Source of the DNA: Chlorobaculum tepidum TLS | GTDB taxonomy: Bacteria; Bacteroidota; Chlorobiia; Chlorobiales; Chlorobiaceae | Reading direction: 5' to 3' | NCBI RefSeq assembly: GCF_000006985.1 | Contig: NC_002932.3 | Span: 1,351,109-1,415,108, forward strand | DNA: 64,000 nt | Shown here: in pieces, positions 1 through 64,000 of the stretch | Position numbering within the stretch: the first letter of the stretch is position 1 | Layout of the letters: each line of letters starts with the position of its first letter | Program-made: the position numbers and the translations under genes | The notes under the pieces: model-generated | What the model was told of the DNA's origin: nothing | Databases searched by the model: none | Seen by the model: only the letters and a program-made list of their open reading frames with translations

Positions 1-1191
1 GTCGCGAATCACGCCCGCGCTCGAATGGCCGATGAAGATAGCGAGGCTCTGCGCGGTCCCCCACAACCCCATGTAAATACCGCTGCGCCCGGCGGTCATG
101 TTCATCATCATGGTGATGTTCGAGACGCTCGCCGCGCCGAGGCCGATGCCGGTCACGACCAGCGCGATACGCAGAAACTGCACGTCGTGCATGAACCCGG
201 CAGCGATAATCAGCCCGAAGCCTACCGCACCGAACACGTTACCGAAATAGGCGCCGCGCCGCGTGCCGATGCGGGAGAGCAAAAAACCGGTCAGCAGCAT
301 GAAGATGAGCTGCGTGCCGCCCATCACCGGCTTGAAAAGCTTGGTCGTTTCAGAAACCTGCATCCCGAACACCTCCGCGCCAAAGGGATCCATCACCACC
401 TCGTTGGCGAAAAGGGCGAAAATGGAGATGAAGATGTAGAGCGCGAAAAGCATCGTGTTGGGCGACGACGCGAGCAGGCGGATCGCCTGTGAAAAGGGAA
501 TACTGTGCTTCTCCTTGTGAACGCCGACCCCGGCGTTCCGGCGCTCAACGCCAAGCACGGCAATGAGGCCGAAGGTAAGTGCGACAAGGCCGCCAATTTC
601 GGCCACCTGCGTCAGCCGCTCCGGCGTGAACACTTTGAGATAACTGCCGATGGAGTAATTCGAAATGATGGCCGTCAGCACCATGAGCGTCCAGCTCGCC
701 CCGGCAATCTTGCCGATATCTTTTTCGTCAACCATGTCGGCAATCAGGGCGTAGTAGGCTGTCGTGGCGACCTGGAGGCCGAAGCCGAAAACGAGGAAGA
801 TGGCGCTGAGCTTCCAGAGGCCTACATCGCCAAGCGCGGAAAAGATGATGCTGACGAGGCTTCCCGTTCCATCGAGCCGCACCTCGTAGGCCGTCGTCGG
901 CGCGAGGATGAAGGAGACAATGCAGCTCACCAGGCCGATAAGCACATATGGCGTACGCCGATAGCCGAAGATGGCGTAACGGTCGGAGAGGTTGCCCGCC
1001 CACACCTTGACGCCGAGAATGGCCAAAAGCTCCTTGAGACTGATCAGGCCAAGCGCGATGGTCGCGGGCAGGAACAGCTCCTTGATCATGACCCGGTTCA
1101 AGATGTCTTGCACAAAGCCGAGCATGATGCCGAACCCTATCTGAAACAGCGAGAGCCGGACAAGATTGAAAATCCGAAAGAATTTATTCAT
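1..1191 (-). CDS. PucC-type MFS transporter (BCH family), C-terminus cut by window edge
   Basis: The reverse strand is open from an ATG at 1191 to the left edge, giving at least 397 residues with no stop. It starts MNKFFRIFNLVRLSLFQIG and runs through about ten hydrophobic segments, with MFS-like loop motifs such as NLSDRYAIFGYRRTPY near residue 70 and GLGAASVSNITMMMNMT near 355. This pattern fits the BCH/PucC branch of the major facilitator superfamily. Family members are linked to bacteriochlorophyll handling or light-harvesting complex assembly in the cytoplasmic membrane. The gene diverges from thiC across a 337-base gap. The exact substrate is inference. It would be overlooked by any method that needs a stop codon inside the window. 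Confidence 0.85.
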   Translation of the reverse strand, partial: MNKFFRIFNLVRLSLFQIGFGIMLGFVQDILNRVMIKELFLPATIALGLISLKELLAILGVKVWAGNLSDRYAIFGYRRTPYVLIGLVSCIVSFILAPTTAYEVRLDGTGSLVSIIFSALGDVGLWKLSAIFLVFGFGLQVATTAYYALIADMVDEKDIGKIAGASWTLMVLTAIISNYSIGSYLKVFTPERLTQVAEIGGLVALTFGLIAVLGVERRNAGVGVHKEKHSIPFSQAIRLLASSPNTMLFALYIFISIFALFANEVVMDPFGAEVFGMQVSETTKLFKPVMGGTQLIFMLLTGFLLSRIGTRRGAYFGNVFGAVGFGLIIAAGFMHDVQFLRIALVVTGIGLGAASVSNITMMMNMTAGRSGIYMGLWGTAQSLAIFIGHSSAGVIRD

Positions 1192-1362
1192 GAAGCGCGG
1201 AAATGGATTGGAACTGTCTGAAAGCCTCTTCATCAAACAAGGCCATAATTTACACAAAACCCTTGCTTTCTCAAGGATTGCGTCCTGCGGCCATCCTTGG
1301 AAATCAGGGTGAATTTGGTTATCATGATTTTCAAAAGGCGCTTCCTCGTGAGCGTCGAAAAT

Positions 1363-3199
<1,837 letters not shown>

Positions 3200-3213
3200 A
3201 TCGGGGTTCTTCA

Positions 3214-3248
3214 CTTATAAGTCCTATACGACCTATAGGACTTATAAG
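3214..3248. repeat. 15-bp perfect inverted repeat after thiC
   Basis: CTTATAAGTCCTATA (3214-3228) and TATAGGACTTATAAG (3234-3248) form a perfect 15-bp hairpin with a 5-base loop. It has no T-run, so it is not a good intrinsic terminator. A related string, CTTATGGGACTTATGAGA, occurs after the gap terminator at 36827, so this may be one copy of a short intergenic repeat family. Confidence 0.8.
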
Positions 3249-3532
3249 ACCTTAGTCGCACAATTTATTGTGGCTATCAACGATTTTGCCGATTGGGCCA
3301 GTTCGCATAGAAGTGCATTGTCGGGTTCGGGCTCGGGAGGAGATTCGAAAGAATGGATAGCCGCGAGGGCTACCCCTACAGCAGGTACAGGTTTTGGCGG
3401 TTTTGACAATTATATCAGGTCGCCGTTGCGAGTGCAAATCGTTACGAAATACGCACCGCCTTTTGAATAATCATAGTCGGCCAACCGAATCGAACGTCGA
3501 TGATGTTTTTGATGATCGTAGTTCATAGTGGA
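3249..3532. other. Gene-free stretch between thiC and the attC cassette
   Basis: No convincing gene is visible. A 66-codon frame at 3270-3470 (MAINDFADWASSHRSA onwards) is open but has no ribosome site and no family I recognise, so I do not call it. The stretch belongs to the insert between the two thiC 3' ends. Confidence 0.4.
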
Positions 3533-3590
3533 TCATAACGTTTGCATTAAGCCGCGCTGCGAAGCGGCGTCGGCTTAAATGAATTGTTAG
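3533..3590 (-). mobile_element. Integron attC recombination site (59-base element)
   Basis: Read on the reverse strand from 3590, the site begins CTAACAATTCATTTAAGCC and ends GCAAACGTTATGA. The two halves fold back: TTAAGCC...GCGCT pairs with AGCGCGGCTTAA around a TTCGC-type loop, leaving the unpaired bases typical of folded attC. The outer CTAAC and GTTATG cores are the simple-site ends (consensus RYYYAAC and GTTRRRY, each with one departure). The layout and inner sequence closely resemble the classical short attC sites behind resistance cassettes. The TAA stop of the neighbouring gene lies inside the CTAAC core, as is common in cassettes. Confidence 0.88.
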
Positions 3591-4564
3591 CCCTTGACCG
3601 TGTAGTGCTTGTCCAACACGTTGAACACGGCATTGCTAAACCACGCCTGCTTGGCACTCTTCGGATTGTCGGGATCAAGCTTCTTGACATGGCAATACCG
3701 CTTGTCTGACTTCAGGGGCTTGCGCAGATCGTGATACTTCTGGTTCTGCTTGAAATCGAAATAGCGAGCTGAGCATGCTTTGGTAAGCGCAGCATAGTTG
3801 AGCGGATACTTATCTTTCAGGTGCTCTTCAGTGAGCTGAACTTTAGGAGCACTTGGGTCGTTCGTGACCTGAACCTTGATCGCATCATCCGCTTTTGACT
3901 TTAGGAACTTGAGCTCTACGTTTACAGAAACCGCATAGTCCGCCTCGGGGTCACCTGCCGCTTCGAGCGATGAGATAAATGTTGCAACATTTTTCTCCTC
4001 TTTGCTCAGAATGATTGCATCGCCTGGCTGTTGAGGATTAACGAATGCCAGGGGCATCAAATAGAAGTTGTACTGTGAAAAGTCGATGTCGAACCATGAC
4101 TGCGCAGCCTTCGCATAGTTCCTAACCGAGGCACTTCCGACCTCTTGGAGCCGCACGGCGAACACTCCGCTTTTGTTGTAGAAATGGACTGATGAGTCTC
4201 TGATCTCGCAGAGCGCGATGATGTTCTTGTGAGCAGCATCAGCTAGCGTCTTCTTCTCAGCCATCCTTTTTGCCAAGTAATCTAGGCTGTGCGTGAGGGG
4301 ATTTCCTGCACCCGTCATCTTGACCTTGGCATGCTTGTACGGTTTTCCGTTTGGTCGCAGTTTCTTCTCTGTGACGTAAAGCATACGAACTTTGTTCCCG
4401 TTGTCCTTAAGCCATTTTGCCTTTAGGAGTAGCTCCCAGGCATTGATAGCTAGAATCGAGAAGGTTTCCTCTCGGTATTTGAAGTCGGGCTTGTTGTAGA
4501 CCTCAATCGCCGAAACCATTGCGGAGACGCTCTTTTCCACCAGTTCTTGCGACCGAGCTTTCAT
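3587..4564 (-). CDS. DUF3644-type protein (cassette-borne, putative defence function)
   Basis: The product has 325 residues. Near residue 35 it has SILAINAWELLLKAKWL, which I recognise as the start of the DUF3644 domain; the preceding EETF and later DSSVHFYNKSGVF segment fit the same family. There is no signal peptide or membrane segment, and the charged lysine-rich C-terminus looks soluble or nucleic-acid associated. The biochemical function is unknown; related proteins often sit in defence-type islands, so a defence role is inference. Codon use is more AT-rich than thiC or tpiA, which fits acquisition. The stop codon TAA falls in the attC core. Cassette genes normally lack their own promoter, so expression may depend on neighbouring transcription. 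Confidence 0.8.
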   Translation of the reverse strand: MKARSQELVEKSVSAMVSAIEVYNKPDFKYREETFSILAINAWELLLKAKWLKDNGNKVRMLYVTEKKLRPNGKPYKHAKVKMTGAGNPLTHSLDYLAKRMAEKKTLADAAHKNIIALCEIRDSSVHFYNKSGVFAVRLQEVGSASVRNYAKAAQSWFDIDFSQYNFYLMPLAFVNPQQPGDAIILSKEEKNVATFISSLEAAGDPEADYAVSVNVELKFLKSKADDAIKVQVTNDPSAPKVQLTEEHLKDKYPLNYAALTKACSARYFDFKQNQKYHDLRKPLKSDKRYCHVKKLDPDNPKSAKQAWFSNAVFNVLDKHYTVKG

Positions 4565-4833
4565 TGAGGGCTAAAAATACTTATATGGTTCCGTCTAAAA
4601 AACTTGATACTTGATTTGTGTCAGCATAAGCCGCCAGCCTGCCGCAGTCATAAAATCCGATAAAACATTTTAATTCAACGCCTTACATCCATAACCGAAT
4701 TTTATGCTGCCGCGTTATACGGATTAGCAGAACACTCACCTGTTCAAACGCGACCGACCAATCAACGCTCATTCTCAAAAAAAATTTACCGCAAATCCAC
4801 CCACAAAACCAACCCCCATCACTACCCTGCTTT
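4565..4833. other. Upstream part of the cassette insert, with a long inverted repeat
   Basis: No gene is seen. CAGCATAA (4622-4629) and TTATGCTG (4702-4709) form an inverted repeat 72 bases apart. On the reverse strand a TATAAC...GGTTATGG pair lies at 4716-4689, possibly a degenerate recombination core marking the cassette start. The promoter of the DUF3644 gene, if any, would be here. Confidence 0.4.
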
Positions 4834-4930
4834 CACCGGCGACACCGCCGCCACCGCAAAGTATTGCACCATGTGCGGCCCCGACTTCTGCTCGATGAAA
4901 AGGTCACAGGAAACCGCCGCTGGGGCATAA
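4834..4930 (+). pseudogene. Detached 3' end of thiC (duplicate)
   Basis: Bases 4834-4914 match 3100-3180 of thiC at 79 of 81 positions. In frame they encode [22 protein letters not shown], including all three cluster cysteines. The copy ends QETAAGA-stop, whereas the intact gene ends QETTAAGL-stop, so the tails diverge after the shared block. It has no start and cannot be a gene. It shows that the 1.7 kb between the copies entered at, or recombined through, the thiC 3' end, probably with DNA from a related strain. Confidence 0.92.
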
Positions 4931-4988
4931 TTTCACAAATCCTACCGGTCGTTTAGAACTTATCAAACCTATTCTTCGATTTCTCCAC

Positions 4989-5027
4989 AAAAAAAGAAAA
5001 GGCTGCCCAATCACTGAGCAGCCCTTT
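4989..5027 (-). terminator. Intrinsic terminator of the greA-tpiA group
   Basis: On the reverse strand AAAGGGCTGC pairs with GCAGCCTTTT and is followed by TTCTTTTTTT. It lies 29 bases after the tpiA stop. Confidence 0.85.
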
Positions 5028-5055
5028 CAATGCTAAATTTCCAACCTCTTGCTTT

Positions 5056-5808
5056 TTACCCCGCCGCCTCGACAATCGCCATGAAGTCGTCGGCATTGAG
5101 GCTCGCGCCACCAATCAGGCCACCGTCGATATCCGGCATGGCGAAAAGCTCCGCAGCGTTAGAGGGTTTGACGCTGCCGCCGTACTGGATCCTGAGATGG
5201 TCCGCCGCTTTCTGACCGTAGAGTTCGGTGACTTTCGCCCGAATCAGCGCGTGAACCTCCTGCGCCTGCTCTTTGGTGGCGGTTTTGCCGGTGCCGATTG
5301 CCCATACCGGTTCGTAGGCAATCACCAGCTTGCTGATGTCGGTAACATCAATCAGCCCCTCAACCACTTGGGCAGTGACGATCTGACCCGTCACGCCGCG
5401 CTCGCGCTCGTCGAGCGTCTCACCAACGCAGAGGATGACGCTCAACCCTTCAGCCAACGCCTTTTTGACCTTGAGGTTGACCGTGGCATTGGTTTCGCCG
5501 AACAGTTGACGGCGCTCCGAGTGCCCGAGGATAACATAGCTGCATCCGGCAGCGGCAAGCATCCGCGTGGAGACCTCGCCGGTGAATGGGCCATCACTCT
5601 CGTAATGACAGTTCTGAGCGCAGAGCCTGATTCCGCTCCACTCGATCACCTTGCAAACCTCGTACAACGCCGGAAATGTGGGGGCGATGCCCACTTCACA
5701 CTGCACACCGTCAGCTCCGACCTTCTCGGCAATCGCAGTTGCCAGATCGACAGACTCGGCGATGGTGTTGTTCATCTTCCAGTTGCCCACCACAATTTTT
5801 CTGCGCAT
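5056..5808 (-). CDS. tpiA: Triosephosphate isomerase
   Basis: This enzyme interconverts dihydroxyacetone phosphate and glyceraldehyde 3-phosphate in the cytoplasm. The 250-residue length is standard. Lys11 in GNWKMN, the electrophile His96 in VILGHSERR and the base Glu166 in [14 protein letters not shown] are all present, as is the phosphate-binding GGSV near residue 212. It starts one base after the stop of the 74-residue gene upstream and ends at a strong terminator, so it closes a transcription unit with that gene and probably greA. In a green sulfur bacterium it serves gluconeogenic sugar synthesis from reverse-TCA-cycle products. Confidence 0.98.
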
Positions 5809-5809
5809 A

Positions 5810-6034
5810 TCAGTAATCGGTTACGACTTCGCCGTAGATTTTGTCGATATCGGCCACCTTGAAGGTGTGCTTCCAGAAACGGGAATCTCTGAGTTCGATC
5901 TTGTCCTGATCGATAGCTGTGACGTAGCCGTGCCAGACCCGCCGCTCTTTGGTGACAAGATTGATTTCCTTGTCGAGCAATTCACGGGCTCCACCGATCT
6001 GGCTGGCAGTATAAATTATCTGACGTTTTCCCAT
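5810..6034 (-). CDS. Small conserved hypothetical protein, 74 residues
   Basis: The product starts [20 protein letters not shown] and has a compact mix of short beta-like segments ([34 protein letters not shown]), which suggests a small SH3-like or Sm-like barrel. It has no membrane segment or cysteine. It lies between greA and tpiA, one base from tpiA, so it is probably co-transcribed and perhaps translationally coupled. I do not recognise a named family. The tight spacing argues that it is a real gene; the fold suggestion is inference. Confidence 0.75.
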
Positions 6035-6058
6035 ACATATGGTGTTTGAATTGGCTTT

Positions 6059-6538
6059 TTATTTAACAAAAATATCGAGGATTTCATAATGGAGCTCACC
6101 TTTCGGCACGCTGATTGTAACCTTGTCACCAACCGACTTGCCAATCAGCGACCGGCCGACGGGAGAACGCACGGATATTTTGCCAAGATCGGAATCGGCC
6201 TCCTCGGACGAGACAAGGGTGTATTCAATAATTTCGTCCTCGGCATCCAGATTACGTAGCTTTACCGATGTGAGAATATAAACCCGATCGGTCTTGATCT
6301 GCTTGGGATCGAGGATAGTAGCTGATGCCAGTTTATTTTCGATTTCACCGATTTTCGCTTCAAGTTGCGACTGTTCTTCTCGGGCAGCGTCATACTCGGC
6401 GTTTTCACTCAGGTCTCCATGCGAGCGAGCTTCGGCAATCTTTTCAAGCACCTCCTTGCGGGTCTCGGTCATCAACAAGTGAAGTTCCTCCTTGAGCCGA
6501 TTATACCCATCTCGTGTCAGATAAATTCGATCACTCAT
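6059..6538 (-). CDS. greA: Transcription elongation factor GreA
   Basis: GreA rescues backtracked RNA polymerase by stimulating transcript cleavage through the secondary channel. The 159-residue product has the N-terminal antiparallel coiled coil (about 1-75), with the conserved [16 protein letters not shown] at the hairpin tip carrying the acidic catalytic pair. The C-terminal FKBP-like domain has [18 protein letters not shown] and ends EILDIF. It is the first gene of the short greA-74aa-tpiA group on the reverse strand, with 24 bases to the next gene. Confidence 0.97.
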
Positions 6539-6613
6539 GTCAGTTCATGGTTTTGATTGGTGATGCAGAAAAGCGAATGATCACCAGACGTTACAGCAAC
6601 AATGGTTTGGCAA

Positions 6614-6652
6614 ACAAAAAAAGTAAAGTCAGCAGCCTGGCTGACTTTACTT
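6614..6652 (-). terminator. Intrinsic terminator after degP
   Basis: A 13-bp perfect stem (6621-6633 with 6640-6652) with a 6-base loop is followed on the reverse strand by a T-run. It lies 45 bases after the degP stop. Confidence 0.9.
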
Positions 6653-6696
6653 CTGTTAAAAGAATTTAGAAAACTTTATCCTGCGAGCAAAGGGCA

Positions 6697-8214
6697 TTAC
6701 AGATTAAACGCAAAATACATCCGACTCCATCCGCGCTCAACCAACAGGAAGAGCAGATCGCCCCTTTTCTTGTTTTTGACGATTGCATTGAATGCCGCAA
6801 CCGAATCCACCGGCTTTTTGTCGACCGATATGACCACATCGCCCGGACGAAGGCCAACCGAGAAGGCCCTGCTCGATTTGCTGACTGATGTCACCACGAT
6901 CCGGCGCGAGTCGGCTTTCAGATTCAGCCGCCCGGCCAGTTCGGGGGTCAATGGCGCAACCGAGAAGCCGAGCAATTCGTTCTTCGATTCGGTGCTTCGA
7001 GCCGAGGCGGTCGCGTTGTCTGGAAGCGATTCGAGGCGTGCGTTCAAGGTGAGAATCGCGCCGTCGCGATTGATCCTGATGGCGGCGCTGCTGCCGGGAG
7101 CCATCGCCGCGATCCGGTTGCGCAGCTCCGCCGCGCTGTTCACCTTCCGTCCGTTGAATTCAAGGATCACATCCCCGCTCTTCAGGCCGGCCCTGGCCGC
7201 AGGGCCACCCTGCATCACCGTGCCGACCAGAACCCCTTCGGGAGATTTGAGTTGCAGCCCCTTGGCGATATTCTCATCGATATCCTGAATCGTAACGCCG
7301 AGGTAGCCGCGCTCGACCTTGCCGTTTTTAACCAGCGAAGTATAGACCCGATATGCCATGTTCGACGGCACGGCAAAGCCGATACCTTCAAACCCACCAG
7401 TGCGGCTGGCTATCGCCGTATTGATGCCTACCAGCTCGCCACCGATATTGACCAATGGGCCGCCAGAGTTTCCTGGATTGATGGCTGCATCAGTCTGGAT
7501 AAAATTCTCGTAATCGGCCACCCCGACATTGACACGGCCCTTGGCGCTAACGATACCCTGCGTCACGGTGCGGGCGAGGTTTTCGCCGAGTGGACTGCCG
7601 ATGGCGAGCACCCACTCCCCGACCCGCAGCTTGTCGCTGTCGCCGAAAGCGATCGGCTTGAGACCGGAACCGGAAATCTTCAGCACAGCCAGGTCGGTGC
7701 GGGGATCGGTGCCGACGATCTTGGCCTTGAATTTCCGGTTATCAGAGGTCATAACCGCAATGGAGCCCGCCTGGTCGATCACATGGTTGTTGGTCAGAAT
7801 GTAGCCATCCTGGCTGACGATCACACCCGATCCCAGTCCATGGATCACCTCCTTGCGAACGTTCGGTTCTTCGGGTAAAGGAAAGTCAAACATCTCTCCA
7901 AACGATTTGCCGAAAAAATCGAAGGGGGTCATAATCCGGCGATCCACTTCGGTTTCAGTATAAATCGTCACCACCGAAGGGGTAGCTGACTCAGCGATAT
8001 CCACGAAAGCATCATTGAGATCGTTGAGCGTCCGTATCGGATGGTTGCGAAGGGTTTCAGCCGCAATACTCGAGTTGGGGTGACTGGAAACCATAAACCC
8101 GTTATTGCCGCCTCCGTTAAACGAAAAATCGAGATTGGAAAAAGCGAGCGCCCCAGCGGTGATCCCCACAGATACCAGCGCTGCCGATTTGAGCATAGTC
8201 AGTTTCTTTTTCAT
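6697..8214 (-). CDS. degP: Periplasmic serine protease, HtrA/DegP family
   Basis: HtrA proteases degrade or refold damaged envelope proteins. The 505-residue product has an N-terminal signal or anchor helix (AALVSVGITAGALAF). The trypsin-like domain has the triad His144 (TNNHVID), Asp174 (PRTDLAVLK) and Ser250 (INPGNSGGPL). Two PDZ domains follow at about 290-385 and 410-500, the second with LRPGDVVISVDKKPV. It begins 25 bases after trpE, so both may share a transcript, although their functions are unrelated. A strong terminator follows. Confidence 0.96.
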   Translation of the reverse strand: MKKKLTMLKSAALVSVGITAGALAFSNLDFSFNGGGNNGFMVSSHPNSSIAAETLRNHPIRTLNDLNDAFVDIAESATPSVVTIYTETEVDRRIMTPFDFFGKSFGEMFDFPLPEEPNVRKEVIHGLGSGVIVSQDGYILTNNHVIDQAGSIAVMTSDNRKFKAKIVGTDPRTDLAVLKISGSGLKPIAFGDSDKLRVGEWVLAIGSPLGENLARTVTQGIVSAKGRVNVGVADYENFIQTDAAINPGNSGGPLVNIGGELVGINTAIASRTGGFEGIGFAVPSNMAYRVYTSLVKNGKVERGYLGVTIQDIDENIAKGLQLKSPEGVLVGTVMQGGPAARAGLKSGDVILEFNGRKVNSAAELRNRIAAMAPGSSAAIRINRDGAILTLNARLESLPDNATASARSTESKNELLGFSVAPLTPELAGRLNLKADSRRIVVTSVSKSSRAFSVGLRPGDVVISVDKKPVDSVAAFNAIVKNKKRGDLLFLLVERGWSRMYFAFNL

Positions 8215-8238
8215 AGCTGTCTTCGGTTTAAAAGTTTA

Positions 8239-9753
8239 TCAGACAAAGGTCTCAATACTTTCAAGAGCCGTCAGGCCTGCTCTCATCTTGTTCATGGTCT
8301 CTTCGTATTCAAATTCTGGCGTCGAATCGGCCACGATGCCGCCCGCCGCCTGGAAGTAGATAACGCCGTCGCGGATCACCATCGTGCGGATAGCGATGGC
8401 AGTGTTGAGCTGCCCCCGGAAATCGAGGTAGCCCACCGCGCCGCCGTAAAGGCCGCGCTTCTCTTTCTCCAGCTCGTAGATGATCTCCATGGCGCGAACC
8501 TTCGGCGCGCCGGTCAGCGTTCCCGCCGGGAAGCACGACCAGAAGGCGTCCATCGCCGTCAGACCGTCCTGCAATTCACCCCGGACGTTGCTGACGATGT
8601 GCATAACATGCGAGTACTTCTCGATCACCATCATCTCGTTGGTCTCGACCGTGCCGATCTTGGCGATGCGCCCGATGTCGTTGCGGCTTAGGTCGATGAG
8701 CATCAGGTGCTCGGCCCGCTCCTTTTCGTCGGAGATCAGCTCCTTGGCGTTGCGCTCGTCCTCCTCGAAGCTCTCGCCGCGCCGTCGCGTTCCGGCGATA
8801 GGCCGGGTATCGACCATGCGGCGTCCGGTGTGGTCGCGCTCTACCTTGACCAGCAGCTCGGGCGATGAGCCGACGACATGAAAATCCTCGAAGTCAAAGA
8901 AGTAGAGGTAAGGCGAAGGGTTGATCGTCCGGAGCGCGCGATAGACGTCGAACGGACGGGTGTGCAGCTTGCGCTTCAGGCGCTGCGAAATCTGCACCTG
9001 GAAGATGTCACCGCTCAGAATGTACTCCTTGGCCTTGAGCACCTTGGCGTAATACTCGTCACGCGTGGTGTTCGAGATGACCGGCTCCGGTTTCTCGGGC
9101 TGAAACGGCACGAGAGCAGGCACGAGCGGCTTCTGCAACAGTGCGGCAAGCTCGTCGATTTTGCGGTCGGCGCGCGTGCGGTCGGCGGCGTCGAGATAGT
9201 TGGTCACGAGAAAGAGCTTGCGCATCACGTTGTCAAAGATGACGAGCGTGTCGCAGAAAAGCAAGCAAAGGTCTGGCATCCCTGCCGGATCGGGCTGCTC
9301 GGCGGCGGGAATCTTTTCGATGAGGTGCATGGTGTCGTAACCGAAATAACCGAACACACCGGAGGTGCTCATCTGCTGCGAACCGCTCTTGTGGCGAGGC
9401 AGCTTTTCGGAGGAGAACATCGCCATGCAGCGATCCACGACGGCGCGAAGGTCACGCTCCTGTTCAACAATGGCAGACAACTGGCGGAAACGCTCGTCAC
9501 GAACGTCAAGCAAAATCTCTCCGCCAACCGTCCCCTTGAGTACGGCTACCGGATCGACGGCGATATAGGAATAACGGGCCATACGCTCCTCCCCTTCGAC
9601 CGACTCGAGCAGGCAGGAGTAAGGGCGCTGGAGTTTGAGGTACACCGACACCGGGGTTTCCGTATCAGCCTGAAAGGTTCTGACCAGAGGGGTCAGAATA
9701 AAAGACGGCTCCTTTGCCGGGTCGGCCGTATTGTCCGAAAAAGATCTGATCAT
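8239..9753 (-). CDS. trpE: Anthranilate synthase component I
   Basis: TrpE converts chorismate to anthranilate, the first step of tryptophan synthesis, using ammonia from the TrpG partner. The product has 504 residues. Near the N-terminus is SCLLESVE, the LLES tryptophan feedback site. The chorismate-binding domain has DIFQVQISQRL near 255, GSSPELLVKV, RPIAGTRRRGE, DEKERAEHLMLIDLSRND and FPAGTLTGAPKVRAMEII. No trpG or other trp gene is adjacent. The start is the ATG at 9753; no leader peptide or attenuator is evident in the 122-base gap to the divergent gene. Confidence 0.97.
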   Translation of the reverse strand: MIRSFSDNTADPAKEPSFILTPLVRTFQADTETPVSVYLKLQRPYSCLLESVEGEERMARYSYIAVDPVAVLKGTVGGEILLDVRDERFRQLSAIVEQERDLRAVVDRCMAMFSSEKLPRHKSGSQQMSTSGVFGYFGYDTMHLIEKIPAAEQPDPAGMPDLCLLFCDTLVIFDNVMRKLFLVTNYLDAADRTRADRKIDELAALLQKPLVPALVPFQPEKPEPVISNTTRDEYYAKVLKAKEYILSGDIFQVQISQRLKRKLHTRPFDVYRALRTINPSPYLYFFDFEDFHVVGSSPELLVKVERDHTGRRMVDTRPIAGTRRRGESFEEDERNAKELISDEKERAEHLMLIDLSRNDIGRIAKIGTVETNEMMVIEKYSHVMHIVSNVRGELQDGLTAMDAFWSCFPAGTLTGAPKVRAMEIIYELEKEKRGLYGGAVGYLDFRGQLNTAIAIRTMVIRDGVIYFQAAGGIVADSTPEFEYEETMNKMRAGLTALESIETFV

Positions 9754-9923
9754 GAATGAGTAGATGCTACGTACGATAAGGTAAAAAATTCATAGTATCA
9801 CACCTTCGCTGTTTCTATATTGCTACACTTATGAACACAGCGTAGTACTCAGGCTGCTGACAACCATCAAAAGCGATGATCGTCAGCCCGGTGTCTTCTA
9901 TCGGTAATCAGCAAGCTGTCGCC

Positions 9924-10334
9924 ATGAACATTGCAAGCGGATCCGGCCGGAAGTGGCTCACCGCACTTATACTCTCTCCGGGAATGATTTTCGCCTCAGC
10001 CTATCTCTTGGTTTGGCTGTCAATGAATCTCTGGCTCAATCACAACTTCAAGCATCACCTCAAGCAAATCTTCACCGCAGAAACCGGCCAGCGATACCGG
10101 ATCGACATCGGCTCGCTCAGGCCAGAACCCAACCTGAATTCACTGACGCTCAAACAGCTGGAGCTAACCCCCGTCGGAGTCGCTGAAAACCAAAGAGCAA
10201 GCCGGTCAGTGTTTCAGATTGAAGAACTTCGTATCGAATGCGCCGACCTCAGCCTTTTCCCCTTCAAACCGGCAGACGAACTGCTTACCCTGCGCAAAGT
10301 CAGTCGAGTCATTCTTTTGAACAGCGTTCAGTGA
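9924..10334 (+). CDS. Short membrane-anchored protein, possible truncated AsmA-like protein
   Basis: The frame opens at 9876, but MNIASGSGRKWL at 9924 is the more likely start and gives 136 residues. One strong membrane segment (LILSPGMIFASAYLLVWLSMNLWL) is followed by a hydrophilic part with RYRIDIGSLRPEPNLNSLTLKQLEL, a beta-rich pattern resembling the N-terminal edge of AsmA/TamB-type proteins. It stops after about 100 residues of this, far short of that family, and overlaps the convergent lepB end by 7 bases. It may be a genuine small protein or a truncated remnant; I cannot decide. Confidence 0.5.
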   Translation: MNIASGSGRKWLTALILSPGMIFASAYLLVWLSMNLWLNHNFKHHLKQIFTAETGQRYRIDIGSLRPEPNLNSLTLKQLELTPVGVAENQRASRSVFQIEELRIECADLSLFPFKPADELLTLRKVSRVILLNSVQ

Positions 10335-11170
10335 ACAGCCAAACCGATGCGATTCCACCGAATAGAGGCAATCTTTTCAACCGGATCGAACAGCAGCGGC
10401 AGATCGGGATCCCATGACCAGTACACCATCATGGCCTGGCCCACAATATCGTTTTCCGGCAGAAAACCCCAGTAACGGCTGTCGAGGCTGTTGTCACGGT
10501 TATCGCCCATAGCGAAATAGTAGTTGCGGCTCACGGTGTAGCGATTTGCCGCCTGGCCATCGAGAAACACCTGATCGCCGACCAGGCTGACCGTATGCCC
10601 CTCATAGGCGATCAGGTCGCGATAGAGCGGAAGCGTCGCTGAGGTGAGCGTGATCACATCGCCACTGCGCGGAATATGGATAGGGCCGTAATTGTCCTTG
10701 TTGTAATCGGACATGCTCGGGAAAATCTGGAACTCGGGCACGCCTGCCGGCATTTTTGTGCCAATGAACTGAGCGTGAGGCGGTAACTGCATCCCTTTGC
10801 CATTGATGTAAACCTGCTGGTTCCGGATTTCAAGATTGTCTCCCGGCAAGGCGATACAGCGCTTGATGTAGTTCAGGCTCCGATCGCGGGGAAACTTGAA
10901 GACGATGATATCACCTCGTCTGACATCATGAACTTTGGGCAGAGAGATGTCAGTAAAAGGCACCTTGGCACCATAGACAAACTTGTTGACAAAAAGGAAA
11001 TCGCCGGCAAGCAGCGTTTTTTCCATCGAACCCGTCGGAATTCTGTATGATTCTATAACAAACATCCTGAGAATTGCCGCCACCAGGGCGGCAATGACAA
11101 GAGCCTCGAACCATTCACGCGATTGCGTCTTGCCGTTTTTTCCGTTGGGGGTCGTGTTCTGTTTTTTCAC
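10328..11170 (-). CDS. lepB: Signal peptidase I
   Basis: LepB cleaves signal peptides on the outer face of the cytoplasmic membrane. The 280-residue product has a lysine-rich N-terminus, one hydrophobic anchor (ALVIAALVAAILRMFVI), the catalytic Ser in RIPTGSMEKTLL and the general-base Lys in SLNYIKRCIALPGD. The late box GDNRDNSLDSRYWGF is intact. The gene follows lepA by 112 bases on the same strand, an arrangement also seen in other bacteria (lepA-lepB). Its 3' end overlaps a convergent small gene by 7 bases. Confidence 0.97.
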   Translation of the reverse strand: MKKQNTTPNGKNGKTQSREWFEALVIAALVAAILRMFVIESYRIPTGSMEKTLLAGDFLFVNKFVYGAKVPFTDISLPKVHDVRRGDIIVFKFPRDRSLNYIKRCIALPGDNLEIRNQQVYINGKGMQLPPHAQFIGTKMPAGVPEFQIFPSMSDYNKDNYGPIHIPRSGDVITLTSATLPLYRDLIAYEGHTVSLVGDQVFLDGQAANRYTVSRNYYFAMGDNRDNSLDSRYWGFLPENDIVGQAMMVYWSWDPDLPLLFDPVEKIASIRWNRIGLAVH

Positions 11171-11282
11171 ACTGTGCTTTTTTTAGACGTTGCTGGAATG
11201 CTCAATCGTACGCACCATCTGTAAGACGTCAAGATGAGTGGTATCCAGCGCAGCCATGCTGATTAAACGGGTCTGTAACTTG

Positions 11283-13100
11283 TTATTCGTCGATGTTCAG
11301 AACGGCGAGGAAGGCTTCCTGCGGCACCTCGACCCGGCCGACCTGCTTCATGCGCTTTTTGCCCTCTTTCTGCTTTTCAAGCAGCTTGCGCTTACGGCTG
11401 ATGTCACCGCCGTAGCATTTGGCAAGCACGTTCTTGCGCATGGCTGAAATACTCTCGCGCGCGATCACGCGGCTGCCGATGGCTGCCTGGATCGCCACCT
11501 CGTACATCTGGCGAGGGATGATCCCCTTGAGCTTCTGGCAAAGCTTGCGACCCCACTCGTAGGATTTCGAGCGGTGCACGATCGACGACAGCGCATCGAC
11601 CGGCTCGCCGTTGAGCAGCACGTCGAGCTTGACCAGATCAGAACGACGGTAGCCGATGTACTCGTAATCCATCGAGGCGTAGCCTTTGGAGATCGACTTG
11701 AGCTTGTCGTGGAAATCGAACACCACCTCGCCCAGCGGGAACTCGAAATGAATGTTCACCCTCGACGTGTCGAGATAGTCGGTGTTCTTGTACTCGCCGC
11801 GACGCTCCATGCCAAGCTTCATGATGTTGCCGATGTACTCCGACATGGTGATGATCTGCATCGACACGTAAGGCTCCTCGATCCAGTTGATCTTGGTCGT
11901 CTCAGGCATCTTCGAGGGGTTGTCCACCTCGACCGTCTCACCGCTGGTCATGATCACGCGGTACTCAACGTTGGGCACCGTAGTGATGATGTTGACGCCG
12001 TACTCGCGCTCCAGCCTCTCCTGGATGATCTCCATGTGCAACAGACCGAGGAAGCCGCAGCGGAAACCAAAGCCGAGCGCTGCGGAGGTCTCGGGCGTAT
12101 AGACCAGCGAAGCATCGTTGAGCGAGAGCTTTTCAAGCGACTCGCGCAGATCCTCGAACTCGTTCGATTCGACCGGGTAGAGACCGCTGAACACCATCGG
12201 TTTCACATCCTTGTAACCGGCAAGACGTTCCGCCGCCGGGTTTTCAACCAGCGTGACCGTATCGCCGACCTTGGCATCCTTGACATCCTTGATCGAACAG
12301 ATCAGGTAACCTACGTTACCCGCTTCGAGGATATCCACCGGATTGCGCTTCAGACTCATGGTGCCGATTTCGTCAGCCATGAAAATCTTGTCGTTAGCAA
12401 AAAAGCGCACCCGGTCTCCTTTCTTCAGCACGCCGTCCACGATCCTGATATAGGCAATCGCCCCACGATAGGCATCGAACACCGAGTCGAAGATGAGCGC
12501 ACGAAGCGGCATCTGGCGGTTATCCGCCGGAGCGGGCACGCGCGCCACGATCGCCTCCATGAGATCGTCCACGCCAATGCCATTCTTGGCCGACACCCGG
12601 AGAATTTCGTCACGGTTGACGCCGATCAGGTCGATGATCTGCCGCGCCACGCCCTCGACATCCGACGATGGCAGGTCGATCTTGTTGATGACCGGAATGA
12701 TTTCGAGACCTGCCTCAATGGCAAGGTAGAGATTGGCGATGGTTTGCGCCTCCACGCCCTGCGTGGCATCGACAACGAGCAGCGCGCCTTCGCATGCGGC
12801 GAGCGAGCGCGAAACCTCGTAGCTGAAATCGACGTGACCTGGCGTGTCAATGAGGTTGAGAATATAGTCTTGCCCATCCTTGGCCGTGTAGCGCATCTGC
12901 ACCGCGTGGCTCTTGATGGTGATGCCGCGCTCGCGTTCGAGATCCATGTCGTCGAGCACCTGGGCGGTGGACATCTGGTTGCGTTCGAGGGTATGGGTCA
13001 CTTCAAGAAGCCGGTCGGCAAGGGTCGATTTGCCGTGGTCGATATGGGCAATAATGCAGAAGTTTCTGATCATGCCGACTTCTGTTCCTGTCGGAGGCAT
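11283..13100 (-). CDS. lepA: Elongation factor 4 (LepA), ribosome back-translocase GTPase
   Basis: LepA is a translational GTPase that acts on stalled or mis-translocated ribosomes. I start at [14 protein letters not shown] (13100), which gives 605 residues, the usual length; a longer frame reaching 13136 adds 12 unlikely residues. The G1 box is [13 protein letters not shown]3 is [12 protein letters not shown] and G4 is NKIDLPSSD. The C-terminal LepA-specific part includes [21 protein letters not shown] and ends [14 protein letters not shown]. It precedes lepB and follows fmt after an 84-base AT-rich gap. Confidence 0.98.
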
Positions 13101-13220
13101 AAGTATCTGTTCTAACGAGTAATAGTGGTTACACAACCGCTTCGCCGCAAGAGCGGCGGGCGTAGAATAATAAAATCAAAAAATATAAGAAGAAAATTGT
13201 GACGTACCGCCCGGCAGCCT

Positions 13221-14165
13221 TCATAAAAAGCGAAGCATCTCCTTTCTGGCGCGAAGTCCACGAGCGAACAGTTCACCGTCCATCGCTTTTTTGCCCTCGG
13301 CCTGCACGCTGAGCAGTTCGATCCAGCCGTCAGTTCCGGCCACGAGCAGTCGCCCGTCCGCGATGCGGAGCGTCCCCGGTTCATCCGGCGCTGTTTCAAT
13401 GGCACAGGCCTTCGCCTTGTAGATTTTCAGACTCTTTCCGCCGAAAGTTGTCCATGCGGCAGGTTTCAGCGCGAGACCGCGGATGAAGTCATGCAGGCGT
13501 TGCACCGGCTGGTTCCAGTCGATGCGGGTGTTCTCGCGGTTCAGCTTCGGCGCTTTCGTGGCGAACCGCTCATCCTGCTTTTCAGGCATCACCGCGCCAT
13601 CGGCGATCATCGTGAGCGTGCGCTCGACCGTACCTGCACCAATTTCCGACAATCGCTTGAGCAGCTCAAAGGCGTTCTCGTCCGGACCAATCGGCGTGCG
13701 ATCCATCGTGATGATGTTGCCGGTATCGACTGACTTCTGAAGAAAAAAGGTGGTCACACCGGTTTCGGCGTCGCCATTGATGATCGCCCAGTTAACCGGC
13801 GCCGCGCCGCGATAGGCGGGAAGCAGCGAGCCGTGCAGGTTGAAGGTGCCGAGCGGCGGCAGCTCGAGCACTTCCGGTGGCAGAACGCGGAACGCTGCCA
13901 CCACGATCACGTCCGGCCTTGCAGCGGCGACTTGCAAGGCAAACTCATGACTGCTGACATCATCGGCCTCCAGAACCGGAAGCCCCAGTTCGAGCGCCGC
14001 CTGCTTGACCGGCGTCGGCTCGGGCGGCGAGTTTTTGCTGCGGCGAGGCTTGTCGCAGCCTGTCACGACCAGCACCGTCTCGAACTGCGGCTTCATGGCC
14101 GCGATACGGCGCAGCGAAGGAACGGCAAACTCCGGTGTTCCCATGAAAACAACTCTCAACCCCAC
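13221..14165 (-). CDS. fmt: Methionyl-tRNA formyltransferase
   Basis: Fmt formylates initiator Met-tRNA with 10-formyl-THF. The 314-residue length is standard. The N-terminal Rossmann part begins [18 protein letters not shown], and the catalytic motif is [20 protein letters not shown] with Asn, His and a later Asp in the SVDTGNII region. The C-terminal OB-fold tRNA-binding domain covers about 205-310. It starts 3 bases after the def stop, so def and fmt are co-expressed: one adds and one removes the formyl group. Confidence 0.98.
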
Positions 14166-14168
14166 CGG

Positions 14169-14732
14169 TCAGGCCTCCGCTTCGACACGGTTAACGTCAC
14201 GGGCCAGCGGATAATCGGCCTTCACCCGTCCTTCGGCGATGGCGTCAAGCTCCTTCTGGATTTTGCGGCGATCACGCTTGTCCATGCGGTCCACGAAAAG
14301 CGTGCCGTCGAGATGGTCGATCTCGTGCTGAAGCACGCGGGCCATCATGCTGTGAAAATCGGCGGTGTGCTCCTCAAACTTCTCGTCACGGTAGTGCAGG
14401 GTGATGGCCGACGGCCGGACGACGTTACCCGCAATGCCCGGCACGCTGAGGCACCCCTCCTCCATCAGGCTGCGCCCGCGAACGGCAACGATGCGGGGAT
14501 TGATAACCACCATCGGCTTGAAATCGGCATACTCCTTGATGGTGGAAATATCCACCACTACCAGGCGTAGCGAGTGACCCACTTGCGGCGCAGCAAGTCC
14601 GATGCCCGGTGCCTTGTACATAGTATCGAACATCTCGGCAATCAACTCCTCGATTGCTGAATCGACCCCTTTCAGGGGCTTGGCTTTCATAGCGAGTACC
14701 GGGTCGCTATAGGTATTGATCGGTAAAATCAT
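14169..14732 (-). CDS. def: Peptide deformylase
   Basis: Def removes the formyl group from nascent proteins. The 187-residue product carries all three family motifs: GIGLAAPQVG near 43, EEGCLSVPG near 91 (metal-ligand Cys) and QHEIDHLDG near 136 (two metal-ligand His and the catalytic Glu). It is the first gene of def-fmt. Upstream, GTTAACT-type palindromes occur three times within about 75 bases (14745, 14763 and 14813), which could be an operator or chance. Confidence 0.98.
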   Translation of the reverse strand: MILPINTYSDPVLAMKAKPLKGVDSAIEELIAEMFDTMYKAPGIGLAAPQVGHSLRLVVVDISTIKEYADFKPMVVINPRIVAVRGRSLMEEGCLSVPGIAGNVVRPSAITLHYRDEKFEEHTADFHSMMARVLQHEIDHLDGTLFVDRMDKRDRRKIQKELDAIAEGRVKADYPLARDVNRVEAEA

Positions 14733-15021
14733 TGCGTACTGCTCGTTAACTGTGGATAGCCCGTTAACTCTTGCAAAAGCAAAAGGGTAGAGCTTTTCCT
14801 GAAGATAACCCTGTTAACTCCAAAATAGTTGCCCCACACACTCCAGCGGCACTCAACCGCTCAGCCGGCACATTGGAATAATAGCCGTCTAATGTACGGT
14901 TTTCAGCGTTCTTTTCCGTCCGGCTCTTCCCGCTCCGCCGCCTTCATGGTTCACAGGGAATTCGCAGAAAAACAATACATTAGAAAAACCGAAAACACAA
15001 AATACTGACAGCAAGAACATC

Positions 15022-15513
15022 GTGAAACAAACGGGCAGCGACACGATCGCAAAGGTCGAAGCGCTTTTCAAATCGTACATGAAGGAGGAGGGGCTCCGCT
15101 GCACCCAGGAGCGCCTGAGCGTGCTCAGAGAGATGTATGGCTCCAGCACCCACCTTGACGCCGACGAGCTCTTTGTCCGGCTGCGTAAAAAAGGAGTTGC
15201 CATTTCACGCGCCACGGTGTACCACACCCTTGACCTGCTCTTCAGGTTCAACCTCGTCACCAAGATCGATCTCGGCCATAAGCACACCCACTACGAAAAA
15301 TCCTGGGGCGTGACCAACCACCTGCACATCATCTGTCTGAAATGCGGACACGTTTCGGAGGCCACGAGCTGCGAGCTGCCGGAATTGATGGAAACGCTCT
15401 GCGTCGGGCACGGCTACTCGCTCGGCAGTTTCAGCCTGCAACTCTTTGGCGAGTGCGCAGACAAGGAGGCCTGCGCCCGGCGCATCAGCAACAAGCACAA
15501 AGAGAAAACCTGA
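15022..15513 (+). CDS. Fur-family metal or peroxide regulator
   Basis: The product has 163 residues and starts with GTG. The winged-helix DNA-binding domain spans about 25-80 (GLRCTQERLSVLREMY, ISRATVYHTLDLLFRF). Metal ligands follow: His86, His88 and His90 in HKHTHYE, His100 and His102, then a structural zinc CxxC at Cys105 and Cys108, and later Cys145 and Cys151 near the C-terminus. Whether it is Fur, PerR or Zur cannot be told from this alone. It is the first gene of a probable group with the SMR transporter (12 bases on) and proB. No Fur box is evident upstream. Confidence 0.92.
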   Translation: MKQTGSDTIAKVEALFKSYMKEEGLRCTQERLSVLREMYGSSTHLDADELFVRLRKKGVAISRATVYHTLDLLFRFNLVTKIDLGHKHTHYEKSWGVTNHLHIICLKCGHVSEATSCELPELMETLCVGHGYSLGSFSLQLFGECADKEACARRISNKHKEKT

Positions 15514-15525
15514 AATCCGGACACC

Positions 15526-15852
15526 ATGCCCTGGCTCTATCTGATCCTCGCCATCATCGCCGAAGTCTCCGGCACCACCAGCATGAAGCTCTCGGCAGGC
15601 TTCACCAAGCCGGTGCCATCGGTTTTCATTTTCGTTTTTTACGCCACGAGTCTTACTTTCCTCACACTGGCGCTCAGAACTTTGCCTGTCGGCATGTCCT
15701 ACGCCATCTGGTCGGCGCTCGGCACGGCGCTCATCACGGCAATCGGCGTGCTCTGGTTCGGAGAAGGATTGAACGCGCTCAAGATAATCTCCCTGATCCT
15801 GATCATCGCGGGCATTGCCGGATTGCATTTCAGTCAGGAACACATGAAGTAA
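15526..15852 (+). CDS. Small multidrug resistance (SMR) family transporter
   Basis: The 108 residues form four transmembrane helices, as in EmrE, QacE and SugE. The essential membrane-embedded Glu is Glu13 in IIAEVSGTTSMKLSAGF. The helix-3 segment PVGMSYAIWSALGTALI fits the family. SMR proteins work as antiparallel dimers that exchange protons for cationic drugs or guanidinium; which applies here cannot be told from sequence. The gene lies between the Fur-family regulator (12 bases) and proB (11 bases), so all three are probably co-transcribed. Confidence 0.93.
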   Translation: MPWLYLILAIIAEVSGTTSMKLSAGFTKPVPSVFIFVFYATSLTFLTLALRTLPVGMSYAIWSALGTALITAIGVLWFGEGLNALKIISLILIIAGIAGLHFSQEHMK

Positions 15853-15863
15853 GGCGAACAGGC

Positions 15864-16949
15864 ATGAGTCACCAACATCCGGTTTACAGGCGAATTGTCG
15901 TCAAGGTTGGAACCAACGTCATTACGGGGCGCAACGGCAAGCTCGATCCAGCGATTCTCGACAGCCTGACCTCGCAGATCGCCGCACTCATGCAGGACGG
16001 CGTTGAAGTCATTCTCGTCACCTCCGGCGCGGTCAGCGCCGGGCGCGGCATCGTGTCGCTCAGCGGTAATCTGACGCCGGTCGAGACGCGCCAGGTGCTG
16101 GCCGCCACCGGGCAGATCCGGCTCATCAACGCCTACAATGACCGTTTCAAAAAACACGGCATAACCGGTGCTCAACTGCTCGTCACCAAGGGCGATTTCC
16201 GCGACCGCCAGCACTACCTCAACATGCGCACCTGCTTCGAAGCGCTGCTTCAGCAGAAGATCGTGCCGATCGTCAACGAGAACGACGCCGTGGCAATCAC
16301 CGAGCTGATGTTCACCGACAACGACGAACTCTCCGGCCTCATCGCATCGATGTTGCAGGTGGACGCGAACATCATTCTCTCGAACGTGGATGGCCTGTTC
16401 GATACACAGAGCGAAGGGAACCCGGTGATCGAGGAGATCGATCCCGGCACGAAGAACTTCAGCCAGTACATCCGCCCCGGAAAATCGGAATTCGGGCGTG
16501 GCGGCATGCTCACCAAGTGCAACATCGCGCACAAACTCTCGCGCCTCGGCATCACTGTGCATATCGCCAACGGCACCACTCCCGGCATTCTACAGACCAT
16601 CGCGCACGGCGGAAAAGCCGGCACGAAGTTCATCGCCCAGAAACCAAAGCAGAGCCGCAAGCGCTGGGTCGCGCTCAGTGAAGGGCTTGAGAAGGGAGCC
16701 GTCATCATCAATCAGGGCGCCATCGACGCCCTGACCTCCGGCCAGAGAGCCACAAGTCTTTTGCCTGTCGGCATCACCGGCGTCGAAGGCTCGTTCCAGC
16801 GCGGCGACATCATCCGCATCTGCTCGACAGATGGCAAGGTCATCGGTTACGGCATGGCCTCCTGCACCGCAGAAAAAGCCCGCTCAGCGATGGGCCAGAA
16901 AGGCCTCAAACCGGTCATCCACTACGATCACCTGTATCTGGTGCCGTAG
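15864..16949 (+). CDS. proB: Glutamate 5-kinase
   Basis: ProB phosphorylates glutamate in the first step of proline synthesis; the partner ProA is encoded 12.8 kb away. I start at MSHQHPVYRRIVVKVGTNV, which gives 361 residues. The amino-acid kinase domain includes KVGTNVITG, VILVTSGAVSAG, NENDAVA, FTDNDELSGLIAS and GRGGMLTK. A PUA domain occupies about 275-361 (KGAVIINQGAIDAL onwards). Longer readings of the frame upstream are antisense or overlap the SMR gene and are rejected. Confidence 0.97.
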   Translation: MSHQHPVYRRIVVKVGTNVITGRNGKLDPAILDSLTSQIAALMQDGVEVILVTSGAVSAGRGIVSLSGNLTPVETRQVLAATGQIRLINAYNDRFKKHGITGAQLLVTKGDFRDRQHYLNMRTCFEALLQQKIVPIVNENDAVAITELMFTDNDELSGLIASMLQVDANIILSNVDGLFDTQSEGNPVIEEIDPGTKNFSQYIRPGKSEFGRGGMLTKCNIAHKLSRLGITVHIANGTTPGILQTIAHGGKAGTKFIAQKPKQSRKRWVALSEGLEKGAVIINQGAIDALTSGQRATSLLPVGITGVEGSFQRGDIIRICSTDGKVIGYGMASCTAEKARSAMGQKGLKPVIHYDHLYLVP

Positions 16950-17072
16950 GAACCCTGCGTGCCTGCCCTTCCTCCGCCTCCGCAATATCCCCCAACCCGT
17001 TGCTCGCGCAGTAGAGCTCAGCGTTATCTTGCAGCGTTCAGGTTTTGCTGTTTTATCCTTATCCCCACGCCA

Positions 17073-17195
17073 ATGAAAACAGAAGTGAAAGTCATCATTA
17101 TCAGCGGAATCGTAACGATCATCGTCGCGATCATCAACGGCAACGACAACATCCATGCGGGCGGCAACGTCACGATGCACGGAGCAAAGAAATGA
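17073..17195 (+). CDS. 40-residue membrane peptide with an NIxAGGNV motif
   Basis: MKTEVKVIIISGIVTIIVAI is a membrane or signal helix; it is followed by INGNDNIHAGGNVTMHG and a short basic end. The TGA stop overlaps the ATG of the next reading frame (ATGATGA), so translation could be coupled. The next frame carries the related motif NIQGNQNIVAGGNVLIYHG, so the two look like paralogous N-terminal modules. I do not recognise a family. It may be a functional micropeptide or the head of a lost gene. Confidence 0.45.
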   Translation: MKTEVKVIIISGIVTIIVAIINGNDNIHAGGNVTMHGAKK

Positions 17196-17998
17196 TGAAA
17201 CACAACACCATCAAAATCATTGCCGCAAGCGCTGTTTTCAGCATATCGACCGGCATCTTCGCACCATCGTTCTGCCTGAGCAACGCGGCAACCGGCGCCA
17301 CTAATATTCAGGGAAATCAAAACATTGTCGCGGGTGGCAATGTTTTGATATATCACGGATTGTCGGCCAAACAGTGAGCCGGGTACAGAAAGAGCATCCA
17401 GCAGCAAGATTGGGAGACGACCAAAGAGAATCCCGCGTTCTGAAAGCTGGTTCGCGTTACTCACGGGGGCAAGGATGTCAAAGAACTTGGTCCGTACAGC
17501 CGGGCAACCTATTGGGAGGACCTTTCAAACTATCTCGATAAGGTGGTGCAGGCGGATGCCGACGCGCAAAAGCTGTTCAGCAAGGCTCCGTTGGCGCAGA
17601 GCTGAAAGCCCTGATTCCAAAAGTCGAAGCCGCCAGAAACAACTTCGACTACAACGAAGTCAGCCGCCTGCTCTCGGAGTTCCGCGACAAACACAACGAT
17701 TTGCGCCAAGACCTTGCAAAGGTGGATTATCTGCAAGGCCGGAACTACGAACTGCAAATCAACTACCCCGAAGCCGAACGATACTACAAAAAAGCCGCCG
17801 CCATCGAAGACGAAAACCCGCTCTATCTCAATGCCCGTGCAAGAATACTCTGGGAACCGGGACGATACCCCGACGCTGAACCGTTGATTCGACACGCATT
17901 CGCTATCGGCGAAAAAGCGCTCGGCCCAAAGCATCCGAACACGGTTCAATGCACAAAAAACCTCAACGCTTTGCTCGAAAAGAAAAAGCAGTGCGGCT
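17192..17998 (+). pseudogene. Decayed TPR-repeat protein gene
   Basis: The frame starts MMKHNTIKIIAASAVFSIS (signal-like) and has the NIVAGGNV motif, then hits TGA at 17375. The same frame continues with sensible protein (IQQQDWETTKENPAF), meets TGA at 17441, resumes (KDVKELGPYSRATYWEDL) and meets TGA at 17603. After a frameshift near 17600 it continues through TPR-like helices: NYPEAERYYKKAAAIEDENP and PDAEPLIRHAFAIGEKAL, then GPKHPNTVQCTKNLNALLEKK. It runs out against the convergent flavoprotein gene. Intact relatives would be kinesin-light-chain-like TPR proteins. Two nonsense changes, one frameshift and a missing 3' end make function very unlikely. Confidence 0.8.
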
Positions 17999-18562
17999 TC
18001 ATCCGTTGCGCGGCTTGGCGCACAGCCGCACCCACGCGGCGAAGCGATCCATCCAGCCTTGCAGGAAATCCCGGCTGCCGGGGCCAATTCCGCCGTCGGC
18101 GTCGAAGAGATCGTCGCGAAACTGGATGAAGGCTTCTGGCTGGGCCATTGTTGGAACGTCGAGCACGGCGAGGATGTTGCGCAGGTGCTGCTGGGCCATT
18201 GCTGTTCCGCAGGCGCCCGATGAAAGGCCGATAATGCCAGCCGGTTTGCCCTGCCAGGCGTTGTACCCGTAGGGACGGGATCCGACATCAATGGCATTTT
18301 TGAGCACGCCGGGAATCGAGCGATTGTATTCGGGCGTACAGAACATAATGCCGTCAGCCTCGGCTATCTCACGCCTCAACCGTTGCATCGATTCGGTCGG
18401 GTGCTCTTCGTCATCCTGATTATACAACGGAAGATCATCGATGCGGAGGTGATGGAAAGCAAAGTCGGCAGGCGCGAGCCGGATGAGCGCGTCAGCAAGC
18501 CTGCGGTTCAGCGACTCGCGCCTGATGCTGCCAACAACCACAACGATACGATAGGTGTTCAT
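17999..18562 (-). CDS. NAD(P)H-dependent FMN reductase-like flavoprotein
   Basis: The product has 187 residues and a flavodoxin-like fold. The phosphate loop GSIRRESLNRRLADAL follows the first strand, and the FMN-contact motif is TPEYNRSIPGVLKNAIDVGS near 79. GLSSGACGTAMAQQHLR near 115 also fits the NADPH-dependent FMN/quinone/chromate reductase family (ChrR/YieF-like). It is cytoplasmic. The usual reaction is two-electron reduction of quinones or flavins; the physiological substrate is unknown. It stands alone, converging on the TPR pseudogene. Confidence 0.92.
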   Translation of the reverse strand: MNTYRIVVVVGSIRRESLNRRLADALIRLAPADFAFHHLRIDDLPLYNQDDEEHPTESMQRLRREIAEADGIMFCTPEYNRSIPGVLKNAIDVGSRPYGYNAWQGKPAGIIGLSSGACGTAMAQQHLRNILAVLDVPTMAQPEAFIQFRDDLFDADGGIGPGSRDFLQGWMDRFAAWVRLCAKPRNG

Positions 18563-18757
18563 AACGGGATGGATTAGAGTTCGTCAAGACCATCTGCTCG
18601 AACGTCCCGCCACCGCATTTGGTTTCCCGAATCCAGTCGCGCGCATACCGAAACGCCGCGGCCATTTTGAAGCCGCAGTGAGAATCGGTATTATGCTTTT
18701 GACAATACTCAATGAGTTCACCCGTTTTTGCCGACATCCATCGGGCAAAAAGGCAAG

Positions 18758-20323
18758 ATGAAAAAAGCGCTGCTCATCACCGGCCTTGTGGCCAGCCTGC
18801 TGGCTGTACTTGGTTTGTGGCTGCACCGCAGCTATACGATCCTCAAAACGAAGCCTCCCGCCCCCCTGACCACCGACGTCAAACTCGAACAGCCGTCATC
18901 GCTGTTCAACCTGCCCATCAGCATCGAACATACGGTACTGGCGGACTATCTGAACGGCAAGATTCGCGGCAATTTCCTGAACGCCGACCTGTGGTTGCAG
19001 AAAAAGCACAAAGAGCGCGTCAGTCTCGCATTGACAAGAGAAGAAAACATCACCATCAGCTCGAACGGGCATAAGCTCTTCTGCACCTTTCCGGTCTCGG
19101 CAGAAGCACGGCTTACTGACAGCCGCTTCGGCAAGTTTCTCGCAAAACTGCTCGTCTGGCCGATCCATGCCAAAGCGGTCGTCACCTTCTCGACACCAAT
19201 CGCGCTCGATCGCAACTGGCATCTCAAGACTCGTTTCAAAATCGAAAATATCAGGTGGGAAGAGGAGCCTGTGTTGAAAATAGGGCCGTTCCGGAAACAC
19301 ATCAGGGCTGACGTCGACACCCTGCTCAGCGACAACAAACGCGGCCTGACCGCCCTGCTCGACGCCGAAATCGACAAGGAGGCCAGCCTTTACCCCACCG
19401 TTAGCGATGTCTGGAAAGATTTGCAGAAACCCATCGTGCTCACCCGAAAGCCTGTTCCCGTCTGGCTGCGCTTCCACTGCAACGACATCACCGGCCATAT
19501 TTCACTGAACAAGAGGGCCATCGTCTGCAACGCCCGTATCATGACAAACATGAGGATGCTGACCGACACGACCGCCATCAGCCCGCCAACGCCTTTGCCC
19601 CGATTCCGGCAAACTCCCCGAGACAGCATCTCGACCATCTCCGATGTCAACTTCTACGCCCTGGTGCCCTTCGCCAGCATCAACAGAAACCTCAATGATG
19701 TCTTCATGAACCGGCGCTTCAGCCGCTCCGGATACGACATCGTCGTACGCAGCGTCGAAGCATACGGCTCGTCAAGCGGGCTTTCGGTAGCCATCATGAC
19801 AGACCTCGACCTGAAAAGCCATATCGTCATAAGCGGTCGTCCGCGCTATGACATACCGACCCACACCCTCAGCATCGACCATTTTGACTACTCCATCGAC
19901 ACTGGCAACCCGATCATCAGAACAAGAGAACTCATTCTGCACGATGCCATCCGAGACAGCATCAGCACCCGGCTCGATGTGCAGATCGGCTCGTTGGTCG
20001 ACCGGCTGCCGACAATCATCACCAGAGCCGTATCCAAAGCCAAAGCGGGCAGAACCATCGATCTGACCATCGACAGCCTCGCCATCCGCAAATGCGATAT
20101 CCGCGTCGGAAGAAACAACATCTATCTTCTGGTCAACGCCACCGCGAAAAATGCCCTGCGCATCAAGCGGATCAAATCCGGCAAGGTCATCAGAATCCGC
20201 AAACAAGCCGAAACAAAGGATCAAAACCCCACCAGTCAGCTCCCCCGGCCTCCAGACACAGACAACAAATCCCGATTGTTACCGGTCACGGCGCGCCCGT
20301 TGCAGCTCACCAATCACTTCTGA
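18758..20323 (+). CDS. DUF4403 family protein
   Basis: I start at MKKALLITGLVASLLAVLGL (18758), which gives 521 residues with an N-terminal signal or anchor. The rest is a long beta-rich chain in two similar halves, with INTLxIxxTVLADYLN-like text at about 55-65 and ISLNKRAIVCNARI near 255. This fits DUF4403, a family of envelope proteins of unknown function. The C-terminal 40 residues are basic and proline-rich. There are no catalytic motifs. A role in the periplasm or at the outer membrane is inference from the signal and fold. Confidence 0.75.
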   Translation: MKKALLITGLVASLLAVLGLWLHRSYTILKTKPPAPLTTDVKLEQPSSLFNLPISIEHTVLADYLNGKIRGNFLNADLWLQKKHKERVSLALTREENITISSNGHKLFCTFPVSAEARLTDSRFGKFLAKLLVWPIHAKAVVTFSTPIALDRNWHLKTRFKIENIRWEEEPVLKIGPFRKHIRADVDTLLSDNKRGLTALLDAEIDKEASLYPTVSDVWKDLQKPIVLTRKPVPVWLRFHCNDITGHISLNKRAIVCNARIMTNMRMLTDTTAISPPTPLPRFRQTPRDSISTISDVNFYALVPFASINRNLNDVFMNRRFSRSGYDIVVRSVEAYGSSSGLSVAIMTDLDLKSHIVISGRPRYDIPTHTLSIDHFDYSIDTGNPIIRTRELILHDAIRDSISTRLDVQIGSLVDRLPTIITRAVSKAKAGRTIDLTIDSLAIRKCDIRVGRNNIYLLVNATAKNALRIKRIKSGKVIRIRKQAETKDQNPTSQLPRPPDTDNKSRLLPVTARPLQLTNHF

Positions 20324-20494
20324 ACCGCCGCGTCATACTTTCCATTGAAAAATTCCCGGAGAGAAGCTTTAACTCTTATTCTGAAAAGACCACAAAATTG
20401 TACTGGCACTATCAAGAGGTAACCATTTCTGCTGGGAGATGTTCTGCTGATCAACGATCAGCACAAATCAGCGGCCAAAGCCATTTGTGACCGC

Positions 20495-21313
20495 GTGCTT
20501 TACCACCTCACGCTGCTTGAGGAACAAGGAAATGGTGGCAAGCTCGTCGTAGCCATATCGGGTGATTCGGAAACAGGAAAATCGGGAATATCCCACTCGC
20601 TCGCCCTCTTGCTCAAAGCTCAAAGCATCCGCATCAAGATTCTGCATACCGACAACTCCTACCGCGTCCATCCCCTTGACCGGTGGAAGCACCGGATCAG
20701 CAACAGCAACAATTATGAACTGGTCACCGATTTCAGCAAAATTCAGACGCTCGTCATCGACGGCAACGCCAACAACCTGAAAATGCACGCCTGGGGCAAA
20801 TGCCATCCGCAGGATTGCGACTGGGGCGAAGTCAACGCATACCCATACGCGCCGAACGTTTCCAGCCCGATCGAACCGCAAGCGCAGGCCGTCTCCGCCG
20901 TTTACACCACAAACTTCAGCCAGACGCTGGTCATTGTCAAGCCGGCAGGACCTAACATGATTCGCGCCGAAGTTTTTACCCGCTTCACCGACAACAGCAA
21001 CCGCAGCAACTACACGGAGGTCTACCCCTTCAGACGGCAGCTTCGCCTTACGCCGATAAGGCCTTTCCCCGGCCTGCTCCCCATGCCAGGAGCAGCCGTC
21101 CAGGAGGATTGTGTGTCGTTCAACCCGGTGACCACGACCGTCAGGAAAATCGACGGAAGCTGGAAAATCGTCGATGGCAGCCACTGGCTCTTCGATTTCG
21201 GCGACAAGGAGAGCGAAGCCAGAACAGCTTATGCCATCATCAAAAAATACGGCTTCACCCGTTCATGCTTCGTAGGCCGTCCCGACCCGAGCTTTAACTA
21301 CCTGAGGAAGTAA
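20495..21313 (+). CDS. Chimera: truncated P-loop kinase fused to a WGKCHPxDCDWG-type domain
   Basis: With a GTG start the frame has 272 residues. Residues 1-63 look like the front of a uridine-kinase-like P-loop enzyme: Walker A GDSETGKS at 23-30 and HTDNSYRVHPLDR at 51-63. The kinase then stops, and from about 64 a different protein begins, with WGKCHPQDCDWG at 100-111 and a late FDFGDKESEARTAYAIIKKYGF plus CFVGRPDPSFNY. I know the latter two motifs as a recurring secreted or extracellular domain pair. The reading frame upstream (LGDVLLINDQHKSAAKAICD) also matches kinase N-termini but has no ATG/GTG/TTG start. The gene may be a deletion fusion and possibly non-functional. Confidence 0.65.
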   Translation: MLYHLTLLEEQGNGGKLVVAISGDSETGKSGISHSLALLLKAQSIRIKILHTDNSYRVHPLDRWKHRISNSNNYELVTDFSKIQTLVIDGNANNLKMHAWGKCHPQDCDWGEVNAYPYAPNVSSPIEPQAQAVSAVYTTNFSQTLVIVKPAGPNMIRAEVFTRFTDNSNRSNYTEVYPFRRQLRLTPIRPFPGLLPMPGAAVQEDCVSFNPVTTTVRKIDGSWKIVDGSHWLFDFGDKESEARTAYAIIKKYGFTRSCFVGRPDPSFNYLRK

Positions 21314-21337
21314 GCGCGATTTTTTTGTAGATGCACA

Positions 21338-21372
21338 AAACCCCCGGTTTCAGCAAATGGAACCGGGGGTTT
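21338..21372. terminator. Hairpin terminator after the chimeric gene
   Basis: AAACCCCCGGTT (21338-21349) pairs perfectly with AACCGGGGGTTT (21361-21372). Only three Ts follow on the + strand, so efficiency is uncertain. Confidence 0.6.
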
Positions 21373-21417
21373 GCCATTCACCGCAAACGAGCCCGCCAAC
21401 AACATCAGTATCCACGC

Positions 21418-23393
21418 ATGATCGACCACCACAACTTGCCCCGCGTCCTTCATCCGGATTCCGGAAACCGGCCAGAGAAACCGCGCCGGGTCGATCTGCT
21501 GCTCGTCATCGCATCGCTTCTGGCTGCGCTGCATCTTTTTCCAACGGTAGCGTTCTCGGAACCGGGGCGGCTGACGGTGCTCTTCACCAGCGACCTGCAC
21601 TCCCACTTCTCACCGCATCACGAGCTGGCAGACAATGGAAGCATCCGGGACGCAGGCGGCTACGCTCGGCTTGCCGGAGCGATCGAACAGGAGCGCAAAC
21701 GAACGGATGGGAACACCCTGCTTGTCGATGCGGGCGACTTCACCCAAGGCACGCTCTACCACACCGTTTTGCAGGAAGAGGCGCTCGAACTTCGCCTGAT
21801 GGGCGCGATGGGTTACGACGTCGCCACCTTCAGCAACCACGATTTCGACTTCCGCCCATCCGGAGCTACCGGAATGCTCCGCGCCGCGCGAGCCAAAGCG
21901 CAGGTGCTGCCGCAACTGGTCATCTCGAACCTCCGTTCAGTACAAACGACCCCGGCGATGCGACGCTGAAACAGGCTTTCCGCGACTACCCGGTGCGCGG
22001 TTATACGATTATCGAACGCAACGGGCTGCGCATCGGCATTTTCGGTCTGCTTGGCAAGGATGCCGCCGAAGACGCGAGCTTTGCCAGACCAATCACCTTC
22101 TCCGATCCAGTCGAAGCGGCAAGAAAAACGGTGAAGATTCTGAAGGAACGCGAGAAAGTTGACCTCGTCGTCTGCCTGTCGCACAGCGGCACCAATCCAG
22201 ACAAGGCACACTCCGAAGATGAAAAGCTTGCCGCCGCCGTCCCCGGCATTGACGTGATCGTCAGCGGCCACACCCACACAATTCTGCAGTCGCCGATCAG
22301 GGCAGGAAAAACGCTCATCGTCTCCGCCGGATCGTACGGCACATGGCTCGGCGTACTCGATCTAAAGGTCGGAAAGAGCTGCAAGATTGAGGTGACGGGA
22401 TACCGGCTGCGGAAAATCGACACAAGCGTACCGGAAGACCGAAATATCGCCCGCACCATCGATGGCTTCCGGAGTCTCGTCGAAGAGCGCTACCTCTCGC
22501 ACTTCGGCTACCGCTTCAGCCAGGTGCTTGCCTTCCAGCCATTCAACGGCCAGACCATCGAAGAGACATATACCAAACCCGGAGAAACCGGCCTCGGCAA
22601 CCTCGTCACCGACGCCTACCGCTACGCCGTCGGAGAGGCTGAGGGTCGCCGCCGCCACATCGACGCCGCTGTCGATGTGCTCGGCTGCATTCGTTCGTCG
22701 CTCTTCAAAGGCGACATCCGCGTGTCGGATGTTTTCCAGACCACCTCGCTCGGCCCGGTGCAATACGGCTATTGCGGCAACACCATCATCGTGGTCTACC
22801 TCACGGGCCGCGACCTGAAAAACCTGCTCGAAGTCCACACCAGCATCGCTCCGTCAAAAAAAGACGCCCTCCTGAGCGTCTCCGGCATCAGGTTCAGCTA
22901 CAACCCCAACCGCATGCCGTTCGACCGCGTAACCTCAGTCGAAATCGAAGGGGCCGATCACCGCTTCCGCCCGCTGGAGAACGAACGCCGGTACAGCGTG
23001 GCGATCAACTCCTACCTCGCCAACCTGATTGATTTCGTCGGCAAAAAATCCTTCGGCATCCTGCAAATCACGCCGAGAGACGAAGCGGGAAATGCGGTAT
23101 CCGCCAGAGATGAAAGCAGGCTCACGGTAATGCGGAACGGCGAACCGCTGCGCGAGTGGATCGCACTGGCCGAATACCTCTCGTCGTTCCCCGAAAAGAA
23201 CGGCATTCCGACGATGCCCAAACGCTACGCCAAGCCCGAAGGCCGCATTGTCGCCGAGGCTTCATGGAACCCCGTCAAGCTCATCGCCAGAGGCAACTGG
23301 ATCACGATAATCGCCGCCGTACTGATCGTTGTCGCGGTGATACTCGTTGTTGAATTTGTCCACAAGCGCTTTCGGCAAGGTGATCATAAGTGA
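21418..23393 (+). pseudogene. 5'-nucleotidase / cyclic phosphodiesterase (UshA-like), frameshifted
   Basis: The first frame starts MIDHHNLPRVLH and has a hydrophobic segment (DLLLVIASLLAALHLF) and the metallophosphatase motifs SDLHSHF, VDAGDFTQG and SNHDFDF. It runs off frame near 21935: the text ISNLR must continue FSTNDPGDATLKQAF in another frame, which a single missing base would explain. The second frame has SGHTHTIL, YGTWLGVLDL, the 5'-nucleotidase C-terminal domain (GETGLGNLVTDAYR near 22590) and a C-terminal membrane segment with a basic tail. If it is not a sequencing error, this is a recently broken membrane-anchored periplasmic nucleotidase. Confidence 0.85.
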
Positions 23394-23583
23394 TACCCTT
23401 ATTCTCATTTATCCTGATTTCAAAATGATATCCATAAAGATGGAATTCAAACTTTTCTTGATTTGACTTGACTTTTTGTGGTAGCTTTTAAGGGATTTCG
23501 TTACAGAGCGTTGTTGATGAGCGTCACATGAAACGAGATATGAAGAAACGAACTAATAACTTGTTAGAAACCAGAGGCACTCT

Positions 23584-24531
23584 ATGTCCCCCAAAGTTTT
23601 TGTAAGCCACGCCAGCGAAGATAAAGATCGATTTGTACTTCAGTTCGCAGAGCGCCTTCGTCAAAAAGGTATCGATGCTTGGCTGGACAAGTGGGAAATG
23701 CTCCCGGGAGATAGCCTTGTAGACAAGATATTCGAAGAGGGAATAAAGGAGGCCAAAGCAGTAATCGTCGTTTTATCAAAGTTCAGCGTGGAAAAGCCGT
23801 GGGTAAGAGAAGAACTAAACGCCGCCTTTGTTAAAAGGATCAACAACGGGAGCAAACTCATTCCAATCGTTATCGACGATTGCGAAGTCCCAGAAGCGTT
23901 GAAAAGCACGTTATGGGAACCCATCGCTGATCTGTCGGCTTATGACAAAAGCTTCGATCGTATTGTTGCCTCGATCTATGGTGCCAATGACAGACCACCT
24001 ATAGGGCCGCAGCCCGAGTACGTCCAGTCATTTGTTCAAGCCATCGGCAACCTAAACAACATCGATAGTCTTGTGCTCCGTTTTTCCTGCGAGGAAGTAT
24101 TGAAGACTGGGAATGCTTTCGTTAATCCTGAGCGCGTCTTCTTAAAAGATGACAAACCGATCCTTCCGGAGGACGAGCTGAAAGATTCCTTAGAAATACT
24201 TGATGGTGGCGGCTATATCAAACTGATGCGAACCCTCGGCGGTGGCTTTTTCCCATACCAGATAACCACCTATGGCTTTGATGTTTATGCAAATGCTTCT
24301 ATTCCCGATTATCAGGGCAAGATTGCGGCGGTAGTCTCTGCCATAGTGAATGAGAAGTTGATGAGTAATGCCAAAATTCAAGAGCGACTAAAGGAGAACA
24401 AAATCATCGTTGATCACATCTTAAACGTGCTTGAAAACAAGGGCCACATAAAGCAATCAAAAATGATTGGCGGGTTGTCGGAAATATTTAATGTTTCGCC
24501 TTCATTGAAGCGAGCACTAAGCGGTGGCTAG
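23584..24531 (+). CDS. TIR-domain protein, putative NAD-cleaving defence effector
   Basis: Residues 1-130 are a bacterial TIR domain: KVFVSHASEDKDRFVLQFAE, then DAWLDKWEMLPGDSLVDKIF with the likely catalytic Glu38, and a later SKFSVEKPWVREEL. The remainder (about 150-315) has no membrane segment and looks helical with a winged-helix-like end (IKQSKMIGGLSEIFNVS). TIR domains of this kind often hydrolyse NAD during anti-phage responses; that function is inferred here. The gene is more AT-rich than its neighbours. Its TAG stop is inside a CTAG that was the target of a small transposon. Confidence 0.9.
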   Translation: MSPKVFVSHASEDKDRFVLQFAERLRQKGIDAWLDKWEMLPGDSLVDKIFEEGIKEAKAVIVVLSKFSVEKPWVREELNAAFVKRINNGSKLIPIVIDDCEVPEALKSTLWEPIADLSAYDKSFDRIVASIYGANDRPPIGPQPEYVQSFVQAIGNLNNIDSLVLRFSCEEVLKTGNAFVNPERVFLKDDKPILPEDELKDSLEILDGGGYIKLMRTLGGGFFPYQITTYGFDVYANASIPDYQGKIAAVVSAIVNEKLMSNAKIQERLKENKIIVDHILNVLENKGHIKQSKMIGGLSEIFNVSPSLKRALSGG

Positions 24532-24663
24532 TGTCACGTCACCACAAAACTGTCTCATCAAAAATTACAAAAACTGATTAATCTCTTTATTTTTATAGGC
24601 TTATGAGCAGGCCCGCATCCTCTCTCCGCAAGTTTATCCGTCAATATAGCGGAGACGTGACAC
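24531..24663. mobile_element. 133-bp MITE of IS630/Tc1 type
   Basis: The terminal inverted repeats are GTGTCACGTC (24531-24540) and GACGTGACAC (24654-24663); allowing two mismatches they extend five bases inward. Each end is flanked by TA within CTAG (24528-24531 and 24663-24666 with the overlapping G and C), the TA duplication and CTAG preference known for IS630 elements. There is no ORF inside, so it is non-autonomous. Removing it restores GGTGGCTAGTTTTCTAAC, so the TIR stop codon is unchanged by the insertion. Confidence 0.75.
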
Positions 24664-24668
24664 TAGTT

Positions 24669-24740
24669 TTCTAACCCGGCAGTCCACACGGACACTGCGC
24701 GATAAAGCCACGCAGCGCCGGTGATTTCAAACGTTATGAT
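24669..24740 (+). mobile_element. attC-like recombination site after the TIR gene
   Basis: The site starts TTCTAAC and ends CAAACGTTATGAT. The inner arms CACGGACACTGCG and CGCAGCGCCGGTG pair with mismatches, and the outer TAAC pairs with GTTA. The end CAAACGTTATGAT is identical to the end of the attC beside the DUF3644 gene at 3533, read on the opposite strand. Length (about 70 bases) and layout fit attC; the weak outer arms are the main doubt. Confidence 0.7.
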
Positions 24741-25425
24741 GGTGCGCTGGATTGTAGTAAAATGCAGGCATTAATCAGTAATAAGCTGACTTTGTTGAAA
24801 GCCAGAAATAAACCGGGTTTGACCTCAAGCAGAAATAGCGTCACAAATGGGCGTGTCAAAAACGGTTAGAGGAAGAATCGAATCCCACCCATTGGCAACC
24901 CAGCCCATTCCCCATCGCTGAGTTCTCTTCGCAGATACGCTCAGGCTTGTGGAATGAAACTCGTGATTCAAATGGTGCGAGAGGATGATGAGAAGTATGA
25001 AGAACCCTGCCGCAAGCAGCGGGGTATCTTGAAGGCAATACTTGAATACTTTACGCCGTAAACGGCGGGGTATTTACCCTTAGGGAATAAAAGGGTTAGG
25101 GATACGTGAGTCACACGGCGCGAAACCGGCTCTTTCAGATACCGGCTCACGGTGAAAAAAGTTTGATCAGCGGCTTGTCAGCCTCAACATTACCGACCGC
25201 CTCGCGTTTACGGCAAGTGAACAAATTCTGCCACTCTGGCATTTACTATAACTGTAATCCGGAGAAGGGCTCACAGAGAAACCCATTCCATACCGCCTGG
25301 CATATGAGATATTTGATAGTAATCAGACCACATATCGGCAATGTAAACACAGCCTTTCATCGTTACCAGAACCAGCAAGGCAACATCGGCACCTGTAGTT
25401 CTTCAACTGCAAACAAACCTGAGGG
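24741..25425. other. Gene-free stretch with palindromic elements
   Basis: No gene is supported. Two short GC palindromes occur close together: ACCCTGC...GCAGCGGGGT at 25004-25025 and ACGCCGTAAACGGCGGGGT at 25053-25071, both running into GGGGTAT. They look like REP-type intergenic palindromes. A few short frames are open but show no family features. Confidence 0.5.
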
Positions 25426-26481
25426 ATGATCTTGGGAAACGTCTTGAACATAGAAACCTTCGTCGACCTTGGTCTTGACCCCGGATCGGCAAACACCCTG
25501 ATGTGCATAAAGGATCAGGGCATCGTGGTCAATGAGCCGACGATTGTCGCCGTCGAAAGCGAATCCGGACAGTTGCTTGCCTTTGGACACGAGGCCCTCA
25601 ACATGCACCAGAAAATGCATCCGGGCATTCAAACCATCATGCCTGTAACCAACGGAATTATCGGCGATTACGAGAATACCCAGAAGCTCTTCAGAGAGCT
25701 GCTGCACAACGTCAAGCCCAGGATTCTCTTCGGCATTCACCGGCTTGTGGTCAGTATACCTCTCAGCATCACGGAAGTGGGAAAGCGCGCGTTCTTCGAT
25801 ATGGCGGAACATCTGGGTGCCAAAGAGGCCTGGCTGGTATTGGAACCGATAGCCGCAGCAATAGGTGCCGGCCTGAACCCGTTCGAGCCTGTCGCAAACC
25901 TGATCGTCAATCTGGGTGCCGGCACTACGCAAATCGCGGTCATCTCGCTGGGCGGCATTGTTTCAGGGGAATCGCTCTCTGTTTCAGGCAACCAGATCAA
26001 CAATGCGATCATCGAGAACCTGAGAGAACAGAACAATCTGGCTATCAGCGAATATGCAGCCGAACATATCAAGCGGAACATTGCCGCCACCGACAGGGCT
26101 GACCGCGAAAGCCGGCTGACGGTCAAAGGGTTCAACCTGCTGACCGGTTTTCCTGATACGCAGGAGATCAGCACGGCGGTCCTCAGGGAAATCATCACGA
26201 CACCGCTGCAGGAGATCGTGACCGCAATCAAAAAGTGCATCGAGGTACTTGCCGACAAACCCGATGTCGCCGTTGACATCCTCGAACGGGGCATCTATCT
26301 GACGGGAGGCGGTGCGCTGTTGAGCGGCATCGACAAGAAAATCCAGTCCGAGACCGGACTCGCTGTCACCATCTGCGAAGAGCCGCAAACAACGGTCGGC
26401 AAAGGATTGTGTACGATTCTGGAAAATTTCGAGCATTACCGTCCGGTTCTTCTTGACAACAACAAGAAGCATAAACAGTAA
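25426..26481 (+). CDS. Divergent MreB-like actin homologue
   Basis: The product has 351 residues. The actin-fold signatures of MreB are recognisable but altered: phosphate-1 is DLGLDPGSANTL instead of the usual DLGTANTL, phosphate-2 is NLGAGTTQIAVISLGGIV instead of DIGGGTT, and the adenosine motif GIYLTGGGALLSGID is well kept. It stands alone, without mreC, mreD or rodA. It may be a second MreB with a special job or a drifting paralogue. No N-terminal amphipathic helix is obvious. A strong terminator follows. Confidence 0.88.
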   Translation: MILGNVLNIETFVDLGLDPGSANTLMCIKDQGIVVNEPTIVAVESESGQLLAFGHEALNMHQKMHPGIQTIMPVTNGIIGDYENTQKLFRELLHNVKPRILFGIHRLVVSIPLSITEVGKRAFFDMAEHLGAKEAWLVLEPIAAAIGAGLNPFEPVANLIVNLGAGTTQIAVISLGGIVSGESLSVSGNQINNAIIENLREQNNLAISEYAAEHIKRNIAATDRADRESRLTVKGFNLLTGFPDTQEISTAVLREIITTPLQEIVTAIKKCIEVLADKPDVAVDILERGIYLTGGGALLSGIDKKIQSETGLAVTICEEPQTTVGKGLCTILENFEHYRPVLLDNNKKHKQ

Positions 26482-26514
26482 CATCGCCGCAGTGACCAGC
26501 CAGACAGCAGAATA

Positions 26515-26563
26515 GCAAGAAGCCCGAATAAACCTGGCAGAGGTTATGCGGGCTTCTTGCTTT
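26515..26563. terminator. Bidirectional terminator between mreB-like and 230-aa genes
   Basis: GCAAGAAGCCCG (26515-26526) pairs perfectly with CGGGCTTCTTGC (26549-26560), with an inner AACCT/AGGTT stem, and is followed by TTT. The reverse direction is followed by TATTCT. Confidence 0.8.
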
Positions 26564-26583
26564 ACAAGGCTGTTTCACGGTGC

Positions 26584-27276
26584 TCAGAAGGTTTTCTGTT
26601 CACAGGAGCATCCGTTGCTGCCCTGCACCTTGCTGATCGAGTCCTCGACGATCGACAGCAGAAAGCTGATACGGCCTTCGGCATAGGACAAGGTGGGCGA
26701 AATGGCCTTGAACTTGCCGATCAGCTCTTCGAGCTTCTGCTTTTTCATGGCATTGATGAGGCCATGAGAGATGCCAACCTTGTCAACCGGTACAACGGTT
26801 CTGAAGCCCGGCTCGTACTTCTGCATGCCCAGGTCGATTGTCTGTTTGGCATCGGATTTGCCGACAGCGGCAACGGCAGGCTGATTGACCTGATTAAGGT
26901 TGCGAATCGGCATGAGCCTCATCACCGGCTTTCCCGTTGGTGCAGCGGCCGGCTTCATCAGGAGGTTGCGCCGGTCGATTTTCAGGTTCCTGTCGATCAG
27001 CTCAAACCTGTTGAGCAGAGAGCGCTCGAAGTTGTTGAACTTTTTGAGCTGCTCTGCGGATTCCGGCGGCCAGGCTTTCTGAACAGGCGTCAGTTTGATG
27101 ATACTGGCTACGTTGAAGGGGCCGTAAAGATCCTTGGCCGCAGCATCGATCTGCCGAAGCAGGTCTTCCTGCTCGGCATAGCCGGTCTTGAGCACGGTCA
27201 TCAGAAAATCGATCTCGCCTGCCATTTTCATGAAACCCGAGGTGCCGATATAGGCATCCGGCGTCACGCTCTTCAT
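26584..27276 (-). CDS. Protein of unknown function, 230 residues, possibly 5'-truncated
   Basis: The frame from the ATG at 27276 begins MKSVTPDAYIGTSGFMKMAG. Upstream the same frame stays open for 28 more codons of protein-like text (PFGFSVWKTLANDPAWNVSG...) back to a TAA at 27361-27363, but has no usable start there. So either translation begins at 27276 or the gene lost its 5' end. The chain is mostly helical, with a proline/alanine linker (MKPAAAPTGKPVM) near 107 and a C-terminal GSNGCSCEQ. There is no membrane segment. I do not recognise a family. Confidence 0.55.
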   Translation of the reverse strand: MKSVTPDAYIGTSGFMKMAGEIDFLMTVLKTGYAEQEDLLRQIDAAAKDLYGPFNVASIIKLTPVQKAWPPESAEQLKKFNNFERSLLNRFELIDRNLKIDRRNLLMKPAAAPTGKPVMRLMPIRNLNQVNQPAVAAVGKSDAKQTIDLGMQKYEPGFRTVVPVDKVGISHGLINAMKKQKLEELIGKFKAISPTLSYAEGRISFLLSIVEDSISKVQGSNGCSCEQKTF

Positions 27277-27646
27277 CTGCGATGCGTACTTCCCGGGCTC
27301 GCCGCTGACATTCCAGGCCGGGTCGTTAGCCAGGGTTTTCCAGACACTGAAACCGAACGGTTAGCGGTTGATCAAGCCGAACTGGCAAGTCTCAACGTGC
27401 GATATACAAAGGAGTTATGGCCTTGAACGGGGCTGATCCTGAAAAGAGGGCGTCCAAAGTATAGTGCCAGGTATTTGTACATCCATTGCACAAAAGATAA
27501 GCAATCCACTGCCGTGCAAATCAACAAATCGTAACAACAGAAATCACCGGCTCGCTTCGCTCACACCTGACTGTCGGTGTTTTTCTGCTGTACACCATCA
27601 GCGACAGAAGCACCGGAAGATCGAGCTGTAAAAGATGACCGGCAGG
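27277..27646. other. Gap between the 230-aa gene and the aquaporin gene
   Basis: It contains the 28-codon in-frame extension of the upstream gene and, near 27543-27591, an imperfect inverted repeat (CAGAAATCACCG with CGGTGTTTTTCTG) that may terminate the aquaporin transcript. Nothing else is seen. Confidence 0.45.
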
Positions 27647-28453
27647 CTACCCTTCCCTGTCGTCGATGTCGAGCGTGCCTTGTGCGGCGACAGTTCCGGC
27701 GGTGGTGGGCGGCCCCTTCAGAATCCATTCAAATACCACGCCGATCAACGCACCGGCGATCGGCCCGGCAACGTAGACCCAGGCAAGCGTTGTATCGCCG
27801 CACACCAGCGCGGGGGCAAGCGAGCGCACAGGGTTCATCGATGCACCGCTGACCGGCGCAGCCCACATCCCTGCCAGCGCAATGTAGCCGCCAACCGCAA
27901 TCGCGCCGTTGGTGCCGATATTACGCGCGCCCGACGAGGTGCCGAGAATCGTGTTCACCAGCGCGGCGGTCAGCACCATCTCCATGACGAGCGCCTTTAG
28001 CGGCGTGACCTCGTGGCCTGGCAACGTCATGCCCGGCGCGACCGCCGCGTTGCCAAACATGAAGCCGAGAAACAGCGCGGCCAGCCACCCTCCGGCGACC
28101 TGGGCAAGGATGTAGCCCGGCACGCGAACCCAGGGGAAGTTCCGGCGCATGGCAAACGCCAGAGTAACGGCAGGATTGAGATGCGCGCCGCTCACCGTGC
28201 CCATGAAGTAGATAATCGCCATCACCATCAGGCCAGGCGCGACCGGCAGGAGCGCATCGCCGGCATGGTTACCGGAACTCGTCGCCGCCACAGGACCGCC
28301 CGCTGCCACGAGCACCAGCAGAAAAGTACCCCACAACTCGGCAAAAATCCGCTGCCATTCGTGCTTCGGGTCGAGAAAATTGGGCGCAATCTGGGTCAGA
28401 AGCATCCGGGCGCGTTGCGCCGCATGGTGGTTATTATCGTTTCCCGAAACCAT
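27647..28453 (-). CDS. MIP-family aquaporin/glycerol channel with NPV second box
   Basis: The product has 268 residues and six transmembrane segments with two half-helices. The first box is canonical (GAHLNPAVT, residues 93-95). The second is NPV (GASMNPVRSL, 207-209), with the selectivity Arg at 210. The Val for Ala change in the second box occurs in some aquaporin subgroups and could alter selectivity. An unusually long hydrophilic N-terminus (about 35 residues, with NDNNHHAAQRA) precedes helix 1. It diverges from proA across a 233-base gap. Whether it passes water, glycerol or another small solute is not clear. Confidence 0.92.
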   Translation of the reverse strand: MVSGNDNNHHAAQRARMLLTQIAPNFLDPKHEWQRIFAELWGTFLLVLVAAGGPVAATSSGNHAGDALLPVAPGLMVMAIIYFMGTVSGAHLNPAVTLAFAMRRNFPWVRVPGYILAQVAGGWLAALFLGFMFGNAAVAPGMTLPGHEVTPLKALVMEMVLTAALVNTILGTSSGARNIGTNGAIAVGGYIALAGMWAAPVSGASMNPVRSLAPALVCGDTTLAWVYVAGPIAGALIGVVFEWILKGPPTTAGTVAAQGTLDIDDREG

Positions 28454-28686
28454 ATCACATTTCTGGATAAGCGGTTAGCAATCTTGTAACAAAAAAGCTC
28501 TTTCACAAAGCGGCTGCTTCTTTGCATTCGCTTTGCAGCTAAAATAAAGATAAAAAATGCTCACCAAGTTGCCACCGTCACCCCAAAGATCATTCCGCGG
28601 CAAACGCCATTGCGCCGGTTGCCGGATATTGACTATCTTTTGCGTCAACGATCACTCACCAATCCCTTTTTCAAGGAGCAGCGTCC

Positions 28687-29949
28687 ATGACCGAACACGA
28701 AGCTATCGTCAAACAGTTGCAGGCCGTACAAAACGCAAGCCGCAAAATCGTCCCCCTCAATGAAGAGACCATCAACGGCCTGCTCGTCGAGCTTGCCGAC
28801 CGCATTCCCGCAGCCGCCGATGCGATCCTCGAAGCCAACCGCAAGGACCTCGAACGCATGGATCCCGCCGATCCGCGCTACGATCGGCTGCTCCTGAACG
28901 AAGCTCGCCTGAACTCGATCGCCACCGACCTGCGAAACGTCGCCGCCCTGCCTTCGCCGCTTCACCGGGTGCTCGAAGAGCGCACGCTGCCCAATGGGCT
29001 TGAGCTGAAAAAGGTCTCGGTGCCGCTCGGCGTGATCGGCATCATCTACGAATCGCGCCCGAACGTCACCTTCGACGTCTTCGCGCTCTGCCTCAAGTCA
29101 GGCAACGCCACCGTGCTGAAAGGCGGCAGCGACGCGGCCTACTCGAACATCGCCATCGTGAACCTGATACAAACAGTGATCCGCGACCGGGGGCTTGATC
29201 CCGATATGATCTACCTCCTGCCCGCCGAGCGCGAGGCGGCGCACATTCTGCTCAACGCGGTGGGTTACATCGACGTCATCATTCCACGTGGCAGCCAGGC
29301 GCTGATCGACTTCGCGCGCAAGCACTCCACGGTGCCGGTCATCGAAACCGGAGCGGGCATCGTACACACCTACTTCGACCAGAGCGGCGACCTTGCGATG
29401 GGCCGCGACATTGTTTTCAACGCCAAGACCCGCCGTCCGAGCGTCTGCAATGCGCTCGACACACTGATCGTGCACGAGAGCCGCATCGACGACCTGCCGG
29501 TGCTGGTGGTGCCGCTCGAAGAGAAAAACGTACAAATTTTCGCCGACGAACCGGCCTATTACAAGCTGCTTGGCCGCTACCCCGACGAGCTGCTCGAAAT
29601 GGCTAGCCCGGAGCACTTCGGCACGGAGTTCCTGTCACTGAAGATGTCGATCAAGACCGTTGGCAGCCTCGAAGAGGCGCTCAACCACATCGCCCGCCAC
29701 AGTTCGAAGCACAGCGAGGCGATCATTGCATCGGATCAGACGACCATCGACGCCTTCATGAAGCAAGTCGATGCGGCGGCGGTGTACGCCAACACCTCGA
29801 CCGCTTTCACCGACGGCGCGCAGTTCGGCCTTGGTGCGGAGATCGGCATCAGCACGCAGAAGCTGCACGCGCGCGGCCCAATGGCGCTCAAGGAGCTGTG
29901 CAGCTACAAGTGGCTCGTCACCGGCCAGGGACAGGTGAGGACCGCCTGA
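28687..29949 (+). CDS. proA: Gamma-glutamyl phosphate reductase
   Basis: ProA reduces glutamyl 5-phosphate to the semialdehyde, the second step of proline synthesis. The 420-residue length is normal. It is an aldehyde-dehydrogenase-fold enzyme; the catalytic Cys254 is in [14 protein letters not shown], and N-terminal [19 protein letters not shown] and later [25 protein letters not shown] are family signatures. Its TGA stop overlaps the ATG of the LolD-like gene (TGATG), so the two are translationally coupled despite unrelated roles. Confidence 0.98.
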
Positions 29950-30641
29950 TGCTCGAAGCGCGCAAGCTCGTCAAATCGTACGCCCTGCCCGGCCAGCCAC
30001 CGCTGAAGATTCTCGACGGCATCGACCTCTCGGTCGCACCGGGCGAAATGGTGACCGTCATCGGCGCGTCGGGCAGCGGCAAGACCACGCTGCTCAACCT
30101 GCTCGGTACGCTCGACACGCCCGACGAGGGCGAGCTGATCTTCGACGGCTCGCCGGTTTTTCAGGGCAGCCGCTGCCTGCTCTCGAAAAAGGAGCTGGCC
30201 GCATTCCGCAACCGCAAGATCGGCTTCGTCTTCCAGTTCCACCACCTGCTCTCGGACTTCACGGCGCTCGAAAATGTCGCCATGGCCGAGTTCATCGGCA
30301 CCGGCAAACTCAAACCCGCCAAGGAACGCGCCGCCGTGCTGCTCGAAAAACTCGGCCTCAAGGCCCGCCTCGACCACCTTCCCTCGGAGCTTTCCGGTGG
30401 CGAGCAGCAACGCGTCGCCATCGCCCGCGCGCTCATGAACAAGCCCAAACTCGTGCTCGCCGACGAACCGAGCGGCAACCTCGACAGCCGCAACAGCCGG
30501 ATGCTCTACGAACTGATGGCCTCACTCAGCAAGGAGCGCCAAACCTCGTTCGTCATCGTCACCCACAACGAAGAGTTCGCCGCCACCGCCGACCGCTGCC
30601 TCCACATGCAAGACGGGCGCTTGCAGGCGTGCGGGGGATGA
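29949..30641 (+). CDS. ABC transporter ATP-binding protein, LolD/MacB-type
   Basis: The product has 230 residues with Walker [10 protein letters not shown] near 38, Q-loop [17 protein letters not shown], signature [15 protein letters not shown], Walker [12 protein letters not shown] and the switch His in VTHNEE. The short form and the [16 protein letters not shown] text are typical of LolD, the ATPase of the lipoprotein-release complex, or of related MacB-type exporters. No membrane partner (LolC/E or FtsX-like) is adjacent, so it must work with subunits encoded elsewhere. It overlaps proA by one base. Confidence 0.9.
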
Positions 30642-30752
30642 TGGATTTGAGAAAGGGAGAATACGCGGGTTCGCCCTGAAAACGACAAACCACTAAAAAT
30701 CGGGTTATCTGATAACTGCATCGTCAACCCAATCCACCGCACTTCCATCCTG

Positions 30753-32063
30753 ATGACCAACTCCACCCCCAACGCAAAAATAGGCCCCATCGAGCTTGCC
30801 GCTTCCGTCATGCCGCGCCATGCATGGACATTCCTGTTCGCATCGTTCTTTTCGATCGGCATGGTCACCTTTGTCTCCATCGGGCAGGCCTACATTCTCA
30901 ACGAGCATCTCGGCATTCCGGTCTCGGAGCAGGGCACCATCAGCGGAGACCTGGTCTTCTGGACAGAGATCGTGACGCTCTTGCTCTTCGGCCCGGCAGG
31001 AGCGATCATGGACCGCATCGGCAGGCGTCCGGTCTATGCCGTCGGCTTCATCATTCTGGCCATTGCCTACCTCTACTACCCGCTCGTGACCAACGTGTTC
31101 CAGCTCACCATCGCCCGCATGATCTACGCGGTCGGCGTGGTGGCCGTCACCAGCGGACTGGCGACGGTACTGGTCGATTATCCGAAGGAGCGCTCGCGGG
31201 GCAAGCTCATCGCGGTGGTCGGATTCCTGAATGGACTCGGCATCGTCATCCTGAACCAGTTCTTCGGCGGCCTGCCCAAGAGGCTCGTGGCGAACGGCAT
31301 GAGCGGCACGGAGGCCGGATTCTGGATGCACGCGACCATCGCGGGCACGGCGGCACTGACGGCTATCGTGCTCTTCTTCGGCCTCAAGGGCGGCACACCG
31401 GTGCGACACGAGGAGCGCCCGCCAATCAGGAAGCTGCTCACCAGCGGCTTCCGCCACGCCCGCAACCCGAAGATTCTGCTCTCCTACGCGGCGGCCTTCG
31501 TGGCACGCGGCGACCAGTCGATCATCGGCACCTTCGTGCCGCTCTGGGGCATGACCACCGGCCTGGCGATGGGCCTCGAACCAGCCGAGGCGGTCAAAAA
31601 AGGCACCTTCATCTTCATCATTTCGCAAGCCGCCGCGCTGCTCTGGGCGCCGGTCATCGGCGTTTTCCTCGACCGCTGGAACCGCGTCACGGCGCTGACG
31701 ATCTGCATGGGTCTGGCCGCCATCGGCTACCTCTCTCTGGCGATGATCGGCAACCCTCTCGAAACGTACTCGCTCATCTTCTTCGTGCTGCTCGGCATCG
31801 GCCAGATCAGCGCTTTCCTTGGCTCGCAATCGCTCATCGGTCAGGAAGCCCCGAAAGAAGCCCGCGGCTCGGTCATCGGAGCCTTCAACATCAGCGGAGC
31901 CATCGGCATCCTCTTCATCACCACCACCGGAGGCCGCCTCTTCGACGGCATGAGCCCCAAAGCCCCCTTCATTATCGTCGGCGCAGTGAATCTGCTTGTG
32001 ATGCTCGGCGGTATGTGGCTGCGGACGCGGGAGGTGAAGGAGAGGGGAAAATTTGCGGCATGA
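30753..32063 (+). CDS. Major facilitator superfamily transporter
   Basis: The 436 residues have twelve predicted membrane segments. The loop 2-3 signature is GAIMDRIGRRPVYAVGF near 85, the helix-4 region ARMIYAVGVVAVTSG and the corresponding later loop GVFLDRWNRVTALTIC near 305. The substrate cannot be deduced; the overall look is that of drug or metabolite efflux proteins. It is preceded by a 111-base gap after the LolD-like gene. It is followed by a non-coding stretch with a short intergenic repeat. Confidence 0.9.
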   Translation: MTNSTPNAKIGPIELAASVMPRHAWTFLFASFFSIGMVTFVSIGQAYILNEHLGIPVSEQGTISGDLVFWTEIVTLLLFGPAGAIMDRIGRRPVYAVGFIILAIAYLYYPLVTNVFQLTIARMIYAVGVVAVTSGLATVLVDYPKERSRGKLIAVVGFLNGLGIVILNQFFGGLPKRLVANGMSGTEAGFWMHATIAGTAALTAIVLFFGLKGGTPVRHEERPPIRKLLTSGFRHARNPKILLSYAAAFVARGDQSIIGTFVPLWGMTTGLAMGLEPAEAVKKGTFIFIISQAAALLWAPVIGVFLDRWNRVTALTICMGLAAIGYLSLAMIGNPLETYSLIFFVLLGIGQISAFLGSQSLIGQEAPKEARGSVIGAFNISGAIGILFITTTGGRLFDGMSPKAPFIIVGAVNLLVMLGGMWLRTREVKERGKFAA

Positions 32064-32077
32064 CAAAAAAACTGTCT

Positions 32078-32105
32078 TGTCATGCTGAGTGAAGAGAAGC
32101 ATCCC
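32078..32105 (+). repeat. Short interspersed repeat (TGTCATGCTGAG type)
   Basis: The string TTGTCATGCTGAGTGAAGAG and its GAAGCATCCC continuation resemble a motif widely repeated between genes in Bacteroidota and Chlorobiota (typical core GTCATTCTGAGCGAAGCGAA). Only this copy is seen in the window. The rest of 32064-32317 holds nothing I can name. Confidence 0.5.
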
Positions 32106-32317
32106 GTTTGGATTGATCGCCGCAGAATCGAATGATGAACAAGCCGAAACACTTGGCGCGAGTGCTATGGAAATACATTGGTGGATTGATGTTTTTGGGA
32201 ACCTCTCTGAGGCTCCTATTGGAACGATCAACGGACTATGCCTATTGTAGACACAGGATAGTCAAACCAAACGCGCTGTTTTTTTGATGAATATTGACTT
32301 TGATTGAGAGAAGCACC

Positions 32318-32551
32318 ATGTCAACACCTGCCATCAGTACTGAATAGTTGAAGCTTTCCGTATTTGAGCGTATTCAGCTTGTCGAGGATATCTGGAACAG
32401 CATTGCCGCCGAAGCGTCGGATACGATTGAGCTATTATCACAAACGCAAAAAGATGAACTGCATCGTCGCGTTGCCGAGCATCGCGCCGACCCTTCGACA
32501 GCCGTTCCGCGGGAACAGGTCAAATCACGATTGTTTTCGGGAAAATCGTAA
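32318..32551 (+). pseudogene. Addiction-module antitoxin, interrupted by an amber codon
   Basis: ATG at 32318 opens MSTPAISTE and then TAG at 32345-32347; the same frame goes on LKLSVFERIQLVEDIWNSIA, the hallmark of the putative addiction module component family (antitoxins paired with ParE/RelE toxins), to a TAA overlapping the toxin ATG. Translation from TTG at 32348 could still give 67 residues, so loss of function is likely but not certain. Confidence 0.7.
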
Positions 32552-32784
32552 TGAGAATTGTAGTTCGGCCAGAGGCTGAGCAAGAACTTCTGGAGGCTCA
32601 TGCCAGGTATGAATCAAAAGCCCAAGGACTTGGCTATGAGTTTGCCCGTGCTGCCGATGCTGCAGTCGCCTCCGCACTTCGAACTCCTTTTGGGTATGGA
32701 ACACGTATCGCAGAAGGGTTTCGCCGTGTACTCTTTGGCACACAATCTCCACAATGTGATCCCCGCCAATCTTTTCCAACGTAG
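32551..32784 (+). pseudogene. ParE/RelE-type toxin, truncated
   Basis: The first 60 codons (MRIVVRPEAEQELLEAHARY, GLGYEFARAADAAVASALRTPFGYG, GFRRVLF) fit the ParE/RelE toxin fold. The expected C-terminal strands with the conserved arginine and aspartate (RRDPxxW-like) are missing; the frame ends in unrelated text, QSPQCDPRQSFPT. The ATG overlaps the antitoxin stop, the usual arrangement. With both partners damaged the pair is probably inactive. Confidence 0.65.
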
Positions 32785-32793
32785 CATTGGTGA

Positions 32794-32844
32794 TGCCGGG
32801 AGCGCCGACGGCTTCGGCTGCTACACCGTCGAACGCTCCCGGCA
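32794..32844. repeat. 11-bp inverted repeat at the end of the aminotransferase gene
   Basis: TGCCGGGAGCG (32794-32804) pairs perfectly with CGCTCCCGGCA (32834-32844) across a 29-base loop. There is no T-run on either strand, so it is only a possible transcription end for the reverse-strand gene. Confidence 0.5.
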
Positions 32845-32849
32845 ATTTC

Positions 32850-33965
32850 TCACGCCCTCGTAATCACCCTGCAAATCTGCTCGATCTCCTCTTCCTTCAG
32901 ATACGGATGCATCGGCAGAGCAAAAACCCTCGCGCTGAAATCTTCCGAGACCGGGAAGTCGCCGGGTTTGTAGCCGAGATTTTCGTAGGCTTTCTGGAGG
33001 TGCAGCGGGATCGGATAGTAGATCGCCGAGGGGATGCCCGCGTCCTTCAGCGCGGCCATGAGCTTCGTGCGGTCGTCGGTGGAGTTGGCGAGCACGGAGT
33101 ATTGCGCCCAGCAGGAGGTGTAACCTTCCGGGACTTCGGGAACGACGACGCGATCCTTCAGGCGGGCGCTGTAGGCAGCGGCGACCTTGTTGCGCAGGTC
33201 AAGTTCGTCGTCGAAGATGGTGAGTTTTTCGTTGATGACTGCCGCCTGGATGGCGTCGAAGCGGCCGTTGAGGCCGATGCGCTCGTTGTTGTATTTGTCC
33301 GAACCGCCGCCGTGCACGCGCACGGAGATCAGCAGTTCAAGCAGCTCGTCGTCGTTGGTGAAAATCGCGCCGCCATCGCCGTAGCAGCCGAGCGGCTTGG
33401 CCGGGAAGAATGAGGTCGCGCCGACAAGGCCGAAGCTGCCCGCCCTCCTGCCGCCGACCGTGCCGCCGAAGCCCTGCGCGGCGTCTTCGAGAATCCAGAG
33501 TCCCTGCTCGGCTGCCACCTTTTCGAGGCGGTCGTACTCGGCGGGCAAGCCGAACAAATCGACTGGAATCAGGGCTTTCGGATTTAACCCCTTTTTGCGC
33601 GCCTCTTCGACCGCCGGGGCGACGCCATCAGGGTTGATGTTGAAGGTACCGGGCAGCACATCGACGAACACCGGCGTCGCGCCCACAAGGCTGACGACCT
33701 CAGCGGTGGCCACGAAGGTGAACGGCGTGGTGAGCACCGCGTCTCCGGGGCCGATGCCCTTGGCCATAAGCGGAATGAGCAGCGCGTCGGTGCCGGAGGC
33801 GCACGAAACACAGTGCTTCGTGCCGACGTACTCGGCAAGCTTTTTCTCGGCTTCGAGCACTTCGGGACCCATGACGAACTGGGCGCTGTCGATGATCCGC
33901 TCGATACGCTTCATGAGGTTCTCGCGGATGCGGTTTTTCTGGGTTATGAGGTCGATGAACTGCAT
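32850..33965 (-). CDS. DegT/DnrJ/EryC1/StrS sugar aminotransferase
   Basis: The product has 371 residues. It is a PLP enzyme that transaminates nucleotide-linked keto sugars for surface polysaccharide. Lys190 in TSFFPAKPLGCYGDGGA is the PLP Schiff-base lysine; DAAQGFGGTVGGRRAG near 161 binds the cofactor ring. The chain is most like the WbpE/WlbC branch that makes 3-amino-glucuronate derivatives, but that specificity is inference. No other sugar-nucleotide genes are adjacent; it diverges from mpl across 211 bases, which may suggest a link with the envelope. Confidence 0.93.
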   Translation of the reverse strand: MQFIDLITQKNRIRENLMKRIERIIDSAQFVMGPEVLEAEKKLAEYVGTKHCVSCASGTDALLIPLMAKGIGPGDAVLTTPFTFVATAEVVSLVGATPVFVDVLPGTFNINPDGVAPAVEEARKKGLNPKALIPVDLFGLPAEYDRLEKVAAEQGLWILEDAAQGFGGTVGGRRAGSFGLVGATSFFPAKPLGCYGDGGAIFTNDDELLELLISVRVHGGGSDKYNNERIGLNGRFDAIQAAVINEKLTIFDDELDLRNKVAAAYSARLKDRVVVPEVPEGYTSCWAQYSVLANSTDDRTKLMAALKDAGIPSAIYYPIPLHLQKAYENLGYKPGDFPVSEDFSARVFALPMHPYLKEEEIEQICRVITRA

Positions 33966-34176
33966 AATTTTATTGGGCTAAGATGATGTTCCTGAAAAAA
34001 TTCGATTTGATATTATACGGATTCATCGACTCAATCCCGAAAGTTCGAACAGACAGCGCTGTGTTTTGCTCAAGTGTCGATTTTACTTACTATTATTCAT
34101 CGAAATCGATACCGGTTTTGAGAAAGAAAAAAGCCGGTGAGAGTTCACAGATGTTCAACCAATCGCAAAACCATCC

Positions 34177-35601
34177 ATGAGTTCCATTTACTTCATCGGC
34201 ATCGGCGGCTCGGCAATGGCTTCGGTCGCCGTGGCGCTTTCGCACATGGGCCACGCTGTCACCGGCTCGGACACGCAGCTCTATCCCCCGATGAGCACCT
34301 ACCTCGAAAACCATAACATCCGCTATTTCAACAGCTTTTCAGCAGAGAACCTGAAGAGCGCCACGCCCGACCTGGTGGTAGTAGGCAACGCGATAAGCCG
34401 GGGCAATCCTGACCTCGAATATGCGCTCGATCAGCACATGGAGCTGATTTCGATGCCGCAACTGGTGCGGCGCGAGCTGATTGGTCGCCACACCTCGATC
34501 GTGGTGGCGGGTACGCACGGCAAGACAACAACCACCTCGCTCGTGGCGTGGCTGCTCGAAGCGGGAGGGCTCCTGCCGGGCTTCCTCATCGGCGGCATTC
34601 CCGAGAATTTCGGCGACGGCTGCCGTCCATCGGGCCTCTCAGAGCCGGGGTTTTTCGTGACCGAGGGCGACGAGTACGACTCGGCCTTTTTCGACAAGCG
34701 CAGCAAGTTCCTGCACTACCGCCCCGACATCGCGATCATCAACAACGTCGAGTTCGACCATGCGGACATCTTCGATTCGCTCGACGACATCAAGAAAAGC
34801 TTCCGCCTGCTGGTGAACCTCGTGCCGTCGAATGGCTTGCTGATCGTCAACGCGGACGATCCGAATTCGATGGAGGTTTCCGCCAAGGCATTCTGCCGCG
34901 TCGAGACCTTCGGCCTGAACGGTAACGCGGAGTGGACAGCGGCGGACATAGCGACAGATACCGATGGTACTTCGTTCACCGTCGTGCGCGACAGCGAAGC
35001 GATCGGGCGGGTCAAAGTGCCGCTCTTCGGCAACTACAACGTGATGAATGCGCTCGCCGCCACAGCGGCGGCAATCCGCGCTGGTGTGAGCTTCGAGTCG
35101 GTCACGCGCGGTCTTTGCAGCTTTAAGCGCCCGAAGCGCCGCATGGAGCTCGTCGGCGAGTATGCGGGCGGCATCACGCTCATCGAGGATTTCGCGCACC
35201 ATCCGACGGCCATCCGCCTCACGCTCGGCGCAATTGCAGAGCATTACCCCGGTCGGCGTATCATCGCCTGTTTCGAGCCGCGCTCCAACACCACCAGCCG
35301 CAACATTTTCCAGCACGAGCTGTCGGAATGCTTCGGCGATGCCGCGATCGTGGTGCTCGGCAAAGTAAACCGTCCGGAGCGCTACGCCCCCGAAGAAAGG
35401 CTTGATGCAGCGCTGCTGTGCCGAGAGCTGAAGGCAAATGGCAAACGCGTTTTTGCCGCAGGAAGCGAGAATTATCCGGAGGATATTGTCCGGTTCATCG
35501 AAGCTGAACAACAGCCGGGCGACGTGGTCGTGCTCCTGAGCAACGGCAGTTTCAGCGGCCTGAAGGAGATGCTGGCCGAAAGTTTTCAAAAAAATTCATA
35601 A
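34177..35601 (+). CDS. mpl: UDP-N-acetylmuramate:L-Ala-D-Glu-meso-DAP ligase
   Basis: Mpl recycles murein tripeptide by attaching it to UDP-MurNAc. The product has 474 residues with the three-domain Mur ligase fold. The N-terminal nucleotide motif is FIGIGGSAMASVAVAL, the ATP loop is VAGTHGKTTTTSLVAW near 113, and the distinctive EGDEYDSAFFDKRSKFLHYRP near 165 is typical of Mpl rather than MurC. IEDFAHHPTAI near 337 is also conserved. It is preceded by a 211-base AT-rich gap; its RBS is weak. Confidence 0.96.
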   Translation: MSSIYFIGIGGSAMASVAVALSHMGHAVTGSDTQLYPPMSTYLENHNIRYFNSFSAENLKSATPDLVVVGNAISRGNPDLEYALDQHMELISMPQLVRRELIGRHTSIVVAGTHGKTTTTSLVAWLLEAGGLLPGFLIGGIPENFGDGCRPSGLSEPGFFVTEGDEYDSAFFDKRSKFLHYRPDIAIINNVEFDHADIFDSLDDIKKSFRLLVNLVPSNGLLIVNADDPNSMEVSAKAFCRVETFGLNGNAEWTAADIATDTDGTSFTVVRDSEAIGRVKVPLFGNYNVMNALAATAAAIRAGVSFESVTRGLCSFKRPKRRMELVGEYAGGITLIEDFAHHPTAIRLTLGAIAEHYPGRRIIACFEPRSNTTSRNIFQHELSECFGDAAIVVLGKVNRPERYAPEERLDAALLCRELKANGKRVFAAGSENYPEDIVRFIEAEQQPGDVVVLLSNGSFSGLKEMLAESFQKNS

Positions 35602-35735
35602 AGATTTCACCGGCGAAGTTCTATATCTTTTTATCTTGTGATTTTTGTTCAGTCCCGGAGAACGAGTGACGCCGTCGAGGCAACAATCCGGAACCGGGCC
35701 GTGATCATTATCGTTTTTGTTAAACCCATATATAA

Positions 35736-36749
<1,014 letters not shown>

Positions 36750-36777
36750 GAACCGGTTTCACGGAAGTTTGTAATCA

Positions 36778-36807
36778 GAAGGGCTGCCTGAAAAGGCGGC
36801 CCTTCTG
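36778..36807 (+). terminator. Hairpin terminator after gap
   Basis: GAAGGGCTGCCT (36778-36789) pairs with AGGCGGCCCTTC (36794-36805), with one mismatch. The T-run is poor, but a T-rich ATTTTTC follows 15 bases later. Confidence 0.7.
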
Positions 36808-36949
36808 CGTTGTAAAGAGCATTTTTCTTATGGGACTTATGAGAGGAATGGTTGATCAGCTTGGCCCCTCCCGATTTTGCCGTGAAAAAGTAATGTCTTA
36901 TTATTAAACTACATTTCGGAGTCAGGCTCAATTCTAAACGCCAACACCC

Positions 36950-37423
36950 ATGACCAGCACCATCGACACGCCAAAAAAGGTCATTATCCTGTATGACAGC
37001 ATGGCCGTCGGTGGTTCTGCGGACAGGCTGATTGATGCTATCGGCAGAAATCTTGCCCAGGCCGGAGCGTATGTGGAAAAAGCCCGCTGCAAGCCCAACG
37101 CGGACTACAGCTTCGTCGAAGAGTTCGATCTCGTAATTCTCGGCGCGCCGATTTACTATCTGCTCGTCGCCTCGAAACTGAGTGGTTCGCTCTCGCAGAG
37201 CAACCTGAGAACCGTCCTCAAAGGCAAAAAAGTGGCGCTCTTCGTCATCTGCGGCAGCCCGGAGCCGATGGCGCAGTTCCTCTACCTGCCGCAACTCAAA
37301 ATGCATCTCGACAACCCGGTGATCCTTGCCGAAAAAGTGTTCGCTCCCGCAGAGACCAGCGATCAGAACGCGATCACAGAGTTCACGAAAAACATTCTGG
37401 ATGCCTACGGCAAGGCACGCTGA
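36950..37423 (+). CDS. Flavodoxin-like domain protein, first of a tandem pair
   Basis: The product has 157 residues with one flavodoxin-like domain: the phosphate-loop position KKVIILYDSMAVGGSADRLID at about 9-29, then DLVILGAPIYYLLVASKLSG and VALFVICGSPEPMAQ. It is about half identical by eye to the gene that follows, but ends after the flavodoxin domain. A role in electron transfer or tetrapyrrole metabolism is suggested only by its partner. Spacing to the next gene is 18 bases, so they form an operon. Confidence 0.85.
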   Translation: MTSTIDTPKKVIILYDSMAVGGSADRLIDAIGRNLAQAGAYVEKARCKPNADYSFVEEFDLVILGAPIYYLLVASKLSGSLSQSNLRTVLKGKKVALFVICGSPEPMAQFLYLPQLKMHLDNPVILAEKVFAPAETSDQNAITEFTKNILDAYGKAR

Positions 37424-37441
37424 TTCAACAAAACGTACTCT

Positions 37442-38104
37442 ATGACTCCTGACAACGAACGCCAGATGAGAGCCATTATCCTCTATGACAGCCGTTCCAC
37501 TGGCGGTTCAACCGACAAACTGATCGATTCGATTGGCCAACAGCTCGCTGAGACCGGAGCCTATGTCGAGAAAGCCCGCTGCAAGGCGACAGCCGACTAC
37601 AGCTTCGTCCGCGAATTCGATGTGGTGATCCTCGGTGCCCCCGTGTACTACCTGGTCGTCTCTTCGCAGCTGCTTGGCGCACTGGTGCAGAGCAACCTGA
37701 AGCGCTACCTGCGAAACAAGAGTGTCGCGCTCTTCGTGACCTGTGGAAGCCCCGAACCGATGGCCCAGACACTTTATCTGCCGCAGCTCAAGATTCATCT
37801 GATTCGCAACAGAATTCTCGCCGAAAAGGTGATCCATCCGCATCAGATAGCCGACGAAGAGATCATCGCCGACTTCGTGGACGAGATCGACGAAGGGTAC
37901 CGCCGGGCCAGCAGACCCCGCTCCGGCTTCCGTAACCACAAAATCCAGTGGAGCGACGAGGCACGCGAGCTGGTCAACAACCTGCCGCCGTTCTTCGCCG
38001 ACAAAATCAAAGGGGCGCTGTACGCTTATGCCGAGGCGAACGGCATCACCTACATCACGCCGGAGGTGCTTGACGCAGCACGCTCCAGCCCCATGGGCAT
38101 GTGA
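37442..38104 (+). CDS. Flavodoxin-like protein fused to a PCP_red domain
   Basis: The product has 220 residues. Residues 9-155 repeat the flavodoxin-like domain of the preceding gene (AIILYDSRSTGGSTDKLID, DVVILGAPVYYLVVSSQLLG, CGSPEPMAQ). Residues 168-213 (IQWSDEARELVNNLPPFF, then DKIKGALYAYAEANG and ITYITPEVLDAAR) match the PCP_red domain found at the C-terminus of BchB/ChlB, a subunit of dark-operative protochlorophyllide reductase. The union suggests a redox role linked to (bacterio)chlorophyll synthesis or sensing; this is inference. A strong terminator follows. Confidence 0.85.
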   Translation: MTPDNERQMRAIILYDSRSTGGSTDKLIDSIGQQLAETGAYVEKARCKATADYSFVREFDVVILGAPVYYLVVSSQLLGALVQSNLKRYLRNKSVALFVTCGSPEPMAQTLYLPQLKIHLIRNRILAEKVIHPHQIADEEIIADFVDEIDEGYRRASRPRSGFRNHKIQWSDEARELVNNLPPFFADKIKGALYAYAEANGITYITPEVLDAARSSPMGM

Positions 38105-38126
38105 GCCTGAAATTCCGACAGAAACG

Positions 38127-38165
38127 AAAAAGCCGTCACCTTGCGATGACGGCTTTTTATTTTTT
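38127..38165 (+). terminator. Intrinsic terminator after the flavodoxin pair
   Basis: AAAAAGCCGTCA (38127-38138) pairs perfectly with TGACGGCTTTTT (38147-38158), followed by ATTTTTTC. It works in both directions in principle and may also end the convergent dnaJ transcript. Confidence 0.92.
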
Positions 38166-38191
38166 CTGGGATCAAGGAATCTGACAACGCC

Positions 38192-39403
38192 TCAGCTGAA
38201 AATATCTTTTGCCTTTTCGAAAATGCTCTTTTCATGGTTTTCATCGCCATGGTTCGGGCAGATGACCGTCGATTTCTTCAGCTCCTTCAACAAGTCGCGA
38301 TCCTTGCCGCTGACCTCCTTCGGCACAAAAACATTCACCCTGACGTACAGGTCGCCACTACCGCCACCTCGCAAGTGGCCGATACCCTTGCCGCCAATGC
38401 GCAGCATCGTGTTCGGCTGGGTACCTGCAGGAATGGTCAGTTTGACGTGACCATCGAGCGTTGGCACTTCGATCTTGGTACCCATAACCAGATCAGGGAA
38501 ACCAACCGAAAGATCGTAGATGATATCGTCGCCGTTGCGCTTGAACAACTCATGCGGCTTCTCCTCGATCACCACGATCAGGTCGCCGGGCGCTCCGCCC
38601 CTCGGTCCCGCGTTGCCCTGCCCCTGAAGCGTCAGGTAGTTGCCATCCTGCACACCCGCAGGCACGGTGATCTTGACGGTCGCTTCACCCTGCTTGATGC
38701 CTTCACCATAGCAGGAAGGGCAGCGATCCTTGACCACCCGCCCTTCGCCGCCGCAAGTCGGGCAGACAGAGATGTTCATGAACTGCCCGAACATCGTTTT
38801 GGTGGCCTGGCGAACTTCACCGCTTCCGTGGCAGGTCGGGCAGATCTCGGTCTTGCCGCTCTTCGAGCCAGTGCCGTTGCACTCCCGACAGGTCACCAGC
38901 TTTTTGATCTTGATCGTCTTCTCAACCCCTTTGGCGATCTCTTCGAGCGTCAGCTTGAGGCGAATCTTGAGATCGGTGCCCTGGATGCCAGCCGAGCGCC
39001 GACGCCCGCTGCCACTACCCGAAAAGCCGCCGCTGAAGACATCTTCGAAACCGCTGAATGGCGATCCGCCAGTGCGTGCACGGCCTCCGCCGCCACTGAA
39101 CATATCGTTGAAAGCACTGAAAATATCATTGATATCGCCATATCCCGCACCACCGGGGCCACTGCCCGATGCCGCTGATGAGCCGACGCCCGCATGGCCG
39201 AACTGGTCGTAGCGACGGCGCTTGTCGTCGTTGCTCAGGACTTCGTACGCCTCGTTGACCTCTTTGAACTTCTCCTCAGCCTCCTTGTTGTCAGGATTCT
39301 TGTCCGGGTGATATTTCAGGGCCAGCTTGCGGTAAGCCTTCTTTATTTCATCCTTGTCCGCCGAACGGGCGACGCCAAGGATTTCATAGTAATCTCTCTT
39401 CAT
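38192..39403 (-). CDS. dnaJ: Chaperone DnaJ
   Basis: DnaJ stimulates DnaK ATPase and delivers substrates. The product has 403 residues. The J domain (1-70) has the essential HPD in [13 protein letters not shown] long Gly/Ser/Phe-rich region follows to about 140. Four zinc motifs are intact: [24 protein letters not shown] and CPSCYGEG. The two C-terminal beta domains are complete. It is the last gene of hrcA-grpE-dnaJ; dnaK is not in the window. Confidence 0.97.
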
Positions 39404-39448
39404 CGTTTATACTCTCACTATTTATATCTGAACCTGATAACCTGATAG

Positions 39449-40033
39449 TTATTTCGCGACGATCACCTTGGCATGACGGATCACCCTGTCTCCAAGCGTG
39501 TAGCCGGTCTGGTACTCCTCGACGATGGTGTCGGGCTCCGCGCCCGGCGCGTCGATCTGCGTGATCGCTTCGTGGAAGTTGACATCGAGCATCTTGCCTT
39601 TGGCCTCGATCTCCTTGACCCCTTTGCGCTCAAGCAGCGACATGAAGTTTTTGTGGATCAGTTCCACGCCCTCGATAAAAGGTTTGGCCTCGGCCATCGC
39701 CTGCATTTCGGCGGGAATGTGGCTCATGAGACGCTTCAGGTCATCGATCAGCGGCAACAGTTCGCGCACGATGTTCTCCAGCATCCGCGTACCCGACAGC
39801 GCGGCTTCGCGCTCTTTCTGCTTCCGGAAATTCTCGAACTCGGCGGCGCGGCGCATCACCTCTTCGCGCAGCTTCTGTATCTCGGCATCGCGAGCCGAGA
39901 TTTCGGCATCCATGTCAGCCTCGGTCGCCGCAGGAATCGCCGCCGTCTCTTCGGCAGGCGTTTCAGCCGCCCCAGCGCTGATCGTCTCCTGCTCCTGTAT
40001 CTCTTCCTGTTCCTTGTGGTGCTTTCTGCTCAT
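39449..40033 (-). CDS. grpE: Nucleotide exchange factor GrpE
   Basis: GrpE releases ADP from DnaK. The 194-residue product has an acidic Glu/Ala-rich N-terminus, a long coiled coil (about 45-105, [27 protein letters not shown] split over the region) and the C-terminal beta domain. The signature region is [23 protein letters not shown], with VLGD-type [16 protein letters not shown] near the end. It lies 45 bases before dnaJ and 22 bases after hrcA. Confidence 0.96.
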
Positions 40034-40055
40034 AATGACGAAAAAATATTTAAAA

Positions 40056-41126
40056 TTAATTATTTCCGGAGAGCGCCTCTGAAAGGCAGCCCGCCATGTA
40101 GTTCACTACGCGCACGGCGTGTTCGTAATTCATCCGCTTCGGCCCCATGACGCCAACTCTGCCAATCATCTTGCCCGCGAAGTAGGGCGACGAAACAATG
40201 GTCAGGTCGGCGGCCTTGCCCGTGCGGTTCTCGGTGCCGATGCTGATGGCCACCTCGCACTCGCTGACCTGGCGAAGCGCCGAGGGGACCGCGTTATCGA
40301 CAAGCCTGGCCATGCCGAACTTGTCCTCGATCATGGTGATGATGTCGCGCACCTTCTCTGGCTGTTTGAACTCGGGCTGATCAACGATGTTCTCGGTGCC
40401 CGAAACATAGAGCTGTTCGAGAATGGAGGATTCATCGAAAAGCGTGTCAGCCGAGCTGACGATGCTGTTCATGAGCTCTTCGCTGCCCTTGAAGTCCGAA
40501 AGGCGCTGGGCGATGGTGCTGCGAATCTCTTCGAGCGTCAGCCCCGGCAGGCGTTCATTGAGCACATCGACCACGGCGTCGATCTTCTGCCGGGATATTT
40601 CCGCGTTCAGCTCCATGACGATGGTCTTGACAAAAAGCGACTGGATGGCAATAACCACCATGATCCGCGACGAGGCGAGCTGCACAATATCAAGCCGTTC
40701 GAAAACCGCGTTGGAGAGCCTCGGCGGCAGCACCACGGCGAGCTGTCGCGAAATGCTGCCCAGAACCCGCGCCGCCGTGCCCAGCACTTCGGCGGAGGTG
40801 CCCTTCAGCTCCGAATTGCGATTGCTGAAACGATCGTCGATCATCCGCTTTTCCTCTTCATCAATCCGGCTGACGTTCATGATCAGATCGACGTAATAGC
40901 GATACCCCTTGTCGGTCGGCACCCGACCGGCGGAGGTGTGCGGCTGGCTGATGAATCCATCCGCCTCCAGGTCGGCCATGACGTTGCGAATGGTAGCGTC
41001 CGACAGGCCGAGGTTATAGTTTCGCGCGATGGTACGCGAACCGACCGGCATCGCCGAAACGACGTACGACTGTATGATAATACCGAGAACCTGACGTTCA
41101 CGCAGGGTCAAATCACGATAATTCAT
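40056..41126 (-). CDS. hrcA: Heat-inducible transcription repressor HrcA
   Basis: HrcA represses class I heat-shock genes by binding CIRCE. I start at [21 protein letters not shown] (41126), giving 356 residues, the usual size. The winged helix includes [18 protein letters not shown] and [18 protein letters not shown], followed by [16 protein letters not shown]. The C-terminal part ends [21 protein letters not shown]. It leads hrcA-grpE-dnaJ. I searched 41127-41296 for a CIRCE inverted repeat (TTAGCACTC/GAGTGCTAA) and did not find one. Confidence 0.97.
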
Positions 41127-41296
41127 CTGGAAACCGCCTGTAACTTGAAACTGATTCCGCGCGAATCGGCGCGGCAAAGCTATTTGGGGCCGATATGCAT
41201 TAACAGCGAAAGCTCCCTGATAGTTGCCTTGAGAAGCCCATCGCCCGCAACGGCAAACAATATACAGAAAATTAACTTTGAATAAACCGCAAGGGC

Positions 41297-42181
41297 TTAC
41301 TGTGCCATGCACGAAAGCCCGCGATCGAGCTTGTTGTAATCCTGCATGACCTGAACGTCGGCGAAGCTGGAACCGAGCAGGTTTCTGACCTCAGCCGCGC
41401 CGTCGGCATGAAGCTCGAAGCAGAGCACGCCACCCTTGCGAAGCAGCGACGGCGCGGCGACGGCGATGCTCTGGTAATACTCGAAACCGGTAGGTGCAAC
41501 CAACGCCAGGCGCGGTTCGTACCGCCTCACCTCCTCCTGCAGGGTTGCCCACTCCGCTTCTGGAATGTAGGGCGGATTGGAGACGAGCAGATCGAACGGC
41601 CCGCCAACGGCGTCAGCAAACGAAGCGCTGAGCGCATCGGCTTCGACGAAGCGGATGCGTTCGCTCACACCGTGCGCATCGGCATTGCGGCGGGCGACAT
41701 CGAGCGCATCGGCGGAGACATCGGCGGCGGTAACACGAGCGCCAGGCAGGCGCAGGGCAAGCGTGATGGCGATGCAACCGCTGCCGGTGCCGACGTCGAG
41801 AATTGACGGCGAATCGGCAGAATCGAGGCCACTTGCGGCCAGCCGCTCCATCGCATGTTCGAGCACCAGTTCGGTCTCCGGACGAGGAATCAGCACCCGC
41901 TCATCGACGAAAAACTGGTAGCCGTAAAAAAACGCCTCTCCCGCAATGTACTGCACCGGCCTGCCCTGCAAGCGCTCCCGGCAAGCCGCCCGGAACGCCT
42001 CAAGCTCTTTCAGCGTCAACGGCCGCTCGTGATCGAGATAAAGCTGAAGCCGCTGCAATCCCAAAACATGCCCCAAAAGCAACTCCGCTGAAAGACGAGG
42101 TTCGTCGATCTTCTTCTCGGCAAAAAACGCGATGGTCGTCTTGAGCAGCTCGACAACGCTCCACACTTTCTCTTCGGGCAT
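41297..42181 (-). CDS. prmC: Release factor glutamine methyltransferase
   Basis: PrmC (HemK) methylates the GGQ glutamine of peptide-release factors. The product has 294 residues: an N-terminal helical domain (1-80), then the SAM-binding motif [16 protein letters not shown] near 125 and the catalytic [12 protein letters not shown] near 198, whose NPPY binds the glutamine. It is placed 170 bases upstream of hrcA on the same strand. Its start [16 protein letters not shown] is reasonable. Confidence 0.96.
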
Positions 42182-42280
42182 GACTTGTGGTTTGGGTTAT
42201 GGAATTGGGGGATATTTACGAATTTTGGAGGGGCGAGGCAATGAAAGAAAACCAATAGAAATGACTACGGCTCAATGCTC

Positions 42281-42487
42281 TCAAGAGAAGAAATAAAACC
42301 ACCCAGCGACAAGCGCTATTGCCGACAAAACCAGCACAACGATCTTTCCGAGAAGCTGCTTCGAAGGGGCGACCGGCAAATTTATCATCCGTTGCGGGAT
42401 TTTTATCTCGACCGGAGCGTCGGAACTTTTTTCGGTTTGCGCTACAGCCCTGTTCGGGCTGGCATGGGTGATGGATTTGGTGCTCAT
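42281..42487 (-). CDS. Small protein with C-terminal membrane anchor
   Basis: The 68-residue frame begins MSTKSITHASPNRAVAQTEK, has a hydrophilic Pro/Ala-containing first half and ends in one hydrophobic helix (LGKIVVLVLSAIALVAGWFYFF). This layout is protein-like and suggests a tail-anchored membrane protein. There is no family I recognise, and no clear RBS. The opposite strand is also partly open, so this is a moderate call. Confidence 0.5.
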   Translation of the reverse strand: MSTKSITHASPNRAVAQTEKSSDAPVEIKIPQRMINLPVAPSKQLLGKIVVLVLSAIALVAGWFYFFS

Positions 42488-42702
42488 GGGGCTCTTCTGG
42501 CAGATTGGTTTTTATCGCACAATGCTCGTTGAAGATACGCTTTTTCAGATGAACAAAGGGTAGAGCCCGACAAGGGCGAATACGCAGGTCTGCCTCTACA
42601 AAAAGAAACGCCTCAAAATAACGTCGAAAAAGAGGCAAGCAGTTCTTTCCTCCTCCGTTTTTTTGCGATATTTTGCCAAACACCAGCAACCGATTGCCTC
42701 CG

Positions 42703-43443
42703 ATGAGACGACTATTCAGCGTTCTTCCCGCCCTGCTCATCCTGATCCTCGCCATTCCGTCGAGTGTACATGCCGCGTTCACCGGCGAGATGGATATGAA
42801 GCTCACCATGCCTAACGGCAAGGCGGACATCACCTATCTCTTCGGCGTACGCGATCAAAAGATGGAGATGACCATGATGCTCGACCGGATTCCGGAGCCA
42901 CTCAGAACAACCGTCATCACCCGCCGCTCCACGCCCGACGAGGCAATCATCGTCAATCACAAGTCGAAAAGCTGGAGCATTGTGAACCTGCGAAGCGCAG
43001 CCGAGAGCGCCACCTTGCTCGACTTCGACAGCAACTACCGCTTCACGCGCGTCGGCCTGGAAACCGTCAAGGGCTACCCGTGCGAACACGTTCGGCTAAC
43101 CAGCTCAACCGATACGCTCGACCTCTGGATGACGAAAGGGCTTGCCGACTTCTCGACCTTCCGGCTCCTGCAATCGCAGAACCCTCGTCTGTCGAACACC
43201 TCGCTCGCGCGCGTGCTCAAACAGAACGGTGTCGATGGTTTTCCGGCCAAAATCGTCCAGAAGAACGGCAACGGGCTTTATATCATGCAAATGCAAAAGG
43301 TCATGCCAAAGCCGACTCCAGAATCGAGCTTCCGGGTTCCGGCGGGCTACCGGCAAACCGAACCCAACCAGATCAACATCGACAAGCGGCAGAAAGAGCA
43401 CCTGCGCCAGCTCATGGAGAAGATGAAAAAATTCGAAGAGTGA
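42703..43443 (+). CDS. Exported DUF4412-like protein
   Basis: I start at MRRLFSVLPALLILILAIPSS (42703), giving 246 residues with a cleavable signal ending SVHAA. The mature part begins FTGEMDMKLTMPNGKADITY and carries repeated beta-strand pairs with MEMTMMLDR and WSIVNLRSAAES, resembling LolA/DUF4412-type lipoprotein-carrier-like sheets. The C-terminus is a charged helix (KEHLRQLMEKMKKFEE). It is likely periplasmic, with function unknown. It stands alone between a small protein and proS. Confidence 0.7.
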   Translation: MRRLFSVLPALLILILAIPSSVHAAFTGEMDMKLTMPNGKADITYLFGVRDQKMEMTMMLDRIPEPLRTTVITRRSTPDEAIIVNHKSKSWSIVNLRSAAESATLLDFDSNYRFTRVGLETVKGYPCEHVRLTSSTDTLDLWMTKGLADFSTFRLLQSQNPRLSNTSLARVLKQNGVDGFPAKIVQKNGNGLYIMQMQKVMPKPTPESSFRVPAGYRQTEPNQINIDKRQKEHLRQLMEKMKKFEE

Positions 43444-43557
43444 ACGGTTCCGGCTGAACGATGTTATCTGCTTTCATTTCATTACTTTTACAAATCGCAT
43501 TGGTGCGCGGGCTCGCCACCGCCGTATTTTCCTACAATTCAAATCACAAGCATTACC

Positions 43558-45003
43558 GTGGCTGATAAAATCACTTCGAGGCAAGAGGACTATTCTCAAT
43601 GGTATATCGACCTTGTCCGGTCAGCAAAACTGGCCGACTATTCGGACGTCCGTGGCTGCATGGTCATCCGCCCGAACGGCTACGCCATCTGGGAAAAGAT
43701 GCAGGCGGCGCTGGACGGCATGTTCAAGCAGACCGGCCACGTGAACGCCTACTTCCCGATGTTCATCCCCGAAAGCTTCATCGCCAAGGAGGCCGAGCAC
43801 ATCGAGGGATTCGCACCGGAGTGCGCCGTGGTAACCCATGGCGGCGGCGAGGAGCTGGCTGAAAAACTCTACGTCCGCCCCACCTCGGAGACCATCATCT
43901 GGTCATCATATAAAAAATGGATACAGTCGTACCGCGACCTGCCGATTCTCATCAACCAGTGGGCCAACGTCGTTCGCTGGGAGATGCGCACCCGCCTGTT
44001 CCTGAGAACCACCGAGTTCCTCTGGCAGGAGGGGCACACCGCCCACGCCACGCCGGAGGAGGCACAGGAGGAGGTGATCCGCATGATCAACATCTATCGC
44101 ACCTTCGCCGAGGAGTACATGGCAATGCCGGTGATCGTCGGCAAAAAGAGCGAGAGCGAGAAGTTCGCAGGCGCAGACGCCACCTACTGCATCGAAGCAA
44201 TGATGCAGGACGGTAAGGCGCTGCAGGCGGGCACCTCGCACAACCTCGGCCAAAACTTTGCCAAGGCGTTCGACTGCCAGTTCCAGACCAAGGACGGCGT
44301 CCTCGACTACGTCTGGGCGACGAGCTGGGGCGTTTCGACGCGGCTGATCGGCGCGCTCATCATGGCGCACTCCGACGACAAGGGCCTCGTACTGCCACCG
44401 AAACTCGCCTCGCGGCAGGTGGTGATCATCCCGATCCTCAAGGGCAACAAGGACGAAGTTCGCGCCCGTGCGCGCTTCATCGCCAAAACTCTGAACAGGC
44501 ATGGCATCCCGACCTTCGTCGATGACAGCGAAAACAACTCGCCCGGCTGGAAGTTCGCCGAGTACGAATTGCAGGGCATCCCGGTCAGGATCGAGCTTGG
44601 TCCGCGCGACCTCGAGCAGGGCAAATGCATCGTCGCTCGCCGCGACACGTTCGAGAAGACCGAGTTGCTGCTTGACGACGAACTGACAATCAACATCGAG
44701 GAGATTCTCAACAACATCCAGCAGAACCTCTACGACCGTGCCCTGCAATTCAGGCTGGACAACACCGTCGAAGCAACGACTTGGGAAGAGTTCAAGGCAA
44801 GCGTGGAGAAAGGCTTCGTCATCGCCCACTGGGACGGAACGCACGAAACCGAAGCGCTCATCAAGGAGGAGACCAAAGCCACGATCCGGGTAATACCAAC
44901 CGACGAAGAATACCGCCAGCAATACAACATGGACGAGCCGGGCACCTGCATCCGCAGCGGCAAACCGGCAGCGCAGAAGGTGGTATTCGCCAAGGCGTAC
45001 TGA
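43558..45003 (+). CDS. proS: Prolyl-tRNA synthetase, archaeal/eukaryal-like type
   Basis: ProS charges tRNA-Pro. The 481-residue product starts with GTG. Class II motif 2 region is [16 protein letters not shown] near 160, with RPTSETIIW near 111; motif 3 falls near [21 protein letters not shown]. It lacks the large editing insertion of the standard bacterial enzyme and has the short C-terminal extension of the archaeal-type enzyme, known in Chlorobiota, Bacteroidota and others. It is monocistronic. Confidence 0.97.
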
Positions 45004-45013
45004 TCTGAATTGC

Positions 45014-45038
45014 AAAAAAAGGCAGGCGCAACGCCTGC
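45014..45038 (-). terminator. Intrinsic terminator of the peroxiredoxin gene
   Basis: On the reverse strand GCAGGCG-TTG-CGCCTGC (45038-45022) is followed by CTTTTTTTGC. It lies 170 bases past the peroxiredoxin stop and close to the end of convergent proS. Confidence 0.75.
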
Positions 45039-45208
45039 TCCTGTGCTCTTCATTCCTGTCCAGCTCGTTTGCTGTCTTCCACAAAAAACGCCTCCCCCGC
45101 GATACTGTTTTGCAGGGGAGTCGTTACATCGAGGGCAGCCCATACCTGTCGATACTGCCCTTACGAAAGAGCAAACACTGGGGCTCGCCCTTATACCTTA
45201 TTCCGCAC

Positions 45209-45796
45209 TTATTCCGCGAAGTATTCTTTCAGCCCCTCGTCGGTCGGCTTCATGGTCTTGTCGCCCTTGTTCCAGTTGGCCGGGCAGACCTCGCCGAACT
45301 CCTCGGTGAACTGAAGCGCATCGACGATCCGGAGCACCTCGTCGATGTTCCTGCCGATGCCGAGATCGTTAACCACCTGGTGGCGAACGATGCCCTCCTT
45401 GTCAATCAGGAATAGACCCCTCAGCGCCACACTGCCATCGGGAGTCAGCACATCGTAGTCTTTGGCAATGGTCTTGTTGATGTCGGAGATGAGCGGGTAG
45501 GTCACGCCCTGTATGCCGCCTTTGCTGCGCGGGGTGTTAAGCCAGGCGAAGTGCGAGAATTTGGAGTCAACCGAGCAACCGAGCACCTCGACATTGCGCT
45601 TCTTGAACTCATCGAGCTTCTCCTGAAATGCGTGCAACTCCGTCGGGCAAACAAAGGTGAAGTCGAGAGGATAGAAAAACAGCACGACATATTTGCCACG
45701 ATACGCTGAAAGCTGACAGGAATCGACGAACGTCGAGCCGTTTACGACTGCTGCTGCATTGAAATCTGGGGCTGGACGGCCTACGAGTACACTCAT
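45209..45796 (-). CDS. Typical 2-Cys peroxiredoxin (AhpC/Prx1 type)
   Basis: It reduces hydrogen peroxide and organic peroxides. I start at MSVLVGRPAPDFNAAA (45796), giving 195 residues with a good upstream RBS (AAAGGAGAT); the longer frame is not needed. The peroxidatic Cys50 is in DFTFVCPTELHAF and the resolving Cys171 in FGEVCPANWNKGD. The C-terminal arm ends LKEYFAE, close to the YF motif linked to over-oxidation sensitivity. It is the most clearly translated gene of this stretch and probably serves oxygen defence in a strict anaerobe. Confidence 0.96.
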   Translation of the reverse strand: MSVLVGRPAPDFNAAAVVNGSTFVDSCQLSAYRGKYVVLFFYPLDFTFVCPTELHAFQEKLDEFKKRNVEVLGCSVDSKFSHFAWLNTPRSKGGIQGVTYPLISDINKTIAKDYDVLTPDGSVALRGLFLIDKEGIVRHQVVNDLGIGRNIDEVLRIVDALQFTEEFGEVCPANWNKGDKTMKPTDEGLKEYFAE

Positions 45797-46004
45797 GACT
45801 GTATCTCCTTTAATTTTGTTTGATGGTGATCCTTTAAATAAGACTAATATTATCCAATATAAAAAACAGGGTACAAGTATCAAACATCTATTTGCTTTTT
45901 TTGTTTAATGCGATTTGAATCTTTGCCGGAATGCTCAACGGTACAAAGTCTGTCGCATTATTCGTACTTTTCAACTTAACCATAACGTGTTTGCTATCAA
46001 GACC

Positions 46005-47306
46005 ATGCGGAATTTCTTCGAATTCGACAGGCACGGGACGAGTTACCAGCAGGAGGTTCTGGCGGGGCTGACCACCTTTTTCACGCTTTCCTACATCATC
46101 GTCGTCAACCCGGCCATCCTCGAAGCCACCGGGATGCCGCGCGGCGCTTCGATGACCGCAACCATCCTGACAGCGGTGTTCGGCACGGTGCTGATGGGCC
46201 TGTATGCAAAGCGCCCCTTCGCCGTCGCGCCCTACATGGGCGAAAACGCCTTCATCGCCTATACGGTGGTCAAGACGCTTGGCTACTCCTGGCAGACCGC
46301 ACTCGGCGCCATTCTGGTCAGCGGTGTGCTCTTCACGCTCATCACGCTCACCGGAGCACGAAAATGGCTGGCCGAAGCGATACCGATGACCCTCAAGCAC
46401 AGCTTCACGGTAGGCATAGGCCTTTTCCTCGCTTTCCTCGGTCTTTCCAACATGGGCGTGGTTGCACTCGGCGTGCCCGGAGCTCCGGTGAAGCTCGGCG
46501 ATCTGACGACAATTCCGGCACTCTGCGGCCTTGGTGGTCTGGCGCTCACTGGTGCGCTGCTCGTGCGCAAAGTCACCGGCGCGCTCGTGATCGGCATGGC
46601 TGCAACGACAATGCTGATGCTCTCGTTCGGTTTGCTGCAACTTCCCCAAACCCTCTTCAGCCTGCCGCCTTCGATCGCGCCGCTATGGCTCCAGGTCGAC
46701 ATTACCGGCGCCCTCACCTGGGGCTTCGTCGGCGTAATCCTGAGCGTGCTGGTGATGGATTTCGTCGACACGATGGGCACGTTGATAGGTCTCTCCGCTC
46801 GCGCCCGGCTGCTCGACGAGAACGGCAACCTGCCGGAGATAGAAAAGCCGATGCTGGTCGATGCGCTCTCGACCACAGCCGCCGCACTCTTCGGCACCAC
46901 AACTGCAGGGGTATTCATCGAATCGGCCTCGGGCATCGAACAGGGCGGCAAGACCGGCTTCACGGCACTCGTGGTGGCAGGCTTGTTCCTGCTTGCCCTC
47001 TTTTTCGCGCCGATCCTGACCATTGTGCCGCCACAGGCTTACGGGCCGGTGCTCGTACTGGTGGGCATGTTCATGATCGAATCTGCGGGTTACTTCGATT
47101 TCAACGACTATACCGAGCTGCTCCCCGCCTTCCTGACCATCGTCATGATGCTCTTCACCTTCAATATCGGCGTCGGTATCACGATGGGCTTCATCAGCTG
47201 GGTCGTCATCAAGGCGCTAGCGGGAAGATTCCGCGAGATCAATGCTGGCATGACCGCGCTGGCGATCCTCTCCGCAACCTTCTATATTTTCTATCCTTAC
47301 CATTAA
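46005..47306 (+). CDS. AzgA-type purine permease (NCS2 family)
   Basis: The product has 433 residues from MRNFFEFDRHGTSYQQEVLAG. Twelve or more membrane segments are present, with the family motifs MGENAFIAYTVVKTLGYSWQ near 70, MDFVDTMGTLIGLS near 250 and ESASGIEQGGKTGFTALV near 307. These fit the AzgA/PbuG adenine-guanine-hypoxanthine permease group. Substrate specificity is inferred. It is followed after 8 bases by the C-N hydrolase gene, so the two are probably co-expressed. No purine riboswitch is seen upstream. Confidence 0.93.
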   Translation: MRNFFEFDRHGTSYQQEVLAGLTTFFTLSYIIVVNPAILEATGMPRGASMTATILTAVFGTVLMGLYAKRPFAVAPYMGENAFIAYTVVKTLGYSWQTALGAILVSGVLFTLITLTGARKWLAEAIPMTLKHSFTVGIGLFLAFLGLSNMGVVALGVPGAPVKLGDLTTIPALCGLGGLALTGALLVRKVTGALVIGMAATTMLMLSFGLLQLPQTLFSLPPSIAPLWLQVDITGALTWGFVGVILSVLVMDFVDTMGTLIGLSARARLLDENGNLPEIEKPMLVDALSTTAAALFGTTTAGVFIESASGIEQGGKTGFTALVVAGLFLLALFFAPILTIVPPQAYGPVLVLVGMFMIESAGYFDFNDYTELLPAFLTIVMMLFTFNIGVGITMGFISWVVIKALAGRFREINAGMTALAILSATFYIFYPYH

Positions 47307-47314
47307 GAGAACCG

Positions 47315-48175
47315 ATGCTCAAGTCAAAGCTCAGAATCGTTCAGGCCGACTGCACGCTGGCCAATTTCGAGGAAAATCTCGAACGCCACATCAAAGCCAT
47401 CGAAACGGCGATCCGTGACGGCGCGGACGCCATCGCCTTCCCGGAGCTGTCGCTGACCGGCTACAACGTGCAGGACGCTGCGCAAGACATGGCGATGCAC
47501 ATCGACGACCGGCGGCTCGATGCGCTTCGCGAGCTGAGCCGCGACATCTGTATCTTCTGCGGGGGAATCGAGCTGAGCGACGACTACGGCGTCTACAACT
47601 CGGCCTTCATGTTCGAGGATGGCGCAGGCCGGAGCGTGCACCGCAAGATCTATCTGCCGACCTACGGCATGTTCGAGGAGCTGCGATATTTCTCGGCGGG
47701 ACGGCAGATAGAAACCGTGACCTCGCGACGCATCGGCAAGGTCGGTGTCGCTATCTGCGAGGATTTCTGGCATATGTCGGTGCCCTACCTGCTGGCCCAC
47801 CAGGGAGCGAAGCTTTTGCTCGTGCTCATGTCGAGCCCGCTGCGCCTCTCACCCGGTCAGGGCGTTCCGGCCATCGTGACGCAGTGGCAGACCATCGCTT
47901 CGACCAGCGCGTTTCTGCTCAGTTGTTACGTTGCCTGCGTCAACCGCGTGGGCAACGAGGACAGCTTCACCTACTGGGGCAACTCGGCAGTCACCACACC
48001 CGACGGATCGATCGCGGCATCCGCGCCGATGTTCAGCGAGCACAGCTTCGACGCGACTATCGACTACTCGGTGGTCAAGCGGGTACGGCTCCAGTCATCA
48101 CACTTCCTCGACGAGGACACCAAGCTCTTTGCCTCCCAGCTCGAAACCATGCTGAGCGCAAAGCATCAGGGGTGA
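47315..48175 (+). CDS. Carbon-nitrogen hydrolase (nitrilase superfamily)
   Basis: The product has 286 residues with a single nitrilase domain. The triad is Glu44 (AIAFPELSLTGY), Lys111 (HRKIYLPTYGMFEE) and Cys148 (VGVAICEDFWH). The text is closest to the glutaminase-type domain at the front of glutamine-dependent NAD synthetase, but no synthetase domain follows. It may be a free amidase. It is directly downstream of the purine permease (8 bases), hinting at a nitrogen-scavenging pair; this is inference. Confidence 0.92.
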   Translation: MLKSKLRIVQADCTLANFEENLERHIKAIETAIRDGADAIAFPELSLTGYNVQDAAQDMAMHIDDRRLDALRELSRDICIFCGGIELSDDYGVYNSAFMFEDGAGRSVHRKIYLPTYGMFEELRYFSAGRQIETVTSRRIGKVGVAICEDFWHMSVPYLLAHQGAKLLLVLMSSPLRLSPGQGVPAIVTQWQTIASTSAFLLSCYVACVNRVGNEDSFTYWGNSAVTTPDGSIAASAPMFSEHSFDATIDYSVVKRVRLQSSHFLDEDTKLFASQLETMLSAKHQG

Positions 48176-48199
48176 AAACCGGAGCTGCCGCAACATCGG

Positions 48200-49060
48200 T
48201 CACTCCATCCGGAAACCTGCCGGAGTCATGTTGATACGGAAGCGAGCGCTCATCGCTTCGGCGGCCTTGACCGCGTCGGCACGCCCTTCATAAAGGGCAT
48301 AGACCGCAGAGCCGCTGCCGGAGAGCGAGACGAACTGGGCGCCAGAGGCCGCGAGCGCGTCGCGAACCTCGCGAACCACCGGATAGTGCTCGAACACCAC
48401 CGAGGCGAAATCATTCTCGAAAACACCGAACACCGAGATGTCTCTCTCGTGGCAGAGCCGACGAACGAGAGTTTTCAGATCGGGCACCGGACGCTCGAAC
48501 TGGCGGTGGAAATTCTTGTAGGCCCAGGCAGTCGGCACCTGCACCTCAGGGAAGACCGTTACTACGTGCCAGGGCAGGGCAAGATTGAGGTCTTCGAGCT
48601 CCTCGCCGATTCCGGCAGCGTAGGCAAGTCCCTTCATTTCGAGGAAATAGGGCACGTCCGCGCCAAGCTTGACGGCGAGTTTGTGCAGCTCCGCCGAGGG
48701 CACGTCGATCTGCCAGAGCTTGCACAGCGCGTTGAGCGTCGCCGCCGCATCGCTGCTCCCACCACCGAGACCCGCGCCAAATGGCACCCGCTTGAGCAGT
48801 TTGATAGTCGCCCCGCGTTTCACCCCGGTGTGCTCCTGCAACGCTTTGGCAGCGCGGATGCAGAGATTCGAGTCATCAACCAGCAGATCAAGATTGCTGC
48901 ACTCCATCGAGATGGCGTCAGACTCGGTGAATTCAAGGGTATCGAACCAGTCGATCGGCGCGAAGATTGTTTCAAGAGTGTGATAGCCATCAGCCCGACG
49001 GCTGGTGATGAGCAGACCGAGGTTGATTTTGGCGCAGGCTTTGACCGAAAAGTGCTTCAT
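48200..49060 (-). CDS. ispE: 4-diphosphocytidyl-2-C-methyl-D-erythritol kinase
   Basis: IspE is the GHMP kinase of the MEP isoprenoid pathway, which supplies chlorobactene and bacteriochlorophyll tails. The 286-residue product begins SVKACAKINLGLLI with the substrate Lys, and its ATP-binding motif is PFGAGLGGGSSDAAATL near 94. The third GHMP motif is SLSGSGSAVYAL near 250. It is monocistronic and converges on the C-N hydrolase gene. Confidence 0.96.
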   Translation of the reverse strand: MKHFSVKACAKINLGLLITSRRADGYHTLETIFAPIDWFDTLEFTESDAISMECSNLDLLVDDSNLCIRAAKALQEHTGVKRGATIKLLKRVPFGAGLGGGSSDAAATLNALCKLWQIDVPSAELHKLAVKLGADVPYFLEMKGLAYAAGIGEELEDLNLALPWHVVTVFPEVQVPTAWAYKNFHRQFERPVPDLKTLVRRLCHERDISVFGVFENDFASVVFEHYPVVREVRDALAASGAQFVSLSGSGSAVYALYEGRADAVKAAEAMSARFRINMTPAGFRME

Positions 49061-49165
49061 GGAGCAATTGATTTTATCGTAAAATATTTCCCATATTCAC
49101 TCTAAGACCCTGCCGCAGGGATCCTCCGGCTGGCTGAAACTGTGCAACGAATCTCTCACCGACCC

Positions 49166-49921
49166 ATGTTCACGATACGTAATTCTCTATTCATTTTTCT
49201 CTGCGTGATGGCTGGTATGAGCTTGCCATGCCAGCAACCCGCGGCAATGGCGGCCAAGATCTCATATGCTTCCGAAATCGTGAAAGATGTGAGAGAAGAT
49301 AAGGTTTATTTACTGGAAAAAATCCGCAAGCAACTCACAAAGCCTTCAGAAAAGATTCTCGTCGAGGCACTCCTGACCGAAGATGGCCCGAAAGCAGCGA
49401 AACTTTACCGAAAACAGCTTGAGGAACATCCCGATCCTCAACTCGACCCGATAAGCAGCTCACGTCTGGCTGCTTATGAGTTTGCCGTATCGACTACCCC
49501 CGGCCTGCCAGTCATGCAGGCCAGAGCTTCTTCAGAGTCCCGCCCTGCATTGATGACCATCGCCCAACCTCTTCAGCCAAAACAGCCTGTCAGTAAGCCC
49601 GATTCTTCACTCAAACGCACGCCGCCGCCAGCTGGCCCTGCCCATGCTGCAAGCAAAGGTGACACCGTCAGCACCAGGCTGGCGCCACCTCCTGCGCAGG
49701 CTTCGGGGGGAGGTTTCACGCTTCAGTTCGGTAGCTTTGACAGCATCACCAATGCCGAGCAGATGGTCGCACAGCTGCAATACACCGCCCCGGCCCGGGT
49801 GCAGCAAATCAACGGAGTCTACAAAGTGCGCTTGAGACGCACATTCACGACCCAGCAGGAGGCAGCAGCTTTCGCGCGTACGCTTCCGATCGAATCAATC
49901 GTCGTACCACCGCAACCATGA
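49166..49921 (+). CDS. Exported SPOR-domain protein
   Basis: I prefer [20 protein letters not shown] (49166), giving 251 residues; a GTG at 49142 is the longer option. The hydrophobic N-terminus is a signal or lipoprotein-like sequence (GMSLPCQQP). The middle is a helical part followed by a proline/alanine linker. The C-terminal SPOR domain (about 180-245, [21 protein letters not shown] and [16 protein letters not shown]) binds denuded peptidoglycan at division sites. It sits 22 bases ahead of the sigma-54 activator, so the pair may be co-transcribed. Confidence 0.85.
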
Positions 49922-49943
49922 CCATGATACCGATCAAGCAACC

Positions 49944-51074
49944 ATGAGCCGCAGCATCGAATTCATCGGACGCTCGGCGGGCATCGTCCAGCTCAGGGAG
50001 CTGGCCATGCAGGTCGCCGATACTGACGTCACGGTGCTCATCACCGGTGAAACCGGTTCCGGAAAGGAGGTTCTCGCCCGCTTCATCCACGACCACAGCC
50101 GCCGGGCGGGCAAAAGCATGATTCCGGTCAACTGCGGAGCAATCCCGTCGGGCATTCTCGAATCTGAGCTGTTCGGCCATGAAAAGGGGGCTTTCACCGG
50201 TGCGGTACAGGCAAGAAAGGGATACTTCGAGAGCGCTGACAAAGGCACGATTTTTCTGGATGAAATCGGCGAAATGCCGCTCGAAACGCAGGTCAAGTTC
50301 CTGCGCGTCATCGAAACCGGCCAGTTCCAGCGGGTCGGTGCATCGGAAACAATCTCCGCGGACACGAGGATCATCGCGGCCACCAACCGCAACCTCAACC
50401 AAGCGGTTGCCGAAAAGCACTTCAGGGAGGATCTTTACTATCGGCTCAAAAGCGTGGAGTTGCTCATTCCGCCGCTGAGAGAACGGGGCAGCGACATCCT
50501 CATGCTGGCCGAGCACTTCGTGCACGAGTTCGAGCGCAAGCACGCCATCGCATTCGAGGGATTCAGTCAGGAGTCGGGCGAGCTGATGCTGCGCTACCCG
50601 TGGCCGGGCAACGTGCGGGAGTTGCGCAACCTGATCGAAGCGCTGCTCATCCTCGAACGGGGCAAAAAGATCACACCCGATATTCTTGAAAAACATCTGG
50701 TGCAGCGCAGCCGTCACAAAGGGCTGGTGCATGAACCCGGCAAATCGGAGAAAAACGAATTGCATCTGATCTACAGTAGCCTCATCCAGCTTCGGCAGGA
50801 GATCGATGAAATCCGGCAGATGCTGCAACAGGCACTCCTCTACCGCCAGCCCACCTCGCCACTGCTGCTGCCAGCATTGCCTGCACCGCCCGCCGCGCAG
50901 GACTCGACGCTCCCGTCTGGTGGCAATGAAGCGCCCGTGCCGCTCAAAGAGCTGGAAAAGCGCGCCATCGGCGAGGCTCTGACAAAATTCGACGGTAACA
51001 AACGAAAAACCGCCCTGGCCCTCGGCATCAATGAGCGGACGCTCTACCGCAAAATCAAGGAGTACGGACTGTAG
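49944..51074 (+). CDS. Sigma-54-dependent activator without a sensory domain
   Basis: The product has 376 residues. The AAA+ domain begins almost at once: Walker A GETGSGKE at 35-42, the sigma-54 contact loop GAFTGA at 82-87, Walker B FLDEIGE near 104 and the R-finger region [14 protein letters not shown]. After a proline-rich linker a Fis-type helix-turn-helix closes the protein ([23 protein letters not shown]). No receiver, GAF or PAS domain is present, as in PspF-like proteins controlled by a partner. The partner is not obvious; the preceding gene encodes a SPOR protein. Confidence 0.95.
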
Positions 51075-51121
51075 GAAGAATTACATATTGTTGCTCACAA
51101 CACGTTTTCGTTTTTCGCCTA

Positions 51122-52723
51122 CTACCGCTTTCTCACCGCCGCCACCAGCGCCAGCACACCTGCAATCCCCAGACATACGTGGGGCACCAAATCCGGATGG
51201 GCCGTGTAAAAAGTGATCCTGCTTTCAAGCGGCACATCGGCAGTCAGCACCGACTGTTGCCACCAGGGCGTTTCAGCATAACTGCGCCCACAGATATCGT
51301 AGAAAAGGGTCACGCCAGTATTGGCGCAGCGGGCCATAGCACGGCGGTTTTCGATGCAGCGGAGCCTGTCGATAGCCGCATGTTGCCACGGGCCATACGA
51401 TGTACCATACCAGCCATCGTTGGTAACAAGCGTCAAGAACTGCGCACCTCGCCTGACAAACGTCGATACCTGACCGGGAAAAATCGATTCATAGCAGATA
51501 ATGTTGGCCATCCTGACCGGCTGACCGTCACGGCTCGTGAAGTGCATGACCGTAGCTTCCCGCCCTTTCGCCCAGCTCGATATTCCTGACATCGAAAAGC
51601 TGAGCCTCTCCAGCCAGGGGAAATATTCCGAATAGGGAACCCGCTCTCCGAAAGGCACCAGGCGCATCTTCCGGTAAATCTGCACCGGCCCGCCTGCCGG
51701 ATGCAGAAGCATGGAGGCATTGTAAGCGGCATACTCCGCCCCGGAAGCAGCCACAGCCTCGCCCCTCGCAGAGTTCGGAAAAACCGGCACCTCATCGGGA
51801 AATCCGGTCAGCAAGGGGGTATTCCAGCGCATGACCATGCGCCTGACCGAGTCCATGTAGGGCTTGTTTTCCGGCAAGCGGATATAAAACGGTATGGCGG
51901 TTTCCGGCCAGATGATCAGCTCCAGACGCTCCCCGCGCACCGATTGCCCGGTCAGGCTGTATAGCCGTGACAGGGTCTCTTCCGGGCCGAGGCCATCCCA
52001 TTTTTCGTGAGGATCGATATCAGGCTGCACCAACGCAACACGTACTTTAGGGGAAGTATTATCCAACGCCGTATTCCGGAAAACCTGACGCGCGTAAAGA
52101 AGCGGAGTAGCAATCATCACAAGCATGACCATTACGATACCCACCTTCACCTGAAACGACTCCTTTTCCATGAAAAGCAACAGCACAAGCACATTGAAAG
52201 TCAACAGCCAGAAACTAACGCCCCACACGCCCGTCACATCAGCATACTGTACCATCCAGAGCAGATTGGCCTGCGAATTGCCGAAGGTCAACCACCCGAG
52301 CGAAAAATCCTGCTGCATGTAAGCCCACTCCCACCCCGTCCATATAAAAGGCAAGGCAAGCAGGGCTGATCGAAAACCGGCTCTTTTCTTGAAATAGTAG
52401 AACACCACCAACGGCACGACTGAAAAAAGAGACTGCACAAACACGGTGAGAATGCCGCCAACAAAGGTTGCGAGGCATACCCACCAGAGCGCGATAAGAC
52501 AGAACAAAAGCATCGACATCCAGCTCTTTCTGAAAAAAGGGCCAAAACGTTCTTCGTGTTCAAGTGAAAGCAATAACGGCACCAGAGCTATCCATGCAAG
52601 AGGTTCGAGATGGACGGCAGGCCAGGTCGGAAAGGATATCCCGAGGAGCAGGCCGCTCAGGAGCGGCAGAAAAAAAGGTTTCGAAAGTAAACGAGACAAG
52701 GCGCCTCTATAAGCGCCATTCAT
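51122..52723 (-). CDS. lnt: Apolipoprotein N-acyltransferase
   Basis: Lnt adds the third acyl chain to lipoproteins in the cytoplasmic membrane. The start MNGAYRGALSRLLSK (52723) gives 533 residues. Six or so N-terminal membrane segments are followed by a periplasmic nitrilase domain. The triad is the Glu in IIWPETAIPF, the Lys in IYRKMRLVPFGE and the Cys in NIICYESIFP. A last membrane helix lies near the C-terminus. It converges on the sigma-54 activator. Confidence 0.96.
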   Translation of the reverse strand: MNGAYRGALSRLLSKPFFLPLLSGLLLGISFPTWPAVHLEPLAWIALVPLLLSLEHEERFGPFFRKSWMSMLLFCLIALWWVCLATFVGGILTVFVQSLFSVVPLVVFYYFKKRAGFRSALLALPFIWTGWEWAYMQQDFSLGWLTFGNSQANLLWMVQYADVTGVWGVSFWLLTFNVLVLLLFMEKESFQVKVGIVMVMLVMIATPLLYARQVFRNTALDNTSPKVRVALVQPDIDPHEKWDGLGPEETLSRLYSLTGQSVRGERLELIIWPETAIPFYIRLPENKPYMDSVRRMVMRWNTPLLTGFPDEVPVFPNSARGEAVAASGAEYAAYNASMLLHPAGGPVQIYRKMRLVPFGERVPYSEYFPWLERLSFSMSGISSWAKGREATVMHFTSRDGQPVRMANIICYESIFPGQVSTFVRRGAQFLTLVTNDGWYGTSYGPWQHAAIDRLRCIENRRAMARCANTGVTLFYDICGRSYAETPWWQQSVLTADVPLESRITFYTAHPDLVPHVCLGIAGVLALVAAVRKR

Positions 52724-52957
52724 GACTGACACCCCTTTACAAGACATGATAATGGGCAGAAACAGCTCGCCTGAGTCAATGCAGACACTATTGAAAGGAA
52801 ACGGAAAGAAGGTCGCCGGAAGCCGGGAAGAGACATATTTTACTTTACTTATTAATATTTATTCTTTAAATTTGTTTCAAGTTGTTATAACAGGAAGCAA
52901 CCCAGTGTTTTTCCTGAAAATACATTTTAAAACGCCACCAGAAAAAGGAGAATCATT

Positions 52958-54058
52958 ATGGCTCTTTTCGGCTCAAACGACGTGACGACCGCTCACTCCG
53001 ATTATGAAATCGTACTTGAAGGCGGTTCCAGCTCCTGGGGAAAGGTGAAGGCTCGGGCTAAGGTCAACGCACCTCCGGCTAGCCCACTGCTTCCTGCAGA
53101 CTGCGATGTTAAGCTGAATGTAAAACCGCTCGATCCGGCAAAAGGTTTCGTTCGCATCTCCGCCGTTTTCGAGTCGATTGTCGACAGCACAAAGAACAAG
53201 CTCACCATCGAAGCCGACATCGCCAACGAAACCAAGGAGAGAAGAATCTCCGTCGGTGAAGGCATGGTCTCGGTTGGTGACTTCAGCCATACCTTCTCCT
53301 TTGAAGGCTCTGTTGTGAACCTGTTCTACTACCGTTCCGACGCTGTCCGACGCAACGTGCCCAACCCGATCTACATGCAGGGCCGTCAGTTCCACGACAT
53401 CCTCATGAAAGTTCCGCTCGACAACAACGACCTCATCGACACCTGGGAAGGCACTGTGAAAGCCATTGGCAGCACCGGTGCTTTCAACGACTGGATCCGT
53501 GACTTCTGGTTTATCGGTCCCGCCTTTACTGCTCTGAACGAAGGTGGTCAGAGAATTTCGAGGATCGAGGTCAACGGTCTGAACACCGAGAGTGGCCCCA
53601 AAGGTCCGGTCGGCGTTTCCCGCTGGCGCTTCTCGCACGGCGGTTCCGGTATGGTCGATTCCATCTCCCGCTGGGCAGAGCTCTTCCCGTCCGACAAGCT
53701 CAACAGGCCGGCACAGGTCGAAGCAGGTTTCCGTTCCGACTCTCAGGGTATCGAAGTCAAGGTTGACGGTGAATTCCCCGGCGTCTCGGTCGATGCAGGC
53801 GGCGGCCTCCGCAGAATCCTCAACCACCCGCTCATTCCGCTGGTTCACCACGGTATGGTCGGAAAGTTCAACAACTTCAACGTTGACGCCCAGCTCAAGG
53901 TCGTTCTTCCGAAGGGCTACAAGATTCGCTATGCCGCCCCTCAGTACCGTTCGCAGAACCTCGAAGAGTACCGCTGGAGCGGTGGCGCTTATGCCCGCTG
54001 GGTCGAGCACGTCTGCAAAGGTGGCGTCGGGCAGTTTGAAATTCTCTACGCCCAGTAA
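52958..54058 (+). CDS. fmoA: Fenna-Matthews-Olson bacteriochlorophyll a protein
   Basis: FMO carries excitation energy from chlorosomes to the reaction centre and sits on the inner face of the cytoplasmic membrane as a trimer, each subunit enclosing seven or eight BChl a. The 366-residue product has the known sequence (MALFGSNDVTTAHSDYEIVL to FEILYAQ) and, from memory, equals the C. tepidum protein. The pigment-ligating histidines fall in SHTFSF, QFHDIL, NHPLIPLVHHGMV and related sites. It has a strong RBS (AAAAGGAGAATC) and a strong terminator, matching high expression. It is monocistronic. Confidence 0.99.
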   Translation: MALFGSNDVTTAHSDYEIVLEGGSSSWGKVKARAKVNAPPASPLLPADCDVKLNVKPLDPAKGFVRISAVFESIVDSTKNKLTIEADIANETKERRISVGEGMVSVGDFSHTFSFEGSVVNLFYYRSDAVRRNVPNPIYMQGRQFHDILMKVPLDNNDLIDTWEGTVKAIGSTGAFNDWIRDFWFIGPAFTALNEGGQRISRIEVNGLNTESGPKGPVGVSRWRFSHGGSGMVDSISRWAELFPSDKLNRPAQVEAGFRSDSQGIEVKVDGEFPGVSVDAGGGLRRILNHPLIPLVHHGMVGKFNNFNVDAQLKVVLPKGYKIRYAAPQYRSQNLEEYRWSGGAYARWVEHVCKGGVGQFEILYAQ

Positions 54059-54082
54059 GCGAGAAACAACAATTTCGAATGC

Positions 54083-54118
54083 AAAAAAAGACCGGCGCGA
54101 AGGCCGGTCTTTTTTTTA
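54083..54118 (+). terminator. Intrinsic terminator of fmoA
   Basis: AAAAAGACCGGC pairs with GCCGGTCTTTTT around GCGAAG and ends in eight Ts. It is well placed, 24 bases after the stop. Confidence 0.95.
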
Positions 54119-54225
54119 CTGACTGAAAACCGAGTCAGACCCCGATTTTGATAACGATTTCAGTTAAGACATTTACCGCAGAATCAATATGAGCAAAAGA
54201 AGCTCATATCCGCCTCTTTTTTCGG

Positions 54226-54630
54226 TCATCCCAGAAGCTCCAGAATATCCTCAATCTCGTCCTTGATTTCAAGCAGCAGCATTCTGCGGCGCTCTCCGGT
54301 GATCTCGTACTCCTTCTGCTCCCTCAAAAGCTGCTTTTGCAGCTTCAGTATCTCGTTGGTTTTGTGATCGGCACCATCATGATCAACCTTGCCGCCCTTG
54401 ACCATCTGGCTCGCCTTGTTCAGCTTGTACCCTTTTTCGTACACCAGATCCTTGATATTGAGCACCATGGCAATATCCCGGTTGGTGTAGCGCCGGTTCC
54501 CGCGAGTGTCTCTTGCCGGAGCGAGCTCGCTGAAATAGTCCTCCCAGTAGCGGAGCAGGTAAGCGGGAATGCCGGAAATCCGGCTCACCTCACCTATCGA
54601 ATAGTAACTTTTGCTTGATTCAAAGGCCAT
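54226..54630 (-). CDS. MerR-family transcriptional regulator
   Basis: The product has 134 residues. The N-terminal winged helix is SYYSIGEVSRISGIPAYLLRYWE with GNRRYTNRDIAMVLNIKDLVY. It is followed by a coiled-coil (about 85-130, EILKLQKQLLREQKEYEITGE). There are no cysteines, so it is not a metal- or redox-type sensor of the classical kind. It lies between fmoA and the ABC exporter and reads opposite to both; a role in controlling either is possible but unproven. Confidence 0.92.
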   Translation of the reverse strand: MAFESSKSYYSIGEVSRISGIPAYLLRYWEDYFSELAPARDTRGNRRYTNRDIAMVLNIKDLVYEKGYKLNKASQMVKGGKVDHDGADHKTNEILKLQKQLLREQKEYEITGERRRMLLLEIKDEIEDILELLG

Positions 54631-54697
54631 CGTCGAAGTCCGTTTTGATTTCGCTTCACTTATTATACATTAAGTGCGTCACATCAAAAAAGAACGG

Positions 54698-56452
54698 ATG
54701 AAAAATCTGCTGGCCCTGCGCCCATATCTCTTCCGCTACCGGAAATCGCTTGCCGCGGGCATCGCGTGCGTCATCGCCACCAACTTTTTCGCCGTCGCCG
54801 CACCGCGTTATCTCGGCGAGGCGATCGACCTCATGGGCAAGCCGTTCGAGATGCACGAAATCCTGCACAAGATCGGCCTCTACATTCTGTTCGCCGCCCT
54901 CAGCGGCATCATGCTCTACCTTGTTCGCCAGCTCATCATCGTCACATCCCGGCATATCGAGTTCGACCTGAAAAACGACTACTACTCGCACCTGCAAACC
55001 CTCTCCACCTCGTTTTACGACACCACCGGATCGGGCGAACTGATTTCACGCGGCACCAACGACCTGAACGCCATCCGCGACTTTCTCGGGCCGGGCATCA
55101 TGTACTCGATCAATACGCTTTTCCGGCTGCTCTTTGCCATCGGCGCGATGCTTGCCATCTCCCCGCTCCTCACACTTTTCGCACTGCTTCCTGCGCCATT
55201 TCTAAGCTGGTCGGTTTACAAAAGAGGAGTGTCGCTCCGGTTTCAGTCGAAAAAAATCCAGGAGAACTACGCCTCCATCACCAACCTTGTGCAGGAGAAC
55301 ATCTCCGGCATCAGGGTGGTCAGGAACTACAATCGCGAGGAGTGGGAAACCAGCCGGTTCGAGGCGCTGAACCAGGACTATTACGACAAGAACCTGCGGC
55401 TCGGCAGAATCCAGGCGGGCTTCATGGCGGTGCTGACCGCGCTGACCGCGCTCTCGCTGATTCCGGTCATCTGGGCGGGCGGCCTCGGCGTGATGAACGG
55501 CACAATGACCATCGGCGACATCGCCCAGTTCGTGGTTTACGTAACGATGCTGAGCTGGCCGATCATCTCGATCGGCTGGGTGACAAATATCATCCAGAAA
55601 GCGGCAGCAGCGCAGGGGCGGCTGGATGAGATTTTTAATACGAAGCCGGATATCGTCGAACCGGCATCCAGGCAAACGAGCGAGACAAAGAAGCCGCTCA
55701 AAGGCGAGCTGGCGTTCGAGCATGTCAGCTTCGCCTATCCCTCGCAGCCCGAGCGCGAAGTGCTGCGCGACATCTCGTTCACCGTCGAACCGGGCACGAA
55801 AGTGGCCATCGTCGGCGCGACCGGCTCCGGAAAATCGACGCTCGTCAACCTTATTCCGCGCCTGTACGACCCGACGAGCGGGCGCATCACCATCGCCGGG
55901 CAGGATATAAAATCCCTGTCGCTCGGCGTGATCCGGCGCACCATCGGCTTCGTGCCGCAGTCGAACTTCCTCTTTTCGGACACGATCCGCAACAATATTG
56001 ATTTCGGCAGCAACGGCGGCGGTATCGACGTGATTGAGGCGAGCCGCATCGCCATGCTGCACGACGACGTCGAGGATTTTCCGGACGGCTTCGACACCAT
56101 GCTCGGCGAAAAGGGAATCAACCTGTCGGGCGGCCAGAAGCAGCGGGCCTGCATCGCGCGGGCGCTCCGGTGGCACCCGTCGATTCTCGTGCTCGACGAC
56201 GCGCTCTCGGCAGTCGATACTGCCACTGAGGCCAGCATCTTTGACGGCTTGCTCAAGAAGCTGCCTGAAACCACCATCGTGCTCATCAGCCACCGCATAT
56301 CGACAGTCCGGAACTGCGATCGCATCATCGTGCTGCACGACGGCGCCATCGCCGAAAGCGGCACCCATGAAGAGCTGCTCCAGAACGGCCGCTACTACGC
56401 GGACCTCTACATGCAGCAGATGCTCGAAGAAGAGATCAGCGCACTGAGCTGA
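54698..56452 (+). CDS. ABC exporter, fused permease-ATPase (MsbA/multidrug type)
   Basis: I start at MKNLLALRPYLFRYRKSLAAG (54698), giving 584 residues, rather than the GTG eight codons upstream. Six membrane segments occupy about 15-310. The ATPase part has Walker A VGATGSGKSTLVNLIPRLYD, Q-loop IGFVPQSNFLF, signature NLSGGQKQRACIARAL and Walker B ILVLDDALSAVD. It is a homodimer or heterodimer half-transporter; the substrate is unknown. It overlaps the convergent radical SAM gene by 17 bases. Confidence 0.94.
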   Translation: MKNLLALRPYLFRYRKSLAAGIACVIATNFFAVAAPRYLGEAIDLMGKPFEMHEILHKIGLYILFAALSGIMLYLVRQLIIVTSRHIEFDLKNDYYSHLQTLSTSFYDTTGSGELISRGTNDLNAIRDFLGPGIMYSINTLFRLLFAIGAMLAISPLLTLFALLPAPFLSWSVYKRGVSLRFQSKKIQENYASITNLVQENISGIRVVRNYNREEWETSRFEALNQDYYDKNLRLGRIQAGFMAVLTALTALSLIPVIWAGGLGVMNGTMTIGDIAQFVVYVTMLSWPIISIGWVTNIIQKAAAAQGRLDEIFNTKPDIVEPASRQTSETKKPLKGELAFEHVSFAYPSQPEREVLRDISFTVEPGTKVAIVGATGSGKSTLVNLIPRLYDPTSGRITIAGQDIKSLSLGVIRRTIGFVPQSNFLFSDTIRNNIDFGSNGGGIDVIEASRIAMLHDDVEDFPDGFDTMLGEKGINLSGGQKQRACIARALRWHPSILVLDDALSAVDTATEASIFDGLLKKLPETTIVLISHRISTVRNCDRIIVLHDGAIAESGTHEELLQNGRYYADLYMQQMLEEEISALS

Positions 56453-57869
56453 GTTCCGCGAGCTGCCGCCGCAAGTCTTTCCTCGACAACCCGTACATGT
56501 GCACGTAGAGCATGTTGAACATCAGCACTGCCGAGCGGAGCGTGGGTGCGCGCATTGCCCGTTTGATAGCTCGGCGCGGAGTAAAAACTTTCGAGGTGAG
56601 CTCGGTGTAGCTCGGGATGAACTGGTCGAGGCTCATCTGCTTTGGATAGTAGAGCATCTCCTGCCCCCACGAAAAGCGGAAGGCGTCGTGGTCGTGGCTG
56701 GGGTGCAGAAGCCGTCCCTCGGCAGCGAGGCGGTCGAACACGCCGGTGCCCGGAATCGGGCGCAACAGGTTGATGCCCGGCACGTCAACACCCGCCTCAT
56801 CGATGAATGCATCGATCCGCTCCGGCATGGCGAGCGTGTCGCCGTCGAGGCCGTAGATGAAACTCCCATAGACGCAGATGCCTGCCTTGCGAATCTCCTG
56901 GATACAGCGCACCTGACGCTCGGCAGGGTTATGAAATTTGTGATGCGCCCGGTTACTTTCGTCGGCAAGGCTCTCGATGCCGACCAGCAGCGCCCCGCAG
57001 CCGGAGCGGGAGAAAATGTCAAGCAGCTTCGGATTCTCGCCAAGCAGCGTGGTGGCCTGCCCGACCCACTTGATGTTGAACGGAATCAGCTTCGAGAACA
57101 GCTCCAAGGCGTAGGCTTCGTCGGCGTTGATCGTGTCGTCGAGAAAGAAGAAGATGCGCTTGTCCTCGCGCAGGAATGCCTCCACCTCGCGCACCACTTC
57201 ACCAACCGGACGGTGCCGCAGCTTGTGGCCGTTCATCACGTGCACGCTACAGAAATCGCAACTGTAGGGGCAACCGCGCGTGGTCTGCACGACGTTGGTC
57301 GTGAAGTAGCGGTTGATCTGAAGCGCGGATTTATCGACCGGGCGCGGCGCGGAAAGGTCGGGAAATGCCCCCTGCCGGTACTCCGGCTTGAGCGCACCGC
57401 GACGCAAATCTTCGAGCACTTCGCGCCACAAATCGTCGGCCTCGCCGATCACAAGCACATCGCCGTGCTCGCGGCAGCGTTCCGGAAAAATCGAGACGTA
57501 CGGCCCGCCCAGCACCACCGGTACGCCGCGCTCGCGAAACAGCGATGCCACCTCGACGGCCGGTTTGACCGCGCCGGTCTGGACGCTGATGCCGACCAGA
57601 TCCCACGACCTGTCGAGCGGCAGCTTGTCGAAACGAAGGTCGCAAATCTCCTGCCGGACGCCGAGGACTTCGACCGAACTGAGAATCATGAGCGAGAGCG
57701 GCGGGATGGCGAACTGCGCCCGCTTGATGACAGCGCTCATGGCGCGATCTTTCAGGAGGGCGAGGCCGGATTTGGGCGTGCTTTCGAGCGAAGCCGCGCC
57801 GTCCACGCCGCTGGAGGCCTGCACGAAAACGAGAAGAACCGAGAGAGGACGACGTTCGCTCATGTGCAT
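56436..57869 (-). CDS. B12-binding radical SAM protein (BchE-like superfamily)
   Basis: The product has about 477 residues. An N-terminal cobalamin-binding-type domain (about 50-165, with DLVGISVQTGAVKPAVEVASLF and GGPYVSIFPE) precedes the radical SAM core with Cys-x3-Cys-x2-Cys in TTRGCPYSCDFCSVH (near 200-207). The later IFFFLDDTINADEAYALELF and LLVGIESLADESNRAHHKF fit the same superfamily as BchE, BchQ and hopanoid methylases. Its reaction is not clear; a pigment-tail or lipid modification is reasonable in this organism. The start overlaps the mutS stop. Confidence 0.9.
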   Translation of the reverse strand: MHMSERRPLSVLLVFVQASSGVDGAASLESTPKSGLALLKDRAMSAVIKRAQFAIPPLSLMILSSVEVLGVRQEICDLRFDKLPLDRSWDLVGISVQTGAVKPAVEVASLFRERGVPVVLGGPYVSIFPERCREHGDVLVIGEADDLWREVLEDLRRGALKPEYRQGAFPDLSAPRPVDKSALQINRYFTTNVVQTTRGCPYSCDFCSVHVMNGHKLRHRPVGEVVREVEAFLREDKRIFFFLDDTINADEAYALELFSKLIPFNIKWVGQATTLLGENPKLLDIFSRSGCGALLVGIESLADESNRAHHKFHNPAERQVRCIQEIRKAGICVYGSFIYGLDGDTLAMPERIDAFIDEAGVDVPGINLLRPIPGTGVFDRLAAEGRLLHPSHDHDAFRFSWGQEMLYYPKQMSLDQFIPSYTELTSKVFTPRRAIKRAMRAPTLRSAVLMFNMLYVHMYGLSRKDLRRQLAELSSVR

Positions 57870-60505
57870 CACGCTCCTTTGCCGAGCGCGATCTCTTGCA
57901 AGCGCTTCAGCTCCATCAGCGCGTCAAGCGGCGTGAGGCGGTTGATGTCGATGCCGGAGAGCGCTTTGCGCAGGCGGCTCTCTTCCTCCTCGAAAAGCGA
58001 AATCTGTCGCGACTCGACCCGGAGCGGCAGAGCTTGGCGCTGCACCGGCACCTCAACCTCGCGCCGCTCCATGCCGGCCAGAATCTCCCGCGCCCGCTCG
58101 ATCACCTCCGGCGGCATTCCGGCCATTTTGGCCACCTCGATGCCGTAGCTGTTGTCCGACGCGCCGCGCACGATCTTGCGCAGAAAGATCACCGTGTCGG
58201 CGGTCTCGACCACCGTGGCGTTGAAGTTGACGATCCGCTCGAAGCGGCTCTCCAGCTCGGCCAGCTCGTGGTAGTGCGTGGCAAAGAGCGTGCGGGAGCG
58301 AAGCTGGTCGTGGATGTACTCGCACATCGACCAGGCGATGGACATGCCGTCGAAGGTGCTGGTGCCGCGCCCGATCTCGTCGAGCAGCAGCAGGCTGCGC
58401 TCGGTGGCGTTGTTGAGGATGCTCGCCGCCTCGTTCATCTCGACAAGGAAGGTGCTCTCGCCGGAGGTGAGGTTATCCGACGCGCCGACGCGGGTGAAAA
58501 TGCGGTCAACGAGGCCGATCTCGGCAGACTCGGCGGGCACGAAACAACCCACCTGCGCGAGCAACACCACAAGGCCTACCTGCCGCAGGTACGAGCTTTT
58601 ACCGGCCATGTTCGGGCCGGTGATGATGAGCAACTGCTGTTCAGAACCGACCTGGCAGTCGTTGGCGACGTACGGTTCGTCCGCGCCGAGAATGCGTTCG
58701 AGCACGGGGTGGCGGCCCGCCCTGATCGACAACTCCGTGCCCTCGTTCATCACCGGACGGCAGTAGCCGAACTCGTCGGCGCAGCTCGCGAAGCAGGCGA
58801 GGCAGTCGAGTTCGGCAAGCGCGGCGGCGGTGGTCTGGATCGAGGCCGCCTGCTCGGCAATCATCGCACACAGCTCTTGAAAGAGCTGGTGCTCGAGCAA
58901 CTGGCTTTTCTCCTCGGCGGTCAGGATTTTCTCCTCATACTCCTTCAGCGCCGGAATCGTGTAGCGTTCAGCGTTGACCAGCGTCTGCTTCTTTTCATAA
59001 TACTCTGGAACCTTGTCGCTGTTGGCGCGACTCACCTCGATGTAGTAGCCGAACACCTTGTTGTACTGCACCTTGAGCGTGGAAATCGAGGTGCGCTGCC
59101 TCTCCTGCTGCTGGATTTCGAGAAGCCGGTCACGCGCCCCGGACGAGATCGCCCGCAGTTCGTCCAGCTCCGCGTGATACCCGGCTCGGATGTAGCCGCC
59201 GTCGCGCAACGTGCCGCTTGCCTCGGCATCGAGCGCCTTCTCGATGGTTTCGGCCAGCTCCGGCAGCGGATCGAGCCGCAGGGCCAGTTCGCGCAACCGG
59301 AGCGACTTGCTGCCCTCGAGCAGCGATTTGAGCTGTGGAATCATCGCGAGCGACGAGCCGAGCTGGCGCACCTCCCTCGGCATCGCCCGCGATGTAGCGA
59401 TGCGGGCCAGCGCACGCTCCAGATCGATGATTCCACCGAGCATCCCGCGAATTCCCTCACGCATCTCCGGTGCGTCGAGCAGCTCCCCAACCGCGTCGTG
59501 CCGCCGCACCACCGGCTCCAGCTTCCGGAGCGGATGCAAGAGCCAGCGCCGGAGCAGCCGCGCCCCCATCGGGTTTTTCGTCCGGTCGATCACTTCGAGC
59601 AGGCTTCCGTTCAGCGAACCATCCTGCATCGAGGAGATGATTTCGAGATTCCGACACGTCTGGATGTCGAGCGTCATGGTCTCGCCGCTTTCGACAAGAC
59701 CGATCCGCACGAGGTACTTCAGGCTCCCCTGCTTCGCCTCTTCGAGGTACTGGAGAATAACGCCCGCTGCGATCCGTCCGGCCTCGTACCCTTCGATGCC
59801 GAAACCCTTGAGCGAATGAGTCTTGAAATGGTTTTCCAGCACCCTCGCCGCCTGTTCTTCGGTAAACATCCACTCGTCGAGCGTCGTGAAGAGCGCGCCG
59901 CTGAAAAGACTTTTGGCGAGGGATTCGCGAAGCTCCTTGTCACGCGAAGAGATCAGAATCTCCGACGGGCGAAGCGACTGGAGAAAATCCTTCAGCTCGC
60001 CAAGCGGCAGTTCTGTCATGCGAAACTCGGCAGTGGTCACGTCCACAAATGCCACGCCCGCCATGTGCTCGCGCCCGCGCTTCACCGGCGCAACGGCACA
60101 AAGATAGTTGTTGTGCCGGTCGTCGAGAATCTTGTCGCTATAGGTGATGCCCGGCGTGACGATGTCGGTGATCTCGCGTTTGACGATCCCCTTGGCCAGC
60201 GCCGGGTCTTCCACCTGGTCGCACACGGCCACCTTGAACCCCTTCGTCACCAACTTGGCGATGTACCCCTCGCTGGCGTGATGCGGGAACCCGGCCAGCG
60301 GAATCTCGCCAGCCCCGCCATTCGAGCGCCGGGTCAAGACGATATTCAGAGCCGAGGAGACCGTAACGGCGTCGTCAAGAAACGTTTCGTAGAAATCCCC
60401 CACGCGGAATAGCAGCAGATAGCCAGGATAACGCTCCTTGACCTCGAGATACTGGCGCATCATCGGTGTCGGTTCTTTTGTGCGGCCCTGAGCGCTTTTT
60501 GCCAT
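57869..60505 (-). CDS. mutS: DNA mismatch repair protein MutS
   Basis: MutS recognises mismatches and recruits MutL. The 878-residue product has the mismatch-contact motif RVGDFYETF near 34, the connector and lever domains, and the C-terminal ATPase with Walker [14 protein letters not shown] near 630. The downstream [17 protein letters not shown] and [12 protein letters not shown] are intact. The short C-terminal tail ([13 protein letters not shown]...) is present. Its stop overlaps the start of the radical SAM gene on the same strand, so both are probably co-transcribed. The long open frame on the opposite strand is only a shadow. Confidence 0.98.
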
Positions 60506-60660
60506 GATGAGATCGCGGGATGAGATTGTCGTGTGCTGAAAGGAAAATTAAGCTAAAGCAGCGGCAATAAATATACAAGTCCGCAAGAAAGCTTGAAAAG
60601 CTCTGAGCAACTCCATATTTTGGATTACCATTTTATCCGGCAATCAACCATCGTTCTCTC

Positions 60661-61098
60661 ATGGACTTTCACGCTCTTCTGCGCGTCATACACATCACGG
60701 CCTTCGCCGCCTGGTTCGGCACGATCTTCGCAACCCTTTTTCTGCTGAAAACGCTCGAACCCGGCCTGACCGGCGAGAAAAAGCAGGCCGAAGAGTACTC
60801 GCTGCTCCTGCGCCGTTTCATCAAGCTCGAAACGAAGGTGGCCGACGTGGCGGTCATTTCGGTGCTGCTTTCCGGCCTGCTCCTCGCGCACTTTTACGAA
60901 GGATGGCATCCGTGGGTCTTTGTCAAGATAGGCCTGATGATCCTCCAGATCGCCCTCACAATGGGCTACATCATCAAGGCAATCCAGCCCATCACCTACC
61001 CCTGCGACACTGCGAAATATCGCGCCTGGTACCGGCTTTTCACCATCTCGTTCAGCATGTTCGGCATCGTGCTGCTCGTAACATTTTTTCTGCGCTGA
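60661..61098 (+). CDS. Four-helix conserved membrane protein
   Basis: The product has 145 residues and four membrane segments, with MDFHALLRVIHITAFAAWFG at the front. The conserved-looking His residues at 10 (LRVIHI) and about 80 (LLAHFYEGWHPW) recall CopD/DUF2269-type haem or copper-linked membrane proteins. I would not name it further. The gene lies between mutS (divergent) and the ribosomal-protein genes. There is no cytochrome partner nearby. Confidence 0.75.
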   Translation: MDFHALLRVIHITAFAAWFGTIFATLFLLKTLEPGLTGEKKQAEEYSLLLRRFIKLETKVADVAVISVLLSGLLLAHFYEGWHPWVFVKIGLMILQIALTMGYIIKAIQPITYPCDTAKYRAWYRLFTISFSMFGIVLLVTFFLR

Positions 61099-61186
61099 AC
61101 ATCTCTGTGAAAGATCAGGGTAACGATTTGAAAAACAGTTTCTTTCTTGTATATTCTTGCTCTTTATCACCAAACTATTACTAATG

Positions 61187-61474
61187 ATGCAGGCGCTGAT
61201 CGAGATTTCCGACAAACAGTATCTGGTAAAAGCGGGCGACAAGATTTTTGTTCCCAAGCAGAAGGCCGCCGCGGGCGACGTTATCGAAGTGAAGACTCTC
61301 ATGCAGGTCAATCAGGCGGATTCGGCCCTGAAAGCAGGCACCGCAACGATCAAAGTTCTTGAACACGTCAGGGACGAGACCATCATCGTCTTCCGCAAAA
61401 AACGCCGCAAACGTTTCCAGAAACGCAATGGACACCGCCAGCACATGACCCAGGTCGAAGTGCTGTCACTCTGA
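61187..61474 (+). CDS. rplU: Large-subunit ribosomal protein L21
   Basis: L21 binds 23S rRNA. I start at MQALIEISDKQYLVKAGD (61187), giving 95 residues; an adjacent upstream ATG adds one Met. The C-terminal signature IIVFRKKRRKRFQKRNGHRQ is clear. It heads rplU-rpmA with a 36-base spacing, the usual arrangement in bacteria. Confidence 0.98.
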   Translation: MQALIEISDKQYLVKAGDKIFVPKQKAAAGDVIEVKTLMQVNQADSALKAGTATIKVLEHVRDETIIVFRKKRRKRFQKRNGHRQHMTQVEVLSL

Positions 61475-61510
61475 ACGAACAGGAATTGATAACACAAATT
61501 TTTTTATCTC

Positions 61511-61765
61511 ATGGCACATAAAAAAGGTGGCGGATCGACCAAAAACGGCCGCGACAGCAATCCGAAATACCTCGGCGTGAAAGCCGCCGGTGGCTCTGTG
61601 GTCAACGCAGGCACCATCATTCTCCGTCAGCGCGGCACGGCTATCAAGCCGGGCAACAACGCAGGCCTCGGCAGGGATCACACCATTTTCGCCCTCGTCG
61701 ATGGCACCGTTCACTTCAGGAATGGCCGCAACAACAAAAAGCGAGTCGATATCATCCCCTCCTGA
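61511..61765 (+). CDS. rpmA: Large-subunit ribosomal protein L27
   Basis: The 84-residue product begins [22 protein letters not shown], the N-terminal arm that reaches the peptidyl-transferase centre. [20 protein letters not shown] follows, and the protein is full length. The Met is directly followed by AHKKGGG, so no cleaved N-terminal extension of the Firmicute type is present. Confidence 0.98.
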
Positions 61766-61794
61766 TTTGGACGGAGGCATTACGCTTATATTGA

Positions 61795-61834
61795 AAGCAA
61801 GCCGGCTCACAAGCATGAACGGCTTGCTTTTTTT
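61795..61834 (+). terminator. Intrinsic terminator after rpmA
   Basis: AAGCAAGCCG (61795-61804) pairs with CGGCTTGCTT (61820-61829), and T residues follow. It is placed 30 bases after the stop. Confidence 0.9.
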
Positions 61835-63164
<1,330 letters not shown>

Positions 63165-63209
63165 CCAAGCGACATCTTCCGCGTAGTGCGGACAAAGACG
63201 CGAAAATGA

Positions 63210-63252
63210 AAAGAGGCTGTCACGGAATCCAGACCGTGACAGCCTCTTTGTG
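63210..63252 (+). terminator. Intrinsic terminator of mdh
   Basis: A 16-bp perfect stem (63210-63225 with 63234-63249), AAAGAGGCTGTCACGG and its complement, is followed by GTGTTTAT. The stem begins 46 bases after the stop. Confidence 0.9.
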
Positions 63253-63406
63253 TTTATAATATTTTGAATGGCTGCAAAGTGTCCGGGAAAGTCCCGACGG
63301 CATCCGTCACATCCACAGATTCCATGAGGAGAATCGCTTCTCGCGGATTTTATCCAAAAAAAGCTCAGCAAACAAAAAAAAAGAGCGGCACAGACTCAGG
63401 ATATCG

Positions 63407-63449
63407 GGGAATAAAAAAGCGACCAGAGATGGGTCGCTTTTTTATTCCC
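63407..63449. terminator. Bidirectional terminator before the agmatine deiminase gene end
   Basis: An 18-bp perfect stem pairs 63407-63424 with 63432-63449 (GGGAATAAAAAAGCGACC and complement). Its base is A/T-rich on both sides, so it can stop transcription from either direction. The rest of the 63165-63521 gap shows nothing else. Confidence 0.88.
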
Positions 63450-63521
63450 TCCTACTTATTGAAAAATCATCGTCGTCGTGATCAACCCTGCAGAATGAAA
63501 CAAACAGCAGACCTGTTAACG

Positions 63522-64000
63522 TTACATCGCCGGTTCTTCATGCGTCACGCAGTGAATTGCGCCGAGCCCCCAGATAAGATCGCTGCAATCGATGCCGACG
63601 ACCTCCCGCTTGGGGAAACATTGTTGCAGGATATCGATGGCTTGCTGGTCGCGCGGGCAGCGGTAGGTCGGTACAAGGACTACGGTGTTGGCGATATAGA
63701 AGTTGGCGTAGCTGGCAGGAAGGCGTTCGCCGTCGTAATACACCGGCTCCGGCATGGGAAGTTTGACGATGTTGAGCGGCTTACCGTCGAGGCCGGTCAT
63801 GGTTTTGAGGAGTTCGTAGTTCTCCCGGAGCGGCTTGTAGTTTTCGTCCTCTGGATCCTCCTCGACGGCGATGACGACGGTGTTTTCGTTGACGAAACGA
63901 GCCATGTCATCGACGTGGCCGTCGGTGTCGTCGCCAGCGATACCGTCGCCGAGCCAGAGCACCTTTTCGATACCGAGATAGCGCCTGAGCTGCGCTTCTA
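63522..64000 (-). CDS. aguA: Agmatine deiminase (porphyromonas-type PAD family), C-terminal part
   Basis: The reverse frame is open from the right edge (EAQLRRYLGIEKVLWLGDG) to the stop at 63522, so the N-terminus lies outside the window. The catalytic motifs of the PAD-fold agmatine deiminases are seen: GDDTDGHVDDMARF and the C-terminal GAIHCVTHEEPAM with the nucleophilic Cys. It converts agmatine to N-carbamoylputrescine for polyamine synthesis. An internal GTG makes a shorter ORF, but the upstream text is clearly the same protein. Confidence 0.95.
   Translation of the reverse strand, partial: EAQLRRYLGIEKVLWLGDGIAGDDTDGHVDDMARFVNENTVVIAVEEDPEDENYKPLRENYELLKTMTGLDGKPLNIVKLPMPEPVYYDGERLPASYANFYIANTVVLVPTYRCPRDQQAIDILQQCFPKREVVGIDCSDLIWGLGAIHCVTHEEPAM

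Follow-up and report, generated by a model that had tools for sequence, protein, structure and literature searches.

An integron is usually described as an integrase gene (intI) together with its attI site, and an integron cassette starts with bases complementary to the R'' box. Integrons of the Chlorobi and CALINs, the latter reported from two attC sites upward, are both known from published surveys (PMC2426708, PMC9024848), and according to IntegronFinder 2.0 little has been described of attI sites other than those of class 1 (PMC9024848). The attC type discussed below is almost confined to the Xanthomonadales, with Thermomonas and Lysobacter among the genera (PMC8352920), and the DUF3644 family has been assigned to the HEPN superfamily, proteins of which were already tied to integron cassettes (PMC3710099). 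In the window, by which is meant the whole 64,000-nt stretch of DNA that was analysed, a DUF3644 gene lies between thiC (1529-3199, +) and tpiA (5056-5808, -) in a host genome of 2,154,946 bp on one contig. Its attC, the attI homology of the adjoining sequence, the exact junctions, the variety of cassettes at one locus in related genomes and the lack of a full-length intI in the host together suggest, with a probability of about 0.7, that an integron integrase (IntI) inserted the cassette at an attI-derived site beside tpiA that has no intI, that the site descends from an integron and that its resident cassettes have been replaced repeatedly. The features of the locus are collected in Table 1.

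Table 1. Features of the thiC-tpiA region, in positions of the window; a slash marks the crossover here and in the text
Feature	Position	Strand	Remarks
thiC 3' end, one repeat copy	3100..3191	+	flanking repeat
RAYT gene and flank remnant, cassette to thiC	3199..3538	-	82-85% identity to G009, G010 and G020
Truncated RAYT/IS200-like transposase gene, 38 aa left	3410..3526	-	intact in sister genomes
attC, Xanthomonadales/Thermomonas type	3533..3592	-	covariance model, 63 bits
Integron gene cassette, 1036 bp (predicted)	3539..4574	-	TTAGCCC (4574) to ...AAACG (3539); G/TT crossovers
DUF3644 (HEPN-type) gene, 325 aa	3587..4564	-	PF12358, PADLOC PDC-S19
Conserved ~260-bp block with attI-like site	4575..4833	-	far end: few codons of FGE-sulfatase gene tail
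attI-like site	4576..4733	-	attI profile, 22.6 bits, E = 2.9e-6 in 64 kb
Second thiC 3' end copy	4834..4925	+	92% identical to 3100-3191

Judged by its sequence features, the DUF3644 cassette is a genuine integron cassette with a real attC. A covariance model trained on attC sites from Thermomonas haemolytica (15) and G010 (one), with the site of the window left out, matched positions 3533-3592 (-) with 63 bits; E is 5.6e-12 genome-wide and 5.7e-13 within 0.22 Mb. This match bears out the attC that the initial annotation had placed after the gene. The model was restricted to one attC type because a MAFFT alignment of mixed types was not structure-correct, and a regular-expression scan requiring strong R''/R' pairing proved too strict for array sites. 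The 33-nt core of the Thermomonas attC has one match in the window (2 mismatches; 0 in 100 shuffles), and the core pattern gave 46 matches in T. haemolytica, at near-identical sites, with 0 for the reversed control. The site itself, GGGCTAACAATTCATTTAAGCCGACGCCGCTTCGCAGCGCGGCTTAATGCAAACG/TTATG, has R'' and R' boxes and folds into a hairpin with an extrahelical base (z = -2.6 to -2.8) at the 3' end of the cassette, as is expected of an integron cassette, and the TAA stop of the gene lies inside the R'' box (CTAAC). Both the foldback arms and the stop codon in the attC core had been noted in the initial annotation.

The 5' edge of the cassette, TTAGCCC at 4574, is complementary to R'' (GGGCTAAC) over 8 of 8 nt when the expected preceding crossover G is included; the base that precedes the edge is a T here, mutated relative to the sister genomes, and the 3' end of the cassette is the G at 3539. 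Because of this complementarity the cassette is delimited to 3539-4574, and the stretch up to 4695 is attI-like and lies outside it. An extent of 3533-4695 for a single cassette, as proposed in the initial annotation, was rejected by the junction comparison, its 5' limit lying ~120 bp too far upstream. The protein is 88% identical in amino acids to that of T. haemolytica and 80% to that of Lysobacter, and the gene is 80% identical in DNA to Thermomonas across 988 bp. Taken with the attC type, these nearest homologues point to a cassette of Xanthomonadales type.

The encoded protein matches PF12358 (E = 6e-53) and PADLOC PDC-S19 (E = 4.5e-137), a candidate defence family, in line with the earlier idea of a putatively defensive gene on a cassette; the cassette is of foreign type. 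E120, R122 and H127 are invariant in 26 of 26 DUF3644 homologues and give an R-x4-H motif. The predicted structure is mostly helical at moderate confidence (pLDDT 76). R122 and H127 agree with the R-x4-6-H pattern, and the helical model with the all-helical domain, of HEPN proteins, and the top PDB matches of the model were mostly HEPN proteins, all with E above 0.1. Going by motif and family, a HEPN ribonuclease with a role in phage defence or stress is the likeliest product. An attC-like structure lies directly downstream of 8 of 45 DUF3644 homologues, as against 3 of ~90 control windows; the association with cassettes is therefore recurrent in the family.

Where no attI had been reported in the window, an attI-like site directly adjoins the cassette. 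The profile that detected it represents 12 sites 3' of intI in Chlorobiaceae, cut at the crossover (175 positions); in these intI-bearing genomes the stop codon of intI is closely followed on its 3' side by attI, the end of which reads ...TCTAAATATTG/TT. Positions 4733-4576 (-) are the sole credible match in the 64-kb window (the next has E = 6), with a score that 0 of 400 shuffles reached. The profile also matches 9 of 9 blocks of the genus (E = 1.5e-11 to 1e-3, 3 of the 9 being weak matches at 1e-5 to 1e-3), and the real scores were equalled by 0 of 2,000 dinucleotide shuffles of five blocks. Three block alignments extend to profile positions 172-174 of 175 and thus end at the crossover, the attI side of which reads AGTATTT/TT in the window as against AACACTG/TT in relatives. 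The conserved block is best read as a diverged attI, with clear but distant homology to the attI of those family integrons that have intI.

Of 71 Chlorobiaceae genomes, 9 have the block, and without exception they belong to the genus group of the window. It occurs on the tpiA side in seven Chlorobaculum-group genomes (that of the window, G001, G005, G009, G010, G015 and G020). Read from tpiA, the order in G009, G010 and G020 is the ~260-bp block, G/TT, a gene, attC, G/TTATGAT, an RAYT gene and thiC; the block ends CATATAAACACTG in these genomes and gives way abruptly at G/TT to a gene specific to each, and the attC of G020 is truncated, without R''. The copies in G001, G005 and G015 also adjoin tpiA. 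Two more, one in G011 and one on a separate contig of G009, come immediately behind an FGE-sulfatase gene, and in G016 the pieces have been separated by rearrangement. The tpiA-side cassettes encode DUF3644 in the window, an FRG-domain protein matching PADLOC PDC-S15 in G009, a DUF4238 protein in G001 and unclassified proteins in G005, G010, G015 and G020, and the eight cassette proteins compared (seven tpiA-side and that of G011) show no similarity between any pair. The left flank, CATATAAAYACTG/, is found in 7 of 9 blocks, with the window and G011 diverged, and the right flank, CG/TTATGAT, in 9 of 9 copies. In the eight cassettes with R'' parsed by script, the cassette start matches R'' at a minimum of 6 of 8 nt, and an R'' read by eye in G009_C39b (CCGCCTAAC) matches over 9 nt. 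The sister genome G002 lacks the block and its site is empty, so the history requires losses or horizontal spread. On the thiC tree, genomes with and without the module are intermingled, and the block-bearing G001 and G010 genomes are incomplete. A search for an empty attI-RAYT junction returned occupied sites and unrelated matches only.

The second copy of the thiC 3' end is continuous with the tpiA side, as at the empty site of G002, and with the first forms a 92-bp direct repeat around the insert; mutual recombination would restore an empty site of the G002 type. The RAYT gene starts 12 nt (11 in one copy) past the attC crossover at seven loci (L123, L124, L125, L128, L151, L158 and L161), and at all loci examined this RAYT subfamily is placed like a cassette gene without an attC of its own. 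An intact sister RAYT shows a weak match to Pfam Y1_Tnp (PF01797, E = 6.7e-4, below the gathering score), and nothing relevant on RAYT with integrons was found in the open-access literature. The palindrome AAGTCCTATA...TATAGGACTT near thiC was considered as an RAYT-type repeat and rejected, as it has a single exact copy in the genome. Rfam additionally places a TPP riboswitch at 1359-1465, 5' of thiC, and an Lnt RNA motif at 52859-52916.

As the initial annotation had stated, no intI match exists at the locus. Besides Xer-like recombinases, the sole intI-specific match in the host genome is an 86-aa fragment ~134 kb away. The locus is accordingly neither a complete integron, in which intI adjoins attI, nor a CALIN, which takes at least two attC sites without intI and here would have one. 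The fragment, C-terminal and intI-like, belongs to a fossil integron (G000:C1, ~1488.5-1491 kb; L001 and L010 10518-12950), in which three or more small cassettes with long attC-like sites come after it; the attI profile gave no significant match on this fossil integron, and the fragment ends unlike the intI genes behind the profile. Two further loci in the host genome have sites that resemble attC. At G000:C1:1644387-1644445 (L233; 26.9 bits, E = 0.012), two head-to-head attC-like sites surround an inverted repeat (GTTAGGCGCCATCCATGAA), one of them coming after a helicase/restriction-like gene, and at G000:C1:1094069-1094127 (L234; 25 bits, E = 0.036) an attC-like site follows a restriction/helicase-like gene beside a mutY-like gene.

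A full-length intI above the family cut-off was found in 9 of 61 Chlorobiaceae genomes searched. With integrons common in the family and an intI fragment in the host, there is nothing strange as such in the capture of a cassette by a green sulfur bacterium, although it had been called unexpected. The unusual part is the conserved attI without an integrase, rather than the capture, and the open-access literature yielded no report of an attI conserved in the absence of intI. G005 alone among the tpiA-side genomes has a full-length intI at another place, the rest having Xer-like or other tyrosine recombinases and, in the window genome, the fragment; since G005 keeps this gene, the absence of an integrase does not apply to every block-bearing genome. 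In G073 (L108) an FGE-sulfatase gene lies directly upstream of an intI-like frame, an order that is possibly ancestral for the FGE-attI loci. In G009 and G011 the attI-like block comes straight after the FGE gene, tails of which are also present in the tpiA-side copies; a protein search for the FGE tail in the host genome gave no match.

These observations are most simply explained by an ancestral Chlorobiaceae integron arranged as FGE gene, intI, attI and cassettes, which would have lost intI once, between FGE and attI, prior to the diversification of its cassettes. As the FGE-attI junction is common to the copies, the loss of intI probably predates the divergence of the cassettes, and after such an early loss later cassettes would have required IntI in trans or import via homologous recombination. 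A module of FGE tail, attI, cassette and RAYT would have been relocated between tpiA and thiC in some Chlorobaculum genomes, where an integron integrase would have inserted the DUF3644 cassette, with its Thermomonas-type attC, at the attI-derived site. IntI could have acted in trans, encoded by a mobile element or a different integron, homologous recombination via the conserved flanks (attI block and RAYT) may carry cassettes between strains, and the resident cassette of the tpiA-side site would have been replaced repeatedly. The copy in the host genome is probably frozen, because its crossover is mutated (G to T), its RAYT gene is truncated and only a fragment of intI is left. Of the initial proposal of capture outside a normal integron platform, the part that stands is the absence of a local integrase; the site is not random but conserved, attI-like and reused in sister genomes.

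An alternative history, in which a complete integron decayed at this place, would have had intI adjacent until recently, lost in each lineage separately, with the cassettes captured in cis. The position of attI directly 3' of intI in Chlorobiaceae integrons and the intI fragment elsewhere in the host genome are in its favor, but the junction of FGE tail and attI-like sequence occupies the expected position of intI in all blocks, and 0 of 9 copies hold an intI remnant. The shared junction and the missing remnants favor a single old loss and make recent decay unlikely. Homologous recombination may also have been the sole means of exchange after a few ancient insertions by IntI. The attI block and RAYT flanks are 80-90% identical over several hundred bp between species, and the interspersed distribution of the module on the thiC tree agrees with such transfer; each distinct cassette would nonetheless still need an IntI insertion at exactly this crossover, and exchange by recombination only is considered improbable.

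The chance is equally slight that a single cassette entered a non-specific secondary (attG) site with a conserved flank unrelated to attI. Lone cassettes without intI are known, and single-attC clusters are hidden by default in IntegronFinder 2.0 owing to false positives (PMC9024848), but seven genomes have different cassettes at the same crossover, up to which the flank follows the attI profile. It should also be considered whether the RAYT/IS200-like transposase, instead of IntI, targets attC-like hairpins and assembles the pieces. Enzymes of the IS200 type work on single-stranded hairpins, and at all loci examined the RAYT gene stands at its 12-nt distance from an attC, or what is left of one, that differs from locus to locus. 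A transposase, however, would not produce the two hallmarks of IntI seen here, an attI-like junction on the left and a cassette start that matches R'', which leaves this reading extremely improbable. Insertion by IntI at an attI-derived site continues to be the preferred reading.

Should this reading be correct, a docking site can outlive its integrase and be reused with an enzyme from elsewhere, and the block would be a natural system for studying the action of IntI in trans. With attI unmodelled outside class 1 and single-attC elements hidden by default, sites of this kind would escape standard software (PMC9024848). Two PADLOC candidate defence families (PDC-S19 and PDC-S15) among the cassettes mean that the tpiA-side site may be a small exchange point for defence genes. 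A more general and tentative idea, for which the odds are somewhat below even, is that Chlorobaculum has 'attI outposts', integrase-less attI sites that moved with RAYT to new places in the chromosome; if real, these would be kept, and integrases in trans would load them with a single defence or accessory cassette at any one time.

The closest known systems are the chromosomal integrons of the Chlorobiaceae (for example L091-L104 and L188 of G005), with which the locus shares a homologous attI, the G/TT crossover and the strand and side of the cassettes. Unlike in those integrons, the tail of an FGE-sulfatase gene stands here in place of intI, and a single cassette (two at one locus) is followed by RAYT. 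The chromosomal integrons of the Xanthomonadales (Thermomonas, Lysobacter) have the same attC type and the closest DUF3644 homologues, but their cassettes form large arrays, whereas a single one is found in this Chlorobaculum-group genome. With the HEPN families DUF3644 and 'integron cassette HEPN' (PMC3710099) the gene, a candidate in defence, has the R-x4-H motif and the association with cassettes in common. Finally, the locus resembles the CALINs and single-attC elements of IntegronFinder in that a cassette with attC has no integrase nearby; CALINs, however, are defined without attI, whereas the locus has an attI-like site that is conserved and reused across several species.
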